A DNA stretch of 64,000 bases from Brachyspira sp. SAP_772 (GTDB lineage Bacteria > Spirochaetota > Brachyspiria > Brachyspirales > Brachyspiraceae): NCBI RefSeq assembly GCF_009755885.1, contig NZ_VYIX01000001.1:941254-1005253 (forward strand), in the 5' to 3' direction. Positions within the stretch are counted from its first letter, which is position 1, and the number at the start of each line of letters is the position of its first letter. The position numbers were made by a program, and so were the translations under genes. The notes beneath the pieces were generated by a model that saw only the letters and a list, made by a program, of their open reading frames with translations, searched no databases and had not been told where the DNA came from. Positions 1-64,000 of this stretch are shown one piece after another.

Positions 1-760
<760 letters not shown>

Positions 761-768
<8 letters not shown>

Positions 769-1672
769 AAATAAATTTAACAATGGATATATTTTTGCTA
801 TATTAGCAGTTATAATATGGAGTACAAATTTTGTAGCTGCTAGATATCTCGTAGGATTATCCCCTATAGAAATATCATTTTACAGATGGCTTGTTACTTT
901 TTTAGTATTAACTCCTTTTTGTATAGTAAGCTTAATAAAAAATATTCATTTAGTAAAAGGTTCATGTGTAAAAATAATAATAATTTCAATATTGGGAATA
1001 ACTATTTTTAATACTTTTGTATATTTAGCAGCACATACTTCTAATGCCACTAACATGTCTTTAATAGCAACATTATCCCCTATAATAATTGCTATAATAA
1101 ATAGAATTATATGGAAAAAACATTTAAGCAAACCTCAAAAATACGGGCTATTTATAATTATTTTGGGCGTTGTTATTTTACTCACAAAAGGAAGCATAGA
1201 AGTTATAAGCAAATTAAAGTTTTCTATAGGCGATTTATATATGATTTTCGCTGTAACATTATTTGCAATATATACTATAACATTAAGAATTAGACCAAAA
1301 GATTTTCCTCAAACTACTTTTTTCTATCTTATGGTAACAATAGGACTTATACCTTTACTGATATTAATGATTCCAAAATATGTTAGCCATCAAGCACATG
1401 TTTTAAACTTTAATTCAGCACTCGTACTTATATTTATTGGAGTATTTCCTTCTGCTTTAGGATTTATATTTTGGAATATAGCAGTATCAAAAATAGGAGC
1501 AATGAAAGCTAGTATAATATATGATTCTGTACCTTTCTTTTCTACAATTGGTGCTATTATTTTACTTCATGAAAAGCCATATATAGCACAAATAATAGGA
1601 GGAGTTTTAATATTAATCGGAATAATATATTCATCTGTTGCTGATAATAATAAAAAAATAGCTACGAAATAA
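761..1672 (+). CDS. EamA/DMT-family inner membrane transporter
   Basis: This 303-residue protein has about ten hydrophobic segments in two related halves, the pattern of the drug/metabolite transporter (EamA, formerly DUF6) family. The start of the first half (YIFAILAVIIWSTNFVAARYL) is the classic EamA signature. The second half begins around residue 155 (GDLYMIFAVTLFAIYTITLR). Substrate cannot be told from sequence; family members export amino acids, metabolites or drugs. Its ATG overlaps the end of scpA by 8 bases, and an AGGA eight bases upstream lies inside scpA, suggesting translational coupling. The 3' end overlaps the convergent gene at 1662 by 11 bases. Confidence 0.85.
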
Positions 1673-2540
1673 TTTTATGTATTGATTTTTCTATTATATC
1701 CATTTTCTCTTCATATGCATTAGTGCCTTCTATTCTCTGAATGCCGTCATAAGCCTGCCATAATGACACTAATGATATATAATCTTCATCTCTATCTTCC
1801 TCTTTATAATTACCATACACAATAGATGAAAGCACGCATTCAAAATCAGTAGTTATTGACTTATATATATTTATAGCCTTTTCATTATCATCAATCTCTT
1901 CAAAACAAATTGCGGTTTTTATCAAATCAGGCCCAATTAATGCCCTATAGTCTTGCATAACATTAGCAGTAATATAACTTTTATAATGCATAACCTCTGC
2001 CCTGCTTCTAGCATCTCCCGCAATCTCTGAAAAAGTGGATAGTACATCAAAAATATTTCTATACACCGAAGAAGATTTTATTATATTAATTTTATCTTTC
2101 TCAAAATTTGAAACTAAATTATGTGATATTACAGATATAGATTCATAAATATCTTTTATTATTATATTTAATTCTTCTTGATACTTGCCAAAATATAAAG
2201 CAAAAATAAACCTTACAAAATCACCATATAATAAAGCATTATTTATATTTGTATCGAAAGTGATATTTTTAATAGAGTTAATAGTTTTGTGTTTAAACAA
2301 TTCATCTATAACTTTTATCACACTTCCATCATCATAGTAATGAATCTTTGAATATTCTGACACAAATAGTTCTATAGGATTCAACTTTCTTTTATTATTA
2401 TCAAAACTAAACTCTCTTAAATATGATTCTATAGTTGATCTAGCTAAAAAAGTATTAGAAGTGGATATTGCCTTTAATATATCAGAATATTCCCCTTCAA
2501 ATAGTTCTTTTTTTAATTTTATAATATCTTCATTAAGCAT
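1662..2540 (-). CDS. Conserved hypothetical protein coupled to the Rrf2 regulator
   Basis: I do not recognise this family. The 292-residue product is soluble, mostly helical by composition, with no signal peptide or membrane segment. A stretch near residue 215 (AICFEEIDDNEKAINIYKSI) resembles one TPR helix pair, which is weak evidence for a protein-interaction role. An in-frame ATG at 2549 overlaps the upstream regulator, but the GAGGG element is adjacent to it; the ATG at 2540 lies about ten bases after GAGGG and is preferred. It is directly downstream of the Rrf2 gene and presumably co-transcribed, so it may belong to the same stress response. Confidence 0.65.
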   Translation of the reverse strand: MLNEDIIKLKKELFEGEYSDILKAISTSNTFLARSTIESYLREFSFDNNKRKLNPIELFVSEYSKIHYYDDGSVIKVIDELFKHKTINSIKNITFDTNINNALLYGDFVRFIFALYFGKYQEELNIIIKDIYESISVISHNLVSNFEKDKINIIKSSSVYRNIFDVLSTFSEIAGDARSRAEVMHYKSYITANVMQDYRALIGPDLIKTAICFEEIDDNEKAINIYKSITTDFECVLSSIVYGNYKEEDRDEDYISLVSLWQAYDGIQRIEGTNAYEEKMDIIEKSIHKIIS

Positions 2541-2545
2541 AAAAA

Positions 2546-2965
2546 TCATTCCCTCATATCATTAAGTACATCTTTTAATGTAATATGTTTTAATTTATCT
2601 TCCATAGCCTTTTGAACAATTTCAAGTTTTGGCCGCAGTGATGAGGTGATTTTTTTTCCAACAGGGCATTTTTTGTTTGGATTTTCATGAAAGCTAAATA
2701 GATTATCATCATCTAAACTCTCTACAGCATTAAATATATCGAGCAATGTAATATCTTCTATTTTCCTATTTAATGAAACCCCGCCTGTTCCTCTTTTTAC
2801 CGTGATAATGTCTGCTTTTTGTAATTGTATTAAAATATTTCTTATTATAACAGGATTAACATTAACACTTCCTGCAATAAGATTAGAAGTCATTTTCTCA
2901 TCTTTAAAATATACAATACAAACAAGAGTGTGAACTGCTATTGTAAATCTTGAACTAATCTTCAT
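2546..2965 (-). CDS. Rrf2-family transcriptional regulator (YwnA/HypR-like)
   Basis: Rrf2 proteins are small dimeric winged-helix repressors that sense redox state, NO or Fe-S status. The 139-residue protein begins MKISSRFTIAVHTLVCI and has the wing motif VKRGTGGVSL (about residues 56-65), both typical of the family. The IscR/NsrR three-cysteine cluster is missing. There are only two cysteines, Cys16 and Cys100, the latter in an NKKCPVG segment typical of the YwnA branch, so thiol sensing is more likely than a [2Fe-2S] cluster. It is transcribed divergently from the macrodomain/sirtuin genes across 126 bp that holds two palindromes, the likely operators. Relatives of this type are commonly linked to YwnB-like proteins, as found downstream here. 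Confidence 0.85.
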   Translation of the reverse strand: MKISSRFTIAVHTLVCIVYFKDEKMTSNLIAGSVNVNPVIIRNILIQLQKADIITVKRGTGGVSLNRKIEDITLLDIFNAVESLDDDNLFSFHENPNKKCPVGKKITSSLRPKLEIVQKAMEDKLKHITLKDVLNDMRE

Positions 2966-2984
2966 AAGAATATCCTTGAATAAA

Positions 2985-3013
2985 ATTATAATACATTTAT
3001 TTTATTAATGCAA
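2985..3013 (-). promoter_or_regulatory. Probable promoter of the Rrf2 gene
   Basis: On the minus strand a -35 TTGCAT (3013-3008) and a perfect -10 TATAAT (2990-2985) are separated by 17 bases, 20 bases upstream of the regulator ATG. The -35 box lies 8 bp from the nearer palindrome (3022-3042), so a regulator bound there could also affect its own gene. Confidence 0.6.
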
Positions 3014-3021
3014 GAAAATTA

Positions 3022-3078
3022 TTGTAACACTTGACATTACATTAAAACAATATATCATTGTAATAATAACTATTACAA
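3022..3078 (+). promoter_or_regulatory. Macrodomain/SirTM promoter with two Rrf2-type operators
   Basis: A -35 TTGACA (3031-3036) and -10 TATCAT (3053-3058) with a 16-base spacer precede the macrodomain gene. Two palindromes overlap them. Site 1 is TTGTAAC-N7-ATTACAT at 3022-3042 and contains the -35 box. Site 2 is a perfect TTGTAAT-N7-ATTACAA at 3058-3078, beginning on the last base of the -10 box. Centres are 36 bp apart. The same pair occurs before the YwnB-like gene at 4742-4802. Binding by the neighbouring Rrf2 protein is inferred from location and repetition of the motif. Confidence 0.75.
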
Positions 3079-3091
3079 TAGAGGTGTATTA

Positions 3092-3868
3092 ATGGATAAA
3101 CTATTATTTTTAATAGACTTTCTTATGAAAGAAAAGAATTATAAATATGATGAAGATTTAAATAACGCCATAAAAGAAAAAGATGAAGAAAAATTATATA
3201 ATTATTTTAGATGTTTGATGAATATAAGAAGCCCTGATAATATAAGCGAAGAATATTTACAAATAGAAGATGAATATTTGCAAGAGAAGCTTAAAAGTAA
3301 AAAGCTAACTAGTATAGATGATATAAAGCCAATAAAAAATAATTTATATATATGGCAAGGAGATATAACAACTCTAAAAATAGAAGCAATAGTAAATGCT
3401 GCTAACTCTGCTATGCTTGGCTGTTTTGTACCGCTTCACAAATGCATAGATAATGCAATACATAGTGCATCAGGAACTAGGCTAAGATTATATTGCAATG
3501 ACATTATGAAAGGCAATCTTGAAAAAACAGGCGGATGCATCATAACTCCAGCATTTAACCTCCCTAGTAAATATGTTTTGCATACAGTGGGGCCAATAAT
3601 AGAAAATGAAGTTTCAAAAAATGATGAAGGGCTTTTATATAAGTGCTATAAATCATGCTTAGAGACAGCTAAAAATAATAATATAAAAAGTATAGCTTTC
3701 TGCTCAATCTCCACAGGAGAGTTTAGGTTTCCAAATGAATTAGCTAGCACTATAGCGGTTAAAGCCGTGAGAGATTTTTTAGACAATACTGGGTACAATA
3801 TAAAAATAGTATTCAATGTATTTAAAGATTTAGACTATAAACTTTATAACAATATTTTAAATAATTAG
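3092..3868 (+). CDS. Zinc-type macrodomain protein (putative ADP-ribosyl hydrolase)
   Basis: Macrodomains of this type remove mono-ADP-ribose from proteins. The 258-residue protein has a helical N-terminal region (about 1-80) and then a macrodomain starting QGDITTLKIEAIVNAAN (89-105). The loop after it, GCFVPLHKC, places Cys111, His116 and Cys118 as the zinc ligands known from the macrodomains linked to SirTM in Streptococcus and Staphylococcus. The GGCIITPAFNLPSKYVLHTVGP segment is the typical second macrodomain motif. A GAGGTG ribosome site lies five bases before the ATG. The SirTM gene follows after 12 bases, so writer and eraser of ADP-ribosylation are probably co-expressed under the twin Rrf2 operators. 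Confidence 0.9.
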   Translation: MDKLLFLIDFLMKEKNYKYDEDLNNAIKEKDEEKLYNYFRCLMNIRSPDNISEEYLQIEDEYLQEKLKSKKLTSIDDIKPIKNNLYIWQGDITTLKIEAIVNAANSAMLGCFVPLHKCIDNAIHSASGTRLRLYCNDIMKGNLEKTGGCIITPAFNLPSKYVLHTVGPIIENEVSKNDEGLLYKCYKSCLETAKNNNIKSIAFCSISTGEFRFPNELASTIAVKAVRDFLDNTGYNIKIVFNVFKDLDYKLYNNILNN

Positions 3869-3880
3869 AAGGTTAAAAAT

Positions 3881-4735
3881 ATGAATGAACAATTAAATGA
3901 TATTGAATTAACAGAAAAATTAAAATTAGCTATAGAAGAATCAGACTATATACTAATAGGCTCAGGTGCAGGGCTTTCTGCTTCTGCAGGTTTTTTATAC
4001 TCTGGAAAAAGGTTTGATGATAACTTCATGGAATACAAAGATAAATATGGATTAACAGATATGTATAGTGCCTCCTTTTATAACTACCCTAGTCTAGAAG
4101 ACTTTTGGGGATTTTTTTCTTTATTTGTTTATATTAATAGATATGATATTCCAGCAGATGAAACTCATTTAAATCTTTTGGACATAGTAAAAAATAAAAA
4201 TTATTTTGTAATTACAACAAATGTTGATGGAAGATTTGAAGCCGCTAATTTTGATAAAGATAGGTTATTTAAAGTTCAGGGAGATTTTTCTCTTTTTCAA
4301 TGCTCTGTTCCATGCAGGCAAGAAACTTTCTACAATGAAAAATATATAAGAGAAATGCTAAAACAAAGAAAAGATTTAAAAATACCTTCTAATCTTATTC
4401 CAAAATGTCCGTACTGTGGAGCTAATATGTCAATGAATCTAAGAAGCGATGACACATTTGTTCAAGATGAAAACTGGTATAAAGCCAAAGATAAATATAT
4501 AGCTTTTTTAAATGAATCTAATAATAAAAATATTTTGTTTTTAGAACTAGGTGTAGGATTTAATACCCCTGCTATAATAAAATATTCTTTTTGGAGAATG
4601 GCTTTAAAAAATAAAAACTCAATTTACGCCTCCATTAATTTAAAAAATGTTTTCTCTATACCTGATTTAAAAGAGCGTTCTATATGCATAGATGATGATA
4701 TATCCAAAGTATTAAAATATATAAAAAACAAATAA
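3881..4735 (+). CDS. Class M sirtuin (SirTM), putative protein ADP-ribosyltransferase
   Basis: SirTM enzymes use NAD+ to ADP-ribosylate a protein instead of deacetylating it; the described cases modify lipoylated GcvH-L. The 284-residue protein has the sirtuin NAD loop GSGAGLSASAG (27-37), then TTNVDG (Asn114, Asp116). At the usual catalytic histidine position it has VQGD, with Gln133 replacing His; this is the class M substitution that goes with transferase activity. Four cysteines (141, 145, 175, 178) form the zinc module. The macrodomain gene is 12 bases upstream. In known systems a GcvH-L and an LplA2-type ligase are neighbours; neither is in this window, so the target is unknown. Confidence 0.88.
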   Translation: MNEQLNDIELTEKLKLAIEESDYILIGSGAGLSASAGFLYSGKRFDDNFMEYKDKYGLTDMYSASFYNYPSLEDFWGFFSLFVYINRYDIPADETHLNLLDIVKNKNYFVITTNVDGRFEAANFDKDRLFKVQGDFSLFQCSVPCRQETFYNEKYIREMLKQRKDLKIPSNLIPKCPYCGANMSMNLRSDDTFVQDENWYKAKDKYIAFLNESNNKNILFLELGVGFNTPAIIKYSFWRMALKNKNSIYASINLKNVFSIPDLKERSICIDDDISKVLKYIKNK

Positions 4736-4741
4736 TTTTAG

Positions 4742-4802
4742 TTGTAATACTTGACATTACAACTAAAATATGTTACTATAGTTGTAATGATAGCTATTAC
4801 AA
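4742..4802 (+). promoter_or_regulatory. Promoter of the YwnB-like gene with two Rrf2-type operators
   Basis: TTGACA (4751-4756), a 17-base spacer and TACTAT (4774-4779) preceded by an extended TG make a strong promoter. Two perfect palindromes TTGTAAT-N7-ATTACAA lie at 4742-4762, covering the -35 box, and 4782-4802, just after the -10 box; their centres are 40 bp apart. The arrangement copies that at 3022-3078, which implies a shared regulator. Confidence 0.8.
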
Positions 4803-4850
4803 CTCTTTAATTAAAGAAAATATTTTAATACAAAAAAAGGAGAATAAAAA

Positions 4851-5486
4851 ATGAAAATTGCAATAATAGCAGCAAATGGAAAAGCTGGAAAATTGATTAT
4901 GAATGAGGCATTAGAAAGAGGATTAGATGTTACAGCAATAGTGAGAGATAAAACAAAAATCAATAATTCAAAAGTAAAAGTTATAGAAAAAGATTTATTT
5001 GATTTAACAAAAGACGATTTAAAAGAATTTGACACTGTAGTAAGTGCGTTTGGAATATGGGATGAAAAAGAGCTCGATAAACATTCATTAGTTATGGAAC
5101 ATCTATGCAAAATACTTGCAAATACTAATACAAGACTCATGATAGTAGGAGGAGCTGCAAGTTTATACGTAAATAAAGAGCATACTATGATATTAAAAGA
5201 TGCTCCTAATTTTCCAGAGGTTTTTATGGGAGTGGCAATAAGTTCTAACAAAGCATTTGATATATTAAAAGATAAGAAAGATGTTTTGTGGACTTACGTA
5301 TCACCTTCTGCAGATTTTCGAGCTGATGGAGAGAAAACAGGAGAATATAACATAGGCAATGATGAATTATTAGTTAATTCTAAAGGTGAAAGCTATATTA
5401 GCTATGCTGACTATGCGGCTGCTTTTGCTGATGAAATAGTTAATAAAAAATACTTAAATCAAAGAATAACATTCTGTTCAAAATAA
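4851..5486 (+). CDS. NAD(P)-binding YwnB-like protein, copy 1
   Basis: The 211-residue product is an NAD(P)-binding Rossmann protein of the atypical SDR/NmrA-like group. It opens MKIAIIAANGKAGKLIMNEA, a variant dinucleotide-binding loop, followed by a strand and ALERGLDVTAIVRDKTKI. Relatives such as Bacillus YwnB are linked to YwnA-type Rrf2 regulators and to oxidative or electrophile stress; the substrate is unknown. GGAG precedes the ATG by eight bases, and the strong twin-operator promoter is 50 bp upstream. It is tandemly duplicated: copy 2 at 5594 differs at about 16 residues. Confidence 0.82.
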   Translation: MKIAIIAANGKAGKLIMNEALERGLDVTAIVRDKTKINNSKVKVIEKDLFDLTKDDLKEFDTVVSAFGIWDEKELDKHSLVMEHLCKILANTNTRLMIVGGAASLYVNKEHTMILKDAPNFPEVFMGVAISSNKAFDILKDKKDVLWTYVSPSADFRADGEKTGEYNIGNDELLVNSKGESYISYADYAAAFADEIVNKKYLNQRITFCSK

Positions 5487-5500
5487 AAAAACAATAATAT

Positions 5501-5537
5501 AAAGCGTATAAAAGATTATTTCCTTTATACGCTTTTA
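5501..5537 (+). terminator. Rho-independent terminator after YwnB-like copy 1
   Basis: A 12-bp perfect stem (AAAGCGTATAAA, 5501-5512, with its complement at 5524-5535) has an 11-base loop and a short T-rich tail. It lies between the two tandem copies, so copy 2 would depend on read-through or on a promoter I cannot see. Confidence 0.75.
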
Positions 5538-5593
5538 TTTCTAATTTTCTTTAATTAAAGAAAAATATTTTATATAAAAAAGGAGAATAAAAA

Positions 5594-6229
5594 ATGAAAA
5601 TTGCAATAATAGCAGCAAACGGAAGAGCCGGAAAATTAATTATGAATGAGGCATTAGAAAGAGGATTAGATGTTACAGCTATAGTGAGAGATAAAACAAA
5701 AATCAATAATTCAAAAGTAAAAGTTATAGAAAAAGATTTATTTAATTTAACAAAAGATGATTTGAAAGAATTTGACACTGTAGTAAGTGCATTCGGAGTA
5801 TGGGACGAGAAAGAATTTGATAAGCATTCATTAGTTATGGAACATCTATGCAAAATACTTGCAAACACAAATATTAGATTAATGGTGATAGGAGGAGCAG
5901 CAAGTTTATATGTTAATAAAGAACATACTATGATATTAAAAGATGCTCCTAATTTTCCAGAAGCTTTTATGGGATTGGCAGTAAGTGAAAATAAAGCATT
6001 TGATATATTAAAAGATAAGAAAGATGTTTTATGGACTTATGTATCACCTTCTGCAGATTTTCAAGCTGAGGGAGAGAAAACAGGAGAATACAATATAGGT
6101 CATGATGAATTATTAGTTAATTCTAAAGGCGAAAGCTATATTAGTTATGCTGATTATGCTATAGCTTTTGCCGATGAAATAGTTAATAAAAAATACTTAA
6201 ATCAACAAATAACATTCTGTTCAAAATAA
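5594..6229 (+). CDS. NAD(P)-binding YwnB-like protein, copy 2
   Basis: This is a near-identical copy of the gene at 4851 (211 residues, about 16 differences, spread along the chain and mostly conservative such as I/V, K/R and D/E). The cofactor loop IIAANGRAGK is intact and there is no frame damage, so it appears still under selection or recently duplicated. Unlike copy 1 it has no TTGTAAT-N7-ATTACAA operator and no clear promoter upstream, and a terminator hairpin separates it from copy 1. It may be expressed by read-through. Confidence 0.8.
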   Translation: MKIAIIAANGRAGKLIMNEALERGLDVTAIVRDKTKINNSKVKVIEKDLFNLTKDDLKEFDTVVSAFGVWDEKEFDKHSLVMEHLCKILANTNIRLMVIGGAASLYVNKEHTMILKDAPNFPEAFMGLAVSENKAFDILKDKKDVLWTYVSPSADFQAEGEKTGEYNIGHDELLVNSKGESYISYADYAIAFADEIVNKKYLNQQITFCSK

Positions 6230-6243
6230 AAAAACAATAATAT

Positions 6244-6287
6244 AAAGCGTATAAAAGATTATTTCCTTTATACGCTTATATTTTTAT
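6244..6287 (+). terminator. Terminator after YwnB-like copy 2, possibly bidirectional
   Basis: The copy-1 hairpin is repeated here (stem arms 6244-6255 and 6267-6277), followed by a T-rich run on the plus strand. The convergent secA gene ends at 6318, so the hairpin could also serve secA, though the T tract on that side is poorer. Confidence 0.65.
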
Positions 6288-6317
6288 TTAATTATATTTA
6301 ATATTTTTAAATTTATA

Positions 6318-9257
6318 TTAATTCTCTTTATTATCTCTTCCATGACAATGCTTATATTTCTTACCGCTTCCGCAAGGACAAGGATCGTTTCTGCCTATTT
6401 TGTTCGTCATTTTTACTTGAGCCTGTGCTATTTTTGGTTTAGCATTTTGATTATTGTTACCATCCATTGCACTAGCACTGCTTTTCTCTTCAACGCCGCC
6501 GTCAAAGGCACTTTCTCTCTCAGTATTGTTAAATGCATTAGGCATTATTCTCACTCTCATTAAAAGATTAACAAGCTCATTATGAATAACATCCATAGTA
6601 GCTACAAACATTTTATAGCCTTCAAGTTTATATTCTGTAAGAGGGTTTTTCTCTGCATATCCTCTAAGTCCTATACCCTCTCTTAAACTGTCCATAGCAA
6701 ATAAATGGTCTTTCCATCTATTATCTATAATTGAAAGGAATATATTTTTCTCTACTTCTCTAAATATCTTTTCATCTACCTCTAAAGATTTTTTTCTATA
6801 TGCTTCTAATAATATGTTGGTGAGATTTTTTATTGCATTTTCAACTCCGCCTTCAACAGCCTTGTTTGCTGCATCTTCATCTATACCAATCAAATAACTG
6901 TTAAGCCATTTTGTTATCTCCATAGGATCAACTGTTTTTTTGCCGTCTGCTATCTCTCTTATTGTAGAATCAGTTACATCAGAAATAATCTCTTCTATTC
7001 TTGGAGAAATATCATCAGAATAAAGTATATAATCTCTCTCAGCATAAACTGCCATACGCTGCTGATTCATAACATCATCATACTCAAGCAAATGCTTTCT
7101 TATATCAAAGTTTCTGCCTTCAACTTTTCTCTGAGCATTTTCAATAGATTTGTTAAGCCACTTGTGCCCAAGCTCTTCCTCTTCACCCATGCCCATAGCA
7201 AGCATCATGCTAGAAACTCTCTCGCCTCCAAAAAGCCTCATCAAATCATCTTCAAGCGATAAGAAAAATACACTGAGTCCCGGGTCTCCCTGTCTTCCGC
7301 TCCTACCGCGAAGCTGATTGTCAATACGTCTAGCCTCATGCCTTTCACTGCCTATAACATGCAAACCGCCAGCAGCAAGTACTTTTTCTTTATCAATCTT
7401 AGATTTTTCATTTATTTGAGTAATCCTATCTACCTTCTCAAGCATCTCTAAAGCATTATTTTTTTCAGCCAACTCCCTAGCCTCATCAAGCTTACCAGCA
7501 ATAACAAATCTAACAAAAGCCTCTTTATAAAGGTCTATAGATTTTACTTTTTGATTTAACTCTTCTTTTTTGTAAGGGTCTCTTTCTTTAAATGCCCTGT
7601 CTCTCATTATTGTAAGTATTTGCTCTATCTCAGAAACACCCTTAGCAATAGGGTTACCACCAAGAACAATATCCGTACCACGTCCTGCCATGTTTGTAGC
7701 AAGTGTAACAGCACCCGGCTCTCCTGCCTGTGCAATTATCTGAGCTTCTCTTGAGTGGTTTTTAGCATTAAGTACTTCATGAGTGATTTTATGTCTTTTA
7801 AACACTTTAGATAATTCTTCGTTCATCTCAACAGACACTGTACCAACTAATACAGGCTTTCCTGCATCTTGAAGCTCTTTAATATATTTTGCTAATGCCT
7901 CAAATTTTGCCTTTCTTGTTCTATATATTCTATCTGATAAATCCTGTCTTGCTATAGGTTTGTTTGTAGGAATAACTGCAACATCTAGCTTATATATTTT
8001 ATAAAACTCTTCTGCCTCTGTTTCTGCAGTACCAGTCATACCAGAAAGTTTAGGATACATTCTAAAATAGTTTTGGAAAGTAATTGTTGCATAAGTTTGA
8101 GATTCATTTTGTATAGCAACTTTTTCTTTAGCCTCTATTGCTTGGTGAAGCCCATCACTATAACGTCTTCCTTCAAGAACACGGCCTGTAAACTCATCTA
8201 CAATCAACACTTCCCCGTCTGTAACCATATAATCAACATCTTTTTTAAACACTTTATGTGCCTTTAATGCCTGATTAACATGGTGAACTATAGTGCTGCT
8301 TTGTGCACCATAGAGGTTTTCTATATTAAGAAGGTTTTCTACTTTTTTTACACCCTCTTCTGTAAGGTACACATTTTTATCTTTTTCTATTAATACATAA
8401 TCACCAGTACCAGCAACCTCTTTCATTCTCTCATCTGTCTCTGCCTGCTTAAGCATAGGTATAATTCTATCTATCTCATAATACATTTTAATATTTTTTT
8501 CTGCAGGTCCTGATATTATAAGAGGAGTTCTAGCTTCGTCTATTAAAATACTGTCAACCTCGTCCACTATGGCATGATAAAACTTTCTCTGCACTTTATC
8601 TTCTTTTCTCACAACCATATTATCTCTTAAATAGTCGAAACCAAACTCATTATTAGTACCATAAACAACATCGCAATTATAAACAGCTCTTCTCTCTGGT
8701 GAATGCGGTCTAGTATTATCAAGTATTCCAACACTAATGCCAAGCATAGAGTATATAGGCATCATCCATTCAGCATCCCTTTTAGCAAGATAATCATTCA
8801 CTGTAACTACATGCACCCCAAGCCCTGTTAAAGCATTAAGATAAACTGCCAAAGTAGCAACAAGTGTCTTACCTTCACCAGTTTTCATCTCAGCAATTCT
8901 TCCCTGATGCAAAACTGCTCCACCCATTATCTGCACATCAAAATGCCTCATACCCGTAGTTCTTAAACTCGCCTCGCGTACAACAGCAAATGCCTCTGGA
9001 AGCAATTCATCTAATATATCTTGAAGTTTCTTTTTATTCTCTTCTTTTGATAAATCTAATTCCTCTGTCTTACAGCCTATATAATCTTCTACTCTTTGCC
9101 TGAATTCTTTTGTTTTATTAGTTAATTCTTCATTAGTTAATTTCTTTATTTCTTCTTCAAATGTTAATGTCTTCTCTGCTATAGGTTTTAATATTTTAGC
9201 ATCATTTTGTTCTTTAGAGCCAAATATTAATTTAAATACTAAATCCATCGCTCCCAT
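6318..9257 (-). CDS. secA: Preprotein translocase ATPase SecA
   Basis: SecA drives secretory proteins through SecYEG by ATP hydrolysis. The 979-residue protein shows Walker A MKTGEGKT (124-131), the helicase motif VDEVDSILIDEART, the GMTGTAETE segment, NMAGRGTDIVLGG and QLRGRSGRQGD of the second ATPase domain. The extreme C-terminus is the zinc-binding tail CPCGSGKKYKHCH that contacts SecB or the membrane. Length is slightly above the E. coli protein. The ATG at 9257 has GGAGAG about 12 bases upstream; an in-frame ATG at 9248 is the alternative start. It faces the YwnB-like genes, with a hairpin between. Confidence 0.97.
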   Translation of the reverse strand: MGAMDLVFKLIFGSKEQNDAKILKPIAEKTLTFEEEIKKLTNEELTNKTKEFRQRVEDYIGCKTEELDLSKEENKKKLQDILDELLPEAFAVVREASLRTTGMRHFDVQIMGGAVLHQGRIAEMKTGEGKTLVATLAVYLNALTGLGVHVVTVNDYLAKRDAEWMMPIYSMLGISVGILDNTRPHSPERRAVYNCDVVYGTNNEFGFDYLRDNMVVRKEDKVQRKFYHAIVDEVDSILIDEARTPLIISGPAEKNIKMYYEIDRIIPMLKQAETDERMKEVAGTGDYVLIEKDKNVYLTEEGVKKVENLLNIENLYGAQSSTIVHHVNQALKAHKVFKKDVDYMVTDGEVLIVDEFTGRVLEGRRYSDGLHQAIEAKEKVAIQNESQTYATITFQNYFRMYPKLSGMTGTAETEAEEFYKIYKLDVAVIPTNKPIARQDLSDRIYRTRKAKFEALAKYIKELQDAGKPVLVGTVSVEMNEELSKVFKRHKITHEVLNAKNHSREAQIIAQAGEPGAVTLATNMAGRGTDIVLGGNPIAKGVSEIEQILTIMRDRAFKERDPYKKEELNQKVKSIDLYKEAFVRFVIAGKLDEARELAEKNNALEMLEKVDRITQINEKSKIDKEKVLAAGGLHVIGSERHEARRIDNQLRGRSGRQGDPGLSVFFLSLEDDLMRLFGGERVSSMMLAMGMGEEEELGHKWLNKSIENAQRKVEGRNFDIRKHLLEYDDVMNQQRMAVYAERDYILYSDDISPRIEEIISDVTDSTIREIADGKKTVDPMEITKWLNSYLIGIDEDAANKAVEGGVENAIKNLTNILLEAYRKKSLEVDEKIFREVEKNIFLSIIDNRWKDHLFAMDSLREGIGLRGYAEKNPLTEYKLEGYKMFVATMDVIHNELVNLLMRVRIMPNAFNNTERESAFDGGVEEKSSASAMDGNNNQNAKPKIAQAQVKMTNKIGRNDPCPCGSGKKYKHCHGRDNKEN

Positions 9258-9429
9258 ATATAGGTAACTCTCCTTTCTTAAATCAAGATTGCTTAAACAT
9301 TATAAACAAATAAACAACTAAAAATATTCTTTATTTAAACTTAATAATAACATATAATGTAAATATAATAAAGTATAAAAAATTATTTTATTTATGATAA
9401 AATTATAAAATAGAAAAAGCTAAATATAT

Positions 9430-9457
9430 TTGACTTTTTCATTTAATGATATAACAT
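9430..9457 (+). promoter_or_regulatory. Probable promoter of the CsgG-like gene
   Basis: TTGACT (9430-9435), a 16-base spacer and TAACAT (9452-9457) lie about 30 bases before the ATG at 9489. The glmS promoter at 17967-17994 has the same two hexamers and spacer. The rest of 9258-9429 is AT-rich and shows nothing else I can name. Confidence 0.55.
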
Positions 9458-9488
9458 AATAAAAAATTTTAATTATTAATAAAATATT

Positions 9489-10955
9489 ATGATTAGAAAA
9501 CTATTTTGTATTATTTTGATAACATCATTTTGTGCAAATCTATTTTCACAAATCACAGATAATGAAATAACAGAAAAGTATATAAAAGAAAATATCGCTG
9601 TATTTGAAATACAAGATGTCTCTACAGGCTATAGCAAAGATTTGGGTAATAAGGTTACAACTTTAATAGAAAATGCCCTCACTAGAATGAAAAGGTTCAA
9701 TATAGTAGATAGAAAAAATCTAGATAAATACCTAAAAGAAATGGAGCTTCAATTAACAGGCATCACAGATGAACAAGTGATAGAAATGGGAAAGATATAT
9801 GGATACAGCAAAGCAATCACAGGAAAAATAACACATTCAAGTACCAGATTTGATTATGACAGCTATGACGGAACAGGAACAATATATGCTGATGTAGATT
9901 TGGTTTTGCAGATAGTTGATGTTTCTACAACAAAAATATTATACTCTTCAAAAGTAAGTGGTTCTAGCTTTTATTCTATAGACAGATATCCATCACAAGC
10001 TTTTAGAGATGCGGCTATTGATGAAGCTTGTAATGATTTGGTTTATAAAGTAAGTGACAAAATGAGAAATATTTTTAAAATAACTTTAAAAATATCTGAT
10101 ATTACAGATGGAAATATTATACTTTTGGCAGGATATGATCATGGACTTAATAAAAATACAAGATTTAAAGTATATTCACAATCTGAAGATATAGTTCTAC
10201 CATCTGGAAATGTTATAGAAGGCACATATAAAGAAAAAGGTACTTTAAGAATAAAAGACATGGGAAGCGAATATTCTATAGCAACAGTATCAAGAGGAAG
10301 GAATATACAAGTTGGTGATATTGTAAGAGAAACATATATAGGAAATTTTATTTTTGGGTTTAATATAAATTATGCTTCATATAAAATCAATCCCTTAGTA
10401 AAAGAATTTCAGTCTACAAACTCTACAGGCAAAATAAAAGTAAATCTAAATAAAAATGACTATGCTTTAGGAATGCATCTTAAATTCGGGTATGATTTTC
10501 AGCTATTTTCCCCTAATATAAGCATGGGTTTATTATTTGGAGATTTCTTCAAAACTAGCTATGGAATTGATACTAGATTTAATTTTGATATAAACATAAA
10601 AATATATCAGGAAATAGTGAAATTTGTATTTACTCCATATGTAGGAGTTGGTGTAACTTTCACAGATATAGGCGAAGTATATGGCGGAGATTACAAAAAT
10701 GGAAGTCTATTAATACCAAACGGCACTAAAATACGATCAACCGACATAATGCTAGGTATTGGACTTTTAGCAAATATACAGTATAATATAACCGATACAT
10801 TAGGAATTAATTTAGCTGGCGGATATAGATTTTATACAAAGCCTATTAATGCTGGTACATATTATGAAGATAATAGCTTTAGTATGCCCGAAGAAATACA
10901 AACGGTTAATCTTACAGGCTTAGAGTTTATGGTAGGAATATATGGACTTTTTTAA
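9489..10955 (+). CDS. Exported CsgG/LpoB-like domain protein with predicted barrel-like C-terminus
   Basis: The 488-residue protein starts with a signal peptide (MIRKLFCIILITSFCANLFSQ). Residues about 35-205 resemble the CsgG/LpoB-type fold: IAVFEIQDVSTGYSKDLG, then IENALTRMKRFNIVDR, and a helix ending MGKIYGYSKAITGKI. The C-terminal 200 residues have alternating aromatic/glycine strands (for example GFNINYASYKI and GLLANIQYNITDTLGINLAGGYRFYT), which suggests an outer-membrane barrel or beta-sandwich. A role in outer-membrane assembly or secretion is possible but not shown. The next exported protein overlaps its end by 14 bases and may act with it. Confidence 0.7.
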   Translation: MIRKLFCIILITSFCANLFSQITDNEITEKYIKENIAVFEIQDVSTGYSKDLGNKVTTLIENALTRMKRFNIVDRKNLDKYLKEMELQLTGITDEQVIEMGKIYGYSKAITGKITHSSTRFDYDSYDGTGTIYADVDLVLQIVDVSTTKILYSSKVSGSSFYSIDRYPSQAFRDAAIDEACNDLVYKVSDKMRNIFKITLKISDITDGNIILLAGYDHGLNKNTRFKVYSQSEDIVLPSGNVIEGTYKEKGTLRIKDMGSEYSIATVSRGRNIQVGDIVRETYIGNFIFGFNINYASYKINPLVKEFQSTNSTGKIKVNLNKNDYALGMHLKFGYDFQLFSPNISMGLLFGDFFKTSYGIDTRFNFDINIKIYQEIVKFVFTPYVGVGVTFTDIGEVYGGDYKNGSLLIPNGTKIRSTDIMLGIGLLANIQYNITDTLGINLAGGYRFYTKPINAGTYYEDNSFSMPEEIQTVNLTGLEFMVGIYGLF

Positions 10956-11541
10956 AAGCATAATACTATTTTTATTGTTTGCTAAAATATCTTTTGGTGC
11001 TTTTTATTTTGCACCTTCTACAAATATGCCTAGCACTAATAGTACAGAGAGTAAAGCACCTATCATAGAAAATACTGAAACACTTAGCTCTGAATATAGC
11101 ATAGATACCAATAGTGTTAAATCTATATTTGAAATGAAAGGAACAAATATTATAAATCAAAATGGCGTTATAAGCTCATCTGTCATACCAGAAGATGCAT
11201 ATAGAAGCCATCCTTTTAGATATACAGAAGTAACTTTTATATTGGCTGGATTTTTATCATATAGTTATGCTTCAGTTATAGTATTTGGACTTGATACCAT
11301 AGAAAACTCATTTGTTCAGCCATCAACAAGCGGAAGATCAAGATATAAATCTTTATGGATATCTGCTACAATATTTGAAGTTACAGCTGCAGTTATATTT
11401 GGAGCTACAGTTGCATATGATAGTTATCAAAGGATATATGGTAAGAAAAAAGATGGTTTAAGTTTTAATTTTGTGCCGTATTATGAACCGTTTCAAAATG
11501 ATGCTGGATTTATGTTCACATTGAACTACCCTTATAAGTAA
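10942..11541 (+). CDS. Hypothetical exported/membrane protein, partner of the CsgG-like gene
   Basis: I do not recognise the family. The 199-residue product has a hydrophobic leader (MDFFKSIILFLLFAKISFGA) that is probably cleaved. A polar Ser/Thr/Asn-rich region follows, then two hydrophobic segments around residues 95-115 (FILAGFLSYSYASVIVFGL) and 133-155 (ATIFEVTAAVIFGATVAYD). Its start lies inside the CsgG-like gene (14-base overlap), so the two are likely translated together. The 3' end overlaps the convergent gene at 11516 by 26 bases. Confidence 0.6.
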   Translation: MDFFKSIILFLLFAKISFGAFYFAPSTNMPSTNSTESKAPIIENTETLSSEYSIDTNSVKSIFEMKGTNIINQNGVISSSVIPEDAYRSHPFRYTEVTFILAGFLSYSYASVIVFGLDTIENSFVQPSTSGRSRYKSLWISATIFEVTAAVIFGATVAYDSYQRIYGKKKDGLSFNFVPYYEPFQNDAGFMFTLNYPYK

Positions 11542-12016
11542 CTACACTATTACTATGCTTCTTTATAAACATATGTCTATTAACAAATAATACATAAATA
11601 GCAAAGCTTATTGCTAAAAATATAGCCAAAATAATAACGCCCCTAGAATTAATTGTAGCCATCTCTGTATTATTATCTACATATTCTTCCGAGTTATAAT
11701 AAGAATTATTATCATTATTATCACGTATAATTTTTATAATTTTTTCATTTTTAGAACTATCTAAATATCCAAAAGTTTTGGCATAAGAAAGTATATATTC
11801 TCTATCATTTGTAAGTCTATCTATAGTATTTAATATTTTTTTCTTTTTTCTATCAAGTTCTTCTATTCTTGCTCTCTTTTTTTCCACAGCCTGTTTTTGC
11901 TTATCTATGCTAATAAACCCCTTAGAACTAAACACGAATAAAAAAATAATCAACGCTAAACCAACTACTATTATACCATAAAAAATTTCTGCTCTGAGCC
12001 TTATATTTAATTGCAT
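11516..12016 (-). CDS. FtsB/DivIC-like septum formation initiator protein
   Basis: Proteins of this family are small bitopic division factors in the FtsQLB complex. The 166-residue protein has a membrane segment at about 12-30, then a basic coiled coil (KQKQAVEKKRARIEELDRKK) and the family motif LTNDREYILSYAKTFGYL (about residues 66-83). It differs from the usual form in having an acidic/Asn-rich stretch and a second membrane segment (GVIILAIFLAISFAIYVLFV) near the C-terminus, which would return the end to the cytoplasm. Function is inferred from domain order. Confidence 0.65.
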   Translation of the reverse strand: MQLNIRLRAEIFYGIIVVGLALIIFLFVFSSKGFISIDKQKQAVEKKRARIEELDRKKKKILNTIDRLTNDREYILSYAKTFGYLDSSKNEKIIKIIRDNNDNNSYYNSEEYVDNNTEMATINSRGVIILAIFLAISFAIYVLFVNRHMFIKKHSNSVVTYKGSSM

Positions 12017-12094
12017 AATTATTAGAACCTTATAAAATATACACTTTATTATCGGAAGTAATATCTAAAAATTAATTGCTACAATATTAAAATA

Positions 12095-12808
12095 TCAATA
12101 TTCTACTATTTTTTCTCCATATTCTAGTCTTAATTTCCTATCAGCCATACTCGCAATAGATAAAGAATGCGTTACAATGATTAAAGTAGATGAAGTTTTT
12201 TTAGTCATATCCCATAAAATCTCTCTTATAATTTCAGCATTTTTTTTGTCTAAATTTCCTGTAGGCTCATCTGCCAACACAACCATTGGGCTATTAATTA
12301 AAGCCCTAGCAATAGCAACCCTCTGAGCTTCACCTCCTGAAAGCTCCCCTATTCTATGATGCATCCTGTCTTTAAGCCCAACCGTCTCAAGCAATTCTTC
12401 TGCCTTTAACCGTGCCCCTTTTTTATCATATTTTAACATTAAAGCAGGTATCATCACATTTTCTATAGCACTAAACTCTCCAAGCAAATTATGAAATTGA
12501 AACACATATCCCAAAGATTTATTCCTAAACTTAGCCAATTGCCCCTCATTCATTTTTCCTATATTGTTACCATTTATATTGATGCTTCCAGATGTAATGT
12601 CATCTATACCGCCTATGAGGTTTAAAAGTGTAGTCTTACCGCTTCCAGATTCCCCTGTAATAGCCAATATCTCATTTTTATAAATATCTAAACTTATAGA
12701 TTTTAATACTTCAACTTTTGGAGGGCCCATGTATGTTTTTACTAATTTATCTATAGTTATTAAAACTTCTCTATTAATATTACTACTATTCATTTTATTA
12801 TTATTCAT
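12095..12808 (-). CDS. lolD: ABC transporter ATP-binding protein LolD-like
   Basis: The 237-residue ATPase has Walker A GESGSGKTT, signature LSGGEAQR, Walker B VVLADEPTGNLD and the H-loop VTHS. These match the MacB/LolD group. Directly upstream is a LolC/E-type permease (8-base overlap), so the pair most likely releases lipoproteins from the inner membrane for transport to the outer membrane. The start at 12808 gives MNNNKMNSSNINREVLI; an internal ATG (M6) is also possible. Confidence 0.88.
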   Translation of the reverse strand: MNNNKMNSSNINREVLITIDKLVKTYMGPPKVEVLKSISLDIYKNEILAITGESGSGKTTLLNLIGGIDDITSGSININGNNIGKMNEGQLAKFRNKSLGYVFQFHNLLGEFSAIENVMIPALMLKYDKKGARLKAEELLETVGLKDRMHHRIGELSGGEAQRVAIARALINSPMVVLADEPTGNLDKKNAEIIREILWDMTKKTSSTLIIVTHSLSIASMADRKLRLEYGEKIVEY

Positions 12809-14111
12809 ATCTTAACACCTCGGCAGGTTTATATTTGCTTGCTATATATGCAGGTATTATAGCAAATAAAACAGAAAGTAAAAACGATATAGAAGCAACC
12901 ATAAAAACTTGTGAAAAACGTATTATTGAAGGAAGCCCATTACTTACATAATAAATATCAGGAGGGAAGAAATCAGGTATTATAGGTACACTTATAGAAG
13001 GACTTATATGTGCAGGTATAAACCATATAATACTTACTATAGATTGTAAAAATGCCCTTATAAACTCTAAAGTTTCATTTACATAACTTGCAAGAAGTAT
13101 TCCAAATATCACTCCCAAAATAGTGCCAACTCCTCCTATTATAGCCCCCTCCAAAAAGAATACTTTAGCTACATTTGAAGGTCTTAAGCCTAGTGTCTTT
13201 ATTATAGCAATATCTCTTCTTTTATCTTTAACGAATATTATTTGGCTTGATGCTATGTTGAGAGCTGCTATTAGTATAATAAAAGATAATATTAAACCAA
13301 GCATAAGCTTTTCTGTATGAAGTGCCTGAAAAAAGTTTCTGTCAAAAAGCATCCAAGGCATAACATTATAAAATTGCTTTAATGATAAATCTATGTCTTT
13401 TGCAACTTTGTCAGCACTAAAAAAATTATTTATCTTTACAGCTACCCCCGTTACAGCACCATCATAACCAAGCATTGACTGCCCTGTTTTTAGAGGCACT
13501 ATTACCATTTTACTATCATATTCATAATATCCTGTTTTGTATATTCCCTTTATTGTAAAAGTTGTCTTTTGAGGTCTAAAGCCTTTTTCAAAACTTCCAG
13601 AAGCAGAAACTATATCAATAGTGTCCCCCACAGATAAAGCATAATCATCTGCCATCTCAGAGCCTATTAAAGCATCATTAGTACCTAAATTTTTATTGTC
13701 CCCCTCAATAAAATTGAAATACTTAATAAAATCCCTGTCTTTTGTAAATATATCATCTTCAAATGAACGAACTGTAATAAGCGTAGTAAAAGTATATGTA
13801 CGCATTATTGAAGGAAGAACTATATAAGGGTAAATACTAGTTATATCTTTATTGTCTTTAATATTATCTACAACATACTCATAGTTTAGAAGAGGCTGAT
13901 CCCCATAGGCACTAATATTTATATGTGCCCTCATTCCAAGTATTTTATCTCTTATATCGTCTTGAAAGCCATTCATAACAGATAATACAGTAATCATAAC
14001 CATATCGCCCACAAGTATGCCTAGTATACATATCACTGTAATTATAGAAACAAATGAAAACTTCTTTTTAGCTTTTAGGTATCTCACACCTAACATTAAT
14101 TCTAATCTCAA
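12801..14111 (-). CDS. lolC: Lipoprotein-releasing ABC permease LolC/LolE
   Basis: The permease has an N-terminal membrane helix (VSIITVICILGILVGDMVMI), a large periplasmic domain (MacB-PCD type) and three C-terminal helices, the FtsX/LolCE layout. The open frame runs up to 14294, but those 61 extra codons lie in intergenic sequence and repeat A and look non-coding. I place the start at a TTG (14111), which has GGAG seven bases upstream and gives MRLELMLGVRYLKAKKK, the usual LolC/E beginning; ATG 14096 is an alternative. At 436 residues it matches the family. Only one permease gene is present, so it may form a homodimer. Confidence 0.85.
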   Translation of the reverse strand: MRLELMLGVRYLKAKKKFSFVSIITVICILGILVGDMVMITVLSVMNGFQDDIRDKILGMRAHINISAYGDQPLLNYEYVVDNIKDNKDITSIYPYIVLPSIMRTYTFTTLITVRSFEDDIFTKDRDFIKYFNFIEGDNKNLGTNDALIGSEMADDYALSVGDTIDIVSASGSFEKGFRPQKTTFTIKGIYKTGYYEYDSKMVIVPLKTGQSMLGYDGAVTGVAVKINNFFSADKVAKDIDLSLKQFYNVMPWMLFDRNFFQALHTEKLMLGLILSFIILIAALNIASSQIIFVKDKRRDIAIIKTLGLRPSNVAKVFFLEGAIIGGVGTILGVIFGILLASYVNETLEFIRAFLQSIVSIIWFIPAHISPSISVPIIPDFFPPDIYYVSNGLPSIIRFSQVFMVASISFLLSVLFAIIPAYIASKYKPAEVLRYE

Positions 14112-14198
14112 AAGAAAACTCCAAAAAATTAAAAGTAATTTAGTTGATGATTTAATTATACTGAAAATTTTTAACTTTGTCAAAAAATCTATTTTAAG

Positions 14199-14412
14199 TT
14201 TTTTGTTTGTGGTGGCTTTGCCCCATGCGAAGCGTGCCCAGAGGGTACACACCCCCACTTCTTTTGGTGACCCAAAGAAGCAAAAAGACTGCATTTTGAT
14301 GAAGTATTACTTATGTATAATCAAAATACAATATATTGTTTATATATATATCTAAATATAAAGCTAAAAACTTGCACTTTTTGCAACTTTTTGCGGCGGG
14401 AAAAAGTTGATA
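14199..14412. repeat. Nested-palindrome intergenic repeat, copy A
   Basis: Two modules lie in the 363-bp gap between the exchanger and lolC. Module 1 (14199-14298) carries GGTGGCTTTGCCCC, a GC-rich insert with GCGAAGCGTGCCC, then CACCCCCACTTCTTTTGG and its complementary CAAAGAAGC arm, ending GACTGCATTTT. Module 2 (14370-14412) is CTTGCACTTTTTGC followed by GCGGCGGGAAAAAGTTG. Related copies are at B to H. The rest of the gap is AT-rich. Confidence 0.8.
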
Positions 14413-14474
14413 AAATATATATAAAAATAATATAGTTGTTTATTTATATATAAATAATAATTTTTAAACCATGT

Positions 14475-15479
14475 TTACACAGAAGTAGTTTTTAATAAGT
14501 ATAATACATAAAATATATACACTACTAAAAATATAATTCCCTTTACATTTGTTAAACTTCTTCCTCTAAAAGTAAATAACAATAATATTAAACCGCTTAA
14601 AACCATAATAACATAGTCTATTAAATAATTTTGTGCAGCAGGAAGCACTATTCCTCCAAACTTAAATGAAGCTATAGAAGATATGCCAAGCACAGCACCA
14701 ACATTAAAAATATTGCTTCCAACAATGTTTCCTATAGATATATCAGCCTCTTTCTTTGAAGCAGCTATCACACTTGTAACTAACTCTGGTATGCTTGTAC
14801 CAACAGCAACAACTATAAAACCAATAATATGCTCGCTTATAAAATTCCTAAATATTCCAGTAACACCTTTCAAAAATATATCAGACCCCACAGCAAGAGC
14901 AAATATTGACAGCACAATTTTAAATATAGCCCTAGATATACTATATGTCTTTGTAGATGATGATACTTCTTTTTCAAATATAGCAAGCTCATCTTTATCT
15001 TTAGAGACAACAGTATATAAATAATAAACATATATGCATAGCAAAACTAAAAGTATTACACCCTCTACAACAGATATCTTATCACCAATTAAACTCTTAG
15101 TATTAAAATTAAATAAAGTAACAAATAATACAGCATATATTATAAACATAGAAAGCATAGATACATGATAAGATTTTTTGCCCGCAGACATATTCATAAA
15201 TAAAGCAGATACCCCAAGCACAAATACTATATTAAATATATTACTCCCAATAACATTACCAACCGCAATAGCACTCTCTCCCCTCACAGCACCAAACAAA
15301 CTAACAAAAAGTTCAGGCATAGATGTACCCATTGCAACAACAGTAAGCCCTATCACTATAGGAGGAATTTTTAATCTGTTTGCAATCATCACGCTCCCAT
15401 CAACTATATATGTGCCTCCAAGATATAATAGAAGTATCCCCGCAACTGTAAAAACTATATATAATAAAATATTTGTCAT
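14475..15479 (-). CDS. Calcium/sodium antiporter (YrbG/CaxA-like)
   Basis: The 334-residue membrane protein consists of two repeated halves. Each holds the alpha-repeat signature of the cation/Ca2+ exchanger superfamily: GTSMPELFVSL with GNVIGSNIFNI in the first half and GTSIPELVTSV with GNIVGSNIFNVGAVLG in the second. These acidic and asparagine residues form the ion-binding site. About ten membrane segments are visible. The likely role is export of Ca2+ against Na+ entry in the inner membrane. The next gene on the same strand (15495-16106) is 15 bases upstream, so the two may be co-transcribed. Confidence 0.9.
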   Translation of the reverse strand: MTNILLYIVFTVAGILLLYLGGTYIVDGSVMIANRLKIPPIVIGLTVVAMGTSMPELFVSLFGAVRGESAIAVGNVIGSNIFNIVFVLGVSALFMNMSAGKKSYHVSMLSMFIIYAVLFVTLFNFNTKSLIGDKISVVEGVILLVLLCIYVYYLYTVVSKDKDELAIFEKEVSSSTKTYSISRAIFKIVLSIFALAVGSDIFLKGVTGIFRNFISEHIIGFIVVAVGTSIPELVTSVIAASKKEADISIGNIVGSNIFNVGAVLGISSIASFKFGGIVLPAAQNYLIDYVIMVLSGLILLLFTFRGRSLTNVKGIIFLVVYIFYVLYLLKTTSV

Positions 15480-15494
15480 CTATAAAAATATCCT

Positions 15495-16106
15495 TTAATT
15501 GTTATCTGAATTATTATTATTTTCTGTATTGTCAGCAGCCTCTATATTAGCTTTATCACTGTTATCATCATTTTTATTATTTTTTTTGGCTATAATAGAT
15601 ATTATTAAATAAATTACAAATATTATAAGTATTGCTATTATTAAAGCCGTAGAAAACCATAATGGAAATAATACCCAAACCCAACTCCATGTAACAGCAT
15701 TAAAAAGTTTTAGTATTATAAATATAAAAGTTAAGAATGTAAAAAATGCAACCGCTATATTGAGAATAGGTAATTTATTTTTTGTTTGTGTGCTTAGCTC
15801 ATTTGTTTTTGAATTGTCTTCGGAATGGCTTTCAGTATTCTCTGTATTATCTGTTTTATCATTGTCTATTTCTTTATCTTTCTTAAAAAACAATGAGTAA
15901 AAAATAATAGTACCTACAATTAAAATCGCTTCCAAAATTAGAAGCAATACAATATCTCTCCAATTAAAAGTAATAGTTTTACTCAAGTTTAATAAACTTA
16001 ATGCTATTATAAGCATAGGTAAAAGTTTGCAAGAAATATTTAAAAGATTCTTTAAAAAATATAAACTAGCCATTGTAAATACATTTTTTATAGTATTAGC
16101 TTTCAT
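15495..16106 (-). CDS. Hypothetical four-helix membrane protein with Asn/Asp-rich tail
   Basis: The 203-residue protein has four hydrophobic segments (about residues 15-35, 50-72, 112-135 and 145-170). Between helices 2 and 3 is an acidic loop (KDKEIDNDKTDNTENTESHS), and the C-terminus is a low-complexity Asn/Asp run. The TWSWVWVLFPLWF motif before the last helix resembles small bacterial proteins annotated as transmembrane fragile-X-F-like; that link is tentative and gives no function. A start with GTG-like spacing is not needed, since the ATG at 16106 follows an AGGTG-like site. Confidence 0.55.
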   Translation of the reverse strand: MKANTIKNVFTMASLYFLKNLLNISCKLLPMLIIALSLLNLSKTITFNWRDIVLLLILEAILIVGTIIFYSLFFKKDKEIDNDKTDNTENTESHSEDNSKTNELSTQTKNKLPILNIAVAFFTFLTFIFIILKLFNAVTWSWVWVLFPLWFSTALIIAILIIFVIYLIISIIAKKNNKNDDNSDKANIEAADNTENNNNSDNN

Positions 16107-16261
16107 AATAAAACACCTAATATTATTTTTTTATTTATTATAATGATATTTTTAATTAAATTCAAATTATATAAACTTAAAAATAATCAAGTTAAGAGAC
16201 TAATTTCCGACTAATTAACATAATACAATATAATAAAGAAACATAAAAAGGATAAAAAAAT

Positions 16262-16573
16262 ATGCAAATTTTTAGCGTAGACTACTTACCTACAAACAAT
16301 TATGAACTATTAGGTTTGGTTAAAGGTAATATTGTACAATCAAAACATATAGGAAAAGATATATTAGCTTCTTTAAATACATTAGTAGGAGGCGAAGTAA
16401 CAAGCTATACAGAAATGATAAACGAAGCAAGAGATATAGCTACAAACAGAATGATAGAAGAGGCTAAAAAACTAGGAGCCAATGCAATAATAGGAGTTAA
16501 TTACAGCACTTCTTCAGTATTGCAAGGCACTACAGAGGTTGTTGCTTACGGCACAGCTATTTTATTAAAATAA
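16262..16573 (+). CDS. YbjQ/UPF0145-family protein
   Basis: This 103-residue protein matches the small YbjQ family (also called heavy-metal-binding domain, DUF74). It has the GLVKGNIVQSKHIGKDI segment, a central helix with EARDIATNRMIEEAKKLGANAIIGVNY, and a final strand TEVVAYGTAILL. The family forms pentameric rings of unknown function. An AAAAAGGA ribosome site is eight bases before the ATG. It lies 44 bases upstream of the LOG-family gene on the same strand. Confidence 0.85.
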   Translation: MQIFSVDYLPTNNYELLGLVKGNIVQSKHIGKDILASLNTLVGGEVTSYTEMINEARDIATNRMIEEAKKLGANAIIGVNYSTSSVLQGTTEVVAYGTAILLK

Positions 16574-16617
16574 AAAATTAATTAAAAAAACGAAATTTTT
16601 TTAAAAAAGGAAATAAA

Positions 16618-17277
16618 ATGAGAAGACAAAGCACAGAATTTGAAGATTTAGATATGAATGAAGAGGCATGGCGTATATTTAGAATAATGGGCGAGTTCGT
16701 TGATGGTTTTGAAACTATGTCTATATACAACAATGCTGTTACAATTTTTGGAAGTGCAAGAACAAGTCCGGATCATCCGCATTATAAATTAGCATATGAA
16801 ACTGCAAAACTATTAGCAGAAAATAAATATGATATCATCACAGGCGGCGGCCCCGGAATAATGGAAGCAGGAAATAGAGGAGCTTTTGATGCCAATGGAA
16901 ACTCTATTGGTTTATGCATAGAATTGCCTTTTGAGCAGAGAACTAATCCTTATGTAAAAGAAGAAATTAAGTTTAGATATTTCTTTGCTAGAAAAGTGAT
17001 GTTTGTAAAATATGCTAAGGCTTTAATTGTATTTCCGGGCGGTTTTGGTACTATGGATGAAATGTTTGAAACACTTACATTAGTACAAACTAAAGTATTG
17101 AAAAAAATACCAATAATTGTAGTTGATAAAGAATTTTATACTGGGCTTATGAATTGGATAGAAAAAGATATGATTAATGAAAAGTATATAGATAAAGAAG
17201 ATTTAGATCTCATGTATCATACTGACGACCCTAAAGAGGTACTTAGTATAATTAATAATTTTTATAATAAAAAATAA
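16618..17277 (+). CDS. LOG-family (TIGR00730) nucleoside 5'-monophosphate phosphoribohydrolase
   Basis: LOG-type enzymes hydrolyse nucleotide or cytokinin-type monophosphates to base and ribose 5-phosphate and are often misnamed lysine decarboxylases. The 219-residue protein carries both signatures: GGGPGIMEAGNRGA (about residues 78-91) and PGGFGTMDEMFE (about 140-151). The first half supplies the Rossmann-like fold, with VTIFGSARTSPDHPHY. A GGAAA ribosome site precedes the ATG. The natural substrate in this organism is unknown. Confidence 0.88.
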   Translation: MRRQSTEFEDLDMNEEAWRIFRIMGEFVDGFETMSIYNNAVTIFGSARTSPDHPHYKLAYETAKLLAENKYDIITGGGPGIMEAGNRGAFDANGNSIGLCIELPFEQRTNPYVKEEIKFRYFFARKVMFVKYAKALIVFPGGFGTMDEMFETLTLVQTKVLKKIPIIVVDKEFYTGLMNWIEKDMINEKYIDKEDLDLMYHTDDPKEVLSIINNFYNKK

Positions 17278-17283
17278 AAAATT

Positions 17284-17874
17284 ATGTATAAAGTTTTTGT
17301 AATTATTTTTATTTTCAGCAACTTTCTATTTGCACAATTAAAAGGATTTCCAGAGTTTTTTAATTTGGACGGATATAAAACTCTTAAGTTTGGCATGAAC
17401 ATAGAAGAAGTTAATAACAAAATTACAAATTATAATACAGACTTATATGCTGACTTTCATCAAGAAGTTCAATTAAATGAAAACACTGTTTTAAACATAT
17501 ATAAAAACATTGATGATAAGTTGGCATATTATTTATATTTTTATAATGATTATCTTTATAGAATAGAAGTATGCAATCATATAGGATATAGCTATAACAA
17601 CAACGATTTCTACTACCCTTCTGAGGCAACAGATATAGAAAATATAAAAGAAAAAATAACATTCAAATATGGCAATTCATCTTCTACAGACATAAAATAT
17701 TATTCATACTACAATAAACCTTTTGAAGAATACACTATATGGTGGTATTCAGATTTATCAAGCGTATCATTATATGTAAAGCCTGATTTAAATAGTTTAG
17801 AGAAAGCTATAAAATTATATTCTTATAGGCTTTCTTTTTATGATGAAATGAAATTAAAAGAAATATATAAATAA
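17284..17874 (+). CDS. Hypothetical exported protein
   Basis: I do not recognise this family. The 196-residue product starts with a signal peptide (MYKVFVIIFIFSNFLFA) and then a soluble domain rich in Tyr and Asn. The stretch GYKTLKFGMNIEEVNNKI is like the first helix of small periplasmic proteins that recur in spirochaetes, a weak resemblance only. It begins six bases after the LOG gene, so it is probably in the same transcript. No clear ribosome site precedes its ATG. Confidence 0.6.
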   Translation: MYKVFVIIFIFSNFLFAQLKGFPEFFNLDGYKTLKFGMNIEEVNNKITNYNTDLYADFHQEVQLNENTVLNIYKNIDDKLAYYLYFYNDYLYRIEVCNHIGYSYNNNDFYYPSEATDIENIKEKITFKYGNSSSTDIKYYSYYNKPFEEYTIWWYSDLSSVSLYVKPDLNSLEKAIKLYSYRLSFYDEMKLKEIYK

Positions 17875-17966
17875 AAATATTATTAAAGCTTTATATAATT
17901 TTTTAGTAAATAAAACAAAAGAGCTCAATAAATATATTACTGCTAACAATATTACTTTTACAAGTA

Positions 17967-17994
17967 TTGACTTTTTTGTATTTTAATTTAACAT
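17967..17994 (+). promoter_or_regulatory. Probable glmS promoter
   Basis: TTGACT (17967-17972), a 16-base spacer and TAACAT (17989-17994) precede glmS by about 50 bases. The hexamers and spacing equal those before the CsgG-like gene. No glmS ribozyme or other conserved leader was recognised in the short leader. Confidence 0.6.
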
Positions 17995-18042
17995 AATTTT
18001 ATAAATATTTTTTAATTTTAATAAAATTTAAAGGATTTTAAT

Positions 18043-19866
18043 ATGTGCGGAATAGTTGGATATGTAGGAAATAATGATAATGCAATTGATATACTCTTAG
18101 AAGGACTTACATCTTTGGAGTATAGAGGATACGACTCTGCTGGAATATCTGTTGTTAATTCAAACAATAAAATAATCACTTATAAAGCAGAAGGCAAACT
18201 TGATAATTTAAAAAATCTTATTCAAGATAATATACCATCAAATATAGGCATAGGGCACACTAGATGGGCAACACATGGAGCGCCTTCAGATATTAATGCT
18301 CACCCACATTTTACAGAAAGACTTTCTCTTGTTCATAATGGTATTATAGAAAATTATAAAGATATAAAAAAAGATTTAATAAATAGGGGTTATAAATTTC
18401 TTTCTGAAACAGATACAGAAGCAGCAGCAAATTTAATAGATTCATTATATGAAGGAGACCCTTTAACTGCTATAAAAAAGGCGGTTAACATAATAGAAGG
18501 TTCTTATGCTTTTGCAATTATATTTAAAGATGATGTTAATAAAGTATATGCCGTAAGAAAATCAGCACCATTAATAGCTGCTTTAGGGGATAATGAAAAC
18601 TTTTTAGCTTCCGATGTACCTGCAATATTAAAATATACTAATAAATATGTATTGATAGAAGAAAACAATATTGCTGTTTTAGAAAAAAATAAAATAACTA
18701 TATATGATGAGAACCTAAAAGAAACTGATTACAAAATACTTGAAGCTAATTGGACTGTAGAACAGGCAGAGAAATGCGGATATGATCATTTTATGTTAAA
18801 AGAAATTAATGAGCAGCCTAAAGCACTACTTGATACTATAGAGCCTAGAATAGTCCATGGTATTCCAGATTTTGAAAGAGATGGGATCACTGATAAAGAG
18901 TTTTGGAAGTTTTTTGATAGGGTTTATATAGTGGGATGCGGTACAGCTATGCATGCCGCCATGATAGGAAAAAGACTTATAGAAGATAATTGCAGAATAC
19001 CTGTAGAATGTGAAATAGCTTCTGAGTTTAGATATAAAAACCCTATACTTACAGAAAAAACTTTATCAATATTTATATCACAATCGGGGGAAACTGCTGA
19101 CACTTTAGCAGCTTTAAATTTAGTTAAAAAGCAAGGATATAAAACTTTAGCAATAGTAAATGTTAATGGTTCATCTATTGCGAGAAATGCTGATTATGTT
19201 ATATATACTTATGCTGGTCCTGAAATATCTGTAGCTTCAACAAAGGCTTATTCTGTACAGATGGCTATGATGTATTTGATAACTTTTAAAATAATATTAG
19301 AGAGAAAAATAAAAGACAATGATTATATAAAAATATTAATAAAAAATTTAATAAACACTATAAACTCTATAGAAGATGTACTTAATATGAGCGACACAAT
19401 AAAAGATTTATGCATTGATTATAAAGAAGCAAATAGTATATTTTTTATGGGCAGAGATTTGGATTATTATCAGGTTATGGAAGGAGCTTTAAAAATGAAA
19501 GAGATTAGCTATATTCACTGCGAGGCATATGCAGGAGGCGAGCTTAAGCATGGTGCCATATCTCTTATTACTGATAATGCTCCTGTTGTGGCATTAGCTA
19601 TACAAGAAAAGATACTAAGCAAAATGATAAGCAACACCAAAGAAGTGATATCAAGAGGTGCTAATGTACTTCTCTTTGCTAAGGAAGGTGTTGATATAGA
19701 TAAAGATGCATACAAAAAAATATTATATCTTCCTAAAGTTGAAGACATGTTTATGCCTATAGTTTCAATAGTGGCATTACAATTATTGGCTTATCATACT
19801 GCTGTTATAAGGGGCTGCGATGTTGATAAGCCTAGAAATTTGGCTAAAAGCGTTACCGTTGAATAA
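18043..19866 (+). CDS. glmS: Glutamine-fructose-6-phosphate aminotransferase (isomerising)
   Basis: GlmS makes glucosamine-6-phosphate from fructose-6-phosphate and glutamine, the first step to UDP-GlcNAc for peptidoglycan and glycolipids. The 607-residue protein begins MCGIVGYVGN, with Cys2 as the glutaminase nucleophile exposed after Met removal. It has the glutaminase motifs GHTRWATHG and HNGIIENY. Two SIS sugar-isomerase domains follow, with GCGTAMHAAM, SQSGETADT and STKAYSVQM. The C-terminal KPRNLAKSVTVE is the invariant tail that closes the active site. An AAAGGA ribosome site is present. Confidence 0.97.
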   Translation: MCGIVGYVGNNDNAIDILLEGLTSLEYRGYDSAGISVVNSNNKIITYKAEGKLDNLKNLIQDNIPSNIGIGHTRWATHGAPSDINAHPHFTERLSLVHNGIIENYKDIKKDLINRGYKFLSETDTEAAANLIDSLYEGDPLTAIKKAVNIIEGSYAFAIIFKDDVNKVYAVRKSAPLIAALGDNENFLASDVPAILKYTNKYVLIEENNIAVLEKNKITIYDENLKETDYKILEANWTVEQAEKCGYDHFMLKEINEQPKALLDTIEPRIVHGIPDFERDGITDKEFWKFFDRVYIVGCGTAMHAAMIGKRLIEDNCRIPVECEIASEFRYKNPILTEKTLSIFISQSGETADTLAALNLVKKQGYKTLAIVNVNGSSIARNADYVIYTYAGPEISVASTKAYSVQMAMMYLITFKIILERKIKDNDYIKILIKNLINTINSIEDVLNMSDTIKDLCIDYKEANSIFFMGRDLDYYQVMEGALKMKEISYIHCEAYAGGELKHGAISLITDNAPVVALAIQEKILSKMISNTKEVISRGANVLLFAKEGVDIDKDAYKKILYLPKVEDMFMPIVSIVALQLLAYHTAVIRGCDVDKPRNLAKSVTVE

Positions 19867-19890
19867 TATAAATAAAGTGTTATTTAATAA

Positions 19891-19919
19891 TTGACTTTTT
19901 TGTGTAATAATGTTATTAT
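19891..19919 (+). promoter_or_regulatory. rpsB-tsf promoter
   Basis: TTGACT (19891-19896), a 17-base spacer and TATTAT (19914-19919), with TG one base before the -10 (extended -10). It is followed by an unusually long leader of about 200 bases to rpsB. Confidence 0.65.
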
Positions 19920-20084
19920 GTTAAACAAGCCGATTTAATTGGTAAACTTTTCCATAATAGCAAAATGTTCTTTAAAGATATTTTTTAATAAATTATCTTA
20001 AAAAAAGACATTGTTACTTAAATATTAGTAATCAAAGCATTATGATTTTTTTAATATAGTAATAGTTTAGAAATTTATGGATAT

Positions 20085-20106
20085 AGGGTGCCTTAATCGG
20101 TACTCT
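20085..20106 (+). promoter_or_regulatory. Hairpin in the rpsB leader
   Basis: AGGGTGCC (20085-20092) can pair over all eight positions with GGTACTCT (20099-20106), allowing two G-U pairs, leaving a six-base loop. It ends 12 bases before the AAAGGA ribosome site. Given the 200-base leader, this may be part of an autoregulatory site for ribosomal protein S2; that is inference, and no known leader motif was matched. Confidence 0.4.
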
Positions 20107-20129
20107 ATTTTATTTTAAAGGATATGCTT

Positions 20130-20945
20130 ATGTCATTACCAGCTATGAAAGACCTCTTAGAGGCAGGCGTTCATTTCGGACATCAAACTAGAAAATGGAA
20201 CCCTAAAATGAAACCTTTTATTTTTCAGGAGAGAAATGATATACACATCATTGACCTAATGAAAACTTTAACTTATGTAAAAAAAGCTTATGATGCTGTT
20301 AAAGAAATGTCAAGAAACGGCGGAAATATACTTTTTGTAGGTACTAAAAAACAAGCTTCACAAAGTATAAAAGAAGCTGCTGAAAAATGCGATATGTATT
20401 ATGTTAATAATCGTTGGTTGGGTGGTATGCTTACTAACTTCGCTACTATCAAAAGAAGTATCGCTAGACTTAAAAGAATAGAAAAAGAAGAAGTTGATGG
20501 TACTTTTGATAAATTACCTAAAAAAGAAGTAATACTCCTTCTTAAAGAAAAAGACAAATTAGAAAAGAACTTTGCAGGTATCAAAGATATGGAAAACTTA
20601 CCGGATATGATATTTGTAATAGACCCTATGCAAGAGCATATTGCTGTAAGCGAAGCTAGAAAATTAGGAATACCTGTAGTTGCTGTAGTAGATACTAACT
20701 GTAACCCAGAGCTTATAGATTATCCTATACCGGGCAACGATGATGCTATTAGAGCTATAAGCTTATTTGCTGGAGTTATATCTTCTGCTATTATAGACGG
20801 ACAGAATGAGGCTGGAAAAGAAACTTTAGCTAAACATGAATCTACTGGTGAGATTGCTGAAGAGGTTTATGACAATAGTGCTACTGAAGCTGCTGAAGCT
20901 ATTGCTGAACAGTATGGTGTTTCTGACCAAGACGACCAAGATTAA
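20130..20945 (+). CDS. rpsB: 30S ribosomal protein S2
   Basis: S2 binds the 30S subunit near the platform and is needed for S1 binding. The 271-residue protein starts [25 protein letters not shown], with the GVHFGHQ signature, and contains [15 protein letters not shown] and the [29 protein letters not shown] segment. The tail is acidic and alanine/glutamate-rich. The in-frame ATG at 20124 directly abuts AAAGGAT, so the ATG at 20130 is the better start. tsf follows after 35 bases, the usual rpsB-tsf pair. Confidence 0.96.
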
Positions 20946-20980
20946 TAAAAAATAAAAAAATTAAACTAAAGGATAAAAAA

Positions 20981-21835
20981 ATGGCAAATATTAGTATGGA
21001 CACTATTAAGGAGCTTAGAGAGCGTACTGGTATAGGTATTATGGAATGTAAAAAAGCTCTTCAAGAAGCTGATGGTGATATGGATAAGGCTATTCGCCTA
21101 TTAAAAGAAAAAGGTACAGCTGTTGCTGCTAAAAAAAGCGAACGTACAGTTAAAGAAGGTTCTATAGGTTTTTGTGTTAATGATGATAAAAGCCAAATTG
21201 CTTGTATAGAACTTCAATGTGAAACTGACTTCGTTGCTAAAAATGAATTATTTATTAATTTAGCTAAAAGCATTGCTAAAACTGCTATGACAGTTGATAA
21301 TGCTAGTGTTGATACTCTTCTAAACACTAAAGGTGAGAATGGTGAAACTATTCAAGCTATGATAAACGAAGGTATGCAGAAATGGGGAGAGAAAACTGTA
21401 CTTGCAGAAGTAAAAGTTATGAAGACTGATGGTTTCTTTGGAAGCTATGTTCACTTCAATAATAAACTTGTTACTATTGTTGAGTTTGATGTTAAGCCTA
21501 AAGGAAAATGCTTAGAGATTGCAAATCAAATAGCTATGCATGTTGCTAGTGAAAAACCTTTAGCTTTAAACAGAGAGGGAATTGACCCTAATGCTGTTAA
21601 TGAGCAAAAAGAAATATTTGAAAAACAAGTAAGAGATGCTGGCAAACCAGAAAACATGGTAGCAAAAATAGTTGAAGGTAAAATGAACTCTTGGTATTCT
21701 GAAAGCGTTCTTATAGACCAAAAATTATTTACAGATAATAAAATATCTATCAAAAGTTTAATAGATGAAATATCTAAAGAAGCTGGTGCTACAGCAACTA
21801 TCAAAAACTTTGCTATAATTTCGCTTGGTGTTTGA
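20981..21835 (+). CDS. tsf: Elongation factor Ts
   Basis: EF-Ts exchanges GDP for GTP on EF-Tu. The 284-residue protein has the N-terminal UBA-like domain with IKELRERTGIGIMECKKALQEADGDMDKAI and the QCETDFVAKNELF signature of the core. The length is normal. It ends at a strong terminator, so the rpsB-tsf transcript stops here. AAAGGA precedes the ATG. Confidence 0.97.
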   Translation: MANISMDTIKELRERTGIGIMECKKALQEADGDMDKAIRLLKEKGTAVAAKKSERTVKEGSIGFCVNDDKSQIACIELQCETDFVAKNELFINLAKSIAKTAMTVDNASVDTLLNTKGENGETIQAMINEGMQKWGEKTVLAEVKVMKTDGFFGSYVHFNNKLVTIVEFDVKPKGKCLEIANQIAMHVASEKPLALNREGIDPNAVNEQKEIFEKQVRDAGKPENMVAKIVEGKMNSWYSESVLIDQKLFTDNKISIKSLIDEISKEAGATATIKNFAIISLGV

Positions 21836-21852
21836 TATTAATTAAGACAAGT

Positions 21853-21886
21853 AAAAAAAGAGGCTTTATATTAAGCCTCTTTTTTT
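21853..21886 (+). terminator. Terminator of the rpsB-tsf operon
   Basis: A stem AGAGGCTT (21859-21866) pairs with AAGCCTCT (21873-21880) around a six-base loop, extended by flanking A/T pairs and ending in a run of seven T. Confidence 0.9.
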
Positions 21887-21894
21887 ATGCCTAT

Positions 21895-22048
21895 GGTATT
21901 GGTATAAAAGAACTGCATTCTTATTATAAATTTTATAATTTAATTGTACATTAAAAGGCACTCCCCCGCACGACTAAGAAGTTATAATTAAAGCATAACA
22001 TTACCGTGCGGCAAGGTGGTACAGCTCGTATGCGGGAAAAAGTTGATA
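21895..22048. repeat. Intergenic repeat, copy B (long-module type)
   Basis: It begins GGTATTGGTATAAAAG and AACTGCATT, then holds a module shared almost base for base with copy D. That module has an AT-rich stretch, GGCACTCCCCCGCACG, a 30-base spacer with GTTATAATTAAAGC, then CCGTGCGGCAAGG, GTACAGCTCGTA and GCGGGAAAAAG. CCGCACG and CGTGCGG form a long-range stem. It fills the gap between the convergent tsf and cysE genes. Confidence 0.85.
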
Positions 22049-22071
22049 ATACATTTATAAAATATACAAAT

Positions 22072-22782
22072 CTACAAAGTAATTTTTTTGTTTTCTTCAA
22101 CCGATTCTAAAACTATACAATTAGCACCAATAATAGAATTTTTACCTATTACAGTGTCTCCTCCAAATATAGAAGCATTGGCATATATTGTAACATAATC
22201 ACAAACTGTAGGGTGTCTTTTCTTGCCTTCCAAACTTCTTCCATTAGTTAATGATAATGCTCCCAAAGTAACTCCCTGATATATTTTTACATGATGACCT
22301 ATAAGTGTAGTTTCTCCTATAACTATTCCTGTACCATGATCTATAAAGAAATAATCGCCTATATTTGCCCCCGGGTGAATATCTATTCCTGTTTTTGAAT
22401 GTGCAAATTCAGATATAGTTCTTGCAATTAAATACTCTCTTTGATTATAAAATATATGTGCTATTCTATAATGAAAAATTGCTCTAAAACCGGGATATGT
22501 TAATACTATTTCATCATAAGATTTTGAAGCAGGGTCAGATTGATAAAAAAACTCTAAATCTTTTTCAAGGCTTAATGTAATCTCTTTAAGCTTTTCTATA
22601 AAATCTAATAATAGAGAATTATTACTTACTATTTTTTTGTAAAGTTCAATTATATTTTTTTCTACAATATTTTTATTAGGAGTCTCTCTAAAAAAATTAG
22701 GAAAAACATAGTCTCTTATAAGTTTTACAATTTCTTTTATATCATTTTGATTAGGAAGTTCTTTAAAAGTTTTTAGTTTCAT
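22072..22782 (-). CDS. cysE: Serine O-acetyltransferase (EpsC type, short C-terminus)
   Basis: CysE makes O-acetylserine from serine and acetyl-CoA for cysteine synthesis. The 236-residue protein has the N-terminal helical SAT domain and the left-handed hexapeptide repeat domain. HSKTGIDIHPGANIG and FIDHGTGIVIGETTLIG contain the catalytic histidine region. The chain stops right after IGANCIVLESVEENKKITL, before the usual VVGIPA-type closing strand and flexible tail. In most SATs the end of that tail (a terminal Ile) docks in the CysK active site. Repeat B begins 24 bases beyond the stop, so the gene end may have been altered there. It is ten bases downstream of cysK. Confidence 0.88.
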   Translation of the reverse strand: MKLKTFKELPNQNDIKEIVKLIRDYVFPNFFRETPNKNIVEKNIIELYKKIVSNNSLLLDFIEKLKEITLSLEKDLEFFYQSDPASKSYDEIVLTYPGFRAIFHYRIAHIFYNQREYLIARTISEFAHSKTGIDIHPGANIGDYFFIDHGTGIVIGETTLIGHHVKIYQGVTLGALSLTNGRSLEGKKRHPTVCDYVTIYANASIFGGDTVIGKNSIIGANCIVLESVEENKKITL

Positions 22783-22792
22783 AAATAATCCT

Positions 22793-23710
22793 TTAATTCC
22801 AAGAATATCTCTCTCCTGTATCAGGCAAAATACAAAGCATTTTTATTTTATTATTTAAATCATTATTTAATTGTCTTGATAAATCTATTGCTGCATAAAC
22901 ACTAGCCCCTGAAGATATACCAACATATAAACCTTCAGTAAAACATATTTCTCTTGCAGTATTAATAGCATTATCATTTGATACATCTATTATTTTTTCT
23001 ACTACATTCAAATCCAAAATTTTGGGTATAAAATTAGCTCCTATTCCCTGTATTTTATGAGGAGCCGCATATCCCTTTGTAAGAAGAGGAGAAGATTCAG
23101 GTTCAACTCCAATTACTTTAGTATTTTTATTATTATCTTTAACATATTTACCTATCCCTGTAACAGTTCCTCCAGTACCAATTCCCGCAAATATATAATC
23201 TACATCTCCCATATCTTTATATATCTCTGGTGCTGTTGTTAAATAATGTGCCATAAAATTAGATTCATTAACAAACTGACCGGGTATTACAGAATCATGT
23301 ATTTCTTTGTTTAATTGATTTGCTCTTTCAACTGTTGCATCCATTCCGCCATCAACTAATTCTAACTTTGCTCCATAATCTTTTATAAGTTTTCTTCTCT
23401 CTTCAGACATTGAAGAAGGCATAACTATTATAACATTAAGCCCTAAATAGTTCCCAATAGCTGCCATAGCAATACCTGTGTTACCAGAAGTAGGCTCTAT
23501 AATTGTAGAACCTTTTTTTATTTTACCGTCTTTAATTAAATCTAATAATATTTGTTTTACTGCTCTGTCTTTTATTGAAGCAGCAGGATTATTTTTTTCT
23601 ACTTTGCCATATAATTCTATATTTTTATTTAAATTAAATTTTTCTTCAATATTGCTTAATCTTATAATAGGAGTATTGCCTATTAAATCGAGTATATTGC
23701 TAGCTATCAT
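22793..23710 (-). CDS. cysK: Cysteine synthase A (O-acetylserine sulfhydrylase)
   Basis: This PLP enzyme joins O-acetylserine and sulfide to give cysteine. It has the SIKDRAV motif with the PLP lysine, the EPTSGNTGIAMA substrate loop and the GTGGTVTGIG phosphate-binding loop. The C-terminus is DTGERY. The frame is open to a TTG at 23722, but GGAG lies six bases before the ATG at 23710, which gives the typical MIASNILDLIGNTPIIRL start and 305 residues. Downstream by ten bases is cysE, so precursor and product enzymes are made together. Confidence 0.95.
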   Translation of the reverse strand: MIASNILDLIGNTPIIRLSNIEEKFNLNKNIELYGKVEKNNPAASIKDRAVKQILLDLIKDGKIKKGSTIIEPTSGNTGIAMAAIGNYLGLNVIIVMPSSMSEERRKLIKDYGAKLELVDGGMDATVERANQLNKEIHDSVIPGQFVNESNFMAHYLTTAPEIYKDMGDVDYIFAGIGTGGTVTGIGKYVKDNNKNTKVIGVEPESSPLLTKGYAAPHKIQGIGANFIPKILDLNVVEKIIDVSNDNAINTAREICFTEGLYVGISSGASVYAAIDLSRQLNNDLNNKIKMLCILPDTGERYSWN

Positions 23711-23798
23711 ATAAATCTCCAAAATAATATATATTTTTAATTTACGTTAATATTTTTTTAACAACAGTCATAAACTAAAATACATTTAATAATTAAAT

Positions 23799-23830
23799 AA
23801 AAAAGGAGCTCTTATTATTAAGCCCCTTTT
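23799..23830 (-). terminator. Terminator after nifS
   Basis: Read on the minus strand, AAAAGGGGCT and AGCTCCTTTTTT form a stem with one mismatch and a loop of about ten bases, followed by T-rich sequence. It separates the Fe-S operon from cysK-cysE. Confidence 0.65.
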
Positions 23831-23852
23831 CAATATATATATTCTATATTTT

Positions 23853-25019
23853 TTAATCTCTATATGGGGAAATATCTCTAAGCCTTGCTACTATCTTTTC
23901 TATAGCATCTGCTGTATACATTATTTCGTCCATAGTGTTATCTAATGATAAAGAGAATCTCGTTGAGCTATGAGCATATTCAAAAGGAACTCCCATAGCC
24001 TGTAAAACTGGAGAAGGCTCTAAAGTACCAGAAGAACATGCACTTCCGCTTGAAGTACATATACCATAACCATCAAGCAATAAAAGTATAGCTTCACCTT
24101 CTATATTTTTAAAGCTAATATTTGTAGTGTTGCTTACTCTTTTAGCCCCTTTACCATTAATTTTTACTTCTTTAATTCTTTTTAAAACTTCTTCTTCAAG
24201 TTTATCTCTCAATTTAGAAGTGTGTTCAATAAATTTAGGAAGCTCTGCCTTAACCATAGAAGCAGCCTTACCAAGACCTATTATATAAGGAACATTCTCA
24301 GTACCAGCACGGCGTCCTCTCTCTTGGTGCCCTCCTGTTTGTACTGTTCTTAATTTAGTGCCTTTTTTAATATATAAAGCACCAATACCTTTGGGAGCAT
24401 GTATTTTATGGCCTGCTATTGTAAGCATATCTATATAAGGCTCATCTTTCATAATTAAAGGCAATTTACCAGCAGCCTGCACAGCATCTACATGAAATAC
24501 TGCACCTGCATTTTTTACTATCTCACCAATCTCTTTTACAGGGAAAATTACACCTGTTTCATTGTTAGCATACATTATAGATACTATAGCAGTATTATCA
24601 TTAATAGCTTTTTTTAAATCATCTATATTAATGTTTCCATCATTGTCTACATCTAAAAGAGTAATTCTATAACCCAAACGCTCTAATGATTTACAAGTTT
24701 CTATAACAGCAGGGTGTTCTACTCTAGTAGTGATAATATGATTCTTTGTAGGGTAAGCCTCTATTGTACCCCTAATAGCCATATTATCTCCCTCACTTCC
24801 GCAAGAAACAAAACAAACCTCTATAGGGTCACATCCTAAAAAGTCAGCAACTTCTCCTCTTGCTTTTTCCATCTCTTTATGCACAGCACCTGCTGGGCTA
24901 TACATACTAGAAGGGTTATAATATTGGTCTTTGAAATATGGAAGCATTGCATCCAAAACTTCTTGATATACCCTAGTAGTGGCATTATTATCCATATATA
25001 TAATTTTATTTTCAGACAT
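23853..25019 (-). CDS. nifS: Cysteine desulfurase (NifS/IscS)
   Basis: NifS takes sulfur from cysteine as a persulfide and passes it to the scaffold NifU. The 388-residue PLP enzyme shows YMDNNATTRVY at the N-terminus, the PLP lysine in AGHKIHAPKGIGALY, and the catalytic cysteine in the loop SSGSACSSGTLEPS. It is four bases downstream of nifU, so the two are tightly coupled. The long active-site loop places it in the group I (NifS/IscS) desulfurases. Confidence 0.95.
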   Translation of the reverse strand: MSENKIIYMDNNATTRVYQEVLDAMLPYFKDQYYNPSSMYSPAGAVHKEMEKARGEVADFLGCDPIEVCFVSCGSEGDNMAIRGTIEAYPTKNHIITTRVEHPAVIETCKSLERLGYRITLLDVDNDGNINIDDLKKAINDNTAIVSIMYANNETGVIFPVKEIGEIVKNAGAVFHVDAVQAAGKLPLIMKDEPYIDMLTIAGHKIHAPKGIGALYIKKGTKLRTVQTGGHQERGRRAGTENVPYIIGLGKAASMVKAELPKFIEHTSKLRDKLEEEVLKRIKEVKINGKGAKRVSNTTNISFKNIEGEAILLLLDGYGICTSSGSACSSGTLEPSPVLQAMGVPFEYAHSSTRFSLSLDNTMDEIMYTADAIEKIVARLRDISPYRD

Positions 25020-25022
25020 AAT

Positions 25023-25856
25023 TCACACTCCTACTACTTCCAAATTTTTATCAACCAACTCTTTAATCTTAGGCTCAACAAAACCTTTTAAAGTGTTCTT
25101 AGAAGCCATACAAGAAGAACAAGCTCCCTTAAAAGATATTTTTACTATGTTGCCTTCTATATCAATTAGTTTACAGCTACCGCCGTCCATTTTAAGCATA
25201 GGGTTGATTACTGTCTCTATTGCCTCTTCTATTTTTTTAATCTTTTGTACTGTAGTGAGAGGTGCATTTTTTTGAGCTCTTTCTCTCTCAGCAAGCTCTT
25301 CATTTAAAATATCTTCTAATTTTACCTTACAAGCTCCGCATCCGCCGCCTGCTTTAGTGTAGAATGTTATCTCATCTACTGTTGTTAAATTATTTTCTCT
25401 TATAGCTCTCTTTATTTTAGTATCTGTTACACCAAAACATTTACAAATTATAGCTCCCTCATCATGCTCATCTTCTTCTACATTGATTCCTCTGTAATTA
25501 TTAATAGCCTTTTCTAATGTTTCCATTCCCATTACAGAACAATGCATCTTCTCCTCTGGAAGACCTCCAAGCTCCATTGCTATATCTTTATTTGTAATCT
25601 TTTTAGCCTCATCTAAAGTTTTACCCTTTATCATCTCAGTTAAAATACTGCTGCTTGCTATAGCAGAAGCACAGCCGAATGTTTGAAACTTAGCGTCTTC
25701 TATCACTTCAGTATCTTTATTAATTTTTAGAGTTAATTTTAATGCGTCTCCGCAAACGATACTTCCAGTCATAGCCTCAGCATCAGGATTCTCTATCTCT
25801 CCAACATTTCTTGGATTTATAAAATGATCTTTTACTTTATCTGTATATTCCCACAT
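25023..25856 (-). CDS. nifU: Fe-S cluster scaffold protein NifU, three-domain
   Basis: The 277-residue scaffold has all three NifU domains. The IscU-like domain (1-125) carries Cys35, Cys62 and Cys106. A central [2Fe-2S] BFD-like domain (about 135-185) carries Cys138, Cys140, Cys173 and Cys176. The C-terminal Nfu domain (about 205-277) carries GACSSC with Cys246 and Cys249. It assembles Fe-S clusters with sulfur from NifS, encoded next door. GGAGG precedes the ATG. A small gene upstream encodes a second copy of a BFD-like domain. Confidence 0.95.
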   Translation of the reverse strand: MWEYTDKVKDHFINPRNVGEIENPDAEAMTGSIVCGDALKLTLKINKDTEVIEDAKFQTFGCASAIASSSILTEMIKGKTLDEAKKITNKDIAMELGGLPEEKMHCSVMGMETLEKAINNYRGINVEEDEHDEGAIICKCFGVTDTKIKRAIRENNLTTVDEITFYTKAGGGCGACKVKLEDILNEELAERERAQKNAPLTTVQKIKKIEEAIETVINPMLKMDGGSCKLIDIEGNIVKISFKGACSSCMASKNTLKGFVEPKIKELVDKNLEVVGV

Positions 25857-25890
25857 AATATATTTTTACCTCCATTTAATTAATAATTAT

Positions 25891-26070
25891 TTACTTATTA
25901 ATTTCATCAAGTATTTTCTGTATAGTAGGTATACAACTACCACAGCCTGTTCCAGCTTTTGTGATGTTTGAAACCTCTTCTACAGTTTTTAATTTATTTT
26001 TCTTTATGGCGTCTCTAATTTCACTTTCCTTGACACCCATACAGAAACATATTGTTTTATCGTCAGCCAT
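25891..26070 (-). CDS. Small BFD-like [2Fe-2S] protein
   Basis: This 59-residue protein is a single bacterioferritin-associated-ferredoxin-type domain. CFCMG near residue 8 and GCGSC near residue 44 supply four cysteines for a [2Fe-2S] cluster. It aligns along its length with the central domain of NifU (CKCFG and GCGAC in the same positions, with TKAG before the second pair). It is the first gene of the bfd-nifU-nifS transcript. It may donate electrons or hold a cluster during assembly; which is not known. GGAG lies ten bases before the ATG. Confidence 0.88.
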   Translation of the reverse strand: MADDKTICFCMGVKESEIRDAIKKNKLKTVEEVSNITKAGTGCGSCIPTIQKILDEINK

Positions 26071-26147
26071 ATATTTTATTCTCCTATTTGTTTTTTTAAT
26101 TTAATGTTATAAAACAGACTATAATACTATTTGAAAAAAATAATATT

Positions 26148-26205
26148 AATATTCTATAACCCTTCATTGTTAGAATATTATAACACTTTAAAAAATAAAT
26201 ATCAA
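26148..26205 (-). promoter_or_regulatory. Promoter of the Fe-S operon overlapped by a palindrome
   Basis: On the minus strand TTGATA (26205-26200), a 17-base spacer and a perfect TATAAT (26182-26177) form the promoter. An imperfect inverted repeat spans 26148-26179: AATATTC..TAAC and GTTA-GAATATT, 8-base centre, with a two-base bulge in one arm. Its one arm overlaps the -10 box and the rest covers the transcription start, as expected for an operator. The regulator is unknown. Confidence 0.55.
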
Positions 26206-26334
26206 GTACAATAATACAATATTAATTTATTATATTTTTCACTAAACTAATAATATAACACAAATTAAACTTTACAAAAATGCTTATATGATATAGAATT
26301 ATGTTAATTATATATAACTTTTATGGATAAACTT

Positions 26335-28452
26335 ATGAAAACTATTAATTTAATACTTGGAAATCATAATCATCAGCCTGTAGGCAATTTTGACTTTGTG
26401 TGCGAAAATACTTATCAAAATGCTTACAAGCCTTTTTTAGATATATTAGAAAAATATAAAGATATAAAATTTAATTTTCATTATACAGGTTGTTTGCTTC
26501 AATGGTTAGAGAAAAATCACCCTGAACATTTGGACGCTTTAGCTAAACTTGTTGCAGAAAAAAGAATAGAACTTCAAAGCGGTGCATTTTATGAGCCTAT
26601 AATGCCTTCTATACCAGATAGAGATAAAGATTTGCAAATAACAAAATTAAATAAATATATAGAAAAAAGATTCAAAACCACTCCCAAAGGTGCTTGGATA
26701 GCTGAGAGAGTTTGGGAGCCTACATTGGTAAAACATTTGGCAAGAAATGGCATAAAATATATTATGATAGATGATTCTCAATTTCTCACAACAGGAATTG
26801 ATACAAAAAATATATACAGCTATTTTTTAACAGATGATGAATCTTATAAGCTTAATATATTTCCTATATCTCAGGAGCTTCGTTATTTAATACCATTTAG
26901 AGAAGTAGAAAAATCCATTGAATATTTAAAATCTATAGCAACAGAAGATGGAGAGAGAGTAGTAGTTTTACATGATGATGGTGAGAAGTATGGAGATTGG
27001 CCGGGTACTAAAAAATGGGTTTATGAAGATAAATGGCTTGAAAAGTTTTTTGAGGCACTTACAAAAGAAAAAGACATTATAAAAACTATTACCTATAGCG
27101 ATTATATAGAAAAATATGCACCTATTTCAAAAATATATATACCTACAGGCTCTTATGAAGAGATGCTTACATGGGTACTTCCTGCTAAGGTGCAAGATGA
27201 GTTTCATTCAAAACAAGAAGAGTTTAAAAAGCAAGAAGAAAATGAAATAGTAACAAGATTTATGCGAGGAGGTTTTTGGAGAAATTATTTCTTTAAATAC
27301 TCTGAGAGCAATAGAATGAACAAAAGAATGCTTTTTGCTTCAAATATGGTTCATGAATTAGATAAATCTCAAGAAAAAGAGGAAGCTTTAGATTATTTAT
27401 TACAAGGTCAATGCAACTGTCCTTATTGGCACGGAACATTTGGAGGGCTTTATTTAAACAATTTAAGGCATGCCACATATGCTAATCTTATAAAATCTAG
27501 CTCAATAGTAGAAAAAAAGAAATATGGAAGCGGATATTTTATGAACTATGATTTGGATTTTGATATTGACGGCAGAGACGAGGTTGTGGTAAGTTCAGAG
27601 AAATCAAGTTTGGTATTTCACACTTTAAGCGGTTCTATTATAGAATGGGATTTAAAAACTAATAACCCTATAAACCTAATAGACTGCTTAAAAAGAAGAG
27701 AAGAGGCTTATCATATTGCTGCTATTAGAAATGCTAATAAAGAATCAAATGACAATGAACATGTATCAATTCACGAGATAGCTAAAAAGATAGATGATGA
27801 TATCGCTAAATATTTGGTATTTGATAAAAATGAAAAGGTATTTGCTGTTGATCATTTCTTAAAAACAATGCCTAGTGCCGAAGAGTTTCAATTATTAAAG
27901 TATGATGAAGAGGCTGATTTTTATAATTCATATTATAATTTAATTGAAAATAACATAGATAAAAATAATGCTAATATAACTTTTGAAAAAAATGGTTTAG
28001 TTAGCGGAAAAGAAATAGTTTTAACAAAAAAATATATTGTAAATAAAGACGGAAGTTTTAATATAAACATAACAATATTAAATAAATCTAATGAAAATAT
28101 AAGTTTTGTTTATGCTTTAGAGAACAATATTACTTTGCTTGCTGGAAGTGAAAAAGACAGATATTATATTGGAGGGGATAATAGAATATCTGATAACTTA
28201 TCAAATACAGGTGAATATAAAGGCAAAATATTTGGTATGGCTGATGAAGGATATATAAAGATAAAATTATTTTTAGAAGCTAATGAAGAGACAAACTTCT
28301 TATATATGCCGAATTATACTATATCTGATGCTGTTGATAAACTTGAAATGAATTATCAAAACTCAACTATAGTATTGTGCAAGGATATAAATTTAAAACC
28401 AAATGTAAAAATAGAATATAATATAAAAGCTCATATAGAAGAATTAAAATAA
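26335..28452 (+). CDS. GH57 4-alpha-glucanotransferase/amylase-type enzyme
   Basis: The protein belongs to glycoside hydrolase family 57. It opens MKTINLILGNHNHQPVGNF, the first GH57 motif. WIAERVWEP places the nucleophile at Glu124 and HDDGEKYGDWPG places the acid/base at Asp214, closely matching the numbering of the Thermococcus 4-alpha-glucanotransferase. The middle and C-terminal parts correspond to the DUF1925/DUF1926 domains of that subgroup. It probably rearranges or degrades stored alpha-glucan in the cytoplasm; there is no signal peptide. An ATG at 26323 is in frame, but its own GGAT is well placed as the ribosome site for 26335. Confidence 0.88.
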   Translation: MKTINLILGNHNHQPVGNFDFVCENTYQNAYKPFLDILEKYKDIKFNFHYTGCLLQWLEKNHPEHLDALAKLVAEKRIELQSGAFYEPIMPSIPDRDKDLQITKLNKYIEKRFKTTPKGAWIAERVWEPTLVKHLARNGIKYIMIDDSQFLTTGIDTKNIYSYFLTDDESYKLNIFPISQELRYLIPFREVEKSIEYLKSIATEDGERVVVLHDDGEKYGDWPGTKKWVYEDKWLEKFFEALTKEKDIIKTITYSDYIEKYAPISKIYIPTGSYEEMLTWVLPAKVQDEFHSKQEEFKKQEENEIVTRFMRGGFWRNYFFKYSESNRMNKRMLFASNMVHELDKSQEKEEALDYLLQGQCNCPYWHGTFGGLYLNNLRHATYANLIKSSSIVEKKKYGSGYFMNYDLDFDIDGRDEVVVSSEKSSLVFHTLSGSIIEWDLKTNNPINLIDCLKRREEAYHIAAIRNANKESNDNEHVSIHEIAKKIDDDIAKYLVFDKNEKVFAVDHFLKTMPSAEEFQLLKYDEEADFYNSYYNLIENNIDKNNANITFEKNGLVSGKEIVLTKKYIVNKDGSFNINITILNKSNENISFVYALENNITLLAGSEKDRYYIGGDNRISDNLSNTGEYKGKIFGMADEGYIKIKLFLEANEETNFLYMPNYTISDAVDKLEMNYQNSTIVLCKDINLKPNVKIEYNIKAHIEELK

Positions 28453-28475
28453 TAAATAAAGAAGGTAAATGTTAA

Positions 28476-29147
28476 ATGAAAATATTCTATATCATATCTA
28501 ATAAGAAACATAGCGGCAAAACTTATTTAGCTTCTAATATAGTAGAATCAATAAAAATATTAGGCAAAAGTGTTTGTTATTATAAACCTTTTGTTATGGA
28601 AGTAAAAGATAATAAATTATTTGACTCTGAATATATAAAAAATACTACCACATTAAATGCTTCAGATATTTTTGTTTCTTATGCTACAAATGGAAATCTC
28701 TCTCCTCTTCATAGCATCAACACAAAAATAGATGAGAGAGATGTTACAGATTTGATAGATGAATGTAAAAAAGTTTATGATTATATGGTATTAGAATCTC
28801 TATGCCTATATGACCCAATAAAAGAGAATTATAGCTTTTTAGATTTAATCATGGATATAGAAAGATATGATAATGAAATACATATTATACCTATGGTAGA
28901 ATATGATACTAATGTAATTCACTCTAGTCTTGAGCAAGTTGAACTTTTTCATCAAAGAGGGTTTAAAATACCTTTTATAGTTATCAATATAAAAAAAGAT
29001 GTATTTGTACAAAATGAAGTTATAGAATATATTAGAAGACAAATATCTCCTATAAAGCTGCATACAACTATATTTGATAACTTTGCAGAAAGTAAAAAGA
29101 TTTTAGAAATAAAATATCCTAATATTATTATGCAATTAATTAAATAA
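28476..29147 (+). CDS. BioD-like P-loop NTPase
   Basis: The 223-residue protein starts MKIFYIISNKKHSGKTYLASNI, with a deviant Walker A (NKKHSGKT) of the MinD/dethiobiotin-synthetase type. YDYMVLESLCLYDPI fits the BioD region that follows the substrate loop, and the rest matches the AAA_26 fold in length. Biotin genes are absent nearby and several BioD substrate residues cannot be confirmed, so a true dethiobiotin synthetase is not established. Its end overlaps the convergent thrB by 8 bases. Confidence 0.6.
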   Translation: MKIFYIISNKKHSGKTYLASNIVESIKILGKSVCYYKPFVMEVKDNKLFDSEYIKNTTTLNASDIFVSYATNGNLSPLHSINTKIDERDVTDLIDECKKVYDYMVLESLCLYDPIKENYSFLDLIMDIERYDNEIHIIPMVEYDTNVIHSSLEQVELFHQRGFKIPFIVINIKKDVFVQNEVIEYIRRQISPIKLHTTIFDNFAESKKILEIKYPNIIMQLIK

Positions 29148-30105
29148 TGATTATTCCTTTATTTGGTATATTTAAAACTTTTATTTCTGATTCTATTTTC
29201 TTTTTAGCAAAACTTTCTTTCATGGCATTAGAAACTTTTTTAATAACATTTTCATCGTTTTTAACTAATGCTAATATTGATGAACCTGCTCCGCTTATAG
29301 TAACAGAGTAAGCACCTGCATTTTTTGCCTGTTTAAATAATTCTTTAAGCCCCGGTATAAACTTTGCTCTATAATCTTGATGAAGTTTGTCGTCAGTTGC
29401 TACTTCAAGTAAATCAAGCCTGTTTGAAGCTAATGCAGAAGTTAGAAGTGCTGCTCTTGAAATATTAAATATAGCATCTTTAAAACTTATCTCTTTTGGG
29501 AGTGCATTTCTTGCTTTTTCCGTACTCAAATAAAAATTTGGAATAGCTACTATTGCTTTTAAATTTTTTGGAGCATTAATTTTAACATATTTAAAATCTT
29601 CATTTTTGCGTACAACACCAGATATAATTCCACCAAGTATGGCAGGCGAAACATTATCAGGATGCCCTTCAAGCTGAACTGCCATATTTAATATATCATC
29701 TTCAAGAGAGAGTTTATTTCCTAATATATAATTAGCACTAAGAAGCCCCCCAATGATTGCCGCAGAACTGCTTCCAAGCCCGCGTGATAAAGGTATTCTA
29801 TTTATGCATTTTATAGTGTAGCCTTTTTCTGGCTTTTCTTTTAGTTTTTTATACACGAGCTTCATAGCATCAAGTATCATATTATTGTCTTTTGATATCT
29901 CTTTTTCGCCCTCGCCTGTTATTTCAAATTCTATTTTTTTAGAGTTTTCATTTTCGTATATATGTATTTCATTATACAAATCTAAAGCAAGCCCCACACT
30001 GTCAAAACCAGAACCAATATTTGCAGATGTGGCAGGTATTTTAAAAGTTACAAGTTTTTTATTTTTTGATATTTTATTATTATTTTTTTTATTAACCTTA
30101 TTCAT
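29140..30105 (-). CDS. thrB: Homoserine kinase
   Basis: ThrB phosphorylates homoserine on the way to threonine. The 321-residue GHMP kinase has PATSANIGSGFDSVGLAL near the start, the ATP loop PLSRGLGSSSAAIIGG, and the third GHMP motif SVTISGAGSSILALV. A lysine/asparagine-rich N-terminal extension of about 20 residues precedes the core. It lies 3 bases downstream of thrC on the same strand, so the last two steps of threonine synthesis are co-transcribed. Confidence 0.95.
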   Translation of the reverse strand: MNKVNKKNNNKISKNKKLVTFKIPATSANIGSGFDSVGLALDLYNEIHIYENENSKKIEFEITGEGEKEISKDNNMILDAMKLVYKKLKEKPEKGYTIKCINRIPLSRGLGSSSAAIIGGLLSANYILGNKLSLEDDILNMAVQLEGHPDNVSPAILGGIISGVVRKNEDFKYVKINAPKNLKAIVAIPNFYLSTEKARNALPKEISFKDAIFNISRAALLTSALASNRLDLLEVATDDKLHQDYRAKFIPGLKELFKQAKNAGAYSVTISGAGSSILALVKNDENVIKKVSNAMKESFAKKKIESEIKVLNIPNKGIIII

Positions 30106-30108
30106 AAA

Positions 30109-31164
30109 TCATATTCCTATAGCTTTTCTTATCTCTTCTATATTGTTGTCAACTTTTATAGGAGCATTGCATATTTTTATTGCATTGTCAGGGTCTTTAA
30201 GCCCATTTCCTGTAAGTACAGAAACTACAACATCACCTTTTTTGAGTTTTCCTGCTTTATAAGTTTTTATAACTCCAGCTAAAGAAGCAGCAGAAGCAGG
30301 CTCAGCAAATATTCCCTCTTCTCTTGTAAGCATCTTATAAGCCTCTAATATTTCATCATCAGTAACAGAATCTATAAAACCATTAGATTCATTAGCAGCA
30401 TTAACAGCAAGTTTCCAGCTTGCAGGGTTACCTATCTTTATAGCAGTAGCCAATGTTTGAGGATTTTCTATTACTCTATTTTGTACTATAGCAGCAGAAC
30501 CCTCAGCCTCAAAACCTATCATCTTTGGTAAGCTTGATACCTTACCATTTTCTTTATATTCTTTAAAACCCATCCAATAGGCAGATATATTTCCTGCATT
30601 TCCAACTGGTATAGCTAAATAATCAGGAGCCTTTCCTAAAGTATCACAAATCTCAAATGCAGAAGTTTTTTGACCTTGAAGCCTAAAAGGGTTAATTGAA
30701 TTTACCAATGTAATTGGATATTTATTTGTAATATCAACAACGGCTTTTAATGCCTCGTCAAAATTACCTTTAATAGCTATAACCTTAGCACCATACATCA
30801 AAGCCTGTGCCAATTTACCTAAAGCAATATTTCCATCAGGAATAACTACTATACATTGTATACCGCTTCTTGCAGCATATGCAGCAGCAGATGCAGAAGT
30901 GTTTCCTGTAGAAGCACACATTATAGCCTTAGAGCCTTCTTCAAGTGCCTTAGCAACTGCCATTACCATTCCTCTATCTTTAAATGAGCCTGTAGGGTTA
31001 AGCCCGTCATATTTGAAATATAATTCTATTCCTCCAAGTTCTTTTCCTATCTTTTCTGCTTTTATTAATGGGGTGTTTCCTTCATGCAAAGTTATTAATG
31101 GGGTTTTATCTGTAATAGGTAAATATTCTTTATATTCTCTTAAAAGTCCATTCCATGCTTTCAT
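30109..31164 (-). CDS. thrC: Threonine synthase
   Basis: ThrC converts O-phosphohomoserine to threonine with PLP. The 351-residue enzyme is the short bacterial form, with [11 protein letters not shown] holding the PLP lysine, [17 protein letters not shown], and the phosphate loop [14 protein letters not shown]. The C-terminal [12 protein letters not shown] is also typical. It is the first gene of the thrC-thrB pair. Repeat C lies in the region upstream. Confidence 0.95.
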
Positions 31165-31310
31165 AATATTATCCTTTTAACTTTATTAATTTATAAAAAT
31201 TAATAATTATTATTAATAGTATTTAATATAGAATATAATATAAACAACAATTTTTCAAGTTTTAATTACTATTAAATAAAAAATTTTGTAATATACTAAA
31301 AATTTTTAGG

Positions 31311-31436
31311 TTTGTCAATTTTTTGTTGTTCTTTTTCCCTCAGCTACGCACCCATACCTAAAGGTACTCCTTTCAGTCGTAAGCACTCCCTTTGGTTGCG
31401 GTGCAGACTTTGTCAAAGAAGCAAAAAGTGCAAGTT
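31311..31436. repeat. Nested-palindrome intergenic repeat, copy C (reverse orientation)
   Basis: Within the 321-bp gap between thrC and the aldehyde dehydrogenase. Read on the minus strand it gives CTTGCACTTTTTGCTTC, then GACAAAGTCTGCACCGC, a region with GTGCTTACGACTGAAAGG, and GGGAAAAAGAACAAC: module 2 of copies A and F with its centre expanded. The rest of the gap is AT-rich and shows no gene. Confidence 0.7.
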
Positions 31437-31485
31437 TAAATAACTTAAACCATATTAATTATACATTATATATAAAATAATATTT

Positions 31486-32853
31486 TTATTTTTTAAATAA
31501 CTCAAACAAAAACTTTAACGCTTTTATATTTTTGCTATAAGGCGGATATTTGGTGTTAAGCTCAAAATTATAATTCTTTTTTAATACTGTAGTTTTCTTT
31601 GTAAAGCATTCAAAACTATAATAACCATGATACTCTCCTATTCCGCTTGTTGAAACCCCACCAAAAGGAGCATTGTTATTTAATATATGGCTTATAGTGT
31701 CATTTACAGATGCCCCACCAAAAGAAATATTGTTTAAAAAATATTCTATAAAATTATTATCATCAGAAAAAACATACATAGCCAAAGGGTGAGAACATAT
31801 TTTATATATAATATCTCTTGCCTTTTCTTTGGTGTTGTAATAAATTATAGGAAAAATAGTCCCAAATATCTCATCTCTCATCACATTATTTTCTAAACTA
31901 TCAGGCTCTAATAATGTAATTGAAAGAGATAATGCTTCATCATCATATTCTCCGCCGTATAATATTTTTCCATCATTTAAATAACTTTTTAATCTCTCAT
32001 AATGACTTTTATTAATAATTCTGTTTAATTTTCTCTCATCTTCAAATAATTTTATTTCTGTGTTGAATGCATCTAAAAACTTATCTTTAATATTTTTGTT
32101 TACTAATAAATAATCAGGCGACACACAAGTTTGCCCAGAATTAATAAACTTTCCCCATATTATTCTCTTTAAAGCCTTGTTAATATTTTTTATATTATCA
32201 TCAACTATAACAGGAGATTTTCCTCCAAGCTCTAAAGTAAGAGAAGTTAAAAAATTAGAAGCATTATTCATTATAATTTTTCCAACCCTAGGAGAGCCTG
32301 TAAAAAATATTTTATCATATTCTATTTTTGTAGTATATTCTGCAGGAAAAGATTTGTCTACAACAGCAATATACTCTTCATTAAATGTTTCTTTTATAGC
32401 AGAATATATTGCATCATAAACATTAGTTGTTAATTGCGAAGGAAGTATTATAGAAGTATTACCTCCAGCAATAGCGCCTATAAGAGGAAGAAAAGTTAAT
32501 TGCAAAGGATAATTCCAAGGCGATATTATAAGCGATACTCCATAAGGCTTATTCATTATAATTGTTTTAGAATCTATTGTGAGAAAATTTCTTTTAACTT
32601 TTTTATCTTTCATCCAAGTTTTTAATTTTTTTATAAAAAGATTTATCTCATCAATTATAATAAATAACTCAGTGCCAATAGCTTCAAACTCAAGCTTAGC
32701 CATATCTTTATTGAGTGCATTAATAAAATTAGCCTCATTTTTTATAATCATAGCTTTTAGTTTTTTTAGCTGCTCTATTCTAAAAGAATATTCTAAAGTA
32801 GCACCGCTTTTAAAAAACTCTCTTTGCTTATTTCTTAACTCTTCTATGTACAT
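31486..32853 (-). CDS. Aldehyde dehydrogenase (class 3-like)
   Basis: This NAD(P)-dependent enzyme oxidises an aldehyde to the acid. The fold markers are ISPWNYPLQLTFLPL, FFTGSPRVGK, LELGGKSPVIVD with the general base Glu208, and FINSGQTCVSPDYLL with catalytic Cys243. The open frame extends 35 codons further, but those codons enter repeat D and are probably untranslated; the ATG at 32853 gives MYIEELRNKQREFF, a normal family start and 455 residues. The substrate is unknown; relatives act on medium- and long-chain aldehydes. Confidence 0.9.
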   Translation of the reverse strand: MYIEELRNKQREFFKSGATLEYSFRIEQLKKLKAMIIKNEANFINALNKDMAKLEFEAIGTELFIIIDEINLFIKKLKTWMKDKKVKRNFLTIDSKTIIMNKPYGVSLIISPWNYPLQLTFLPLIGAIAGGNTSIILPSQLTTNVYDAIYSAIKETFNEEYIAVVDKSFPAEYTTKIEYDKIFFTGSPRVGKIIMNNASNFLTSLTLELGGKSPVIVDDNIKNINKALKRIIWGKFINSGQTCVSPDYLLVNKNIKDKFLDAFNTEIKLFEDERKLNRIINKSHYERLKSYLNDGKILYGGEYDDEALSLSITLLEPDSLENNVMRDEIFGTIFPIIYYNTKEKARDIIYKICSHPLAMYVFSDDNNFIEYFLNNISFGGASVNDTISHILNNNAPFGGVSTSGIGEYHGYYSFECFTKKTTVLKKNYNFELNTKYPPYSKNIKALKFLFELFKK

Positions 32854-32896
32854 AAAAATAATATTCCTTAAAAATAATTTTTTAATTTTAAATATT

Positions 32897-33092
32897 TGCA
32901 GGGCTTTGCCCCGCACCCCAGTTCTTTTATTGGTATAAAAGAACCAAAAGAACTGCATTTTTATTATAAATTTTATAATTTAATTGTACATTAAAAGGCA
33001 CTCCCCCAGCACGACTAAGAAATTATAATTAAAGCATAACATTACCGTGCGGCAAGGTGTACAGCTCGTACGCGGGAAAAAGAACAAGAAAA
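32897..33092. repeat. Nested-palindrome intergenic repeat, copy D
   Basis: Starts TTGCAGGGCTTTGCCCCGC and CACCCCAGTTCTTTTATTGG, whose TTCTTTTA pairs with TAAAAGAA after a six-base loop, then AGAACTGCATTTTTAT. It continues with the long module shared with copy B (GGCACTCCCCC, GCACGACTAAG, CCGTGCGGCAAGG, GCGGGAAAAAGAAC). It occupies most of the 272-bp gap between deoD and the aldehyde dehydrogenase. Confidence 0.85.
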
Positions 33093-33125
33093 ATTTACAA
33101 GAAGTAATAACTTAAGTACATATAA

Positions 33126-33824
33126 TCAAGCAAGCGATAAAGCCACTTCCATCATATTAGTAAAAGTTTTCTCTCTTTGTTCTGCTGTTGTGGCTTCTCC
33201 TGTAACTAAAGAATCTGATATAGTAACTATACAAAGAGCATTTACTCCAGCATAAGCAGCATTCATATATAAAGCAGCAGCTTCCATCTCTACAGCTAAT
33301 ACCCCCATTTTTGACCATTTAGGTGTAGCGTTGTTAGCCCCATAAAATACATCAGATGATAAAATATTACCCACATGATAATTTACTTTCATCTCATCAG
33401 CTTTATTAACAGCCCTTCTAAGTAAATTATAACTAGCAATAGGAGCATAAGTGCCCGGAAGTTCAAACTGTGAAGCATAATTAGAATCAGTACAAGCACC
33501 CATTCCTATAACCAAGTCCCCAATATGAAGCTTATCAACTAAAGCACCAGCAGTACCAATACGTATTAAATTTTTACAATCATAAAAATGTATAAGCTCA
33601 TAAGAATAAATACTGCAAGAAGGCATTCCCATACCAGTACCCTGAACAGAAACTCTTTTACCATTATATGTTCCAGTATAGCCAAACATATTTCTTACAC
33701 TATTATATTGCTTTACATTCTCCAAAAAATTCTCTGCTATAAACTTAGCCCTAAGAGGGTCCCCCGGAAGAAGAATAGTTTCTGCAATATCTCCTTTATT
33801 TGCTGATATATGTGGTGTAGCCAT
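33126..33824 (-). CDS. deoD: Purine-nucleoside phosphorylase (DeoD type)
   Basis: DeoD splits purine (deoxy)nucleosides with phosphate for purine salvage. The 232-residue protein is the hexameric low-mass form: MATPHISANKGDIAETILLPGDPLRAKFIAE, the GTGMGMPSCSIY loop, RIGTAGAL and the AVEMEAAALY segment. The active-site aspartate lies in TISDSLVTGE. GGAG stands eight bases before the ATG. Confidence 0.95.
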   Translation of the reverse strand: MATPHISANKGDIAETILLPGDPLRAKFIAENFLENVKQYNSVRNMFGYTGTYNGKRVSVQGTGMGMPSCSIYSYELIHFYDCKNLIRIGTAGALVDKLHIGDLVIGMGACTDSNYASQFELPGTYAPIASYNLLRRAVNKADEMKVNYHVGNILSSDVFYGANNATPKWSKMGVLAVEMEAAALYMNAAYAGVNALCIVTISDSLVTGEATTAEQREKTFTNMMEVALSLA

Positions 33825-33886
33825 AATGTGTAACTCCTTTTTTCAATATAATTATTATAAACAAAACTTTAATCTTTTAATGTACT

Positions 33887-34657
33887 TCAAAGTTTTTCAA
33901 CATCTATCTCTGCCACAGAATTAAATATATAATTTGGTTTATATGGAAACTCTTTTAACATTTCCATTTGTGTAACTCCAGACAATACCAAACAAGTTCT
34001 CATTCCAGCACCAAGCCCCCCAAGTATATCAGTATCCATTCTGTCGCCTATCATAACAGTATTTTCACTATGTGCATTAATTTTATTTTTGGCAAGAGAC
34101 ATCATAATAGGATTAGGCTTACCAACTATATAAGGTTTTTTTCCTGTAGCTGTTTCTATAGCAGCAAGTATAGGCCCTACTGCAGGTATAAGCTCTCCAT
34201 CTGGAGCAGGATCTGTTATATCTGGATTACAACCTATAAATCTTGCTCCTTTATTTATAAGCGAAACAGCCTTTTTAAGCATATCATAATTAAAAGCACT
34301 AGTCTTACCAACTACAACATAATCAGGATTAACATCATTTATACTATATCCTATATTATAAAGCTCGCTCACCAATCCGCCCGTACCTATAACATAAGCA
34401 CTTCCATTTTCTTGCTGAGTCTTTAGAAATTTTGCTGTTGCCTGTGCTGCTGTAAAAAAATGTTTATCTTCCAAGCCATCTATACCAAGAGATTCTAATT
34501 TTCTTTTTAAATCAATTGGTGTTTGTTCTGCATTATTTGTTAAAAATAAAAAAGATACATTTTTCTCTAAAAGCATATTAATAAAATCTTTAGCACCATC
34601 TATTAAATTATTTCCTCTATAAATTACTCCGTCCATATCTGATATTATACTAACCAT
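33887..34657 (-). CDS. HAD-IIA (NagD-like) sugar phosphatase
   Basis: The 256-residue HAD hydrolase begins MVSIISDMDGVIYRGN, with the nucleophile aspartate pair DMDG. It has FLTNNAEQT (motif II) and MIGDRMDTDILGG (motif IV). The cap region in the middle is the C2 type of the NagD/PGP subgroup. The substrate is unknown; relatives act on nucleotides or sugar phosphates. It lies 62 bases upstream of deoD on the same strand and could be co-transcribed. Confidence 0.88.
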   Translation of the reverse strand: MVSIISDMDGVIYRGNNLIDGAKDFINMLLEKNVSFLFLTNNAEQTPIDLKRKLESLGIDGLEDKHFFTAAQATAKFLKTQQENGSAYVIGTGGLVSELYNIGYSINDVNPDYVVVGKTSAFNYDMLKKAVSLINKGARFIGCNPDITDPAPDGELIPAVGPILAAIETATGKKPYIVGKPNPIMMSLAKNKINAHSENTVMIGDRMDTDILGGLGAGMRTCLVLSGVTQMEMLKEFPYKPNYIFNSVAEIDVEKL

Positions 34658-34683
34658 ATTAACCTCTTTTATTGTTTTTTATA

Positions 34684-36375
34684 TTATTTTTTATATAAAG
34701 TTTTTCCTTCTTTTATTGTCTCTAAAACTTCTATACTGTTCATATCTTTAGCATCTATTTTTAATGGGTCATCAGAAAGTATTACCAAATCTGCTAATTT
34801 ACCTTCTTTCAAGCTTCCCTTTATATCTTCTTCTCCATTTTGATAAGCAGCATTTATTGTGATAGCCTTAAAAGCATTTAGAGCATCTATTTTCTGATTT
34901 TCTCCAAGCAACACACCATCTCTTGTAGTTCTATTTAAAGCACAGCTTATAGTCTCTATCATATTAGGTTTTATAACTGGTGTATCTTGATGATATGTAA
35001 AAGGCAAATTGTTGTCTAATGCAGTTTTACTTGCACTTATTTGAGAAGCTCTCTCCATTCCTAAGTTTATTATATGAGTGTCTCCCCAATAATATATATG
35101 AGCAACAAATAAAGAAGGTATTATATTAAACTCACTCATTCTTTTATATTCATTCTCTTTTACAATTTGGCTATGAACTAATACGGCTCTATAATTGTTT
35201 GTAGTGCCTCTCTCTGTCATAACCTCTGATATTGCATCAACATATTGCTCAGCTGCGGCATCTCCATTACAATGAGCCTGCAATTGCATTTTATCATCAA
35301 AAGATTTTCTTACATATTCTTTTACAGTGTTATAATCATGTATAGGGTATCCTCTATAACCTTTCTCTCCTGTTATATAAGGCTCTTTTAACCAAGCAGT
35401 TTTTGCCTGAGGAGAACCGTCTAAAAATATTTTGTAGCCTGATATTTTAAATCTGTTGCTGTATTTACCAATCAACTCTTTGTGTTCATCAAAAATATTA
35501 GGAGCATTTTTCAAATCTATATAACCTATTATATCTATTTTAAATCTATTATTTGTTATCATATTCTCTATTAAAGGAAAATCACTATTTACTATTAAAG
35601 AGTTTTGAGCAGTTGCAATACCATAACTTAAATAAACATTCTCTGCCTGATTAACAAAGTTCATCATATCTTCATCGCTAACCTTAAAATCAACCTCTCT
35701 AGCATATTTCATAAAAGCACTCTCTTCCATATAACCAGTAGGCTTTCTGCTATTAGGATATCTTTCTATAACTCCGCCTTCTATATCTGGAGTATTTTCA
35801 TCTACACCAAAATATTCTAATGCTTTAGAGTTCATGCTTCCAACGTGACCTGATGCATGCGTAATAAATATAGCTAAGTTTGTAGAAACTTTATCTAAAT
35901 CATCCCTTGTAGGATTTTTTTTGCCCGGAAGTAAATTATTATCATAACCAAAACCTATAACCCAAGCACCGTTTGTAAGTTTATTATTTTTTATATAATC
36001 TTCTAATCTTGAATCAATTTCTGCTATGTTTGTACAGCCTGATAAATCTACGGTTGTGAGAGCTTGAGCAAAACTTATTATATGACTATGAGCATCTATA
36101 AAAGCAGGCATTAAAGTTTTACCTTTTAAATCTATTACTGACTTATTTTTTATTAAATTATTTGCTTCTTCATCAGTGTATGCTACTTTTGTGATTATTC
36201 CGTTACTTACTTCTATAGCCTTAGCATATAGAGTCTCTTCTGTGTTTCCTTCCATAGTTATAATATTGCCATTATAATACACTTGTAAATTATTATCTTT
36301 TTTACTTGCACAAGAAATGCAAATAAGCGAAATAATTAAAATAAACAAAATTGATAAATAAAACAATTTCTTCAT
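34684..36375 (-). CDS. Lipoprotein amidohydrolase (YtcJ-like)
   Basis: The 563-residue protein begins with a lipoprotein signal (MKKLFYLSILFILIISLICIS) and a lipobox ending at Cys in ISCAS, so it should be anchored to a membrane outside the cytoplasm. The core is an amidohydrolase with FIDAHSHI as the metal-binding motif, a later QAHCNGDAAAEQ, and the C-terminal composite strand KEGKLADLVILSDDPL. This is the YtcJ/amidohydrolase-3 type; substrate unknown. An in-frame ATG at 36399 is possible, but GAGG is nine bases before the ATG at 36375. Confidence 0.85.
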   Translation of the reverse strand: MKKLFYLSILFILIISLICISCASKKDNNLQVYYNGNIITMEGNTEETLYAKAIEVSNGIITKVAYTDEEANNLIKNKSVIDLKGKTLMPAFIDAHSHIISFAQALTTVDLSGCTNIAEIDSRLEDYIKNNKLTNGAWVIGFGYDNNLLPGKKNPTRDDLDKVSTNLAIFITHASGHVGSMNSKALEYFGVDENTPDIEGGVIERYPNSRKPTGYMEESAFMKYAREVDFKVSDEDMMNFVNQAENVYLSYGIATAQNSLIVNSDFPLIENMITNNRFKIDIIGYIDLKNAPNIFDEHKELIGKYSNRFKISGYKIFLDGSPQAKTAWLKEPYITGEKGYRGYPIHDYNTVKEYVRKSFDDKMQLQAHCNGDAAAEQYVDAISEVMTERGTTNNYRAVLVHSQIVKENEYKRMSEFNIIPSLFVAHIYYWGDTHIINLGMERASQISASKTALDNNLPFTYHQDTPVIKPNMIETISCALNRTTRDGVLLGENQKIDALNAFKAITINAAYQNGEEDIKGSLKEGKLADLVILSDDPLKIDAKDMNSIEVLETIKEGKTLYKK

Positions 36376-36500
36376 AGTAATATTCCTCATTATTATCATT
36401 TATTAATAACAAGATTATATATTATAAAGAAAAAATTACATAATACTTTTTATTCTGTTAAATATCTAAAAACTATATTTTATAAAAATATTTTTAATTT

Positions 36501-36634
36501 TTTTATTTGCGGTGGCTTTGCCCCCGCACCCCCACTTCTTTTATTGGTATAAAAGAAGCAAAAGAACTGCATTTTTATATAAAGAATTATCAGTATTATA
36601 AGTAATAACGGGAGAAAAAGTTCTGCAACTTACG
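36501..36634. repeat. Nested-palindrome intergenic repeat, copy E (simple form)
   Basis: GCGGTGGCTTTGCCCCCGC and CACCCCCACTTCTTTTATTGG, then TATAAAAGAAGC and AAAAGAACTGCATTTTTAT. The loop between the CTTCTTTTA arms is the short six-base form without an insert. A degenerate module 2 follows (GGGAGAAAAAGTTCTG). It sits between folA and the amidohydrolase gene. Confidence 0.8.
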
Positions 36635-36644
36635 GTTGACAAAG

Positions 36645-37145
36645 TTAAAAATCTTTAGTATATTCCACAATATTAACATCTACATCATCATAAATAAAAT
36701 TCTTTAATATCTTTGAAGAAAATAATTTGCTATCTACCTCTGGAAAAAATCTGTCGCAATTATAATTCTTATTTATATGAGTAAGATATATTTTATCTGC
36801 ATAATCCATTGCTCTTTTATAAATAGACTCACCTCCTATAATAAATATTTGATTATGCTTTTCTAATAATAATTTGGAAATAGCATTTTCAAAACTACTT
36901 TCATAAAAAAGGTTATCATATTTATTTGAAAGCTCATTTTTATTAGATGATATAACAATATTTTTTCGGTTTGGAAGAGGCTTTGAACCTAAAGACTCAA
37001 AAGTAACTCTACCCATAACAACAGCATATCCTGTGGTAGTGCTTCTAAAAAACTGCATATCCTCTTTAATGTGCCCCCAAGGCATTACACCATTTAAGCC
37101 TATACCATTTTTTGAATCAACAGCAGCAATTAATGAAACTATCAA
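36645..37145 (-). CDS. folA: Dihydrofolate reductase
   Basis: FolA reduces dihydrofolate to tetrahydrofolate with NADPH. The 166-residue protein begins MIVSLIAAVDSKNGIGLNGVMPWGH, followed by a DMQFFRSTT segment and AVVMGRVTFESL. FIIGGESIYKRAM is the NADPH-binding glycine motif. It overlaps thyA by four bases (ATGA), so the folate product of ThyA is recycled by its partner made from the same message. Confidence 0.95.
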   Translation of the reverse strand: MIVSLIAAVDSKNGIGLNGVMPWGHIKEDMQFFRSTTTGYAVVMGRVTFESLGSKPLPNRKNIVISSNKNELSNKYDNLFYESSFENAISKLLLEKHNQIFIIGGESIYKRAMDYADKIYLTHINKNYNCDRFFPEVDSKLFSSKILKNFIYDDVDVNIVEYTKDF

Positions 37146-37942
37146 ACTGCTACCTCCGCTTTTATTGTTGGATGATATTTATAGCCTTCTAATCTAAAAT
37201 CCTCATAAACATGGCTAAATATATTCGGACGATCTTCTATAAATAATTCTGTAGTCTGTTCATAAGGCTCTCTTGAAAGCTGAAGTTTAACTTGCTCCAT
37301 ATGATTGCTATAAATATGTGCATCTCCAAATGTCATTATTAATTCTGAAGCTTTAAGCCCGCTATGCATAGCTAAAAGCCTTGTAAGTATAGCATAAGAG
37401 CTTATATTAAAAGGAACTCCCAAAAATAAATCTGCAGAACGCTGATATAAATGAGTTATTATACCGCCTTCATTATTAACAAAAAATTGGCACATCATAT
37501 GGCAAGGAGGCAAATGCATTTTATCAATCTCCCCCACATTCCAAGCATTCAAAATATTTCTTCTGCTTGTTGGATTATTTCTTAATGTATTAACAACATT
37601 AGAAATTTGATCTATTTTATTTCCCTCTTTTGTTTCCCAAGCTCTCCACTGTTTTCCGTATACTGGACCAAGCTCTCCCATATCATCAGCCCACTCATCC
37701 CATATATGAACATTATTTTCAAGCAAAAATTTTATATTCGTTGAGCCTTGCAAAAACCATAATAATTCTATGATAACACCTTTCATAAATACTCTTTTTG
37801 TAGTTATAATAGGTATTTTATTTCCTTCAAATTTAAATCTTAACTGCGGAGCAAATATTCTTCTAGTACCAACCCCTGTTCTGTCTTTAGTATCCTCACC
37901 CTCTTCTAAAACTTTTCTTAATAATTCCAAATAGTTTTTCAT
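37142..37942 (-). CDS. thyA: Thymidylate synthase (ThyA)
   Basis: ThyA methylates dUMP to dTMP using methylene-tetrahydrofolate. The 266-residue protein carries KDRTGVGT, LLWFLQGSTNI, the catalytic cysteine (Cys147) in LPPCHMMCQFFV, and QRSADLFLGVPFNI. The frame is open to TTG at 37948, but AGGA six bases before the ATG at 37942 gives the normal start MKNYLELLRKVLEEGE. It precedes folA. Confidence 0.96.
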   Translation of the reverse strand: MKNYLELLRKVLEEGEDTKDRTGVGTRRIFAPQLRFKFEGNKIPIITTKRVFMKGVIIELLWFLQGSTNIKFLLENNVHIWDEWADDMGELGPVYGKQWRAWETKEGNKIDQISNVVNTLRNNPTSRRNILNAWNVGEIDKMHLPPCHMMCQFFVNNEGGIITHLYQRSADLFLGVPFNISSYAILTRLLAMHSGLKASELIMTFGDAHIYSNHMEQVKLQLSREPYEQTTELFIEDRPNIFSHVYEDFRLEGYKYHPTIKAEVAV

Positions 37943-38007
37943 AAACAATCCTAATTATTTTATATAAAGCATTATTATATATATTTAAAATATTTTATCA
38001 ATAATTT

Positions 38008-39735
38008 TTATTTAATATTAAATTTTTTACATAGTTCTGATATCATTAACTCCTTTCTATTTTCGCAAAAAAGTATAAAATTCTCTGGTTTATAATCAAT
38101 ATCTGGTATCAAATTGTATATTTTATAGTCTTTTGAATTACTAATTTTTTTCTCTACCCAAGATTTAAAATCTTCAGCAGATTTAGCAGAATTTTCTGAA
38201 GCACCTAAAAATTGTAAATTTGATATATTATTTACAAGTTTTGCAACTTTATCAGGATCTAATCCCCAAGATTTTATATTTGCTTCTTTAAAAGAGCTTT
38301 TAGGATAAAGATGATCTATAGTTATTTGATCGTTAATATTAGGTATATTAATGATAGATGATAAAACTGAAAATAATAGTTTTTTATCCGTATTTTTATA
38401 ATCCGTTTTTTCTACTAACTCTATAACATCTTCTTTATATAATGAAATATCCCCTCTTTTCCCTCTAAATTCAGCTCTAATACTTTCTAGCGGAAAATCA
38501 TTAGAACCATTGTTTTTTATTATCTCTCTATATTTAGTTAAAGTATTATCTGAACCTCCGCCAAATATTTGCTTTATTTGAGACATTCTAAACCATTTTA
38601 AAATTTCACAAGTAATATCTTTATTAGACTCAATAAAATTATCACTGGCATTAATAGTTTTTAAAAAATATGCAATAGGCAAAACAGCATTATAAGAACT
38701 AATATATTCTTTACTATATCCATAATATTTAAGAATACTAAAAGACAATATTAAGTATTTTCTTATAGTTTCCCATAATTTTTCTATCTTTATCATATTA
38801 TCTATAACAAAATTCTTAACAAAAAATTTAACATTTATATCAGCTAACATTAGAGATGATTTCATAATAAAATCTTTGTTAATATTAAATCCCAAATTGT
38901 TTATATTAAATACTAAATCTTCTATTTCTTCTCTAGCATTTTTATTTTCCCAAGTTGCTGAAATTGTAGACATAAGTAAATCAGAATAACTTAATTCTGT
39001 ACCGCCGCTATTAACTCTTACAAATATATTAAGAACTTTATCTAAATCTTGAGAATTTTCTTCATAATAGTTTATTACAGGATCACTGTTTATTTTACTT
39101 TTAAAATTATTTATAAGATCATACACTTTTTCTTTATTTTCATCTTTTAATTTTTTTACATCACTATGATGTATAATAAAAAATGATAATTCTTTTTCAA
39201 GTATATCTCTAACTTTTATCCATAAATTTTTATCATCAGCCAATCTTTGTTCTGCTTCTTTTTCAGATAAAAATTTAAACTCATATTGATTAGTATTATA
39301 TTCTTCAGTATTAGGAGAATATAACAGATTTAAATACAAATATTTTTTTATAAATGGATCAACAGTGTTCTTTTTAGCTCCTTTTTTCTTTTCAGTATAA
39401 CTTCCATATAAGCCTATATATATTGAAGTTAATCTCTGCTGTCCATCTAAAATAGCTATAAATTCTTTTTCACCGCTTGGATTTAAACTGCTATTATTAT
39501 TTTTTTGAGGATGATAATCTTTTATAAAATTATAAAAATTATATTCTTTTACTTTATCAGATTTTATTTTCCAAAATAGAAATGAACCTATAGGGTATCC
39601 GCTTAACAAACTATCAAATAAATTTTCAATTTGTTCTGCTTTCCATACATAGCCTCTTTGAATATCAGGCAAAATATAGTCTTGATCTTTAATACTGTCC
39701 ATAACATCTGAAATAGTCTTTGATATATGAGCCAT
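38008..39735 (-). CDS. DUF262/DUF1524 (GmrSD-like) nuclease protein
   Basis: The 575-residue protein has an N-terminal DUF262 domain (QRGYVWKAEQIENLFDSLLSGYPIGS, then ILDGQQRLTSIYIGLYG with the DGQQR motif). The C-terminal part is a DUF1524-type HNH domain: ITIDHLYPKSSF and VNNISNLQFLGASENSAKS, the histidine and asparagine of a betabeta-alpha-metal site. This is the fused GmrSD architecture of type IV restriction enzymes that act on modified phage DNA. No methylase or partner is nearby, so it is a lone defence-type gene; the target is unknown. AAGGAG precedes its ATG. The 291-bp gap upstream (39736-40026) has no gene I can see. Confidence 0.8.
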   Translation of the reverse strand: MAHISKTISDVMDSIKDQDYILPDIQRGYVWKAEQIENLFDSLLSGYPIGSFLFWKIKSDKVKEYNFYNFIKDYHPQKNNNSSLNPSGEKEFIAILDGQQRLTSIYIGLYGSYTEKKKGAKKNTVDPFIKKYLYLNLLYSPNTEEYNTNQYEFKFLSEKEAEQRLADDKNLWIKVRDILEKELSFFIIHHSDVKKLKDENKEKVYDLINNFKSKINSDPVINYYEENSQDLDKVLNIFVRVNSGGTELSYSDLLMSTISATWENKNAREEIEDLVFNINNLGFNINKDFIMKSSLMLADINVKFFVKNFVIDNMIKIEKLWETIRKYLILSFSILKYYGYSKEYISSYNAVLPIAYFLKTINASDNFIESNKDITCEILKWFRMSQIKQIFGGGSDNTLTKYREIIKNNGSNDFPLESIRAEFRGKRGDISLYKEDVIELVEKTDYKNTDKKLLFSVLSSIINIPNINDQITIDHLYPKSSFKEANIKSWGLDPDKVAKLVNNISNLQFLGASENSAKSAEDFKSWVEKKISNSKDYKIYNLIPDIDYKPENFILFCENRKELMISELCKKFNIK

Positions 39736-40026
39736 AATTTACTCCTTATATTAAATTGGTATTTTAACATATTTATTATTATTTTAAACAATAAATATAT
39801 TGATTTATTATATTAAACATAATTATTAAAATAAAAAATGAAAATTTATATATAATCAATATACTCCAACTATTCTAAAATTTTCCCCTTGTAATTTTTT
39901 TTATATATTATAGAATATTTATATAAATAGGAATTTATTAATAAATATGCCGCTGAGTAATAACATATTCAAAAATCAATCTTATTTTTTCATGAGTAAA
40001 ATCTACTACTTTTTTAAGGGAATATA

Positions 40027-41316
40027 ATGGACATAATTATTATTATAATATTAATACTTTTAAATGGAATATTTGCTATGTCGGAAATAGCTATAATATC
40101 TGCAAGAAAAAGCTCTCTAACAAAAGACATTAAAGACGGAAATAAAAATGCACAAATAGCTTTAGACTTGGCTAATGAACCAGATAAGTTTTTATCAACC
40201 ATACAAATAGGAATAACATTAATAGGAATACTAACAGGTATATATTCAGGAGACACTATATCAAAAGATTTATCAAACCTCTTAGTAAAAATAAATATCC
40301 CCGCAGCATATTCTCTAATAATATCTCAGGTGATAATAGTAGCATTAGTTACTTATCTAACATTAATATTTGGTGAATTGGTTCCAAAAAGATTAGGTAT
40401 GGTTATGCCAGAAAGAATAGCAAAAGCTGTAGCAAGCCCTATGACTATATTATCAAAAATAGGAGCTCCTTTTGTGTGGATATTATCAAACAGTGCTATT
40501 ATAGTTTCAAGAACTTTGGGTATAAAAGATGAAAAAACACCTATCACAGAAGAAGAAATAAAATCTATGATAGAAGAAGGCAAACAAGGCGGAGAGGTAA
40601 AAGAAGTAGAGCAAGATATTATAGAAAGAGCATTCTTTTTGGGGGACAGAAAAATAGAATCCATTATGACACATAGAGCTGATATAGTGTATTTGGATAT
40701 AAACATGACTAATGAAGAAATAAAAAAAACAATATCCAAAAATCCTTACACCGTATACCCTCTAATAGATAAAACATTAGACAACATAATTGGTATTATA
40801 AAAATAAATGAAATATTTGATAAGTTAAACAACAGTAAATCAAAAATTGAAAAATACGCACAAAAAGCCACATACTTTCATAACAACATGGAAGTATATT
40901 TAGTGTTGGAAGAGATGAAAAAAAATAACACAAAAATAGGTTTTATATCAGATGAGTTTGGAAATATAGACGGTATGATTACCCAGCATGATATATTTTC
41001 TGCTTTGGTTGGTTCTATTAGCGAGACAAACCAAAATATGGATATAAGAAAAAGAAAAAACGGCGGATATTTTGTTGATGGACAATGCCCTATATATGAC
41101 TTTTTAGAATATTTTGAAATAGAAGATGAAAATATATCAAATAACTATAACACCATAAGCGGACTAATATTAGAATTATTACAGCATGTACCAAAAGAAG
41201 GCGAATCTATAAACTGGAAAAACTTATCTTTAGAGATAGTTGATATGGATGGTGCTAGAATAGATAAAGTTATAGTAGAAAAGCTAGAAGAGAGCAAAGA
41301 AAATAAAGAAAATTAA
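40027..41316 (+). CDS. CNNM/HlyC-CorC-family CBS-domain membrane protein
   Basis: The 429-residue protein starts with a DUF21 membrane domain of about four helices (IIIIIILILLNGIFAMSEIAIISARKS and IALVTYLTLIFGELVPKRLGM-type helices), a conserved EIAI/GELVPKR signature. A CBS-domain pair follows (about residues 200-330), then a CorC/HlyC C-terminal domain (KNGGYFVDGQCPIYDFLEYF). Family members are linked to Mg2+/Co2+ transport or export; the older hemolysin label is not informative. AAGGG precedes the ATG. Confidence 0.9.
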   Translation: MDIIIIIILILLNGIFAMSEIAIISARKSSLTKDIKDGNKNAQIALDLANEPDKFLSTIQIGITLIGILTGIYSGDTISKDLSNLLVKINIPAAYSLIISQVIIVALVTYLTLIFGELVPKRLGMVMPERIAKAVASPMTILSKIGAPFVWILSNSAIIVSRTLGIKDEKTPITEEEIKSMIEEGKQGGEVKEVEQDIIERAFFLGDRKIESIMTHRADIVYLDINMTNEEIKKTISKNPYTVYPLIDKTLDNIIGIIKINEIFDKLNNSKSKIEKYAQKATYFHNNMEVYLVLEEMKKNNTKIGFISDEFGNIDGMITQHDIFSALVGSISETNQNMDIRKRKNGGYFVDGQCPIYDFLEYFEIEDENISNNYNTISGLILELLQHVPKEGESINWKNLSLEIVDMDGARIDKVIVEKLEESKENKEN

Positions 41317-41346
41317 ACATATTGTATATTTGTATAATATGTAATA

Positions 41347-41375
41347 TTGCTATAATTTTTTAGTTATGTTATAAT
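41347..41375 (+). promoter_or_regulatory. Ferredoxin promoter
   Basis: TTGCTA (41347-41352), a 17-base spacer and perfect TATAAT (41370-41375) with an extended TG one base before the -10, 35 bases before the ferredoxin ATG. Confidence 0.65.
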
Positions 41376-41409
41376 GTCGTTACAGTTTAATTTTTTATGG
41401 AGGTAAATT

Positions 41410-41577
41410 ATGCCACGTGTTATAAATAACGATTGTGTAGCTTGCGGATCATGTCTTCCTGAGTGTGCTTTCGATGCAATTAGCGAAGGAGATATTTACA
41501 AAATAGATCCTGAGAAATGTACTGATTGCGGAGCTTGTGAAGCTGTTTGTCCTAGCAACGCTATACATCAAGCTTAA
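41410..41577 (+). CDS. 2[4Fe-4S] ferredoxin
   Basis: The 55-residue protein is a clostridial-type ferredoxin with two CxxCxxCxxxC motifs: CVACGSCLPEC (9-19) and CTDCGACEAVC (about 38-48). Both clusters therefore have complete ligands. It is a low-potential electron carrier of anaerobic metabolism (for example with pyruvate:ferredoxin oxidoreductase). A GGAGG ribosome site, a strong promoter and a terminator right after it make it a single-gene unit. Confidence 0.95.
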   Translation: MPRVINNDCVACGSCLPECAFDAISEGDIYKIDPEKCTDCGACEAVCPSNAIHQA

Positions 41578-41596
41578 TGCTTAAGTAGGCATAACT

Positions 41597-41640
41597 GGGG
41601 GCGGGTCATTTATGATCTGCCCTTTAATATTTTTAAAAAG
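41597..41640 (+). terminator. Terminator after the ferredoxin gene
   Basis: GGGCGGGTCAT (41599-41609) pairs over 11 positions with ATGATCTGCCC (41612-41622), with G-U pairs allowed; the tight top would open to a small loop. A TTTAATATTTTT tail follows. Confidence 0.75.
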
Positions 41641-41649
41641 GAATTAAAT

Positions 41650-42435
41650 TTGATAAAGAATTATGAGGCTTTTATATTATCATACAATAATTATAAAAAC
41701 TCATCTATTATAGCCTCTTTTCTCACCCAAAAAAATATAATATCTTCTATTTGCTATCAAGCTAAAAAAAACTCTAAAGCTTTCGGCTCTGATTTAGAAA
41801 GCATATCAAAACTAAACATAAACATATACGAAAAAAAATCTGACAGCCTATCAATATTAAAAGAATCAAATATAATAAAAAATTATAATATCTTAGAAAA
41901 ATCTATTTATTCATCATTAGCAGTATTTTATATAAGAGAATTACTATTATATTTTGCAAAAGATTTTGATGAGAGGTATTTTATTTTAATGGATAAAACA
42001 TTATATGCATTAGAAGAAAATGAAAAACAAAATAAAGATAATTTGAAATATTATATAAATATATTATTAAGAGCCTTTGAAATAAAACTACTCTATATAG
42101 CAGGGCTTTCTCCTTTGTTAGATAATTGCGTATTGTGTGAAAGAGAAGATGCAAATTATTATTCTATTAATGAAGGTGGCTTAGTCTGTAACAATTGCAA
42201 AATAAATATAAAAGATGTTACAGAATTAGATTATAATGATATAGTGTTTATGAAACTAATAAAACATTCTTCTATGCTAGATATAGTAAATAATAATGAT
42301 ATAATAAAATATTATAATAACTCAATAACAACTATAAGAGATATACTACAAAAATCAATATACAATCATATACATAGAGAATTAAAAAGCTTAAAAGTAT
42401 TAGAAGAGATTTTATTTAGTGATAATAATATCTAA
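41650..42435 (+). CDS. recO: DNA repair protein RecO
   Basis: RecO loads RecA at gapped DNA with RecF/RecR. The 261-residue protein has the N-terminal OB-fold (SYNNYKNSSIIASFLTQKN and the later strands) and a C-terminal helical domain with a zinc site: CVLCERED followed by GGLVCNNC, four cysteines. The start is TTG at 41650, with AAGGA eight bases upstream. It overlaps the convergent phosphatase gene by 24 bases at its 3' end. Confidence 0.88.
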   Translation: MIKNYEAFILSYNNYKNSSIIASFLTQKNIISSICYQAKKNSKAFGSDLESISKLNINIYEKKSDSLSILKESNIIKNYNILEKSIYSSLAVFYIRELLLYFAKDFDERYFILMDKTLYALEENEKQNKDNLKYYINILLRAFEIKLLYIAGLSPLLDNCVLCEREDANYYSINEGGLVCNNCKINIKDVTELDYNDIVFMKLIKHSSMLDIVNNNDIIKYYNNSITTIRDILQKSIYNHIHRELKSLKVLEEILFSDNNI

Positions 42436-43086
42436 AATTTGTTTAGTGTTATCTGCTATATATGTAGCATCTCTAAACTCTTCATCATTTCCAAAACCAT
42501 ATCTCACAGCAATAGAATCAAACCCCATATTTTTTGAAGCTTCTATATCATCTATTCTGTCTCCAATCATAATGGTTTCGTTTTTATTGAAGTTTTCTTT
42601 AAGAGAAACCTCTTTTAAAACATCAAGTTTATTTTTTATAACTCCTCCAAAAATAGCTCCATACATATTAGTAAAATATTTATCCAAATCAAAATGCTTT
42701 ATTATTCTAACAGCAGATTCTAAAGGTTTCGCAGTTGCTAAATAAATATTGAAATTATTGCTGTGTAAAGTTTTTATTAAATCATCTATACCGTCATAAA
42801 GAGTGCAATTAAAAAGCCCATCGTTTCCATTATAGTCTTCTCTGTAATACTTTATAAACTCCATTGCCTTATCTTGATCATCATAAACATATTTTTTAAA
42901 ACTCATATCAAGAGGAGGGCCAATAAATTTTCTTAGAGTATTATCTTCAGGCAATACAATATTTAAATTAGGATAAATCTCAGACATTTTTTTTATGCCA
43001 TATTTAACAGCATTTGTAATACCATTAGCAGAATCTGTAATAGTGCCGTCCAAATCAAATAGAATATTTTTATATTTACTTTTCAT
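42412..43086 (-). CDS. HAD-family phosphoglycolate phosphatase-like hydrolase
   Basis: The 224-residue protein opens KYKNILFDLDGTITDSANGI, with the DxDGT nucleophile motif, and has the ATAKP motif II and MIGDRIDDIEASKN motif IV. The cap is the helical C1 type of Gph/PhnX-like enzymes. The substrate is not fixed by sequence; phosphoglycolate is one option. Its ATG overlaps the stop of the NIF3 gene by one base, so the two are probably translated together. Confidence 0.85.
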   Translation of the reverse strand: MKSKYKNILFDLDGTITDSANGITNAVKYGIKKMSEIYPNLNIVLPEDNTLRKFIGPPLDMSFKKYVYDDQDKAMEFIKYYREDYNGNDGLFNCTLYDGIDDLIKTLHSNNFNIYLATAKPLESAVRIIKHFDLDKYFTNMYGAIFGGVIKNKLDVLKEVSLKENFNKNETIMIGDRIDDIEASKNMGFDSIAVRYGFGNDEEFRDATYIADNTKQILDIIITK

Positions 43087-44066
43087 TATCTTTCCACAAA
43101 TATATATCCAGATGCAGGAAGTATCTCAAAACTTTTTTTCGATTTTTCTTTCATAGCCTTAAAAAGTAAATTAAGCCCTAAACTATCACTAGCCATATGC
43201 CCAGCACAAACAATATTAATACTATATTTTTTGCACTCTTCTATATGATTATCAGATAAATGCATCACAACTAAAGTACCAATACCCGCATTAGCTAAAG
43301 CAGAAATCATTCCAATATCAAAAGAAGCTCCCCCTGTCATATCTACAACAATCTTTCCCGCTCTATTTTTTTCATTTCCATTAAAAAGTTTAGGAGGATT
43401 ATTATTCTTTGATGATATTTGATACTCTTCAATATCATTAAGTAAATCTAATATATCAGAAAGTTTATAGGGATTTTTTTCTTTTATAAGATTAGTTAAA
43501 AAAGTTTCAACATGATTATCTGCTAATGTATGCATACACATATAATTAATATTAAGAAGTTTAGCAGCAGTAACATCTCTGTTATGATTTGAAGGAGAAA
43601 CAGAACGTTCAACTCCATTCATTCTTTTATTTGTGAGAGCCTCCGATACATTTACATTCACACCATTAAGATAGTTTTTATCAGTTTGCATAGCTATCAC
43701 TTCATAAAACTTAGCATAAGCATAACCATTAGGATGATGCGTAACAACTAAATCAATATTTGTTTTTTTTTCATTTAATCTGTCAGCAAGCAAAAGCTCT
43801 GAAGTTTGCATATCAATACCGCAAAATATTTTTTTTATCTCTTTATCTTCTGCAATATTTAATATTCTGCTGTCAGCATATGGATTAAATAAATTATCCT
43901 TATCAAAACACTCTTTTTTTCTTTTATCTTTTATAGCCTCATAATCTTTTTTTACTATATCAAGCTCTTTTTCTACAATATCCCTTCCCCTCGGGTCAGC
44001 ATCTATTGCACATTCTACAGCAGTCTTATAAAAATCATTTATATTAAAATATTTAGCCAAAATCAA
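43086..44066 (-). CDS. NIF3-like dinuclear metal protein
   Basis: The 326-residue protein resembles the NIF3/YbgI/DUF34 family of toroidal hexamers with a two-metal site. Support comes from IFCGIDMQTSELLLADRL followed by IDLVVTHHPNG, where the HH pair is a metal ligand site, and from the later GHMASDSLGLNLLF. The N-terminal 60 residues are charged and not conserved in the family. Function is unresolved; proposals include a GTP cyclohydrolase-like role. Confidence 0.78.
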   Translation of the reverse strand: MILAKYFNINDFYKTAVECAIDADPRGRDIVEKELDIVKKDYEAIKDKRKKECFDKDNLFNPYADSRILNIAEDKEIKKIFCGIDMQTSELLLADRLNEKKTNIDLVVTHHPNGYAYAKFYEVIAMQTDKNYLNGVNVNVSEALTNKRMNGVERSVSPSNHNRDVTAAKLLNINYMCMHTLADNHVETFLTNLIKEKNPYKLSDILDLLNDIEEYQISSKNNNPPKLFNGNEKNRAGKIVVDMTGGASFDIGMISALANAGIGTLVVMHLSDNHIEECKKYSINIVCAGHMASDSLGLNLLFKAMKEKSKKSFEILPASGYIFVER

Positions 44067-44075
44067 AACTCCAAA

Positions 44076-46043
44076 TTAAATATCATTTTTCTTATCGTTT
44101 TTAGGCTCGCCTCTATATTTATCAATTTGTATTAAGCCTTTATCTTCATAGAAAGTAACAGCCTTATAAGTTTGTCTAATATCAAATTCCCCGCTTCCTA
44201 TAATAAGCTTAACACCAGCTAATGCTTCTTTTCCAGCACTTATTGTAGACTCTACCTTTTCTATTTCCATTTGCTGTACTAAAGCCTCTCTCTCTAAAAC
44301 AATCTCCTCTCTTCTGCTATTAGCCTGTTCAAGCTGTTCTTTTAAGCTTTGTAATTGTTCAGTTTTTTCATCATCCAATTTTCTCACCTTAGCAGCCTGC
44401 TCTAACGATTTAATATTTCTTTCTATCTCTTCTATAGCAACATCAAGCTCTTCTTTTTCTTTATCCATAGCAGCAATACTTCTTCTTTTGGCAGGACTTA
44501 CACCTGTTTCTATAGTGGTTTTTGTTCCAGAAGGAGAACCTAATACCTTACCATTAACTTCATATAAAGCTCTTAATACTCCTCCGCTTGCAGAAGCTCT
44601 TTTACCAGTAAGTATTATTCTATTATCAGCATCTATATTAGAATTAAGTATAGCCTCAGTAACTACAACATTATTACCAGATTCAACATTAGAGAACTGT
44701 ATAAACTTAGCAATAACATCTCCACCAGCCCTAACAAAACTGTTCTCATTACCCTGAATACCAAGTTTTACTATAATGTCTCCCTTAGCCTCAAGGTCGC
44801 ATTTACCAACAGTACCATTAACTTCTATATTACCTTCAGCTTTTATAGAGAAATTATCACTAACACTTCCCTTAACAAGCACACTTCCTATAAAACTAAT
44901 ATTACCAGTCTCAGGTCCAACATCTCCAGAAACTTCAAACACAGGTTCAACGCATAATAATTTACCCTTTAATAAAACCTGACCATTCATACCCGCAACT
45001 ATATAATCACCCTCTATAACAACATTGTCCCCTAATATATCTTTTAAATCTATATCTTTACCGTCTTTAGCCTCTATCTTTGTACCCAAAACATTAATAC
45101 CATGTTCCCCCTCTGTAGCAGGAATCTTATGTGCTAACTTTTGACCTTCAGATACATTCTCAACTATACTCAAATCTTTGTAATCTATAGACTCATCTTC
45201 ATCTATATATTTTGGTATAACATCTTTATTAACTTTAACTAAATATTCTATTTTGGCATTCTGTCCAATCTTAGGATAAATTCCTTCAGCTGCAAGTATT
45301 GGAACATTAAAAGTACCTTCATCTAAAAGTTTTGAAATATTATCCTCTTTTAATCCAAATGTTATTCCGCTATTTTCTAATAACTCCTTAGCATCTTGCA
45401 AGTCAATCTCTCTTCCGCCATTGTTTGGCTTACTAACAGTAATATAAGCTTGCATATTATCTTCTGTAATAGTATATGTAATCTTAGCATTATATACAGA
45501 TTTTGAAGGGTCCCAATCGGCTATTTTTATATACTCACCTTTTTGTTCATGTAAAACCTCTTTAGCTAAATTAGAATCATAATGTTTAAGACCAGCCTCT
45601 ATTAATTTCTTCTCTAATAATTTAACATCTTCAATTCTAGTTCCATCAGCAGTAGGAGGAGAAACTTTTAAAAATACTCCGTCTCTCTTTACTCTTACTA
45701 CTATACTTGTATCTTTATCAATTACAACATTATCATCCTTACCCATATTTGAAGTAGTAGAATAATCAACAGTATGACCATAGGTAATACTTGATTTATC
45801 ATATTTTATATGTGTGTATCTTATTAAATAAGGAGTAAAATGAAGTTTTTTAAAAATACCAGTACTTCTATCTCTAATGATTTTATAAGACAATTCATAT
45901 ACAGGGCATTGAAATATAGCAGCTGCCTGATGCATACCATCTTCTAAATTTTCAACTTCCAATTCTATAGAACGCGAATTCTGATTATTATAAATATCTT
46001 TGTAAAAATCACTTTGTAAAATTTTTCTTTTTAATTCATTCAT
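44076..46043 (-). CDS. FapA/DUF342-family protein
   Basis: The 655-residue protein has the DUF342 (FapA) core: a repeated beta-rich segment around residues 365-500 (FIGSVLVKGSVSDNFSIKAEGNIEVNGTVGKCDLEAKGDIIVKLG) that resembles a polymer-like right-handed beta helix. A coiled coil follows at about 535-600 (KEKEELDVAIEEIERNIKSLEQ). Members in spirochaetes and other flagellates sit next to sigma-28-like genes. Function is uncertain; a cell-polarity or cytoskeletal role has been suggested for related bactofilin-like proteins. It is 13 bases downstream of the sigma factor. Confidence 0.8.
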   Translation of the reverse strand: MNELKRKILQSDFYKDIYNNQNSRSIELEVENLEDGMHQAAAIFQCPVYELSYKIIRDRSTGIFKKLHFTPYLIRYTHIKYDKSSITYGHTVDYSTTSNMGKDDNVVIDKDTSIVVRVKRDGVFLKVSPPTADGTRIEDVKLLEKKLIEAGLKHYDSNLAKEVLHEQKGEYIKIADWDPSKSVYNAKITYTITEDNMQAYITVSKPNNGGREIDLQDAKELLENSGITFGLKEDNISKLLDEGTFNVPILAAEGIYPKIGQNAKIEYLVKVNKDVIPKYIDEDESIDYKDLSIVENVSEGQKLAHKIPATEGEHGINVLGTKIEAKDGKDIDLKDILGDNVVIEGDYIVAGMNGQVLLKGKLLCVEPVFEVSGDVGPETGNISFIGSVLVKGSVSDNFSIKAEGNIEVNGTVGKCDLEAKGDIIVKLGIQGNENSFVRAGGDVIAKFIQFSNVESGNNVVVTEAILNSNIDADNRIILTGKRASASGGVLRALYEVNGKVLGSPSGTKTTIETGVSPAKRRSIAAMDKEKEELDVAIEEIERNIKSLEQAAKVRKLDDEKTEQLQSLKEQLEQANSRREEIVLEREALVQQMEIEKVESTISAGKEALAGVKLIIGSGEFDIRQTYKAVTFYEDKGLIQIDKYRGEPKNDKKNDI

Positions 46044-46056
46044 AAAAAACCACCTA

Positions 46057-46869
46057 CTATAGTAATTGTTTTTTTATTTCTGAAAGGCTATATCTTAATT
46101 GCTGCACAGCCTTTGTATGAAGCTGAGACACCCTACTCTCTGATACATCCAATACCTTGCCAATCTCTTTTAAAGTTAACTCTTCATAATAATATAATAT
46201 GAGAACACTTCTCTCTTTTTCAGGTAATTTATCTAAAGCCTCAACAATCTTCTTTTGAACATCTTTTCTCTCTGCAAGATATTCAGGATTATTTTTATCG
46301 CTAGCCTTTAAAGTATCCATTATTGATATTTCATCAGAATCATCACCATGATACCAAACCTCACTTAAAGAAGTGGTAGATGCTTCTATAGAATATCTCA
46401 TAGTTTCATTAATTTTACTTAAAGGTATTCCCATAGTATCTGCTATCTCTTGAGAATTAACATTGCGTCCTAATTTGCTTTCCAAAAACTCTCTTACAAC
46501 TTCTATATCTTTTATTTCTCTTCTTATAGATCTTGGAAGTTTATCTATTTTTCTAAGCTCATCATAAATAGCGCCTTTTATTCTTGTTGTAGCATAAGTT
46601 TTGAATTTAACTTCTTTATTTGGGTCATACTTATCTATAGCATCTATTAAACCTAAAGCACCATAACCTTCTAAATCTTTAAATTCTATATCGGGAGTTG
46701 CTTTCATGTTAAAGCTTATCTGATTAGCAACATATTTAACCAAATTAGTATATTTTATTACTAATGCTTCTTTTATATGAGGAGAGAGAGTTTTTTTATA
46801 CTCAATCCAATACTCCTGCTCATTATCATCTGTAATATTTGGTATTATGCCTTTCTTATTCTTTTTCAT
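46057..46869 (-). CDS. fliA: FliA/WhiG-family sigma factor
   Basis: Flagellar sigma-28 factors direct transcription of late flagellar and chemotaxis genes. The 270-residue protein has region 2 (NLVKYVANQISFNMKATPDIEFKDLEGYGALGLIDAIDKYDP, then FKTYATTRIKGAIYDELRKID), region 3 (NVNSQEIADTMGIPLSKINE) and region 4 (LPEKERSVLILYYYEELTLKEIGKVLDVSESRVSQLHTKAV). The order flhF-flhG-unknown-sigma-DUF342 is conserved in spirochaetes, where the sigma is often called WhiG. Confidence 0.9.
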   Translation of the reverse strand: MKKNKKGIIPNITDDNEQEYWIEYKKTLSPHIKEALVIKYTNLVKYVANQISFNMKATPDIEFKDLEGYGALGLIDAIDKYDPNKEVKFKTYATTRIKGAIYDELRKIDKLPRSIRREIKDIEVVREFLESKLGRNVNSQEIADTMGIPLSKINETMRYSIEASTTSLSEVWYHGDDSDEISIMDTLKASDKNNPEYLAERKDVQKKIVEALDKLPEKERSVLILYYYEELTLKEIGKVLDVSESRVSQLHTKAVQQLRYSLSEIKKQLL

Positions 46870-46899
46870 AATGATACTCTACTTTTTTATTTTTTTGTT

Positions 46900-47589
46900 T
46901 TATTTACTTTCTTTTTTCTCTTCTTTAGCAAGCATAGTCCTCACTGCCTTAGCAACCTTCTCAGGATCTTCCTTCACTTCCCTCTCTAAACTAGCCGCAT
47001 CAGCAGTTTCTTTTTTAAGAGGAAAATAATCACTTACATCTTCTGTATTAGAATTATCTGTAACGGAAGATATTATGTCTCCTATATCGCCTGTATTATG
47101 ATAATCTACTTTTTTATTTTTATCAACATTTATATTATCAATACTAGGCATTATATCATTGTCTGCAACACTATTATCTGCTTTATTAATATCTAAAGAA
47201 TCAGTAACAGGAGTTTCGGAGTCATTATTCCCTATTATACTATCTATACTATTAACATCCACATTTTCTTTAGAAGCTTCATCATTATTAGATATTTCAT
47301 CATTAGCACTATTAGAAACATTAGAAGAATCAGAAACATTATTATCAAAAACCCCCGAAGACTCTATAACATCAGATAAAAACTTTTTTAGCACTATAGC
47401 TAAAGCATACAATATAATACCAGTAATTACTGTAGATATAAAAGCCCTTATAATAGAAACATCTATTCTATTTCTAAGCAATGTAGAAAATATAAAAGTA
47501 AGCACAAATGATATACCCATTATAATAAGCGACAGTTTTCCAAAATTGCTGGAAAAATATTTTTTTACCTTAGCCATTAAATCATTCAT
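46900..47589 (-). CDS. Hypothetical membrane protein between flhG and the sigma factor
   Basis: The 229-residue product has two membrane helices at the N-terminus (LSLIIMGISFVLTFIFSTLL and AFISTVITGIILYALAIVLKKFL), then a long acidic Asn/Asp/Ser-rich tail that is probably disordered. The tail ends in a short basic/acidic helix (DYFPLKKETADAASLEREVKEDP). The function is unknown; its place in the flagellar block suggests a motility role. The frame opens at 47613, but GAGGG is six bases before the ATG at 47589, which is preferred. Confidence 0.65.
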   Translation of the reverse strand: MNDLMAKVKKYFSSNFGKLSLIIMGISFVLTFIFSTLLRNRIDVSIIRAFISTVITGIILYALAIVLKKFLSDVIESSGVFDNNVSDSSNVSNSANDEISNNDEASKENVDVNSIDSIIGNNDSETPVTDSLDINKADNSVADNDIMPSIDNINVDKNKKVDYHNTGDIGDIISSVTDNSNTEDVSDYFPLKKETADAASLEREVKEDPEKVAKAVRTMLAKEEKKESK

Positions 47590-47617
47590 AAATAACCCTC
47601 TATAAGTTTTCAATTAT

Positions 47618-48496
47618 TTAATAAGTTCTAGTCTCTCTTCTGCTGACAAAAGCAAATAACGATTCCATAAAACCAGTTAATCCTCTATTATCTTTCTCTT
47701 CATCATATTCCATATCAATAATTTTTTTAGCTATATTATGTATAGAAATAGAAGCATGACATTTATTATCATATTGATAAAAAGGAAGCTGCTGCGATAC
47801 AGAATATGCAATAGTCTTATCTTCAAGAACATATCCCAAATATTTAATATCCATATCTAAATATCTCTTACTCACTTCTATAATTTTATCTCCAACATCT
47901 TTACCTTCAGAGGCCTTAGTTACCCTATTAACCAAAATTTTTATATCTGCCTTAGGATTTTCTGGAGCTATGGATTTTATTACACCATAAGCATCTAGTA
48001 TAGCTGTAGGCTCTGGTATAGTAACAACAATATTCTCATCTGAAGAAAGCAAAAAATATAACACATTATCCGATATTCCCGCTCCAGTATCAATTATAAT
48101 AATATCAGCATCATTTAAAGAATCCATGCTATTTATTAATTTAGTTAAACCTCTGCTAGATAAGTTTGCTAAAGATGAAAAACCAGAAGCTCCAGCAATA
48201 TATCTAATACCATACTCAGTTTCAAGTACAACCTCATGTATCTTCTTGGTACCCTTTATAACATGATATAAATTATATTCAGGTATAGTACCCAATATAA
48301 CATTAACATTGCCAAGCCCAAGATCCGCATCTATTAGAAGTACATTCTTTCCAAGCTGCTGCAATGCTATAGCTAAATTTATAGCAATATTAGTTTTACC
48401 TACACCGCCCTTACCACTAGTTATACTAATTATACGCTGAGGACGTTTATCCTTTACTTCCATCATTTTTCTTAATTCATCTGCTTGATCTTTCAT
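47618..48496 (-). CDS. flhG: FlhG/FleN-type MinD-like ATPase
   Basis: FlhG controls flagellar number and position with FlhF. The 292-residue protein is a MinD/ParA ATPase: deviant Walker A SGKGGVGKTNIAINLA near residue 27, LIDADLGLGNVNVILG and IIIDTGAGISDNVL. The first 15 residues are the DQADELRKMM segment, like the FlhF-activating N-terminus of other FlhG proteins. It is 35 bases downstream of flhF. Confidence 0.9.
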   Translation of the reverse strand: MKDQADELRKMMEVKDKRPQRIISITSGKGGVGKTNIAINLAIALQQLGKNVLLIDADLGLGNVNVILGTIPEYNLYHVIKGTKKIHEVVLETEYGIRYIAGASGFSSLANLSSRGLTKLINSMDSLNDADIIIIDTGAGISDNVLYFLLSSDENIVVTIPEPTAILDAYGVIKSIAPENPKADIKILVNRVTKASEGKDVGDKIIEVSKRYLDMDIKYLGYVLEDKTIAYSVSQQLPFYQYDNKCHASISIHNIAKKIIDMEYDEEKDNRGLTGFMESLFAFVSRRETRTY

Positions 48497-48531
48497 AATA
48501 TTTTATAATTCCTAATAATTAATTTTTTTTA

Positions 48532-50316
48532 TTAATCGTTTCCAAATAAACCTTCTATCATCTTATGAGCATATCTCTTAGCAGGAGCAATATCTTTAGG
48601 TACACCTTGTCCATAAGTTACATAAGTGATAGGAACTTTACTCTTAGATATAGCACATAAAGATGAAGCTAAATAATCAGTTTCATCTACCTTAGTTAAA
48701 ATAATGCCTTTATAGTTTGCAGGTTTAAATGCATTCATAATCTTTAGAGCATCTTTATATTTAGCAGTAGAGCTCATTACGAGCTGAACATCCATATCAA
48801 ATCTTCCAACAGTGTTAAAATATTTTGACATACCTACTATCTCTTCAACACTCTTAGGAGAACGTCCCATAGTATCTATAAAAAGTAAAGATGAACTATC
48901 TAATTTGCGTATCTCTGCTCTCAAAGCTTCTGGAGTACTAGCACTAGTAAAAGGAACTTTCATTATACTAGCGTATCTTTGAAGCTGATCAACTGCAGCT
49001 ATTCTATAATTATCTATTGTTACAAATGATACTTTCTTGCCTGATCTCATATATTGTGCTGCTATTTTTGGTATTGTTGTAGTTTTACCAACACCAGTAG
49101 GACCAACAAATACTACTATCTTCTTTTTAGCACCTATATCTATTCCATTAGCAAGAAGTAATCTGCTTGAAAAATATCTCTCTATCTCTTCTTTTATCAC
49201 ATCTTTAGATTGAAAAAATCTTGCATTGCTTGAAGTAAGCAAATATTCTCTTAATTCAAGTAAAACTTCTTCTGGAAACTCTCTATGTCTTAAAAAATTA
49301 AAACTCTCTTCCATGCTGTCTGCGGCAGAAGAGTCTTTAGTAATAATATTTCTATCAGAATAGGAATCATTATCCTCTTCAAAATCTTCTTGATAAAAAT
49401 TATTATTAAAATTATCACCAATAGAAGAGTTTAAATGGTTCTCTTCTCTATAATTTTTTATTTCATCTATTTTATTTTTTAAACTTCTCTCTTCATTTTG
49501 AAATATACTATCATAATTATTATAAAAATTATTTCTTTCTCTTCTATTACTAGAATAATTTTTGGAGTTTAAATTATTTCTACCTATATTTGGAATATTA
49601 TTTTCAAGATATTCTTTAACTATGTCTTTTAGTTGATCTTGAACAATTCTTTTTACATTTGCTTCTATGCTATCAACGTTAGCATTGTTTTTTTGTTGGT
49701 ATTGGGAATTATATAATGAGTAATCATCTTCATTATGAGTATTTTTAGTATATGAAGTATCAGAATCACTCAATAAAGCTCCCCCCATCATACCAAAATT
49801 ATAATTACTATTAAAATCATTTAAATTATTATTTACTTTTTTTTCTTCAACTCTCTCTTCAAATTGTATAGGCTTAAAAGGTTTATTTGTAATTTCACTG
49901 TTTTCTAGTTCACTAATATTAACTGTAGGAGTATCTTTTTTATTAATTAAACTCTCATTTCTTTCACGAGCAGATTTTTTTAAGGCATTATTTATACTAA
50001 TAATTCTATTAGCCATTTCACTAGCATCCAACACTTCAGTTTTGTGTTTATTCATTTCTATTCTATCGCTATTTAATTTGCTTGAATATTCCTCATCTTC
50101 TTCTCTGTTATCTTCTCTTTCAGTATTTCTTCTTTCATATATAGAATGATTAAGCATTATTCTAAGCTCATGTGCAGTTTTTTTACCAAATCCCAAAAAA
50201 CCGCCCACTTGAAGATCTTTACTTGTTAATATTAAAAAATTGTTACCATATTCAACTCTCGCCTTAGCTAATGCATCTGTTCTATCTTTTCCATTGATTA
50301 CTTTTATGTCAACCAT
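48532..50316 (-). CDS. flhF: Flagellar SRP-like GTPase FlhF
   Basis: FlhF is an SRP-like GTPase that helps place flagella at the pole. The 594-residue protein has a FlhF N-terminal domain (VINGKDRTDALAKARVEYGNNFLILTSKDLQ), a very long low-complexity linker rich in Asn, Ser and Glu (about residues 80-360), and the NG-domain GTPase at the end: GPTGVGKTTTIPKIAAQ, DNYRIAAVDQL, DTMGRS and TKVDETDYL. GGAG precedes the ATG. The linker is unusually long. Confidence 0.92.
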   Translation of the reverse strand: MVDIKVINGKDRTDALAKARVEYGNNFLILTSKDLQVGGFLGFGKKTAHELRIMLNHSIYERRNTEREDNREEDEEYSSKLNSDRIEMNKHKTEVLDASEMANRIISINNALKKSARERNESLINKKDTPTVNISELENSEITNKPFKPIQFEERVEEKKVNNNLNDFNSNYNFGMMGGALLSDSDTSYTKNTHNEDDYSLYNSQYQQKNNANVDSIEANVKRIVQDQLKDIVKEYLENNIPNIGRNNLNSKNYSSNRRERNNFYNNYDSIFQNEERSLKNKIDEIKNYREENHLNSSIGDNFNNNFYQEDFEEDNDSYSDRNIITKDSSAADSMEESFNFLRHREFPEEVLLELREYLLTSSNARFFQSKDVIKEEIERYFSSRLLLANGIDIGAKKKIVVFVGPTGVGKTTTIPKIAAQYMRSGKKVSFVTIDNYRIAAVDQLQRYASIMKVPFTSASTPEALRAEIRKLDSSSLLFIDTMGRSPKSVEEIVGMSKYFNTVGRFDMDVQLVMSSTAKYKDALKIMNAFKPANYKGIILTKVDETDYLASSLCAISKSKVPITYVTYGQGVPKDIAPAKRYAHKMIEGLFGND

Positions 50317-50333
50317 TTTAATAACTCCAAAAA

Positions 50334-50507
50334 TTAATACTGCTCTAAAACGCCAATAGATACTTCAAATTCTTTTTTCATAACGCCGAATATATTTTTT
50401 CTGCTTAATTCTCTTATGCTAATAATAAAATAATTTTCACCATATTTATCCCTAGCCTGTTTTTCAATTTCTTCTCTGTTTTTTCCAAAGATTTTAATAG
50501 TCTTCAT
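50334..50507 (-). CDS. Small protein like a free-standing FlhF N-terminal domain
   Basis: This 57-residue protein lies between flhA and flhF and has its own GGAG eight bases before the ATG. Its sequence (KIFGKNREEIEKQARDKYG followed by ENYFIISIREL) follows the same pattern as residues 4-40 of FlhF, with KVINGKDRTDALAKARVEYG and NNFLILTSKDL. Both then have a glycine-containing turn, a K[KT] basic patch and a final strand. It reads like a duplicated FlhF N-terminal domain without linker or GTPase. No known protein of this form is familiar to me; it might compete with FlhF for a partner. Confidence 0.6.
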   Translation of the reverse strand: MKTIKIFGKNREEIEKQARDKYGENYFIISIRELSRKNIFGVMKKEFEVSIGVLEQY

Positions 50508-50550
50508 AATCATTACTCCAATAATATTTTATTAAAAACTTGTTTATTTT

Positions 50551-52671
50551 TTATTTTATACTCGCAATGCCTTTCACATTATAACCCTGTGCTATTTCTG
50601 TTGTTGCTATCACTTTATATTTACCAACATTCTTAGCAATAAATTGATACAAAGGTCTTCTTATTAGCGGTGAAACTAAGAATACTATTTCATCAACTCC
50701 AGACTCTTTAACTAATTTTACTGCATCTTTTATATTTTTTATGAGATTCTGCATACTTTCAAAACTCATAGCTATTATTTGTGAGCCTTGTATATTTCCG
50801 CTGTTAGCTAAATTTTGAGCTATATTGTTTTGAAGCTCCTGACTTAAAGTAATAACACTTATATTTCTTTGATCATCAGCTATAAGCTGTGATATTTGAG
50901 GAGCTAATCTGCTTCTTACCAATTCAGTAGCCTGTTCGCTTCCCATAACACTAATAGCATCTGCAACACCTTCTAATATAGTAACGCTATTTCTAATAGG
51001 TATTTCCTCTTGAAGTAAGTTTTGCAATACTTTTTGTATATATCCAAGAGGACTTTCATTATGAGGTTTAGAAGCAAGTATTTCTGATACAAGTGCCTTA
51101 TTATCATCTTTAATACGGTCAAGCATATTCTGTACTTCTTCACGTCCAATAAGAAGATTAGCATTTCTTTTAATTGTTTCAGTAAAATGTGTAGCTATAA
51201 CAGTTGTAGGGTCAAGCAACATAAATCCTTTTCTATCTGCAACATCTTTGTCAGCAACTCTAATCCAATAAGCAGGAAGACCAAAAGCAGGGTCCTTAAC
51301 ACTCTCACAATCAGCAGTAGGAGCTTCATTAGAATTAGCATTCAAAGCAAGAAGCATATTAGGACGAACAAAACCTCTAGCCATTTCTGTGTTGTTTATA
51401 CTAATAGTATATTCATCTGGCTCTATAACCTGATTGTCTACTATACGAACAGGAGGTACAGATAAACCAATCTCTAAAGCAAGTGCTCTACGAACCTGAG
51501 TTACTCTGTGTATTAAATCGCCTCCCTCATTTTCCATTGCTAAAGGAACTAATGATACACCAATAGATAATTCTATTTTCTCTATTTTTAATAATGGGCT
51601 AACATCTAAAGGACCATTTTGAGGCTGCTCTTGAACTTCTGCTTTAGTGCCATCTTCATTAAGACCAAGCTCCTGCTGCTCTTTTCTTAGAGCGTAACCT
51701 GCTAAAAATAACGCTAATGCTATAACAAATAATGCTATCTTTGGAAAGCCGGGTAAGAACATTAAAAAGAATGCAAAACCTGCACCAATAAATAAATTCT
51801 TTGGCTTAGCAAAAACTTGTACAGCGATTTGAGTTGACAAATTATCCTCGCTGCTGCTTCTAGTAACAAGCAAACCAGTAGCAAAACTCATGAAGAAAGA
51901 AGGTATCTGACTTACCAAACCATCACCCACAGTAAAACGAGTATAAGCATCAGCAGCCTGAGCAAAAGGTTCCCCTCTCATTGTCATACCAATTATGAAT
52001 CCGCCAACTATGTTTATAATAGTAATTATAATACCCGCTATAACATCACCCTGAACAAACTTTGAAGCACCGTCCATAGTACCATAAAAATCACTCTCGC
52101 TTCTTATCTTTTTTCTTTTCTCTTCTGCTTCTTTGTCTGTAATAGCACCAGCCTGAAGTTCGCTTTCAACTGCCATCATCTTTGAAGGCATACTGTCTAA
52201 TGCAAATCTTGCAGCTACTTCTGATACCCTTGTAGCACCCTTAGTAATTACTACAAACTGAACTATTATAAGTATGATAAATATTACAACACCAACAACT
52301 ATATTATTACCAACTACAAACTCAGCAAATGAAGTGATAACCTTACCATTAAAATTAGCACCCTGTGTAAGTATTGCTCTTGTTGTAGAAACGTTTAATG
52401 CAAGTCTAAATGCAGTCATCACCAAAAGCACAGAAGGAAATACACTAAACTCGCTGGCACTTTTTATGCTTAAAACCATAAGAAGTATTAACAAAGATAT
52501 AACTATATTGATGATAAGGAGAAAATCTAAAACCATAGAAGGAAGCGGTATAATAAGCATCATTATTACCAAAACCGCACCTATAGCAAACATTATGTCG
52601 CTATGTCTGCTAAGATTTGTAGGTAATTTTATCGAATCTAAAAGCGATTTAGCATTATTAATAGTTGCCAC
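50551..52671 (-). CDS. flhA: Flagellar export apparatus protein FlhA
   Basis: FlhA is the large export gate protein with eight membrane helices and a cytoplasmic ring domain. The 706-residue sequence has the FHIPEP-type region in ALNVSTTRAILTQGANFNGKVITSFAEFVVGNN, the cytoplasmic loop KGATRVSEVAARFALDSMPSKMMAVESELQAGAI, and the C-terminal domain with PAYWIRVADKD and EEVQNMLDRIK. The start appears to be GTG at 52671, with GGAGG nine bases upstream. It follows flhB by 13 bases. Confidence 0.95.
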   Translation of the reverse strand: MATINNAKSLLDSIKLPTNLSRHSDIMFAIGAVLVIMMLIIPLPSMVLDFLLIINIVISLLILLMVLSIKSASEFSVFPSVLLVMTAFRLALNVSTTRAILTQGANFNGKVITSFAEFVVGNNIVVGVVIFIILIIVQFVVITKGATRVSEVAARFALDSMPSKMMAVESELQAGAITDKEAEEKRKKIRSESDFYGTMDGASKFVQGDVIAGIIITIINIVGGFIIGMTMRGEPFAQAADAYTRFTVGDGLVSQIPSFFMSFATGLLVTRSSSEDNLSTQIAVQVFAKPKNLFIGAGFAFFLMFLPGFPKIALFVIALALFLAGYALRKEQQELGLNEDGTKAEVQEQPQNGPLDVSPLLKIEKIELSIGVSLVPLAMENEGGDLIHRVTQVRRALALEIGLSVPPVRIVDNQVIEPDEYTISINNTEMARGFVRPNMLLALNANSNEAPTADCESVKDPAFGLPAYWIRVADKDVADRKGFMLLDPTTVIATHFTETIKRNANLLIGREEVQNMLDRIKDDNKALVSEILASKPHNESPLGYIQKVLQNLLQEEIPIRNSVTILEGVADAISVMGSEQATELVRSRLAPQISQLIADDQRNISVITLSQELQNNIAQNLANSGNIQGSQIIAMSFESMQNLIKNIKDAVKLVKESGVDEIVFLVSPLIRRPLYQFIAKNVGKYKVIATTEIAQGYNVKGIASIK

Positions 52672-52684
52672 TTTTCATTTCCTC

Positions 52685-53899
52685 CTATATAGCCCTTGCC
52701 ATTTTTTCATTACGTATTCTATATACCTCGCCAAGTATTCTTGATACAACATGAAACAACTTCTCTGGTATATACTGCCCTATATCCACATTATAATAAA
52801 GCTCACGGGCTAAAGGTTTATTTTCTACTATTTCTACTTCATGTTCTTTTGCTATCTCTTTTATTTTTAAAGCAATATTATCAACGCCTTTTGCAGTTAC
52901 TATAGGAGCATAATCTCCGCTTTGATATTTTAAAGCAACGGCAAAGTGTGTCGGGTTTGTAATTATTACATCCGCCTCTGGTACTGATTTAAGCATTGTT
53001 CTGCTTACTATCTTTCTAGCCATTTCTTGCAACTGATTCTTTACTAAAGGGTCTCCCTCCATCTCCTTAAACTCTTCTTTCATCTCATGCTTTGTCATCT
53101 TTAAGCTGTTAATATATTGTCTTCTTTGAAAATAATAGTCCACAACAGCAACTATTATCATAAATATCATTACCTTTCCTATCATCTCTAAAACTATAAA
53201 GAAAAATACATTCATAGCCTGTGCTAATTCCATATGAACCATATTAAATAAATCACTGCGTCTGCCGTTTATTGTTGTAAATGTTAATACTGCTATAACA
53301 AGCATTTTAAAAAGTATTTTAGCTAAGTTCATTAAGTTTTGAGAAGATATAAAAACTCTCTCTTTAAAATTTGACCAAGTTGGTGCTATTCTTTTGAAAT
53401 TTGGTTTTAATTTTTTTGTGGTAAATAAAAATTGTGTTTGTGCTAAATTTACTCCTACTCCAATAATTAATGCTGCAAGCAAAATTATGCCAGCTGTTTT
53501 TGCTATCAATAAAACTATTTCTATAAATATATCAGGCAGTCCATCCATAGTCATTGTTGCATCAGCATTTGCAATTCTATTTAAAACATCAATAAAAAAT
53601 TGTGATAATGTGTGAGTAAGATATCCTATAAGCAAAGCTATTAAAACAGTAGTAACACCTAATACTAAAGTTTGATTAATTTCTACAGAGTTTATAACAC
53701 GGCCCTCTTCTTCTCTTGCTCTTCTCTTTTTTCTCTCTGTAGGAAGTTCTGTTCTTCCTTCATCTTCTGCAGATGCAAATAAAGTTAGTGCAAAACCTCT
53801 GCCTGTTAAACGCAAATATTTTCTATAAAGTTTAGCCCTTATAGAAATAAATAAATCTTTTACTTGTAAATATTTAATCAAAGAAGCAAGCTTTATCAT
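52685..53899 (-). CDS. flhB: Flagellar export substrate-switch protein FlhB
   Basis: FlhB sets export specificity and is self-cleaved. The 404-residue protein has four membrane segments after DEGRTELPTERKKRRAREEEGRV, a long cytoplasmic region (MTKHEMKEEFKEMEGDPLVKNQ) and the NPTHFAVALKY cleavage motif (between Asn and Pro of NPTH). The N-terminus has about 40 residues more than usual before DEGRTE. Its ATG overlaps fliR by four bases (ATGA). Confidence 0.95.
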   Translation of the reverse strand: MIKLASLIKYLQVKDLFISIRAKLYRKYLRLTGRGFALTLFASAEDEGRTELPTERKKRRAREEEGRVINSVEINQTLVLGVTTVLIALLIGYLTHTLSQFFIDVLNRIANADATMTMDGLPDIFIEIVLLIAKTAGIILLAALIIGVGVNLAQTQFLFTTKKLKPNFKRIAPTWSNFKERVFISSQNLMNLAKILFKMLVIAVLTFTTINGRRSDLFNMVHMELAQAMNVFFFIVLEMIGKVMIFMIIVAVVDYYFQRRQYINSLKMTKHEMKEEFKEMEGDPLVKNQLQEMARKIVSRTMLKSVPEADVIITNPTHFAVALKYQSGDYAPIVTAKGVDNIALKIKEIAKEHEVEIVENKPLARELYYNVDIGQYIPEKLFHVVSRILGEVYRIRNEKMARAI

Positions 53900-54699
53900 A
53901 CTGTGCCTCCTGATAAAAAAACAAATAAATTATTAATATCAGCAATTGTGTTTTGCATTATCTTCATAAAATTAGTAATGAGTACAGGAATAAGTATATA
54001 ATACACAACAATTCCAACTGCTATTTGCATAGGGAAACCAAGCATTAATACATTCATTTGAGGAGCAGCTTTTGCTAATAATCCTAAACTTAATGAAAGT
54101 AAAAATAAAGTAAGCATTATAGGCAAAGCAAGTGATAAAGCAATAGAGAACATAGAACTCATATAATAAATCATTCTGTCTATTACCCCTTGAAAAGAAC
54201 CTAAAAACACAGCTTTTGAAGCATCACTCAACACTGGCATAGCTTTAAAACTATTATACAAAGTTCTTATTACCCAATTCTGACCGTCTATAGCAATGAA
54301 TATAAGTATTACAATTAAAGCCTGAAGCTGACCTAATACAGGAACAGTAATTTGGCTTATAGGGTCAACTGCCTCAGATATACCAAAACCCATTTGTATT
54401 TCAAAAAAGTTAGTTGTAACTTGGAAAGCCAAAAATATTATAGACATTAAAAATCCAATTAATATACCTATTAATGCTTCATTTACTAAAGTTAAAAAAT
54501 ATTCTAAAAAAGTAGGAGCAGCCTGAACTGATGTATTTGCTACTAGTGGAAAAATTGTTGCTGTTGCTATAAATGCTAATCCTGCTTTTATAGTATTTGG
54601 AATAACATTAGAAGAAAACAAAGGAGCTACTATGAGTATAGCCAAAAATCTTACCATTATGAGAAGGTAAATCTGAAAGAAATTAACAAAATTATCCAT
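53896..54699 (-). CDS. fliR: Flagellar export apparatus protein FliR
   Basis: FliR is part of the export gate with FliP and FliQ. The 267-residue protein has about six hydrophobic helices, with MVRFLAILIVAPLFSSNVIP at the N-terminus and the typical AAPQMNVLMLGFPMQI near residue 215. It lies between fliQ and flhB, and overlaps flhB by four bases. Confidence 0.93.
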   Translation of the reverse strand: MDNFVNFFQIYLLIMVRFLAILIVAPLFSSNVIPNTIKAGLAFIATATIFPLVANTSVQAAPTFLEYFLTLVNEALIGILIGFLMSIIFLAFQVTTNFFEIQMGFGISEAVDPISQITVPVLGQLQALIVILIFIAIDGQNWVIRTLYNSFKAMPVLSDASKAVFLGSFQGVIDRMIYYMSSMFSIALSLALPIMLTLFLLSLSLGLLAKAAPQMNVLMLGFPMQIAVGIVVYYILIPVLITNFMKIMQNTIADINNLFVFLSGGTV

Positions 54700-54726
54700 C
54701 TTCTAATTATTCCATTTTTTATTTAT

Positions 54727-54996
54727 TTATCTTGCTATAGTAGGCAATATATTAAAAAGTCTAACAGTAAAACCGCTTATATAATTAATCATCCAAGAAG
54801 CCAAAAAATATATAACTGCAAGCATTGCTATCATTTTTGGTACAAAAGTTAAAGTTTGCTCTTGAATACTTGTAGTAGCCTGTATTATAGAAATAATAAG
54901 ACCAACTATTATAGAAACCCCCAAAACAGGAGCAGATAGAAGCATAAAAGTCCATAATGTTTCTTGAACTAAAACAATAATAGAAGTATCATTCAT
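54727..54996 (-). CDS. fliQ: Flagellar export apparatus protein FliQ
   Basis: The 89-residue protein has two membrane helices and the FliQ pattern: TLWTFMLLSAPVLGVSIIVGLIISIIQATTSIQEQTLTFVPKM is split here as SAPVLGVSIIVG and QATTSIQEQTLTFVPK. The Q-T-Q-T-TFVPK motif is diagnostic. It lies 25 bases after fliP and 27 bases before fliR. Confidence 0.94.
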   Translation of the reverse strand: MNDTSIIVLVQETLWTFMLLSAPVLGVSIIVGLIISIIQATTSIQEQTLTFVPKMIAMLAVIYFLASWMINYISGFTVRLFNILPTIAR

Positions 54997-55021
54997 AAAT
55001 AACCCTCTTAATTAATATTTC

Positions 55022-55804
55022 CTAATTAAAACTTTGTACAAGCTGCAATATCAACAACTTCCAACCATCAACAGCCACAAATAATATTATCTTTAAAGGC
55101 AACGATATCATAATTGGAGGAAGCATTATCATACCCATAGCCATTAATATTGACGCTACAACTAAGTCTATAACTATAAAAGGTACAAATAAATATATAC
55201 CCATCTTGAACGCTATAGTAAGTTCGTTAATAATAAATGCAGGCACAACAACTATAGTTGGAATCTTTGCTAAATCTTCTACAGACTGAATATCTCTTAA
55301 TCTAACATTAGTATCGCTAATACTTAAAAATAAGTCCAAACTCTTCATACCGTTTTCACCTCTCAAAGAGTTGAACATAAACATTCTTATAGGCTGTATC
55401 CCTCTGCTGTATAAATCATTAACACCTATAGTGCCGTTTAAATAAGGCTGAAGTGCCTCATTATTTATTTGAGTTAATGTTGGCATCATTATAAAAAATG
55501 TTAAAAACAAAGAAAGCCCCATTATTAATGCTCTTGGAGGTGTTTCTTGTAAAGACAATGCCCTTTGAACAAAACTTAAAACTATAGAAACTCTCACAAA
55601 ACTTGTAGTCATTATTATTATAGACGGAGAAAGTGAAAGTATAGTAAGCAAGAATAATATTTGAAGACCTAAGCTAACTTGCTGAGGTGTTTGAGCTTGA
55701 GTAATATTTAAATCTATTGCAGGTATAGGTATTTGTGTTTGAGCAAAAAGAGTAATCGGAGCAAATAAGCACAATATAACAATAACAGCGAGAAACTTTT
55801 TCAT
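55022..55804 (-). CDS. fliP: Flagellar export apparatus protein FliP
   Basis: FliP forms the core of the export gate. The 260-residue protein has a signal peptide (MKKFLAVIVILCLFAPITLFA), then SLGLQILFLLTILSLSPSIIIMTTSFVRV, the central TPPRALIMGLSLFLTFFIM and the final MGMIMLPPIMISLPLKIILFVAVDGW. It is the first gene of the export block; no fliO is visible upstream in the window. A possible promoter is in the gap before it. Confidence 0.95.
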   Translation of the reverse strand: MKKFLAVIVILCLFAPITLFAQTQIPIPAIDLNITQAQTPQQVSLGLQILFLLTILSLSPSIIIMTTSFVRVSIVLSFVQRALSLQETPPRALIMGLSLFLTFFIMMPTLTQINNEALQPYLNGTIGVNDLYSRGIQPIRMFMFNSLRGENGMKSLDLFLSISDTNVRLRDIQSVEDLAKIPTIVVVPAFIINELTIAFKMGIYLFVPFIVIDLVVASILMAMGMIMLPPIMISLPLKIILFVAVDGWKLLILQLVQSFN

Positions 55805-55862
55805 TTTTTATCATACCCCAATTTTTTTATTAAATATAATTAGAATTATACCGTTAATATAT

Positions 55863-55890
55863 AAGTTATCATATTACAATAAAAAGTCAA
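55863..55890 (-). promoter_or_regulatory. Possible promoter of the fliP operon
   Basis: On the minus strand TTGACT (55890-55885), a 16-base spacer and TAACTT (55868-55863) resemble the TTGACT-16-TAACAT boxes found before glmS and the CsgG-like gene. The -10 match is poor, so this is tentative. Confidence 0.35.
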
Positions 55891-55936
55891 GTATTATGTT
55901 AACTATTTTTTAGCCAAAATTATAAAAAATTATCAT

Positions 55937-56434
55937 TTATAGTAAAAGACCAAATAAATAGCAGTTATAATAAACCCCATTCAAATAAAAAAAATTTCTT
56001 ATCTCCCCTTCTATTTCAAAGCCAAATTTTTCATATAAACCTATAGCCCTATTATTATCAACCCTTACGTCTAACTCTATCTTTTTTAAATCATTGTCCT
56101 TGCAATAATTTATTGTGTGTTCAAGTAATTTTGAAGCTATTCCTCTACCCCAATAATCTTTTAAAACACTTATGCCTAAACTAACTCTATGTTTTACTCT
56201 CTTTTTATTAATTCCTCTAATACTGCATATACCAACTATTTTTTCATCAATCTCACACAAAAACATCTTCTCTAACACAGACTTTTCAACTGTCTGTATA
56301 AACTCACTCTCTTTCTCTACACTAAGTTCTCTCTCATCAGATGCACATATTAAAAAATCACTCTCATCTGATACTTTCTTTATAAAGTCAACAACATTCT
56401 TAGCATCTGTTATATGTACTTCTCTTATAATCAT
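55937..56434 (-). CDS. GNAT-family N-acetyltransferase
   Basis: The C-terminal 165 residues form a GNAT domain: MIIREVHITDAKNVVDFIKKV, LGISVLKDYWGRGIASKLLEHTINYC (acetyl-CoA loop), and NNRAIGLYEKFGFEIEGEIRNFFYLNG. The acceptor is unknown; the ending resembles RimJ/RimL-like or spermidine acetyltransferases. The open frame reaches back to 56581, but that part is hydrophobic and AT-derived. I take ATG 56434 with weak GAAG support; ATG 56485 is an alternative. It lies upstream of fliP on the same strand but is probably a separate unit. Confidence 0.78.
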   Translation of the reverse strand: MIIREVHITDAKNVVDFIKKVSDESDFLICASDERELSVEKESEFIQTVEKSVLEKMFLCEIDEKIVGICSIRGINKKRVKHRVSLGISVLKDYWGRGIASKLLEHTINYCKDNDLKKIELDVRVDNNRAIGLYEKFGFEIEGEIRNFFYLNGVYYNCYLFGLLL

Positions 56435-56632
56435 AGCAGCTTCAAATTTATTATGTAAACTATAATATGATAACTCTTTTTTCATTTTTGTAAATACTAT
56501 TAAATATTTTTTAAATAAAAAATAATAAAAAAATAAATAAAACATAAAGCATATATAAAACATTTGACAAAAAATCATCATAGATATAATATCTTTTCTT
56601 AATAAAATTAAAAAATTATCGGTGCTGTTATT

Positions 56633-57400
56633 ATGTTGGACATAGAAAATTTAATTATAGTGATTATAGGATGCTCTATAGCTGGTTTTGTTGATGCTGC
56701 TGCTGGAGGTGGCGGGCTTATAAGTTTGCCTGCATATTTAATAGCTGGTATTCCTCCGCACACTGCTCTAGCTACAAATAAACTAACTTCCACATCTGGA
56801 GCCGTAGTTTCTGCTTTTACATTCTTTAAAAACGGAAAACTTACAACCAAACTAATAAAGTTTTTAATACCTATGACAATATTAGGCTCTATTGTAGGTG
56901 TTCAAGTTATTGTGCTTATAGATGCAAAAGTATTACAACCTTTAATAATGATACTTATTCTACTAGTAGGACTTTATACATTATTCTCAAAAACTTTCGG
57001 CACAGAAAATTTATTTGACGAAAACAATCTCAAAATAAAAAATTACATAACAGGAATGTTTTTCGCTTTTCTTTTGGGTTTTTATGATGCGGTATTTGGT
57101 CCCGGTACAGGAAGTTTTTTAATAATGTTTTTTGTAGTTTATTATAAGATGGATTTTCTTCTTGCATCTGGAAATGCTAAGGCTTTGAACCTTACAAGCA
57201 ATTTATGTTCATTAATAATATTTGCAATAGAAGGAAAAGTTAATTATATGGCTGGCGTATTTGTTATACCTTTTATAATGATATCCACTTACTTTGGTGC
57301 TAAATTTGCAATCAAAAAAGGAATAAAAGTTATAAAACCTATATTCGTAAGCATATCACTATTAACGACATTAAAAATATTACTTGATATAATTAAATAA
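56633..57400 (+). CDS. TSUP-family (TauE/SafE) permease
   Basis: The 255-residue protein has about seven hydrophobic helices and the two TSUP repeats: GFVDAAAGGGGLISLPAYLIAGIP and GFYDAVFGPGTGSFLIMFFVVYY, with GGGG and GPG glycine runs. ATNKLTSTSG and GNAKALNLTSNL are the matching helix ends. Members carry sulfite, sulfonates or other anions; the substrate is not determined here. The adjacent gene at 57705 is on the other strand. Confidence 0.88.
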   Translation: MLDIENLIIVIIGCSIAGFVDAAAGGGGLISLPAYLIAGIPPHTALATNKLTSTSGAVVSAFTFFKNGKLTTKLIKFLIPMTILGSIVGVQVIVLIDAKVLQPLIMILILLVGLYTLFSKTFGTENLFDENNLKIKNYITGMFFAFLLGFYDAVFGPGTGSFLIMFFVVYYKMDFLLASGNAKALNLTSNLCSLIIFAIEGKVNYMAGVFVIPFIMISTYFGAKFAIKKGIKVIKPIFVSISLLTTLKILLDIIK

Positions 57401-57450
57401 ATAAAAAGTACATACTGAAGATTTTTAAGTTTATAAGAAAATAATTTTTA

Positions 57451-57660
57451 TATTTTTATTATTTTCGGGGACTAGCCCCCGAACCCCCACTTCTTTTACG
57501 ACCGTAGGAAGTGCCTTCGGTATTGGTATAAAAGAAGCAAAAGAACTGCATTTTTATCAAAAATATATACTTTATATAAAATTTAATAAATAATCTAACT
57601 ATATTTTATTTGCACTTTTTGGTTCTTTTTGCTGCGGGAAAAAGAACAACAAAAAATTAC
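57451..57660. repeat. Nested-palindrome intergenic repeat, copy F (half-inserted loop)
   Basis: CGGGGACTAGCCCCCG, then AACCCCCACTTCTTTTA, an insert ACGACCGTAGGAAGTGCC TTCGGTATT, then TATAAAAGAAGC and AAAAGAACTGCATTTTTAT. After an AT-rich spacer comes module 2 (TTGCACTTTTTGGTTC, GCTGCGGGAAAAAGAAC). The inserted part matches one half of the 45-base insert of copy G. The element fills most of the 304-bp gap between two convergent genes. Confidence 0.8.
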
Positions 57661-57704
57661 AAACTTAAAAAGTTTTTAATATATAATAAGTACATATCAA
57701 ATAA

Positions 57705-59070
57705 TTATAAATTCTCTTTCAAAAGATTATAAAGCTTAATCATAGCTTCAGCAATTTCCTCTGGGCTGTCTTTTTCTGTATCTATATTATAACGATAAAC
57801 ATAATTTTTATCTTCATAAAACTTACAAAATATTTTATTTATTTCTAAATTTAATTTTTTTCTTAAAATATTATATTTCTTATTATCATTTAAATTATAC
57901 AAGTAAATATGAAGAAAAAAACAATCTTTATTACTCTCCAATATCAACTCAACTTCTCCATTACAAAAACTATATTTTATATTATGAGAATATCCTTCTT
58001 GATATATATCATTAATAATTTCTCTTTCAGTCAAAAAAATATAATATTTTGATTTATCATTATTTTTTAAATAGTCTAATACTTTTTCTGTAAACTCAAT
58101 ATGTGGTTTAACTATTATGTGAATTTGTTTTTGGTTAATAATATCTATAACACTAGTAAATATTTTTCTATATTCTTCCGCGTCCTCTACAGTTTGTATG
58201 TCTTTGAAAATATTTTCTTCCAATAGTTCTTGTATTTTTACTTTTGTCATATCAAGCTCCTTTGTATTATTGCTTAGCATGTTAGCATTATGTATAGTCT
58301 GTATCATAGCAGACTTTAAAAGCCTATAATCTTTTATATATTTATTATCATTATCTAAAATATTTTCCATATTAAGAAAAGAATATTTTTCATTTTCTAA
58401 AATACTCTCAAGCCATAAAGCTATGTTTTAAAGTTTGAAAATTATTTCCAAGTTCTTTTTTTGATTCCTCTGATAAAGTATAAGGCTCATAGCCTGAAGG
58501 AGTGAGAAAAATCATATATAAGTTTTTATAATTATCTTTTTTCTTATTCTGGTAATAATCATCTAATTGATTATCCTGTTCCCCGGCATATATTTTATTT
58601 TCTATAATGATCGCAAAATCTTTTTTATAAGATATAAATAAATCTATTCTTCTAGTGTCTGCATACTCTTCTCTTTTTATACTTATATATGAATGATTTA
58701 TCTTTTCTAATTCTTCAATATTTTTTAATCCATAATTCCAACCAAATTCTTTATCTTTATGCAGATACATAAAAAAATCTTTAACAAAACTTAATTCAGT
58801 ATCTTCTTTATATTTTATATTTACATACTTTATATTTACTTCAAGCAACTTAGCAATCAAATTACTATTATAATTCTCATATTTTTGTAAATTTACCACA
58901 TCAAATATACAAAACTGAGGAGGATATTGTTTCATTTCCTCTTTTATTTCTTTTATTATTGTTTTAGTTTTAGAAAAGATTTCATTTAATCTATTTCTTT
59001 TTAATTTTTCATCTTTTTTGAATTCATTTATTAAGGTTAATAATGTGTTTTCAATAATTTCTGTATTCAT
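57705..59070 (-). pseudogene. Broken PD-(D/E)XK nuclease gene (8-bp deletion)
   Basis: Two open frames, 58408-59070 (N-terminal 220 residues) and 57705-58370 (C-terminal 221), together match the intact nuclease at 59375-60787. In the intact gene the joining region encodes FQTLKHSDIALWLENIL. Here the sequence goes from CATAGC straight to TTTATGGCT, missing 8 bases (GATATAGC) that lie between two ATAGC repeats, so the frame shifts and stops at HSFMA. The catalytic core (RRIDLFISYKKDFAIIIENKIYAGEQDNQ) is still intact in the first part. The second part has an ATG of its own at 58370, but separate function is doubtful. Confidence 0.85.
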
Positions 59071-59200
59071 GCATTGAGTATAATATATAAATATAAAAAA
59101 ATCAATTAATTTAGTATTTAGAAAATTAATCTAATATGAATATAATTTTGATTTATAATATTTTTCTTTAATGTAATACAATGTTATCTAAACAAGATAT

Positions 59201-59348
59201 AAAAATGCAGTTCTTTTGGTTCTTTTATACCAATACCTAAGGCACTTCCTACGGTCGTACCGAGTAGGTGCCTATCGGCAAAAGAACTGGGGGCGTGTAC
59301 CCTACGGGCACGCTTCGCAGGGGGCAAAGCCACCACAAATAAAAAATT
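59201..59348. repeat. Nested-palindrome intergenic repeat, copy G (full loop insert)
   Basis: Reverse orientation relative to E. It reads AAAAATGCAGTTCTTTTGG, TTCTTTTATACCAATA, then a 45-base insert (59236-59280) beginning CCTAAGGCACTTCCTACGG, then AAAGAACTGGGGGC, the palindromic GCGTGTACCCTACGGGCACGC and AGGGGGCAAAGCCACC. Copy H is the same without the 45 bases. The remainder of the 304-bp gap (59071-59200) is AT-rich and is itself duplicated at 60788-60918. Confidence 0.85.
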
Positions 59349-59374
59349 AAAAATTTTTAGTATATATCAAATAA

Positions 59375-60787
59375 TTATAAATTCTCTTTCAAAAGATTAT
59401 AAAGCTTAATCATAGCTTCAGCAATTTCCTCTGGGCTGTCTTTTTCTGTATCTATATAGTATACATATGGATTTGCTTCTTCAAAATTACTAAATATTTC
59501 CTTTATAGAAGACTCTTTATTTTTTAATTTTTTATAACTTTTTTCATTATAAGTATAAATAGAAAACTGAAATGTACCTGATTCATAGTGATATTCTAAT
59601 AATATATCTGCATTATAATTATTTAAATTGTATTTTATATTATGACAAAAATCTTTACTATAAGGATTCTCTTTTATATGTTTAGTAATTTCATCTATTT
59701 TTTTATAATAATAAGATTTATCATCTGAATTTTCATTTAAATATTTGATTACTTTATCAGTAAAAAACAATATAGGTTCAAGTGATATATCTATTTTTTT
59801 TTCATTAATAATATCTATAACACTATTAAATATTTGTTTATATTCCTCTGCATCTTCTACTGTCTGTATATCTTGAAAAAGATGTTTTTTCAATAGTTCT
59901 TGTATTTTTCCTTTTGTCATATCAAGCTCCTTTGTATTATTGCTCAGCATATTGGCGTTATGTATAGTCTGTATCATAGCAGATTTCAAAAGCCTATAAT
60001 CTTTTATATATTTATTATCATTATCTTTAAATAAAATATTTATATCATGAAGAAAAGAATATTTTTCATTTTCTAAAATGTTCTCAAGCCATAAAGCTAT
60101 ATCGCTATGCTTTAAAGTTTGAAAATTATTTCCAAGTTCTTTTTTTGATTCCTCTGATAAAGTAGAAGGTTCATAGCCTGAAGGAGTAAGAAAAATCATA
60201 TATAAGTTTTTATAATTATCTTTTTTACTATTATAATAATCCTCTAATTGATTATACTGTTCCCCAGCGGATATTTTATTTTCTATAATAATTGCAAAAT
60301 CTTTTTTATAAGATATAAATAAATCTATTCTTCTAGTGCCTGCATACTCTTCTCTTTTTATAATTATATCCGAATGCTTTAATTTTTTGATATCATTAAA
60401 TCCATAGCTCCAGTTAAACTTATTATTTAAATACATTAAAAAATCTTTAACAAAACTTAATTCAGTATCTTCTTTATACTTTATATTTACTTCAAGCAGC
60501 TTAGCAATCAAATCACTATTATAATTCTCATGTCTTTGTAAATTTACAACATCAAATATACAAAATTGAGGAGGAAATTTTTTCATTTCATTTTTTACTT
60601 TTTCTATTATTATTTTAATTTTAGAGAAGATTTCATTTAATCTATTTGTTTTTAATTCTTCTTCCTCTAAAAATGATTTATGTATGGACTTTATAGTATT
60701 ACTTACTGAATTATATTTTTCTTCTTCATCTTTTTTGAATTCATTTGTTAAAGTTAATAATCTGTTTTCAATAATTTCTGTATTCAT
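59375..60787 (-). CDS. PD-(D/E)XK nuclease superfamily protein
   Basis: The 470-residue protein has a PD-(D/E)XK nuclease core at about residues 150-215: IIIKREEYAGTRRIDLFISYKK (Asp as metal ligand), FAIIIENKISAGEQYNQL (E-x-K motif), then the helix LEDYYNSKKDN. This fits the PDDEXK_4-type family often found as lone genes of uncertain role, including defence. The N-terminal third is a charged helical region; the C-terminal half is Asn/Lys-rich and unrecognised. A damaged paralogue lies directly downstream, separated by repeat G. Confidence 0.75.
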   Translation of the reverse strand: MNTEIIENRLLTLTNEFKKDEEEKYNSVSNTIKSIHKSFLEEEELKTNRLNEIFSKIKIIIEKVKNEMKKFPPQFCIFDVVNLQRHENYNSDLIAKLLEVNIKYKEDTELSFVKDFLMYLNNKFNWSYGFNDIKKLKHSDIIIKREEYAGTRRIDLFISYKKDFAIIIENKISAGEQYNQLEDYYNSKKDNYKNLYMIFLTPSGYEPSTLSEESKKELGNNFQTLKHSDIALWLENILENEKYSFLHDINILFKDNDNKYIKDYRLLKSAMIQTIHNANMLSNNTKELDMTKGKIQELLKKHLFQDIQTVEDAEEYKQIFNSVIDIINEKKIDISLEPILFFTDKVIKYLNENSDDKSYYYKKIDEITKHIKENPYSKDFCHNIKYNLNNYNADILLEYHYESGTFQFSIYTYNEKSYKKLKNKESSIKEIFSNFEEANPYVYYIDTEKDSPEEIAEAMIKLYNLLKENL

Positions 60788-60918
60788 GCATTGAGTATAA
60801 TATATAAATATAAAAAAATCAATTAATTTAGTATTTAGAAAATTAATCTAATATGAATATAATTTTAATTTATAATATTTTTCTTTAATGTAATACAATG
60901 TTATCTAAACAAGATATA

Positions 60919-61017
60919 AAAATGCAGTTCTTTTGGTTCTTTTATACCAATAAAAGAACTGGGGGCGTGTACCCTACGGGCACGCTTCGCAGGGGGCAAA
61001 ACAGCCACAAATAAAAA
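60919..61017. repeat. Nested-palindrome intergenic repeat, copy H (empty loop)
   Basis: AATGCAGTTCTTTTGGTTC, TTTTATACCAATA, AAAGAACTGGGGGC, the inner palindrome GCGTGTACCCTACGGGCACGC and AGGGGGCAAA. It differs from copy G by lacking exactly 45 bases in the hairpin loop. It lies between the nuclease gene and rnpB; the remainder of the 317-bp gap is AT-rich. Confidence 0.85.
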
Positions 61018-61068
61018 ACTTAAAAAGATTTTGATAAACTTAAAAACTTTTAATATATAATGATGTAA

Positions 61069-61097
61069 TTGACATTTTTCTGTTTTTATAATAAAGT
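61069..61097 (+). promoter_or_regulatory. Probable rnpB promoter
   Basis: TTGACA (61069-61074), a 17-base spacer and TAAAGT (61092-61097) would start transcription near 61104, where the RNase P RNA begins. A TATAAT at 61087 is only 12 bases from the -35 box and is less likely. Confidence 0.55.
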
Positions 61098-61104
61098 AAC
61101 AAAC

Positions 61105-61446
61105 TATGCGGAGTGGGTAAACGCGGTATTTAAATAACTAATACTGAGGAAAGTCCGTACCTCTAAAGGGCTTCATGCAAGCTAACGGCTTGAAGGCGAA
61201 AGCCTATGGAAAGTGCAGCAGAAAATATACCGCCTATTTTTAGGTAAGGGTGAAAAGGCGTGGTAAGAGCACACCGCATTTGTGGCGACATGAATGGCAG
61301 TGTAAACCCCATGAGAGGCAAGAGCAAACAGAAACCGATTGCCCTTTTCATAAAGGTTTCAGGTAGCTCGCTTGAGTACTGTAGTAATGCAGTATCTAGA
61401 TAAATGTTTACCTTAAATGACAGAATACGGCTTATAGCTCCGCTTA
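61105..61446 (+). ncRNA. rnpB: RNase P RNA (M1-type)
   Basis: This is the catalytic RNA of RNase P, which trims the 5' end of tRNAs. The first conserved block GAGGAAAGTCCG (about 61144-61155) and the last block ACAGAATACGGCTTATAG (about 61420-61437) are near-universal. GCGGAG (61108-61113) pairs with CTCCGC (61438-61443) as helix P1. The central GTGCAGCAGAAAATA and GGTAAGGGTGAAAAGG segments match other bacterial type A RNAs. The ends are set by P1. A T-rich run follows at the 3' end without a separate hairpin. Confidence 0.93.
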
Positions 61447-61639
61447 TTTTTTATAACTAAAACTGCATTAATATCTTTTAACATTTTTATCTTACTATGT
61501 TTAAAAAATTTTAATATATATATTTTCAACAACTACTACAATTTTCTAGTATTACAAAAAAATAAATTATAAGTTTATAAAAATATAGTTTTAATATATA
61601 ATAAATTACAATTATTACTGTTTAAGGAGAAAATTATTT

Positions 61640-62353
61640 ATGTCTGAAATAAAAAGAATTGCAATAATCGGTGCTATGGACTGCGAGATTGATAATTTTA
61701 AAAATATGATTGAGAATATAGAAGAAATTGAAATAGCTAACATTACTTACTATAAAGGCAAATTATGCGGCAAAGATATAGTGCTTTTAAAATCTGGTAT
61801 AGGTAAAGTTAATGCTGCCATTGCCACAACCATAGCTATAGAAAAATTTAATGTAGAAAAAATAATATTTACAGGTGTTGCTGGTTCTGGTAATCCTGAT
61901 TATGATATATCTGATATAGTTATTTCAAAAAATTTAATAGAACATGATTTTGATACAAGCGATTTAGATGGAGATGAACTTACTGTTTTAGTAAAAGGCT
62001 ATAATGACAATTACTACCCTGCTGATAAAGCCTTAATAGAACTAGCTAAAACTTCAGCTCAAAAAGTTATAACAGACAATAAAGTTTATATTGACACTAT
62101 TGCTACAGGCGACCAGTTTGTAGGTGATAACAATAAAGTAAAACAAATACATAATAAATTCAAAGCTGGTGCTATAGAAATGGAAGGAGCTTCAGTTGCA
62201 CATGCTGCTTTAATGTATAACGTTCCATTTGTTGTAATACGTTCATTATCTGACAAGGCTGATAGTGATGCAGTAGTTGATTTTCCAAAATTCGTAGCAA
62301 AAGCAGCAGAAAATTCTAAAAAAATAGTAATAGAAATGCTTAATAATATTTAA
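61640..62353 (+). CDS. mtnN: 5'-methylthioadenosine/S-adenosylhomocysteine nucleosidase
   Basis: This enzyme cleaves adenine from MTA and SAH, recycling methionine and autoinducer precursors. The 237-residue protein starts IKRIAIIGAMDCEIDNFKNMI, has GIGKVNAAIATT, FTGVAGSGNPDYDISDIVIS and the active-site EMEGASVAHAAL followed by IRSLSDKADSDA with the catalytic Asp. AAGGAG lies 10 bases before the ATG. It is followed by a separate ptsI promoter. Confidence 0.93.
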   Translation: MSEIKRIAIIGAMDCEIDNFKNMIENIEEIEIANITYYKGKLCGKDIVLLKSGIGKVNAAIATTIAIEKFNVEKIIFTGVAGSGNPDYDISDIVISKNLIEHDFDTSDLDGDELTVLVKGYNDNYYPADKALIELAKTSAQKVITDNKVYIDTIATGDQFVGDNNKVKQIHNKFKAGAIEMEGASVAHAALMYNVPFVVIRSLSDKADSDAVVDFPKFVAKAAENSKKIVIEMLNNI

Positions 62354-62368
62354 TTTTTTTTATTACTA

Positions 62369-62396
62369 TTGAAAATATTTGCATATATATTATAAT
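62369..62396 (+). promoter_or_regulatory. ptsI promoter
   Basis: TTGAAA (62369-62374), a 16-base spacer and perfect TATAAT (62391-62396), 34 bases before the ptsI ATG. Confidence 0.6.
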
Positions 62397-62430
62397 TACA
62401 AAATTAAATTAACATAATATTGGGGAGATT

Positions 62431-64000
62431 ATGCCTGATAAAAGAACTATACTAAAAGGAAACGGCATTGGTAATTATGTATCTATAGGAGACTCATTTC
62501 TATATCTCAATTCATTAATAACCCCAATGTATAATATAGAAAAAGAAGATATCGATGAAGAATATATAAGATTAGATAAAGCAATAGAACAATCAAAAGA
62601 ACAAATAGAATATTTAATAAAAAATGTAGATAGTAAGTTAAAAAATATACTATCTATGCATATTTTACTTATTCAAGACCCTGTAATAATAAAGCAGGTA
62701 AAAAATGAAGTAAAAGAAAAATTATTAAATGTGGAATATGTATATGATACTGTAATAACAGAATATTTTGATAGAATATCTGCTTTTAATAATCAAATGC
62801 TTTCAGAGAGAGCTAGCGATATAATAGACATAAAGGGAAGAGTAATAAGGAATTTACTTAATCCAAGTACAGACAGCAGCAGTTTTTCCATACCAAAAGA
62901 CTGCATAGTGGTATCTAAAACATTAACCCCAAGCGATGTATTAAAGTTTAACAGTATAGGTGTTGGCGGATTTATAGTGGAAGGAGGTGGATATACTTCT
63001 CACGCTGCTATACTTGCAAAATCTTTTGGAATACCTACTATTTTTAATGTACAAAATATTACCAATAGAGCTAAAAATGATAGAAAAATCATAATAGATT
63101 GTAGAAGTAATATAGTAATATTAAATCCAAATGATAAAGATACTCATAATTACACTTTATTATCTGAGAATTTAAAAAAATACAAAGAACAGTCTATTAA
63201 AGATGCCAAAGAGAAGGCTATAACAAAAGATAATGTAGAGATAAAAATAAATGCTAATATAGATATACCAGAAGAAATGGAAAGCGTTATAAAATATGGT
63301 ATAGATTCAATAGGACTTTATAGAACAGAGTTTTTATATATCTATTCTGATGACGGCAATACTTGTGCTTTACCAACAGAGGAGAGACAATTTAATGTAT
63401 ATAAAAAAATAGCCTCATCTGCAAATGGAAAAGTAATAATAAGAACATTAGATATTGGCGGAGATAAAATGGCTCCATCACTTGGTGTTTTTAATGTAAA
63501 AGAAGACAATCCATTTTTAGGCTGGCGTGCTATAAGATTTTGTTTATCAAACAAGAGAATATTTAAAAATCAAATAAGGGCATTATTAAGAGCTTCTGTA
63601 TATGGAAACATAGAAATAATGATACCTATGATAAGCACTTTAGAAGAGTTTTTAGAGGCTAAAAAATTTATTAATGAAACTAAAGAAGAATTAAAGAAAG
63701 AAAATATAGCGTATAATGATAATATAAAAATAGGAGCTTTAATAGAAACACCTTCTGCTGCTGTCATTATGGATTTACTCATAGAAGAAACTGACTTTAT
63801 TTCTATAGGCTCTAATGACTTAATACAATATGTATTAGCTTGCGATAGAACAAATGAAAAATTAACTTATCTTTATAACCCTATAGATATATCTGTTTTA
63901 AGAATATTAAAATATATTATAAAAACAGCAAATGATAATAATAAACTTGTAACATTATGCGGAGAGATGGGAGGAGTGCCAAAGTATACTCCTATTTTAC
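62431..64000 (+). CDS. ptsI: Phosphoenolpyruvate-protein phosphotransferase, enzyme I (3' end cut off)
   Basis: Enzyme I takes phosphate from PEP and hands it to HPr, the first step of the PTS for sugar uptake. From ATG 62431 (GGGGAG six bases upstream) the frame stays open to the window end, giving 523 codons of an expected 570 or so. His191, in GGGYTSHAAILAKSFGIPT, is the phosphorylated histidine, matching His189 of E. coli. Cys510 lies in TLCGEMGG, the PEP-site cysteine. The NRTEF-type segment is SIGLYRTEFLYI, and DIGGDK is present. The C-terminal 50 residues are outside the window. Confidence 0.95.
   Translation, partial: MPDKRTILKGNGIGNYVSIGDSFLYLNSLITPMYNIEKEDIDEEYIRLDKAIEQSKEQIEYLIKNVDSKLKNILSMHILLIQDPVIIKQVKNEVKEKLLNVEYVYDTVITEYFDRISAFNNQMLSERASDIIDIKGRVIRNLLNPSTDSSSFSIPKDCIVVSKTLTPSDVLKFNSIGVGGFIVEGGGYTSHAAILAKSFGIPTIFNVQNITNRAKNDRKIIIDCRSNIVILNPNDKDTHNYTLLSENLKKYKEQSIKDAKEKAITKDNVEIKINANIDIPEEMESVIKYGIDSIGLYRTEFLYIYSDDGNTCALPTEERQFNVYKKIASSANGKVIIRTLDIGGDKMAPSLGVFNVKEDNPFLGWRAIRFCLSNKRIFKNQIRALLRASVYGNIEIMIPMISTLEEFLEAKKFINETKEELKKENIAYNDNIKIGALIETPSAAVIMDLLIEETDFISIGSNDLIQYVLACDRTNEKLTYLYNPIDISVLRILKYIIKTANDNNKLVTLCGEMGGVPKYTPIL

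What the first reader, a model, noticed from the sequence alone, without database searches (positions are those of the whole stretch)
2546..6229. Redox-controlled ADP-ribosylation island: Rrf2, macrodomain, SirTM and tandem YwnB-like genes
The window holds an Rrf2 regulator with only two cysteines, a zinc-type macrodomain (Cys111, His116, Cys118), a SirTM with Gln in place of the catalytic His, and two NAD(P)-binding proteins. Known SirTM systems add GcvH-L and LplA2 and respond to oxidative stress. Here those partners are absent and a YwnA/YwnB-type module takes part instead. Shared operators tie the genes together. This looks like a variant SirTM system with an unknown target.
Basis: partly seen in the sequence, partly recalled or inferred. 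Interest (0 to 1): 0.78.

Follow-up and report, generated by a model that had tools for sequence, protein, structure and literature searches.

The report
Quinone-sensor-controlled SirTM/macrodomain operon in Brachyspira
A gene pair that probably attaches and removes ADP-ribose tags on an unknown protein sits, together with a quinone-reducing enzyme, behind DNA switches of a repressor type known to sense reactive quinones, and the same link recurs in other gut spirochaetes and Clostridia, giving this little-understood tagging system a likely trigger.

Summary
Only four perfect TTGTAAT-N7-ATTACAA sites exist in the 3.04 Mb genome; three lie here, and the reversed-pattern control gives none. Two points offered as unusual are ordinary. 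Gln for His defines class M sirtuins (SirTM), and SirTM/zinc-macrodomain pairs without GcvH-L/LplA2 are published, including in spirochaetes. The Rrf2 protein resembles the YwnA/SifR monothiol quinone-sensor class: CPVG cysteine, TGTAA-N9-TTACA operator, and ywnB as target, whose pneumococcal homologue is a proven quinone reductase. All 14 SirTM-bearing Brachyspira genomes (of 26) keep a perfect operator before both macro and ywnB, even where the genes have separated. A SifR-class Rrf2 also lies near SirTM in 8 of 10 loci examined from other spirochaetes and 9 of 78 Clostridia-type loci, some with the same tandem-operator promoter. GcvH is absent from all 26 Brachyspira genomes and LplA from 25, so the target must differ from GcvH-L and remains unknown. 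I found no paper linking SirTM to Rrf2, SifR or YwnB. Verdict: a new variant of a known kind, with an inferred inducer.

The parts
2546..2965 (-). Rrf2 repressor of the YwnA/SifR class, 139 aa, only C16 and C100 (HENPNKKCPVG)
   Evidence: Pfam Rrf2 9.3e-31; best solved relative B. subtilis YwnA 1xd7, 7.3e-34, with the CPVG cysteine aligned; C16 and C100 invariant in 10 spirochaete homologues
3022..3042 (.). Imperfect operator TTGTAACACTTGACATTACAT (2 mismatches) overlapping the macro -35 box
   Evidence: at the same place most SirTM-bearing relatives have the perfect form
3031..3058 (+). Sigma-70-type promoter TTGACA-16-TATCAT of macro-sirTM
   Evidence: 11 of 12 consensus positions
3058..3078 (.). 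Perfect operator TTGTAATAATAACTATTACAA just downstream of the macro -10 box
   Evidence: one of four genome-wide
3092..3868 (+). Zinc-type macrodomain (protein-ADP-ribose hydrolase), C111/H116/C118
   Evidence: NF003163 324.5 bits over cut-off 272; S. pyogenes-type Zn-Macro structure 8rsi 5.6e-73
3881..4735 (+). SirTM (class M sirtuin), N114/Q133/R188 conserved
   Evidence: SpySirTM 5a3a 9.2e-65; invariant columns in 15 homologues
4742..4762 (.). Perfect operator TTGTAATACTTGACATTACAA overlapping the ywnB -35 box
4751..4779 (+). Sigma-70-type promoter TTGACA-17-TACTAT of ywnB copy 1
4782..4802 (.). Perfect operator TTGTAATGATAGCTATTACAA just downstream of the ywnB -10 box
4851..5486 (+). YwnB copy 1, NAD(P)H-binding, probable quinone reductase
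   Evidence: best solved relative 4r01 (pneumococcal YwnB), 3.7e-56
5501..5535 (.). Terminator-like hairpin between the ywnB copies
5594..6229 (+). YwnB copy 2, 92.4% aa identical to copy 1, without an operator

Best explanation
A SifR/YwnA-class Rrf2 repressor dimer binds tandem TGTAA-N9-TTACA operators about 36-40 bp apart, one on the -35 box and one just past the -10 box, and silences two promoters: macro-sirTM and ywnB. An electrophile, most likely a quinone, modifies Cys100 and releases the repressor. YwnB then reduces quinones with NAD(P)H, while SirTM attaches and the Zn-macrodomain removes ADP-ribose on a protein that is not lipoyl-GcvH-L. Shown here by sequence: gene identities, catalytic residues, operators, their conservation, and the recurrence of the link. 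Inferred from characterised relatives: repression, the quinone signal, YwnB activity, transferase and hydrolase activity. Unknown: the target.
For: Operator rarity and placement. Every one of the 14 SirTM-bearing Brachyspira genomes has a perfect operator before both macro and ywnB. In G001 the macro-SirTM pair is elsewhere in the genome yet carries its own operator (L031), and in G010 rrf2 is about 7.7 kb away with the operators kept. Operator presence follows the SifR-like orthologue (22 of 23 genomes with it, 0 of 3 without; Fisher p = 0.0015), not a second SifR-class paralogue. The SifR operator TGTAA-N9-TTACA and its target ywnB are published (PMC9218516). Rrf2 of this class near SirTM in 8 of 10 loci of other spirochaetes and 9 of 78 Clostridia-type loci, YwnB in 14 and both in 7. 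Seven perfect operators in 143 upstream regions of these genes against 0.036 in shuffles and 0 for the reversed pattern. Rrf2 linkage needs 7 changes on the SirTM tree. Named example: Treponema saccharophilum pTS1 YwnB-PNPOx-Rrf2-SirTM-macro.
Against: No binding, expression or enzyme data. C16 is invariant in these homologues, so a dithiol mechanism is possible. Most Clostridia-type loci in the sample (69 of 78) have no such Rrf2 within about 6 kb, and those loci were chosen as best matches, not at random. Several Brachyspira keep rrf2-ywnB without SirTM, so SirTM is dispensable to the regulon. Genome comparisons within one genus are not independent.
Confidence: 0.72

Rival explanations
1. Same operon, but the regulator is a HypR-like dithiol switch (C16 and C100) that answers to HOCl, disulfide or nitrosative stress rather than to quinones.
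For: C16 and C100 are both invariant in 10 spirochaete homologues, and both are present in the Clostridia-type SirTM-linked Rrf2 proteins. NCBIfam's best hit is HypR, though 65 bits lies far below the cut-off of 180. HypR binds the same TGTAA-N9-TTACA core (PMC9218516).
Against: HypR's pair is C33/C99; position 33 is not Cys in the window protein. C16 is also present in Brachyspira orthologues without SirTM and in the paralogue, so it may be structural. Closest solved relative is YwnA, and YwnB is the proven quinone reductase of this class.
Confidence: 0.25
2. Macro-SirTM only happened to insert between rrf2 and ywnB; no functional link.
For: rrf2-ywnB occurs without SirTM in several Brachyspira.
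Against: The macro promoter has its own operator in all 14 genomes, also when unlinked (G001). The linkage recurs in treponemes and Clostridia with different gene orders.
Confidence: 0.05
3. An ordinary lipoylation-dependent SirTM system whose GcvH-L and LplA2 lie elsewhere in the genome.
For: SirTM and macrodomain are close to the S. pyogenes pair.
Against: GcvH absent over cut-off in 26 of 26 Brachyspira, LplA/LipB in 25 of 26, with controls ringing. Zn-Macros from minimal operons do not demodify GcvH-L in vitro (PMC11490716).
Confidence: 0.03
4. A toxin-antitoxin or anti-phage unit, with SirTM as NAD-consuming toxin and the macrodomain as antidote.
For: Other sirtuins and macrodomains act in defence and toxin systems (general knowledge).
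Against: No PADLOC match. Neighbours are redox enzymes and an electrophile-type regulator.
Confidence: 0.05

Closest known systems
SirTM / Zn-Macro minimal pair (class M sirtuin; Rack 2015 PMC4518038, PMC11490716)
   Same: Adjacent Zn-macrodomain and QG-motif sirtuin, no GcvH-L/LplA2; spirochaetes already listed as hosts
   Different: Regulator and operators now assigned; ywnB in the same regulon
Extended SirTM operon of S. aureus / S. pyogenes
   Same: Writer and eraser enzymes, association with oxidoreductases
   Different: No GcvH-L, LplA2, OYE or LLM; a canonical example (Aerococcus tenax, L226) has no Rrf2 annotated in the stretch and no operator
SifR / YwnA regulon (S. pneumoniae, B. subtilis; PMC9218516)
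   Same: Rrf2 with CPV cysteine, TGTAA-N9-TTACA operator, ywnB target
   Different: SirTM and macrodomain added to the regulon; extra invariant C16; no catE or piu genes seen at this locus
HypR of S. aureus
   Same: Rrf2 redox regulator with the same core operator
   Different: C33/C99 pair not matched; NCBIfam score far below cut-off

Membership tests
Class M sirtuin (SirTM) | QG replaces the catalytic HG | tested here: met
   Q133 G134 invariant in 15 homologues, aligned with the Q of SpySirTM
Class M sirtuin (SirTM) | Genetic linkage to a Zn-macrodomain | tested here: met
   adjacent genes, 12 bp apart
Class M sirtuin (SirTM) | ADP-ribosyltransferase without deacylase activity | not testable with these tools
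   no assay
Zn-Macro | C-x4-H-x-C zinc motif in a MacroD-type domain | tested here: met
   C111/H116/C118; NF003163 above cut-off
Extended SirTM operon | GcvH-L and LplA2 encoded | tested here: not met
SifR/YwnA class of Rrf2 | Conserved Cys in HxxPNPxC / CPV at the N-cap of helix 5 | tested here: met
   HENPNKKCPVG: C100 matches; the second Pro of the motif is Lys
SifR/YwnA class of Rrf2 | TGTAA-N9-TTACA operator | tested here: met
SifR/YwnA class of Rrf2 | Only one conserved cysteine | tested here: not met
   C16 is also invariant in the homologues compared, so 'works like SifR' is claimed, not strict membership
SifR/YwnA class of Rrf2 | Quinone adduct on the Cys releases DNA | not testable with these tools
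   no assay
Fe-S type Rrf2 (IscR/NsrR) | Three clustered Cys ligands | tested here: not met
   only two cysteines, 84 residues apart
HypR | NCBIfam equivalog cut-off and C33/C99 pair | tested here: not met
   65 of 180 bits; cysteines at 16 and 100 only
YwnB quinone reductase | Homology to 4r01 and quinone reduction | tested here: inconclusive
   homology 3.7e-56; activity not testable

The most novel reading that the evidence does not exclude
Lone SirTM/Zn-Macro pairs in anaerobic gut bacteria form a general electrophile-response ADP-ribosylation system. A SifR-class sensor switches on writer, eraser and NAD(P)H- or flavin-dependent reductases, and the writer tags a lineage-specific redox carrier instead of lipoyl-GcvH-L. 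In Clostridia the carrier could be the cysteine-rich ACGX peptide made in the same operon with a radical SAM enzyme; in Brachyspira it is still to be found.
Probability: 0.35. Interest if true: 0.85.

Novelty: new variant of a known kind. Interest (0 to 1): 0.62.

Why it matters
The Zn-Macro literature states that GcvH-L is the only known SirTM target and that the targets and physiological role of other SirTM/Zn-Macro systems are unknown (PMC11490716). A regulator of known class, a known operator and a known co-regulated enzyme give these pairs a likely signal, and so a growth condition in which to look for the tagged protein. It also suggests that the SifR quinone-sensing class reaches spirochaetes and controls a post-translational modification, which I found in no paper.

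Tried and rejected
GcvH-L or LplA2 elsewhere in the genome: searched and absent. Operator sites with one mismatch as further regulon members: at background level, not used. The second SifR-class paralogue as owner of the operators: disfavoured, since G006 and G011 have it but no perfect site and no SifR-like orthologue. YwnB as an obligate SirTM substrate: disfavoured, since YwnB occurs without SirTM in several species. Anti-phage unit: no PADLOC match. Structure prediction of the neighbour at 1662-2549: mean pLDDT 44.9, uninformative. Sampling genomes of other phyla by the genome search was not possible. Extended operons could be checked for the operator in one record only (Aerococcus, none). 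HOSCN transcriptome paper PMC10715087: no mention of the SirTM operon; the HypR paper is not held.

Full report
OBSERVATION. Family and structure searches give Rrf2 (nearest solved relative B. subtilis YwnA), a Zn-type macrodomain (NF003163 above cut-off; Zn-Macro structure 8rsi), a class M sirtuin (SpySirTM 5a3a, 9.2e-65) and two NAD(P)H-binding proteins whose best solved relative is pneumococcal YwnB 4r01. The stated residues check out: Rrf2 C16 and C100, macrodomain C111/H116/C118, SirTM Q133 with N114 and R188.

WHAT IS ORDINARY. The QG motif is what defines class M; the paper that named the class reports that Gln137 replaces the catalytic His of all other sirtuin classes and lists Spirochaetaceae among hosts (PMC4518038). 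Macro/SirTM pairs without GcvH-L and LplA2 are a described arrangement, and a Treponema pedis pair was modelled (PMC11490716). Absence of the partners therefore does not make this locus odd. It does fix one point: GcvH is missing from all 26 Brachyspira genomes over cut-off and LplA/LipB from 25, so the known substrate is not available.

OPERATORS. The palindrome TTGTAAT-N7-ATTACAA occurs four times in the 3.04 Mb genome: three times here and once before an NhaC-type antiporter gene; the reversed pattern occurs nowhere. Sites with one mismatch are at background level (10 against 7). At both promoters one site covers the -35 box (TTGACA inside the palindrome) and a second sits just after the -10 box; at the macro promoter the upstream site carries two mismatches. 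Within Brachyspira, all 14 SirTM-bearing genomes keep a perfect site before macro and before ywnB. Genomes without SirTM often keep rrf2-ywnB with the same operators. In G001 the macro-SirTM pair lies at a different place from rrf2-ywnB and carries its own site; in G010 rrf2 has moved about 7.7 kb away and the sites remain. Presence of perfect sites follows presence of the SifR-like orthologue: 22 of 23 genomes with it, 0 of 3 without (shared ancestry lowers the weight of p = 0.0015). Six genomes also have a site before the NhaC-type gene, and three have the tandem arrangement before a flavodoxin/4Fe-4S (EFR1-like) gene.

REGULATOR CLASS. SifR of S. pneumoniae, with YwnA, founded a class of Rrf2 repressors with one conserved cysteine in a CPV motif, an operator TGTAA-N9-TTACA, and ywnB as a direct target; quinones attach to the cysteine and release the DNA, and YwnB is an NAD(P)H quinone reductase (PMC9218516). 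The window has the cysteine (C100 in KCPVG), exactly that operator, and ywnB. It differs by a second invariant cysteine, C16, so a dithiol mechanism cannot be excluded. It is not of the Fe-S type (two cysteines only) and scores far below the HypR cut-off.

RECURRENCE ELSEWHERE. A scan of 84,980 species genomes gave 80 best SirTM loci, 78 of them outside Brachyspira and mostly Clostridia. A macrodomain is near in 61, a SifR-class Rrf2 in 9, YwnB in 14, both in 7, a PNPOx-type flavin protein (mostly fused to 2[4Fe-4S]) in 23-24 and a nitroreductase in 11. Seven perfect operators lie in 143 upstream regions of these genes, against 0.036 expected and none for the reversed pattern. L152 and L170 show the tandem -35/-10 arrangement of the window, and L199 has its -35 site. 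In 10 SirTM loci from other spirochaetes the Rrf2 is present in 8, with YwnB-PNPOx-macro-SirTM-Rrf2 in one (L216) and operators in L219 and L220. Treponema saccharophilum plasmid pTS1 carries YwnB-PNPOx-Rrf2-SirTM-macro. On the SirTM tree the Rrf2 linkage needs seven changes, so it is not one inherited accident (quick tree, many weak forks).

MECHANISM. Most likely the repressor holds both promoters shut; a quinone or similar electrophile modifies C100; YwnB removes quinones; SirTM and the macrodomain set and remove ADP-ribose on a target protein while the stress lasts. The regulatory wiring is well supported by sequence. The signal is inferred from the class. Enzyme activities are inferred from close relatives with conserved catalytic residues. 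The target is unknown.

TANDEM YWNB. The two copies are 92.4% identical in protein and 91.2% in DNA. Copy 1 is nearest to the B. pilosicoli gene (94.5%), copy 2 to those of G013 and G014 (92.8 and 93.7%). Only copy 1 has operators; a strong hairpin separates them. None of the other SirTM-bearing Brachyspira loci read shows a second copy.

LIMITS. The Clostridia sample is biased to near relatives. Genera and species are not independent draws. I could not reach extended operons widely (one checked: no operator). No paper in the held library joins SirTM with Rrf2, SifR or YwnB; papers outside that library were not searched.

Noticed in passing
L127, L145, L146, L148, L149, L152, L153, L159, L161, L167, L171, L183, L185, L200, L224, L227 (Clostridia and other non-spirochaete loci); L220 (spirochaete): Beside or in the same operon as SirTM/Zn-Macro lies an ACGX-repeat peptide gene (short Cys/Gly-rich repeats); the maturase beside it was confirmed as TIGR04340 radical SAM/SPASM in L146 and L227, and a nitroreductase and PNPOx-ferredoxin often follow. 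A small carrier plus its modifying enzyme mirrors GcvH-L plus LplA2, so the peptide is a candidate SirTM substrate. In L152 and L220 the peptide gene starts right behind SifR-type operators. No paper on it was found.
   Followed up: partly
G123, G173, G261 (spirochaete genomes): The only 3 of 296 spirochaete genomes with the TIGR04340 ACGX maturase are all SirTM-positive; in G261 it is the same locus as L220.
   Followed up: partly
L085 5005-5025; L071, L073, L076, L077, L079: Conserved operator before an NhaC-type Na+/H+ antiporter gene in six Brachyspira genomes, including the window's own: a probable further member of the same regulon.
   Followed up: partly
L070, L072, L082: Tandem operators before a flavodoxin/4Fe-4S (EFR1-like) gene in three Brachyspira genomes that lack SirTM.
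   Followed up: partly
G000:C1:342774-343178; L110-L116: A second SifR-class Rrf2 (about 41% identical, with C16 and CPVGC) is present in most Brachyspira, in most loci read beside a gene for a secreted NHL/SMP-30-like protein, with a different palindrome near TGTAAC-N7-GTTACA in one.
   Followed up: partly
window 1662-2549 (-): Unknown all-helical protein directly behind rrf2 on the same strand, no family match; relatives suggest the true start is 9 bases later (2540). Present behind rrf2 in G013 and G014 but not in B. pilosicoli G012.
   Followed up: partly
L225 (Enterococcus casseliflavus plasmid): Divergent Rrf2, SDR oxidoreductase, macro, SirTM, PNPOx and NUDIX hydrolase in one cluster: similar layout with a more distant Rrf2 and a possible ADP-ribose-degrading enzyme.
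   Followed up: no
L023 (G021) and L021 (G012): SirTM with an in-frame TGA and a split macrodomain frame in G021 (a draft genome, 86% complete); ywnB frame-shifted in G012 (B. pilosicoli). Pseudogenes or assembly errors.
   Followed up: no
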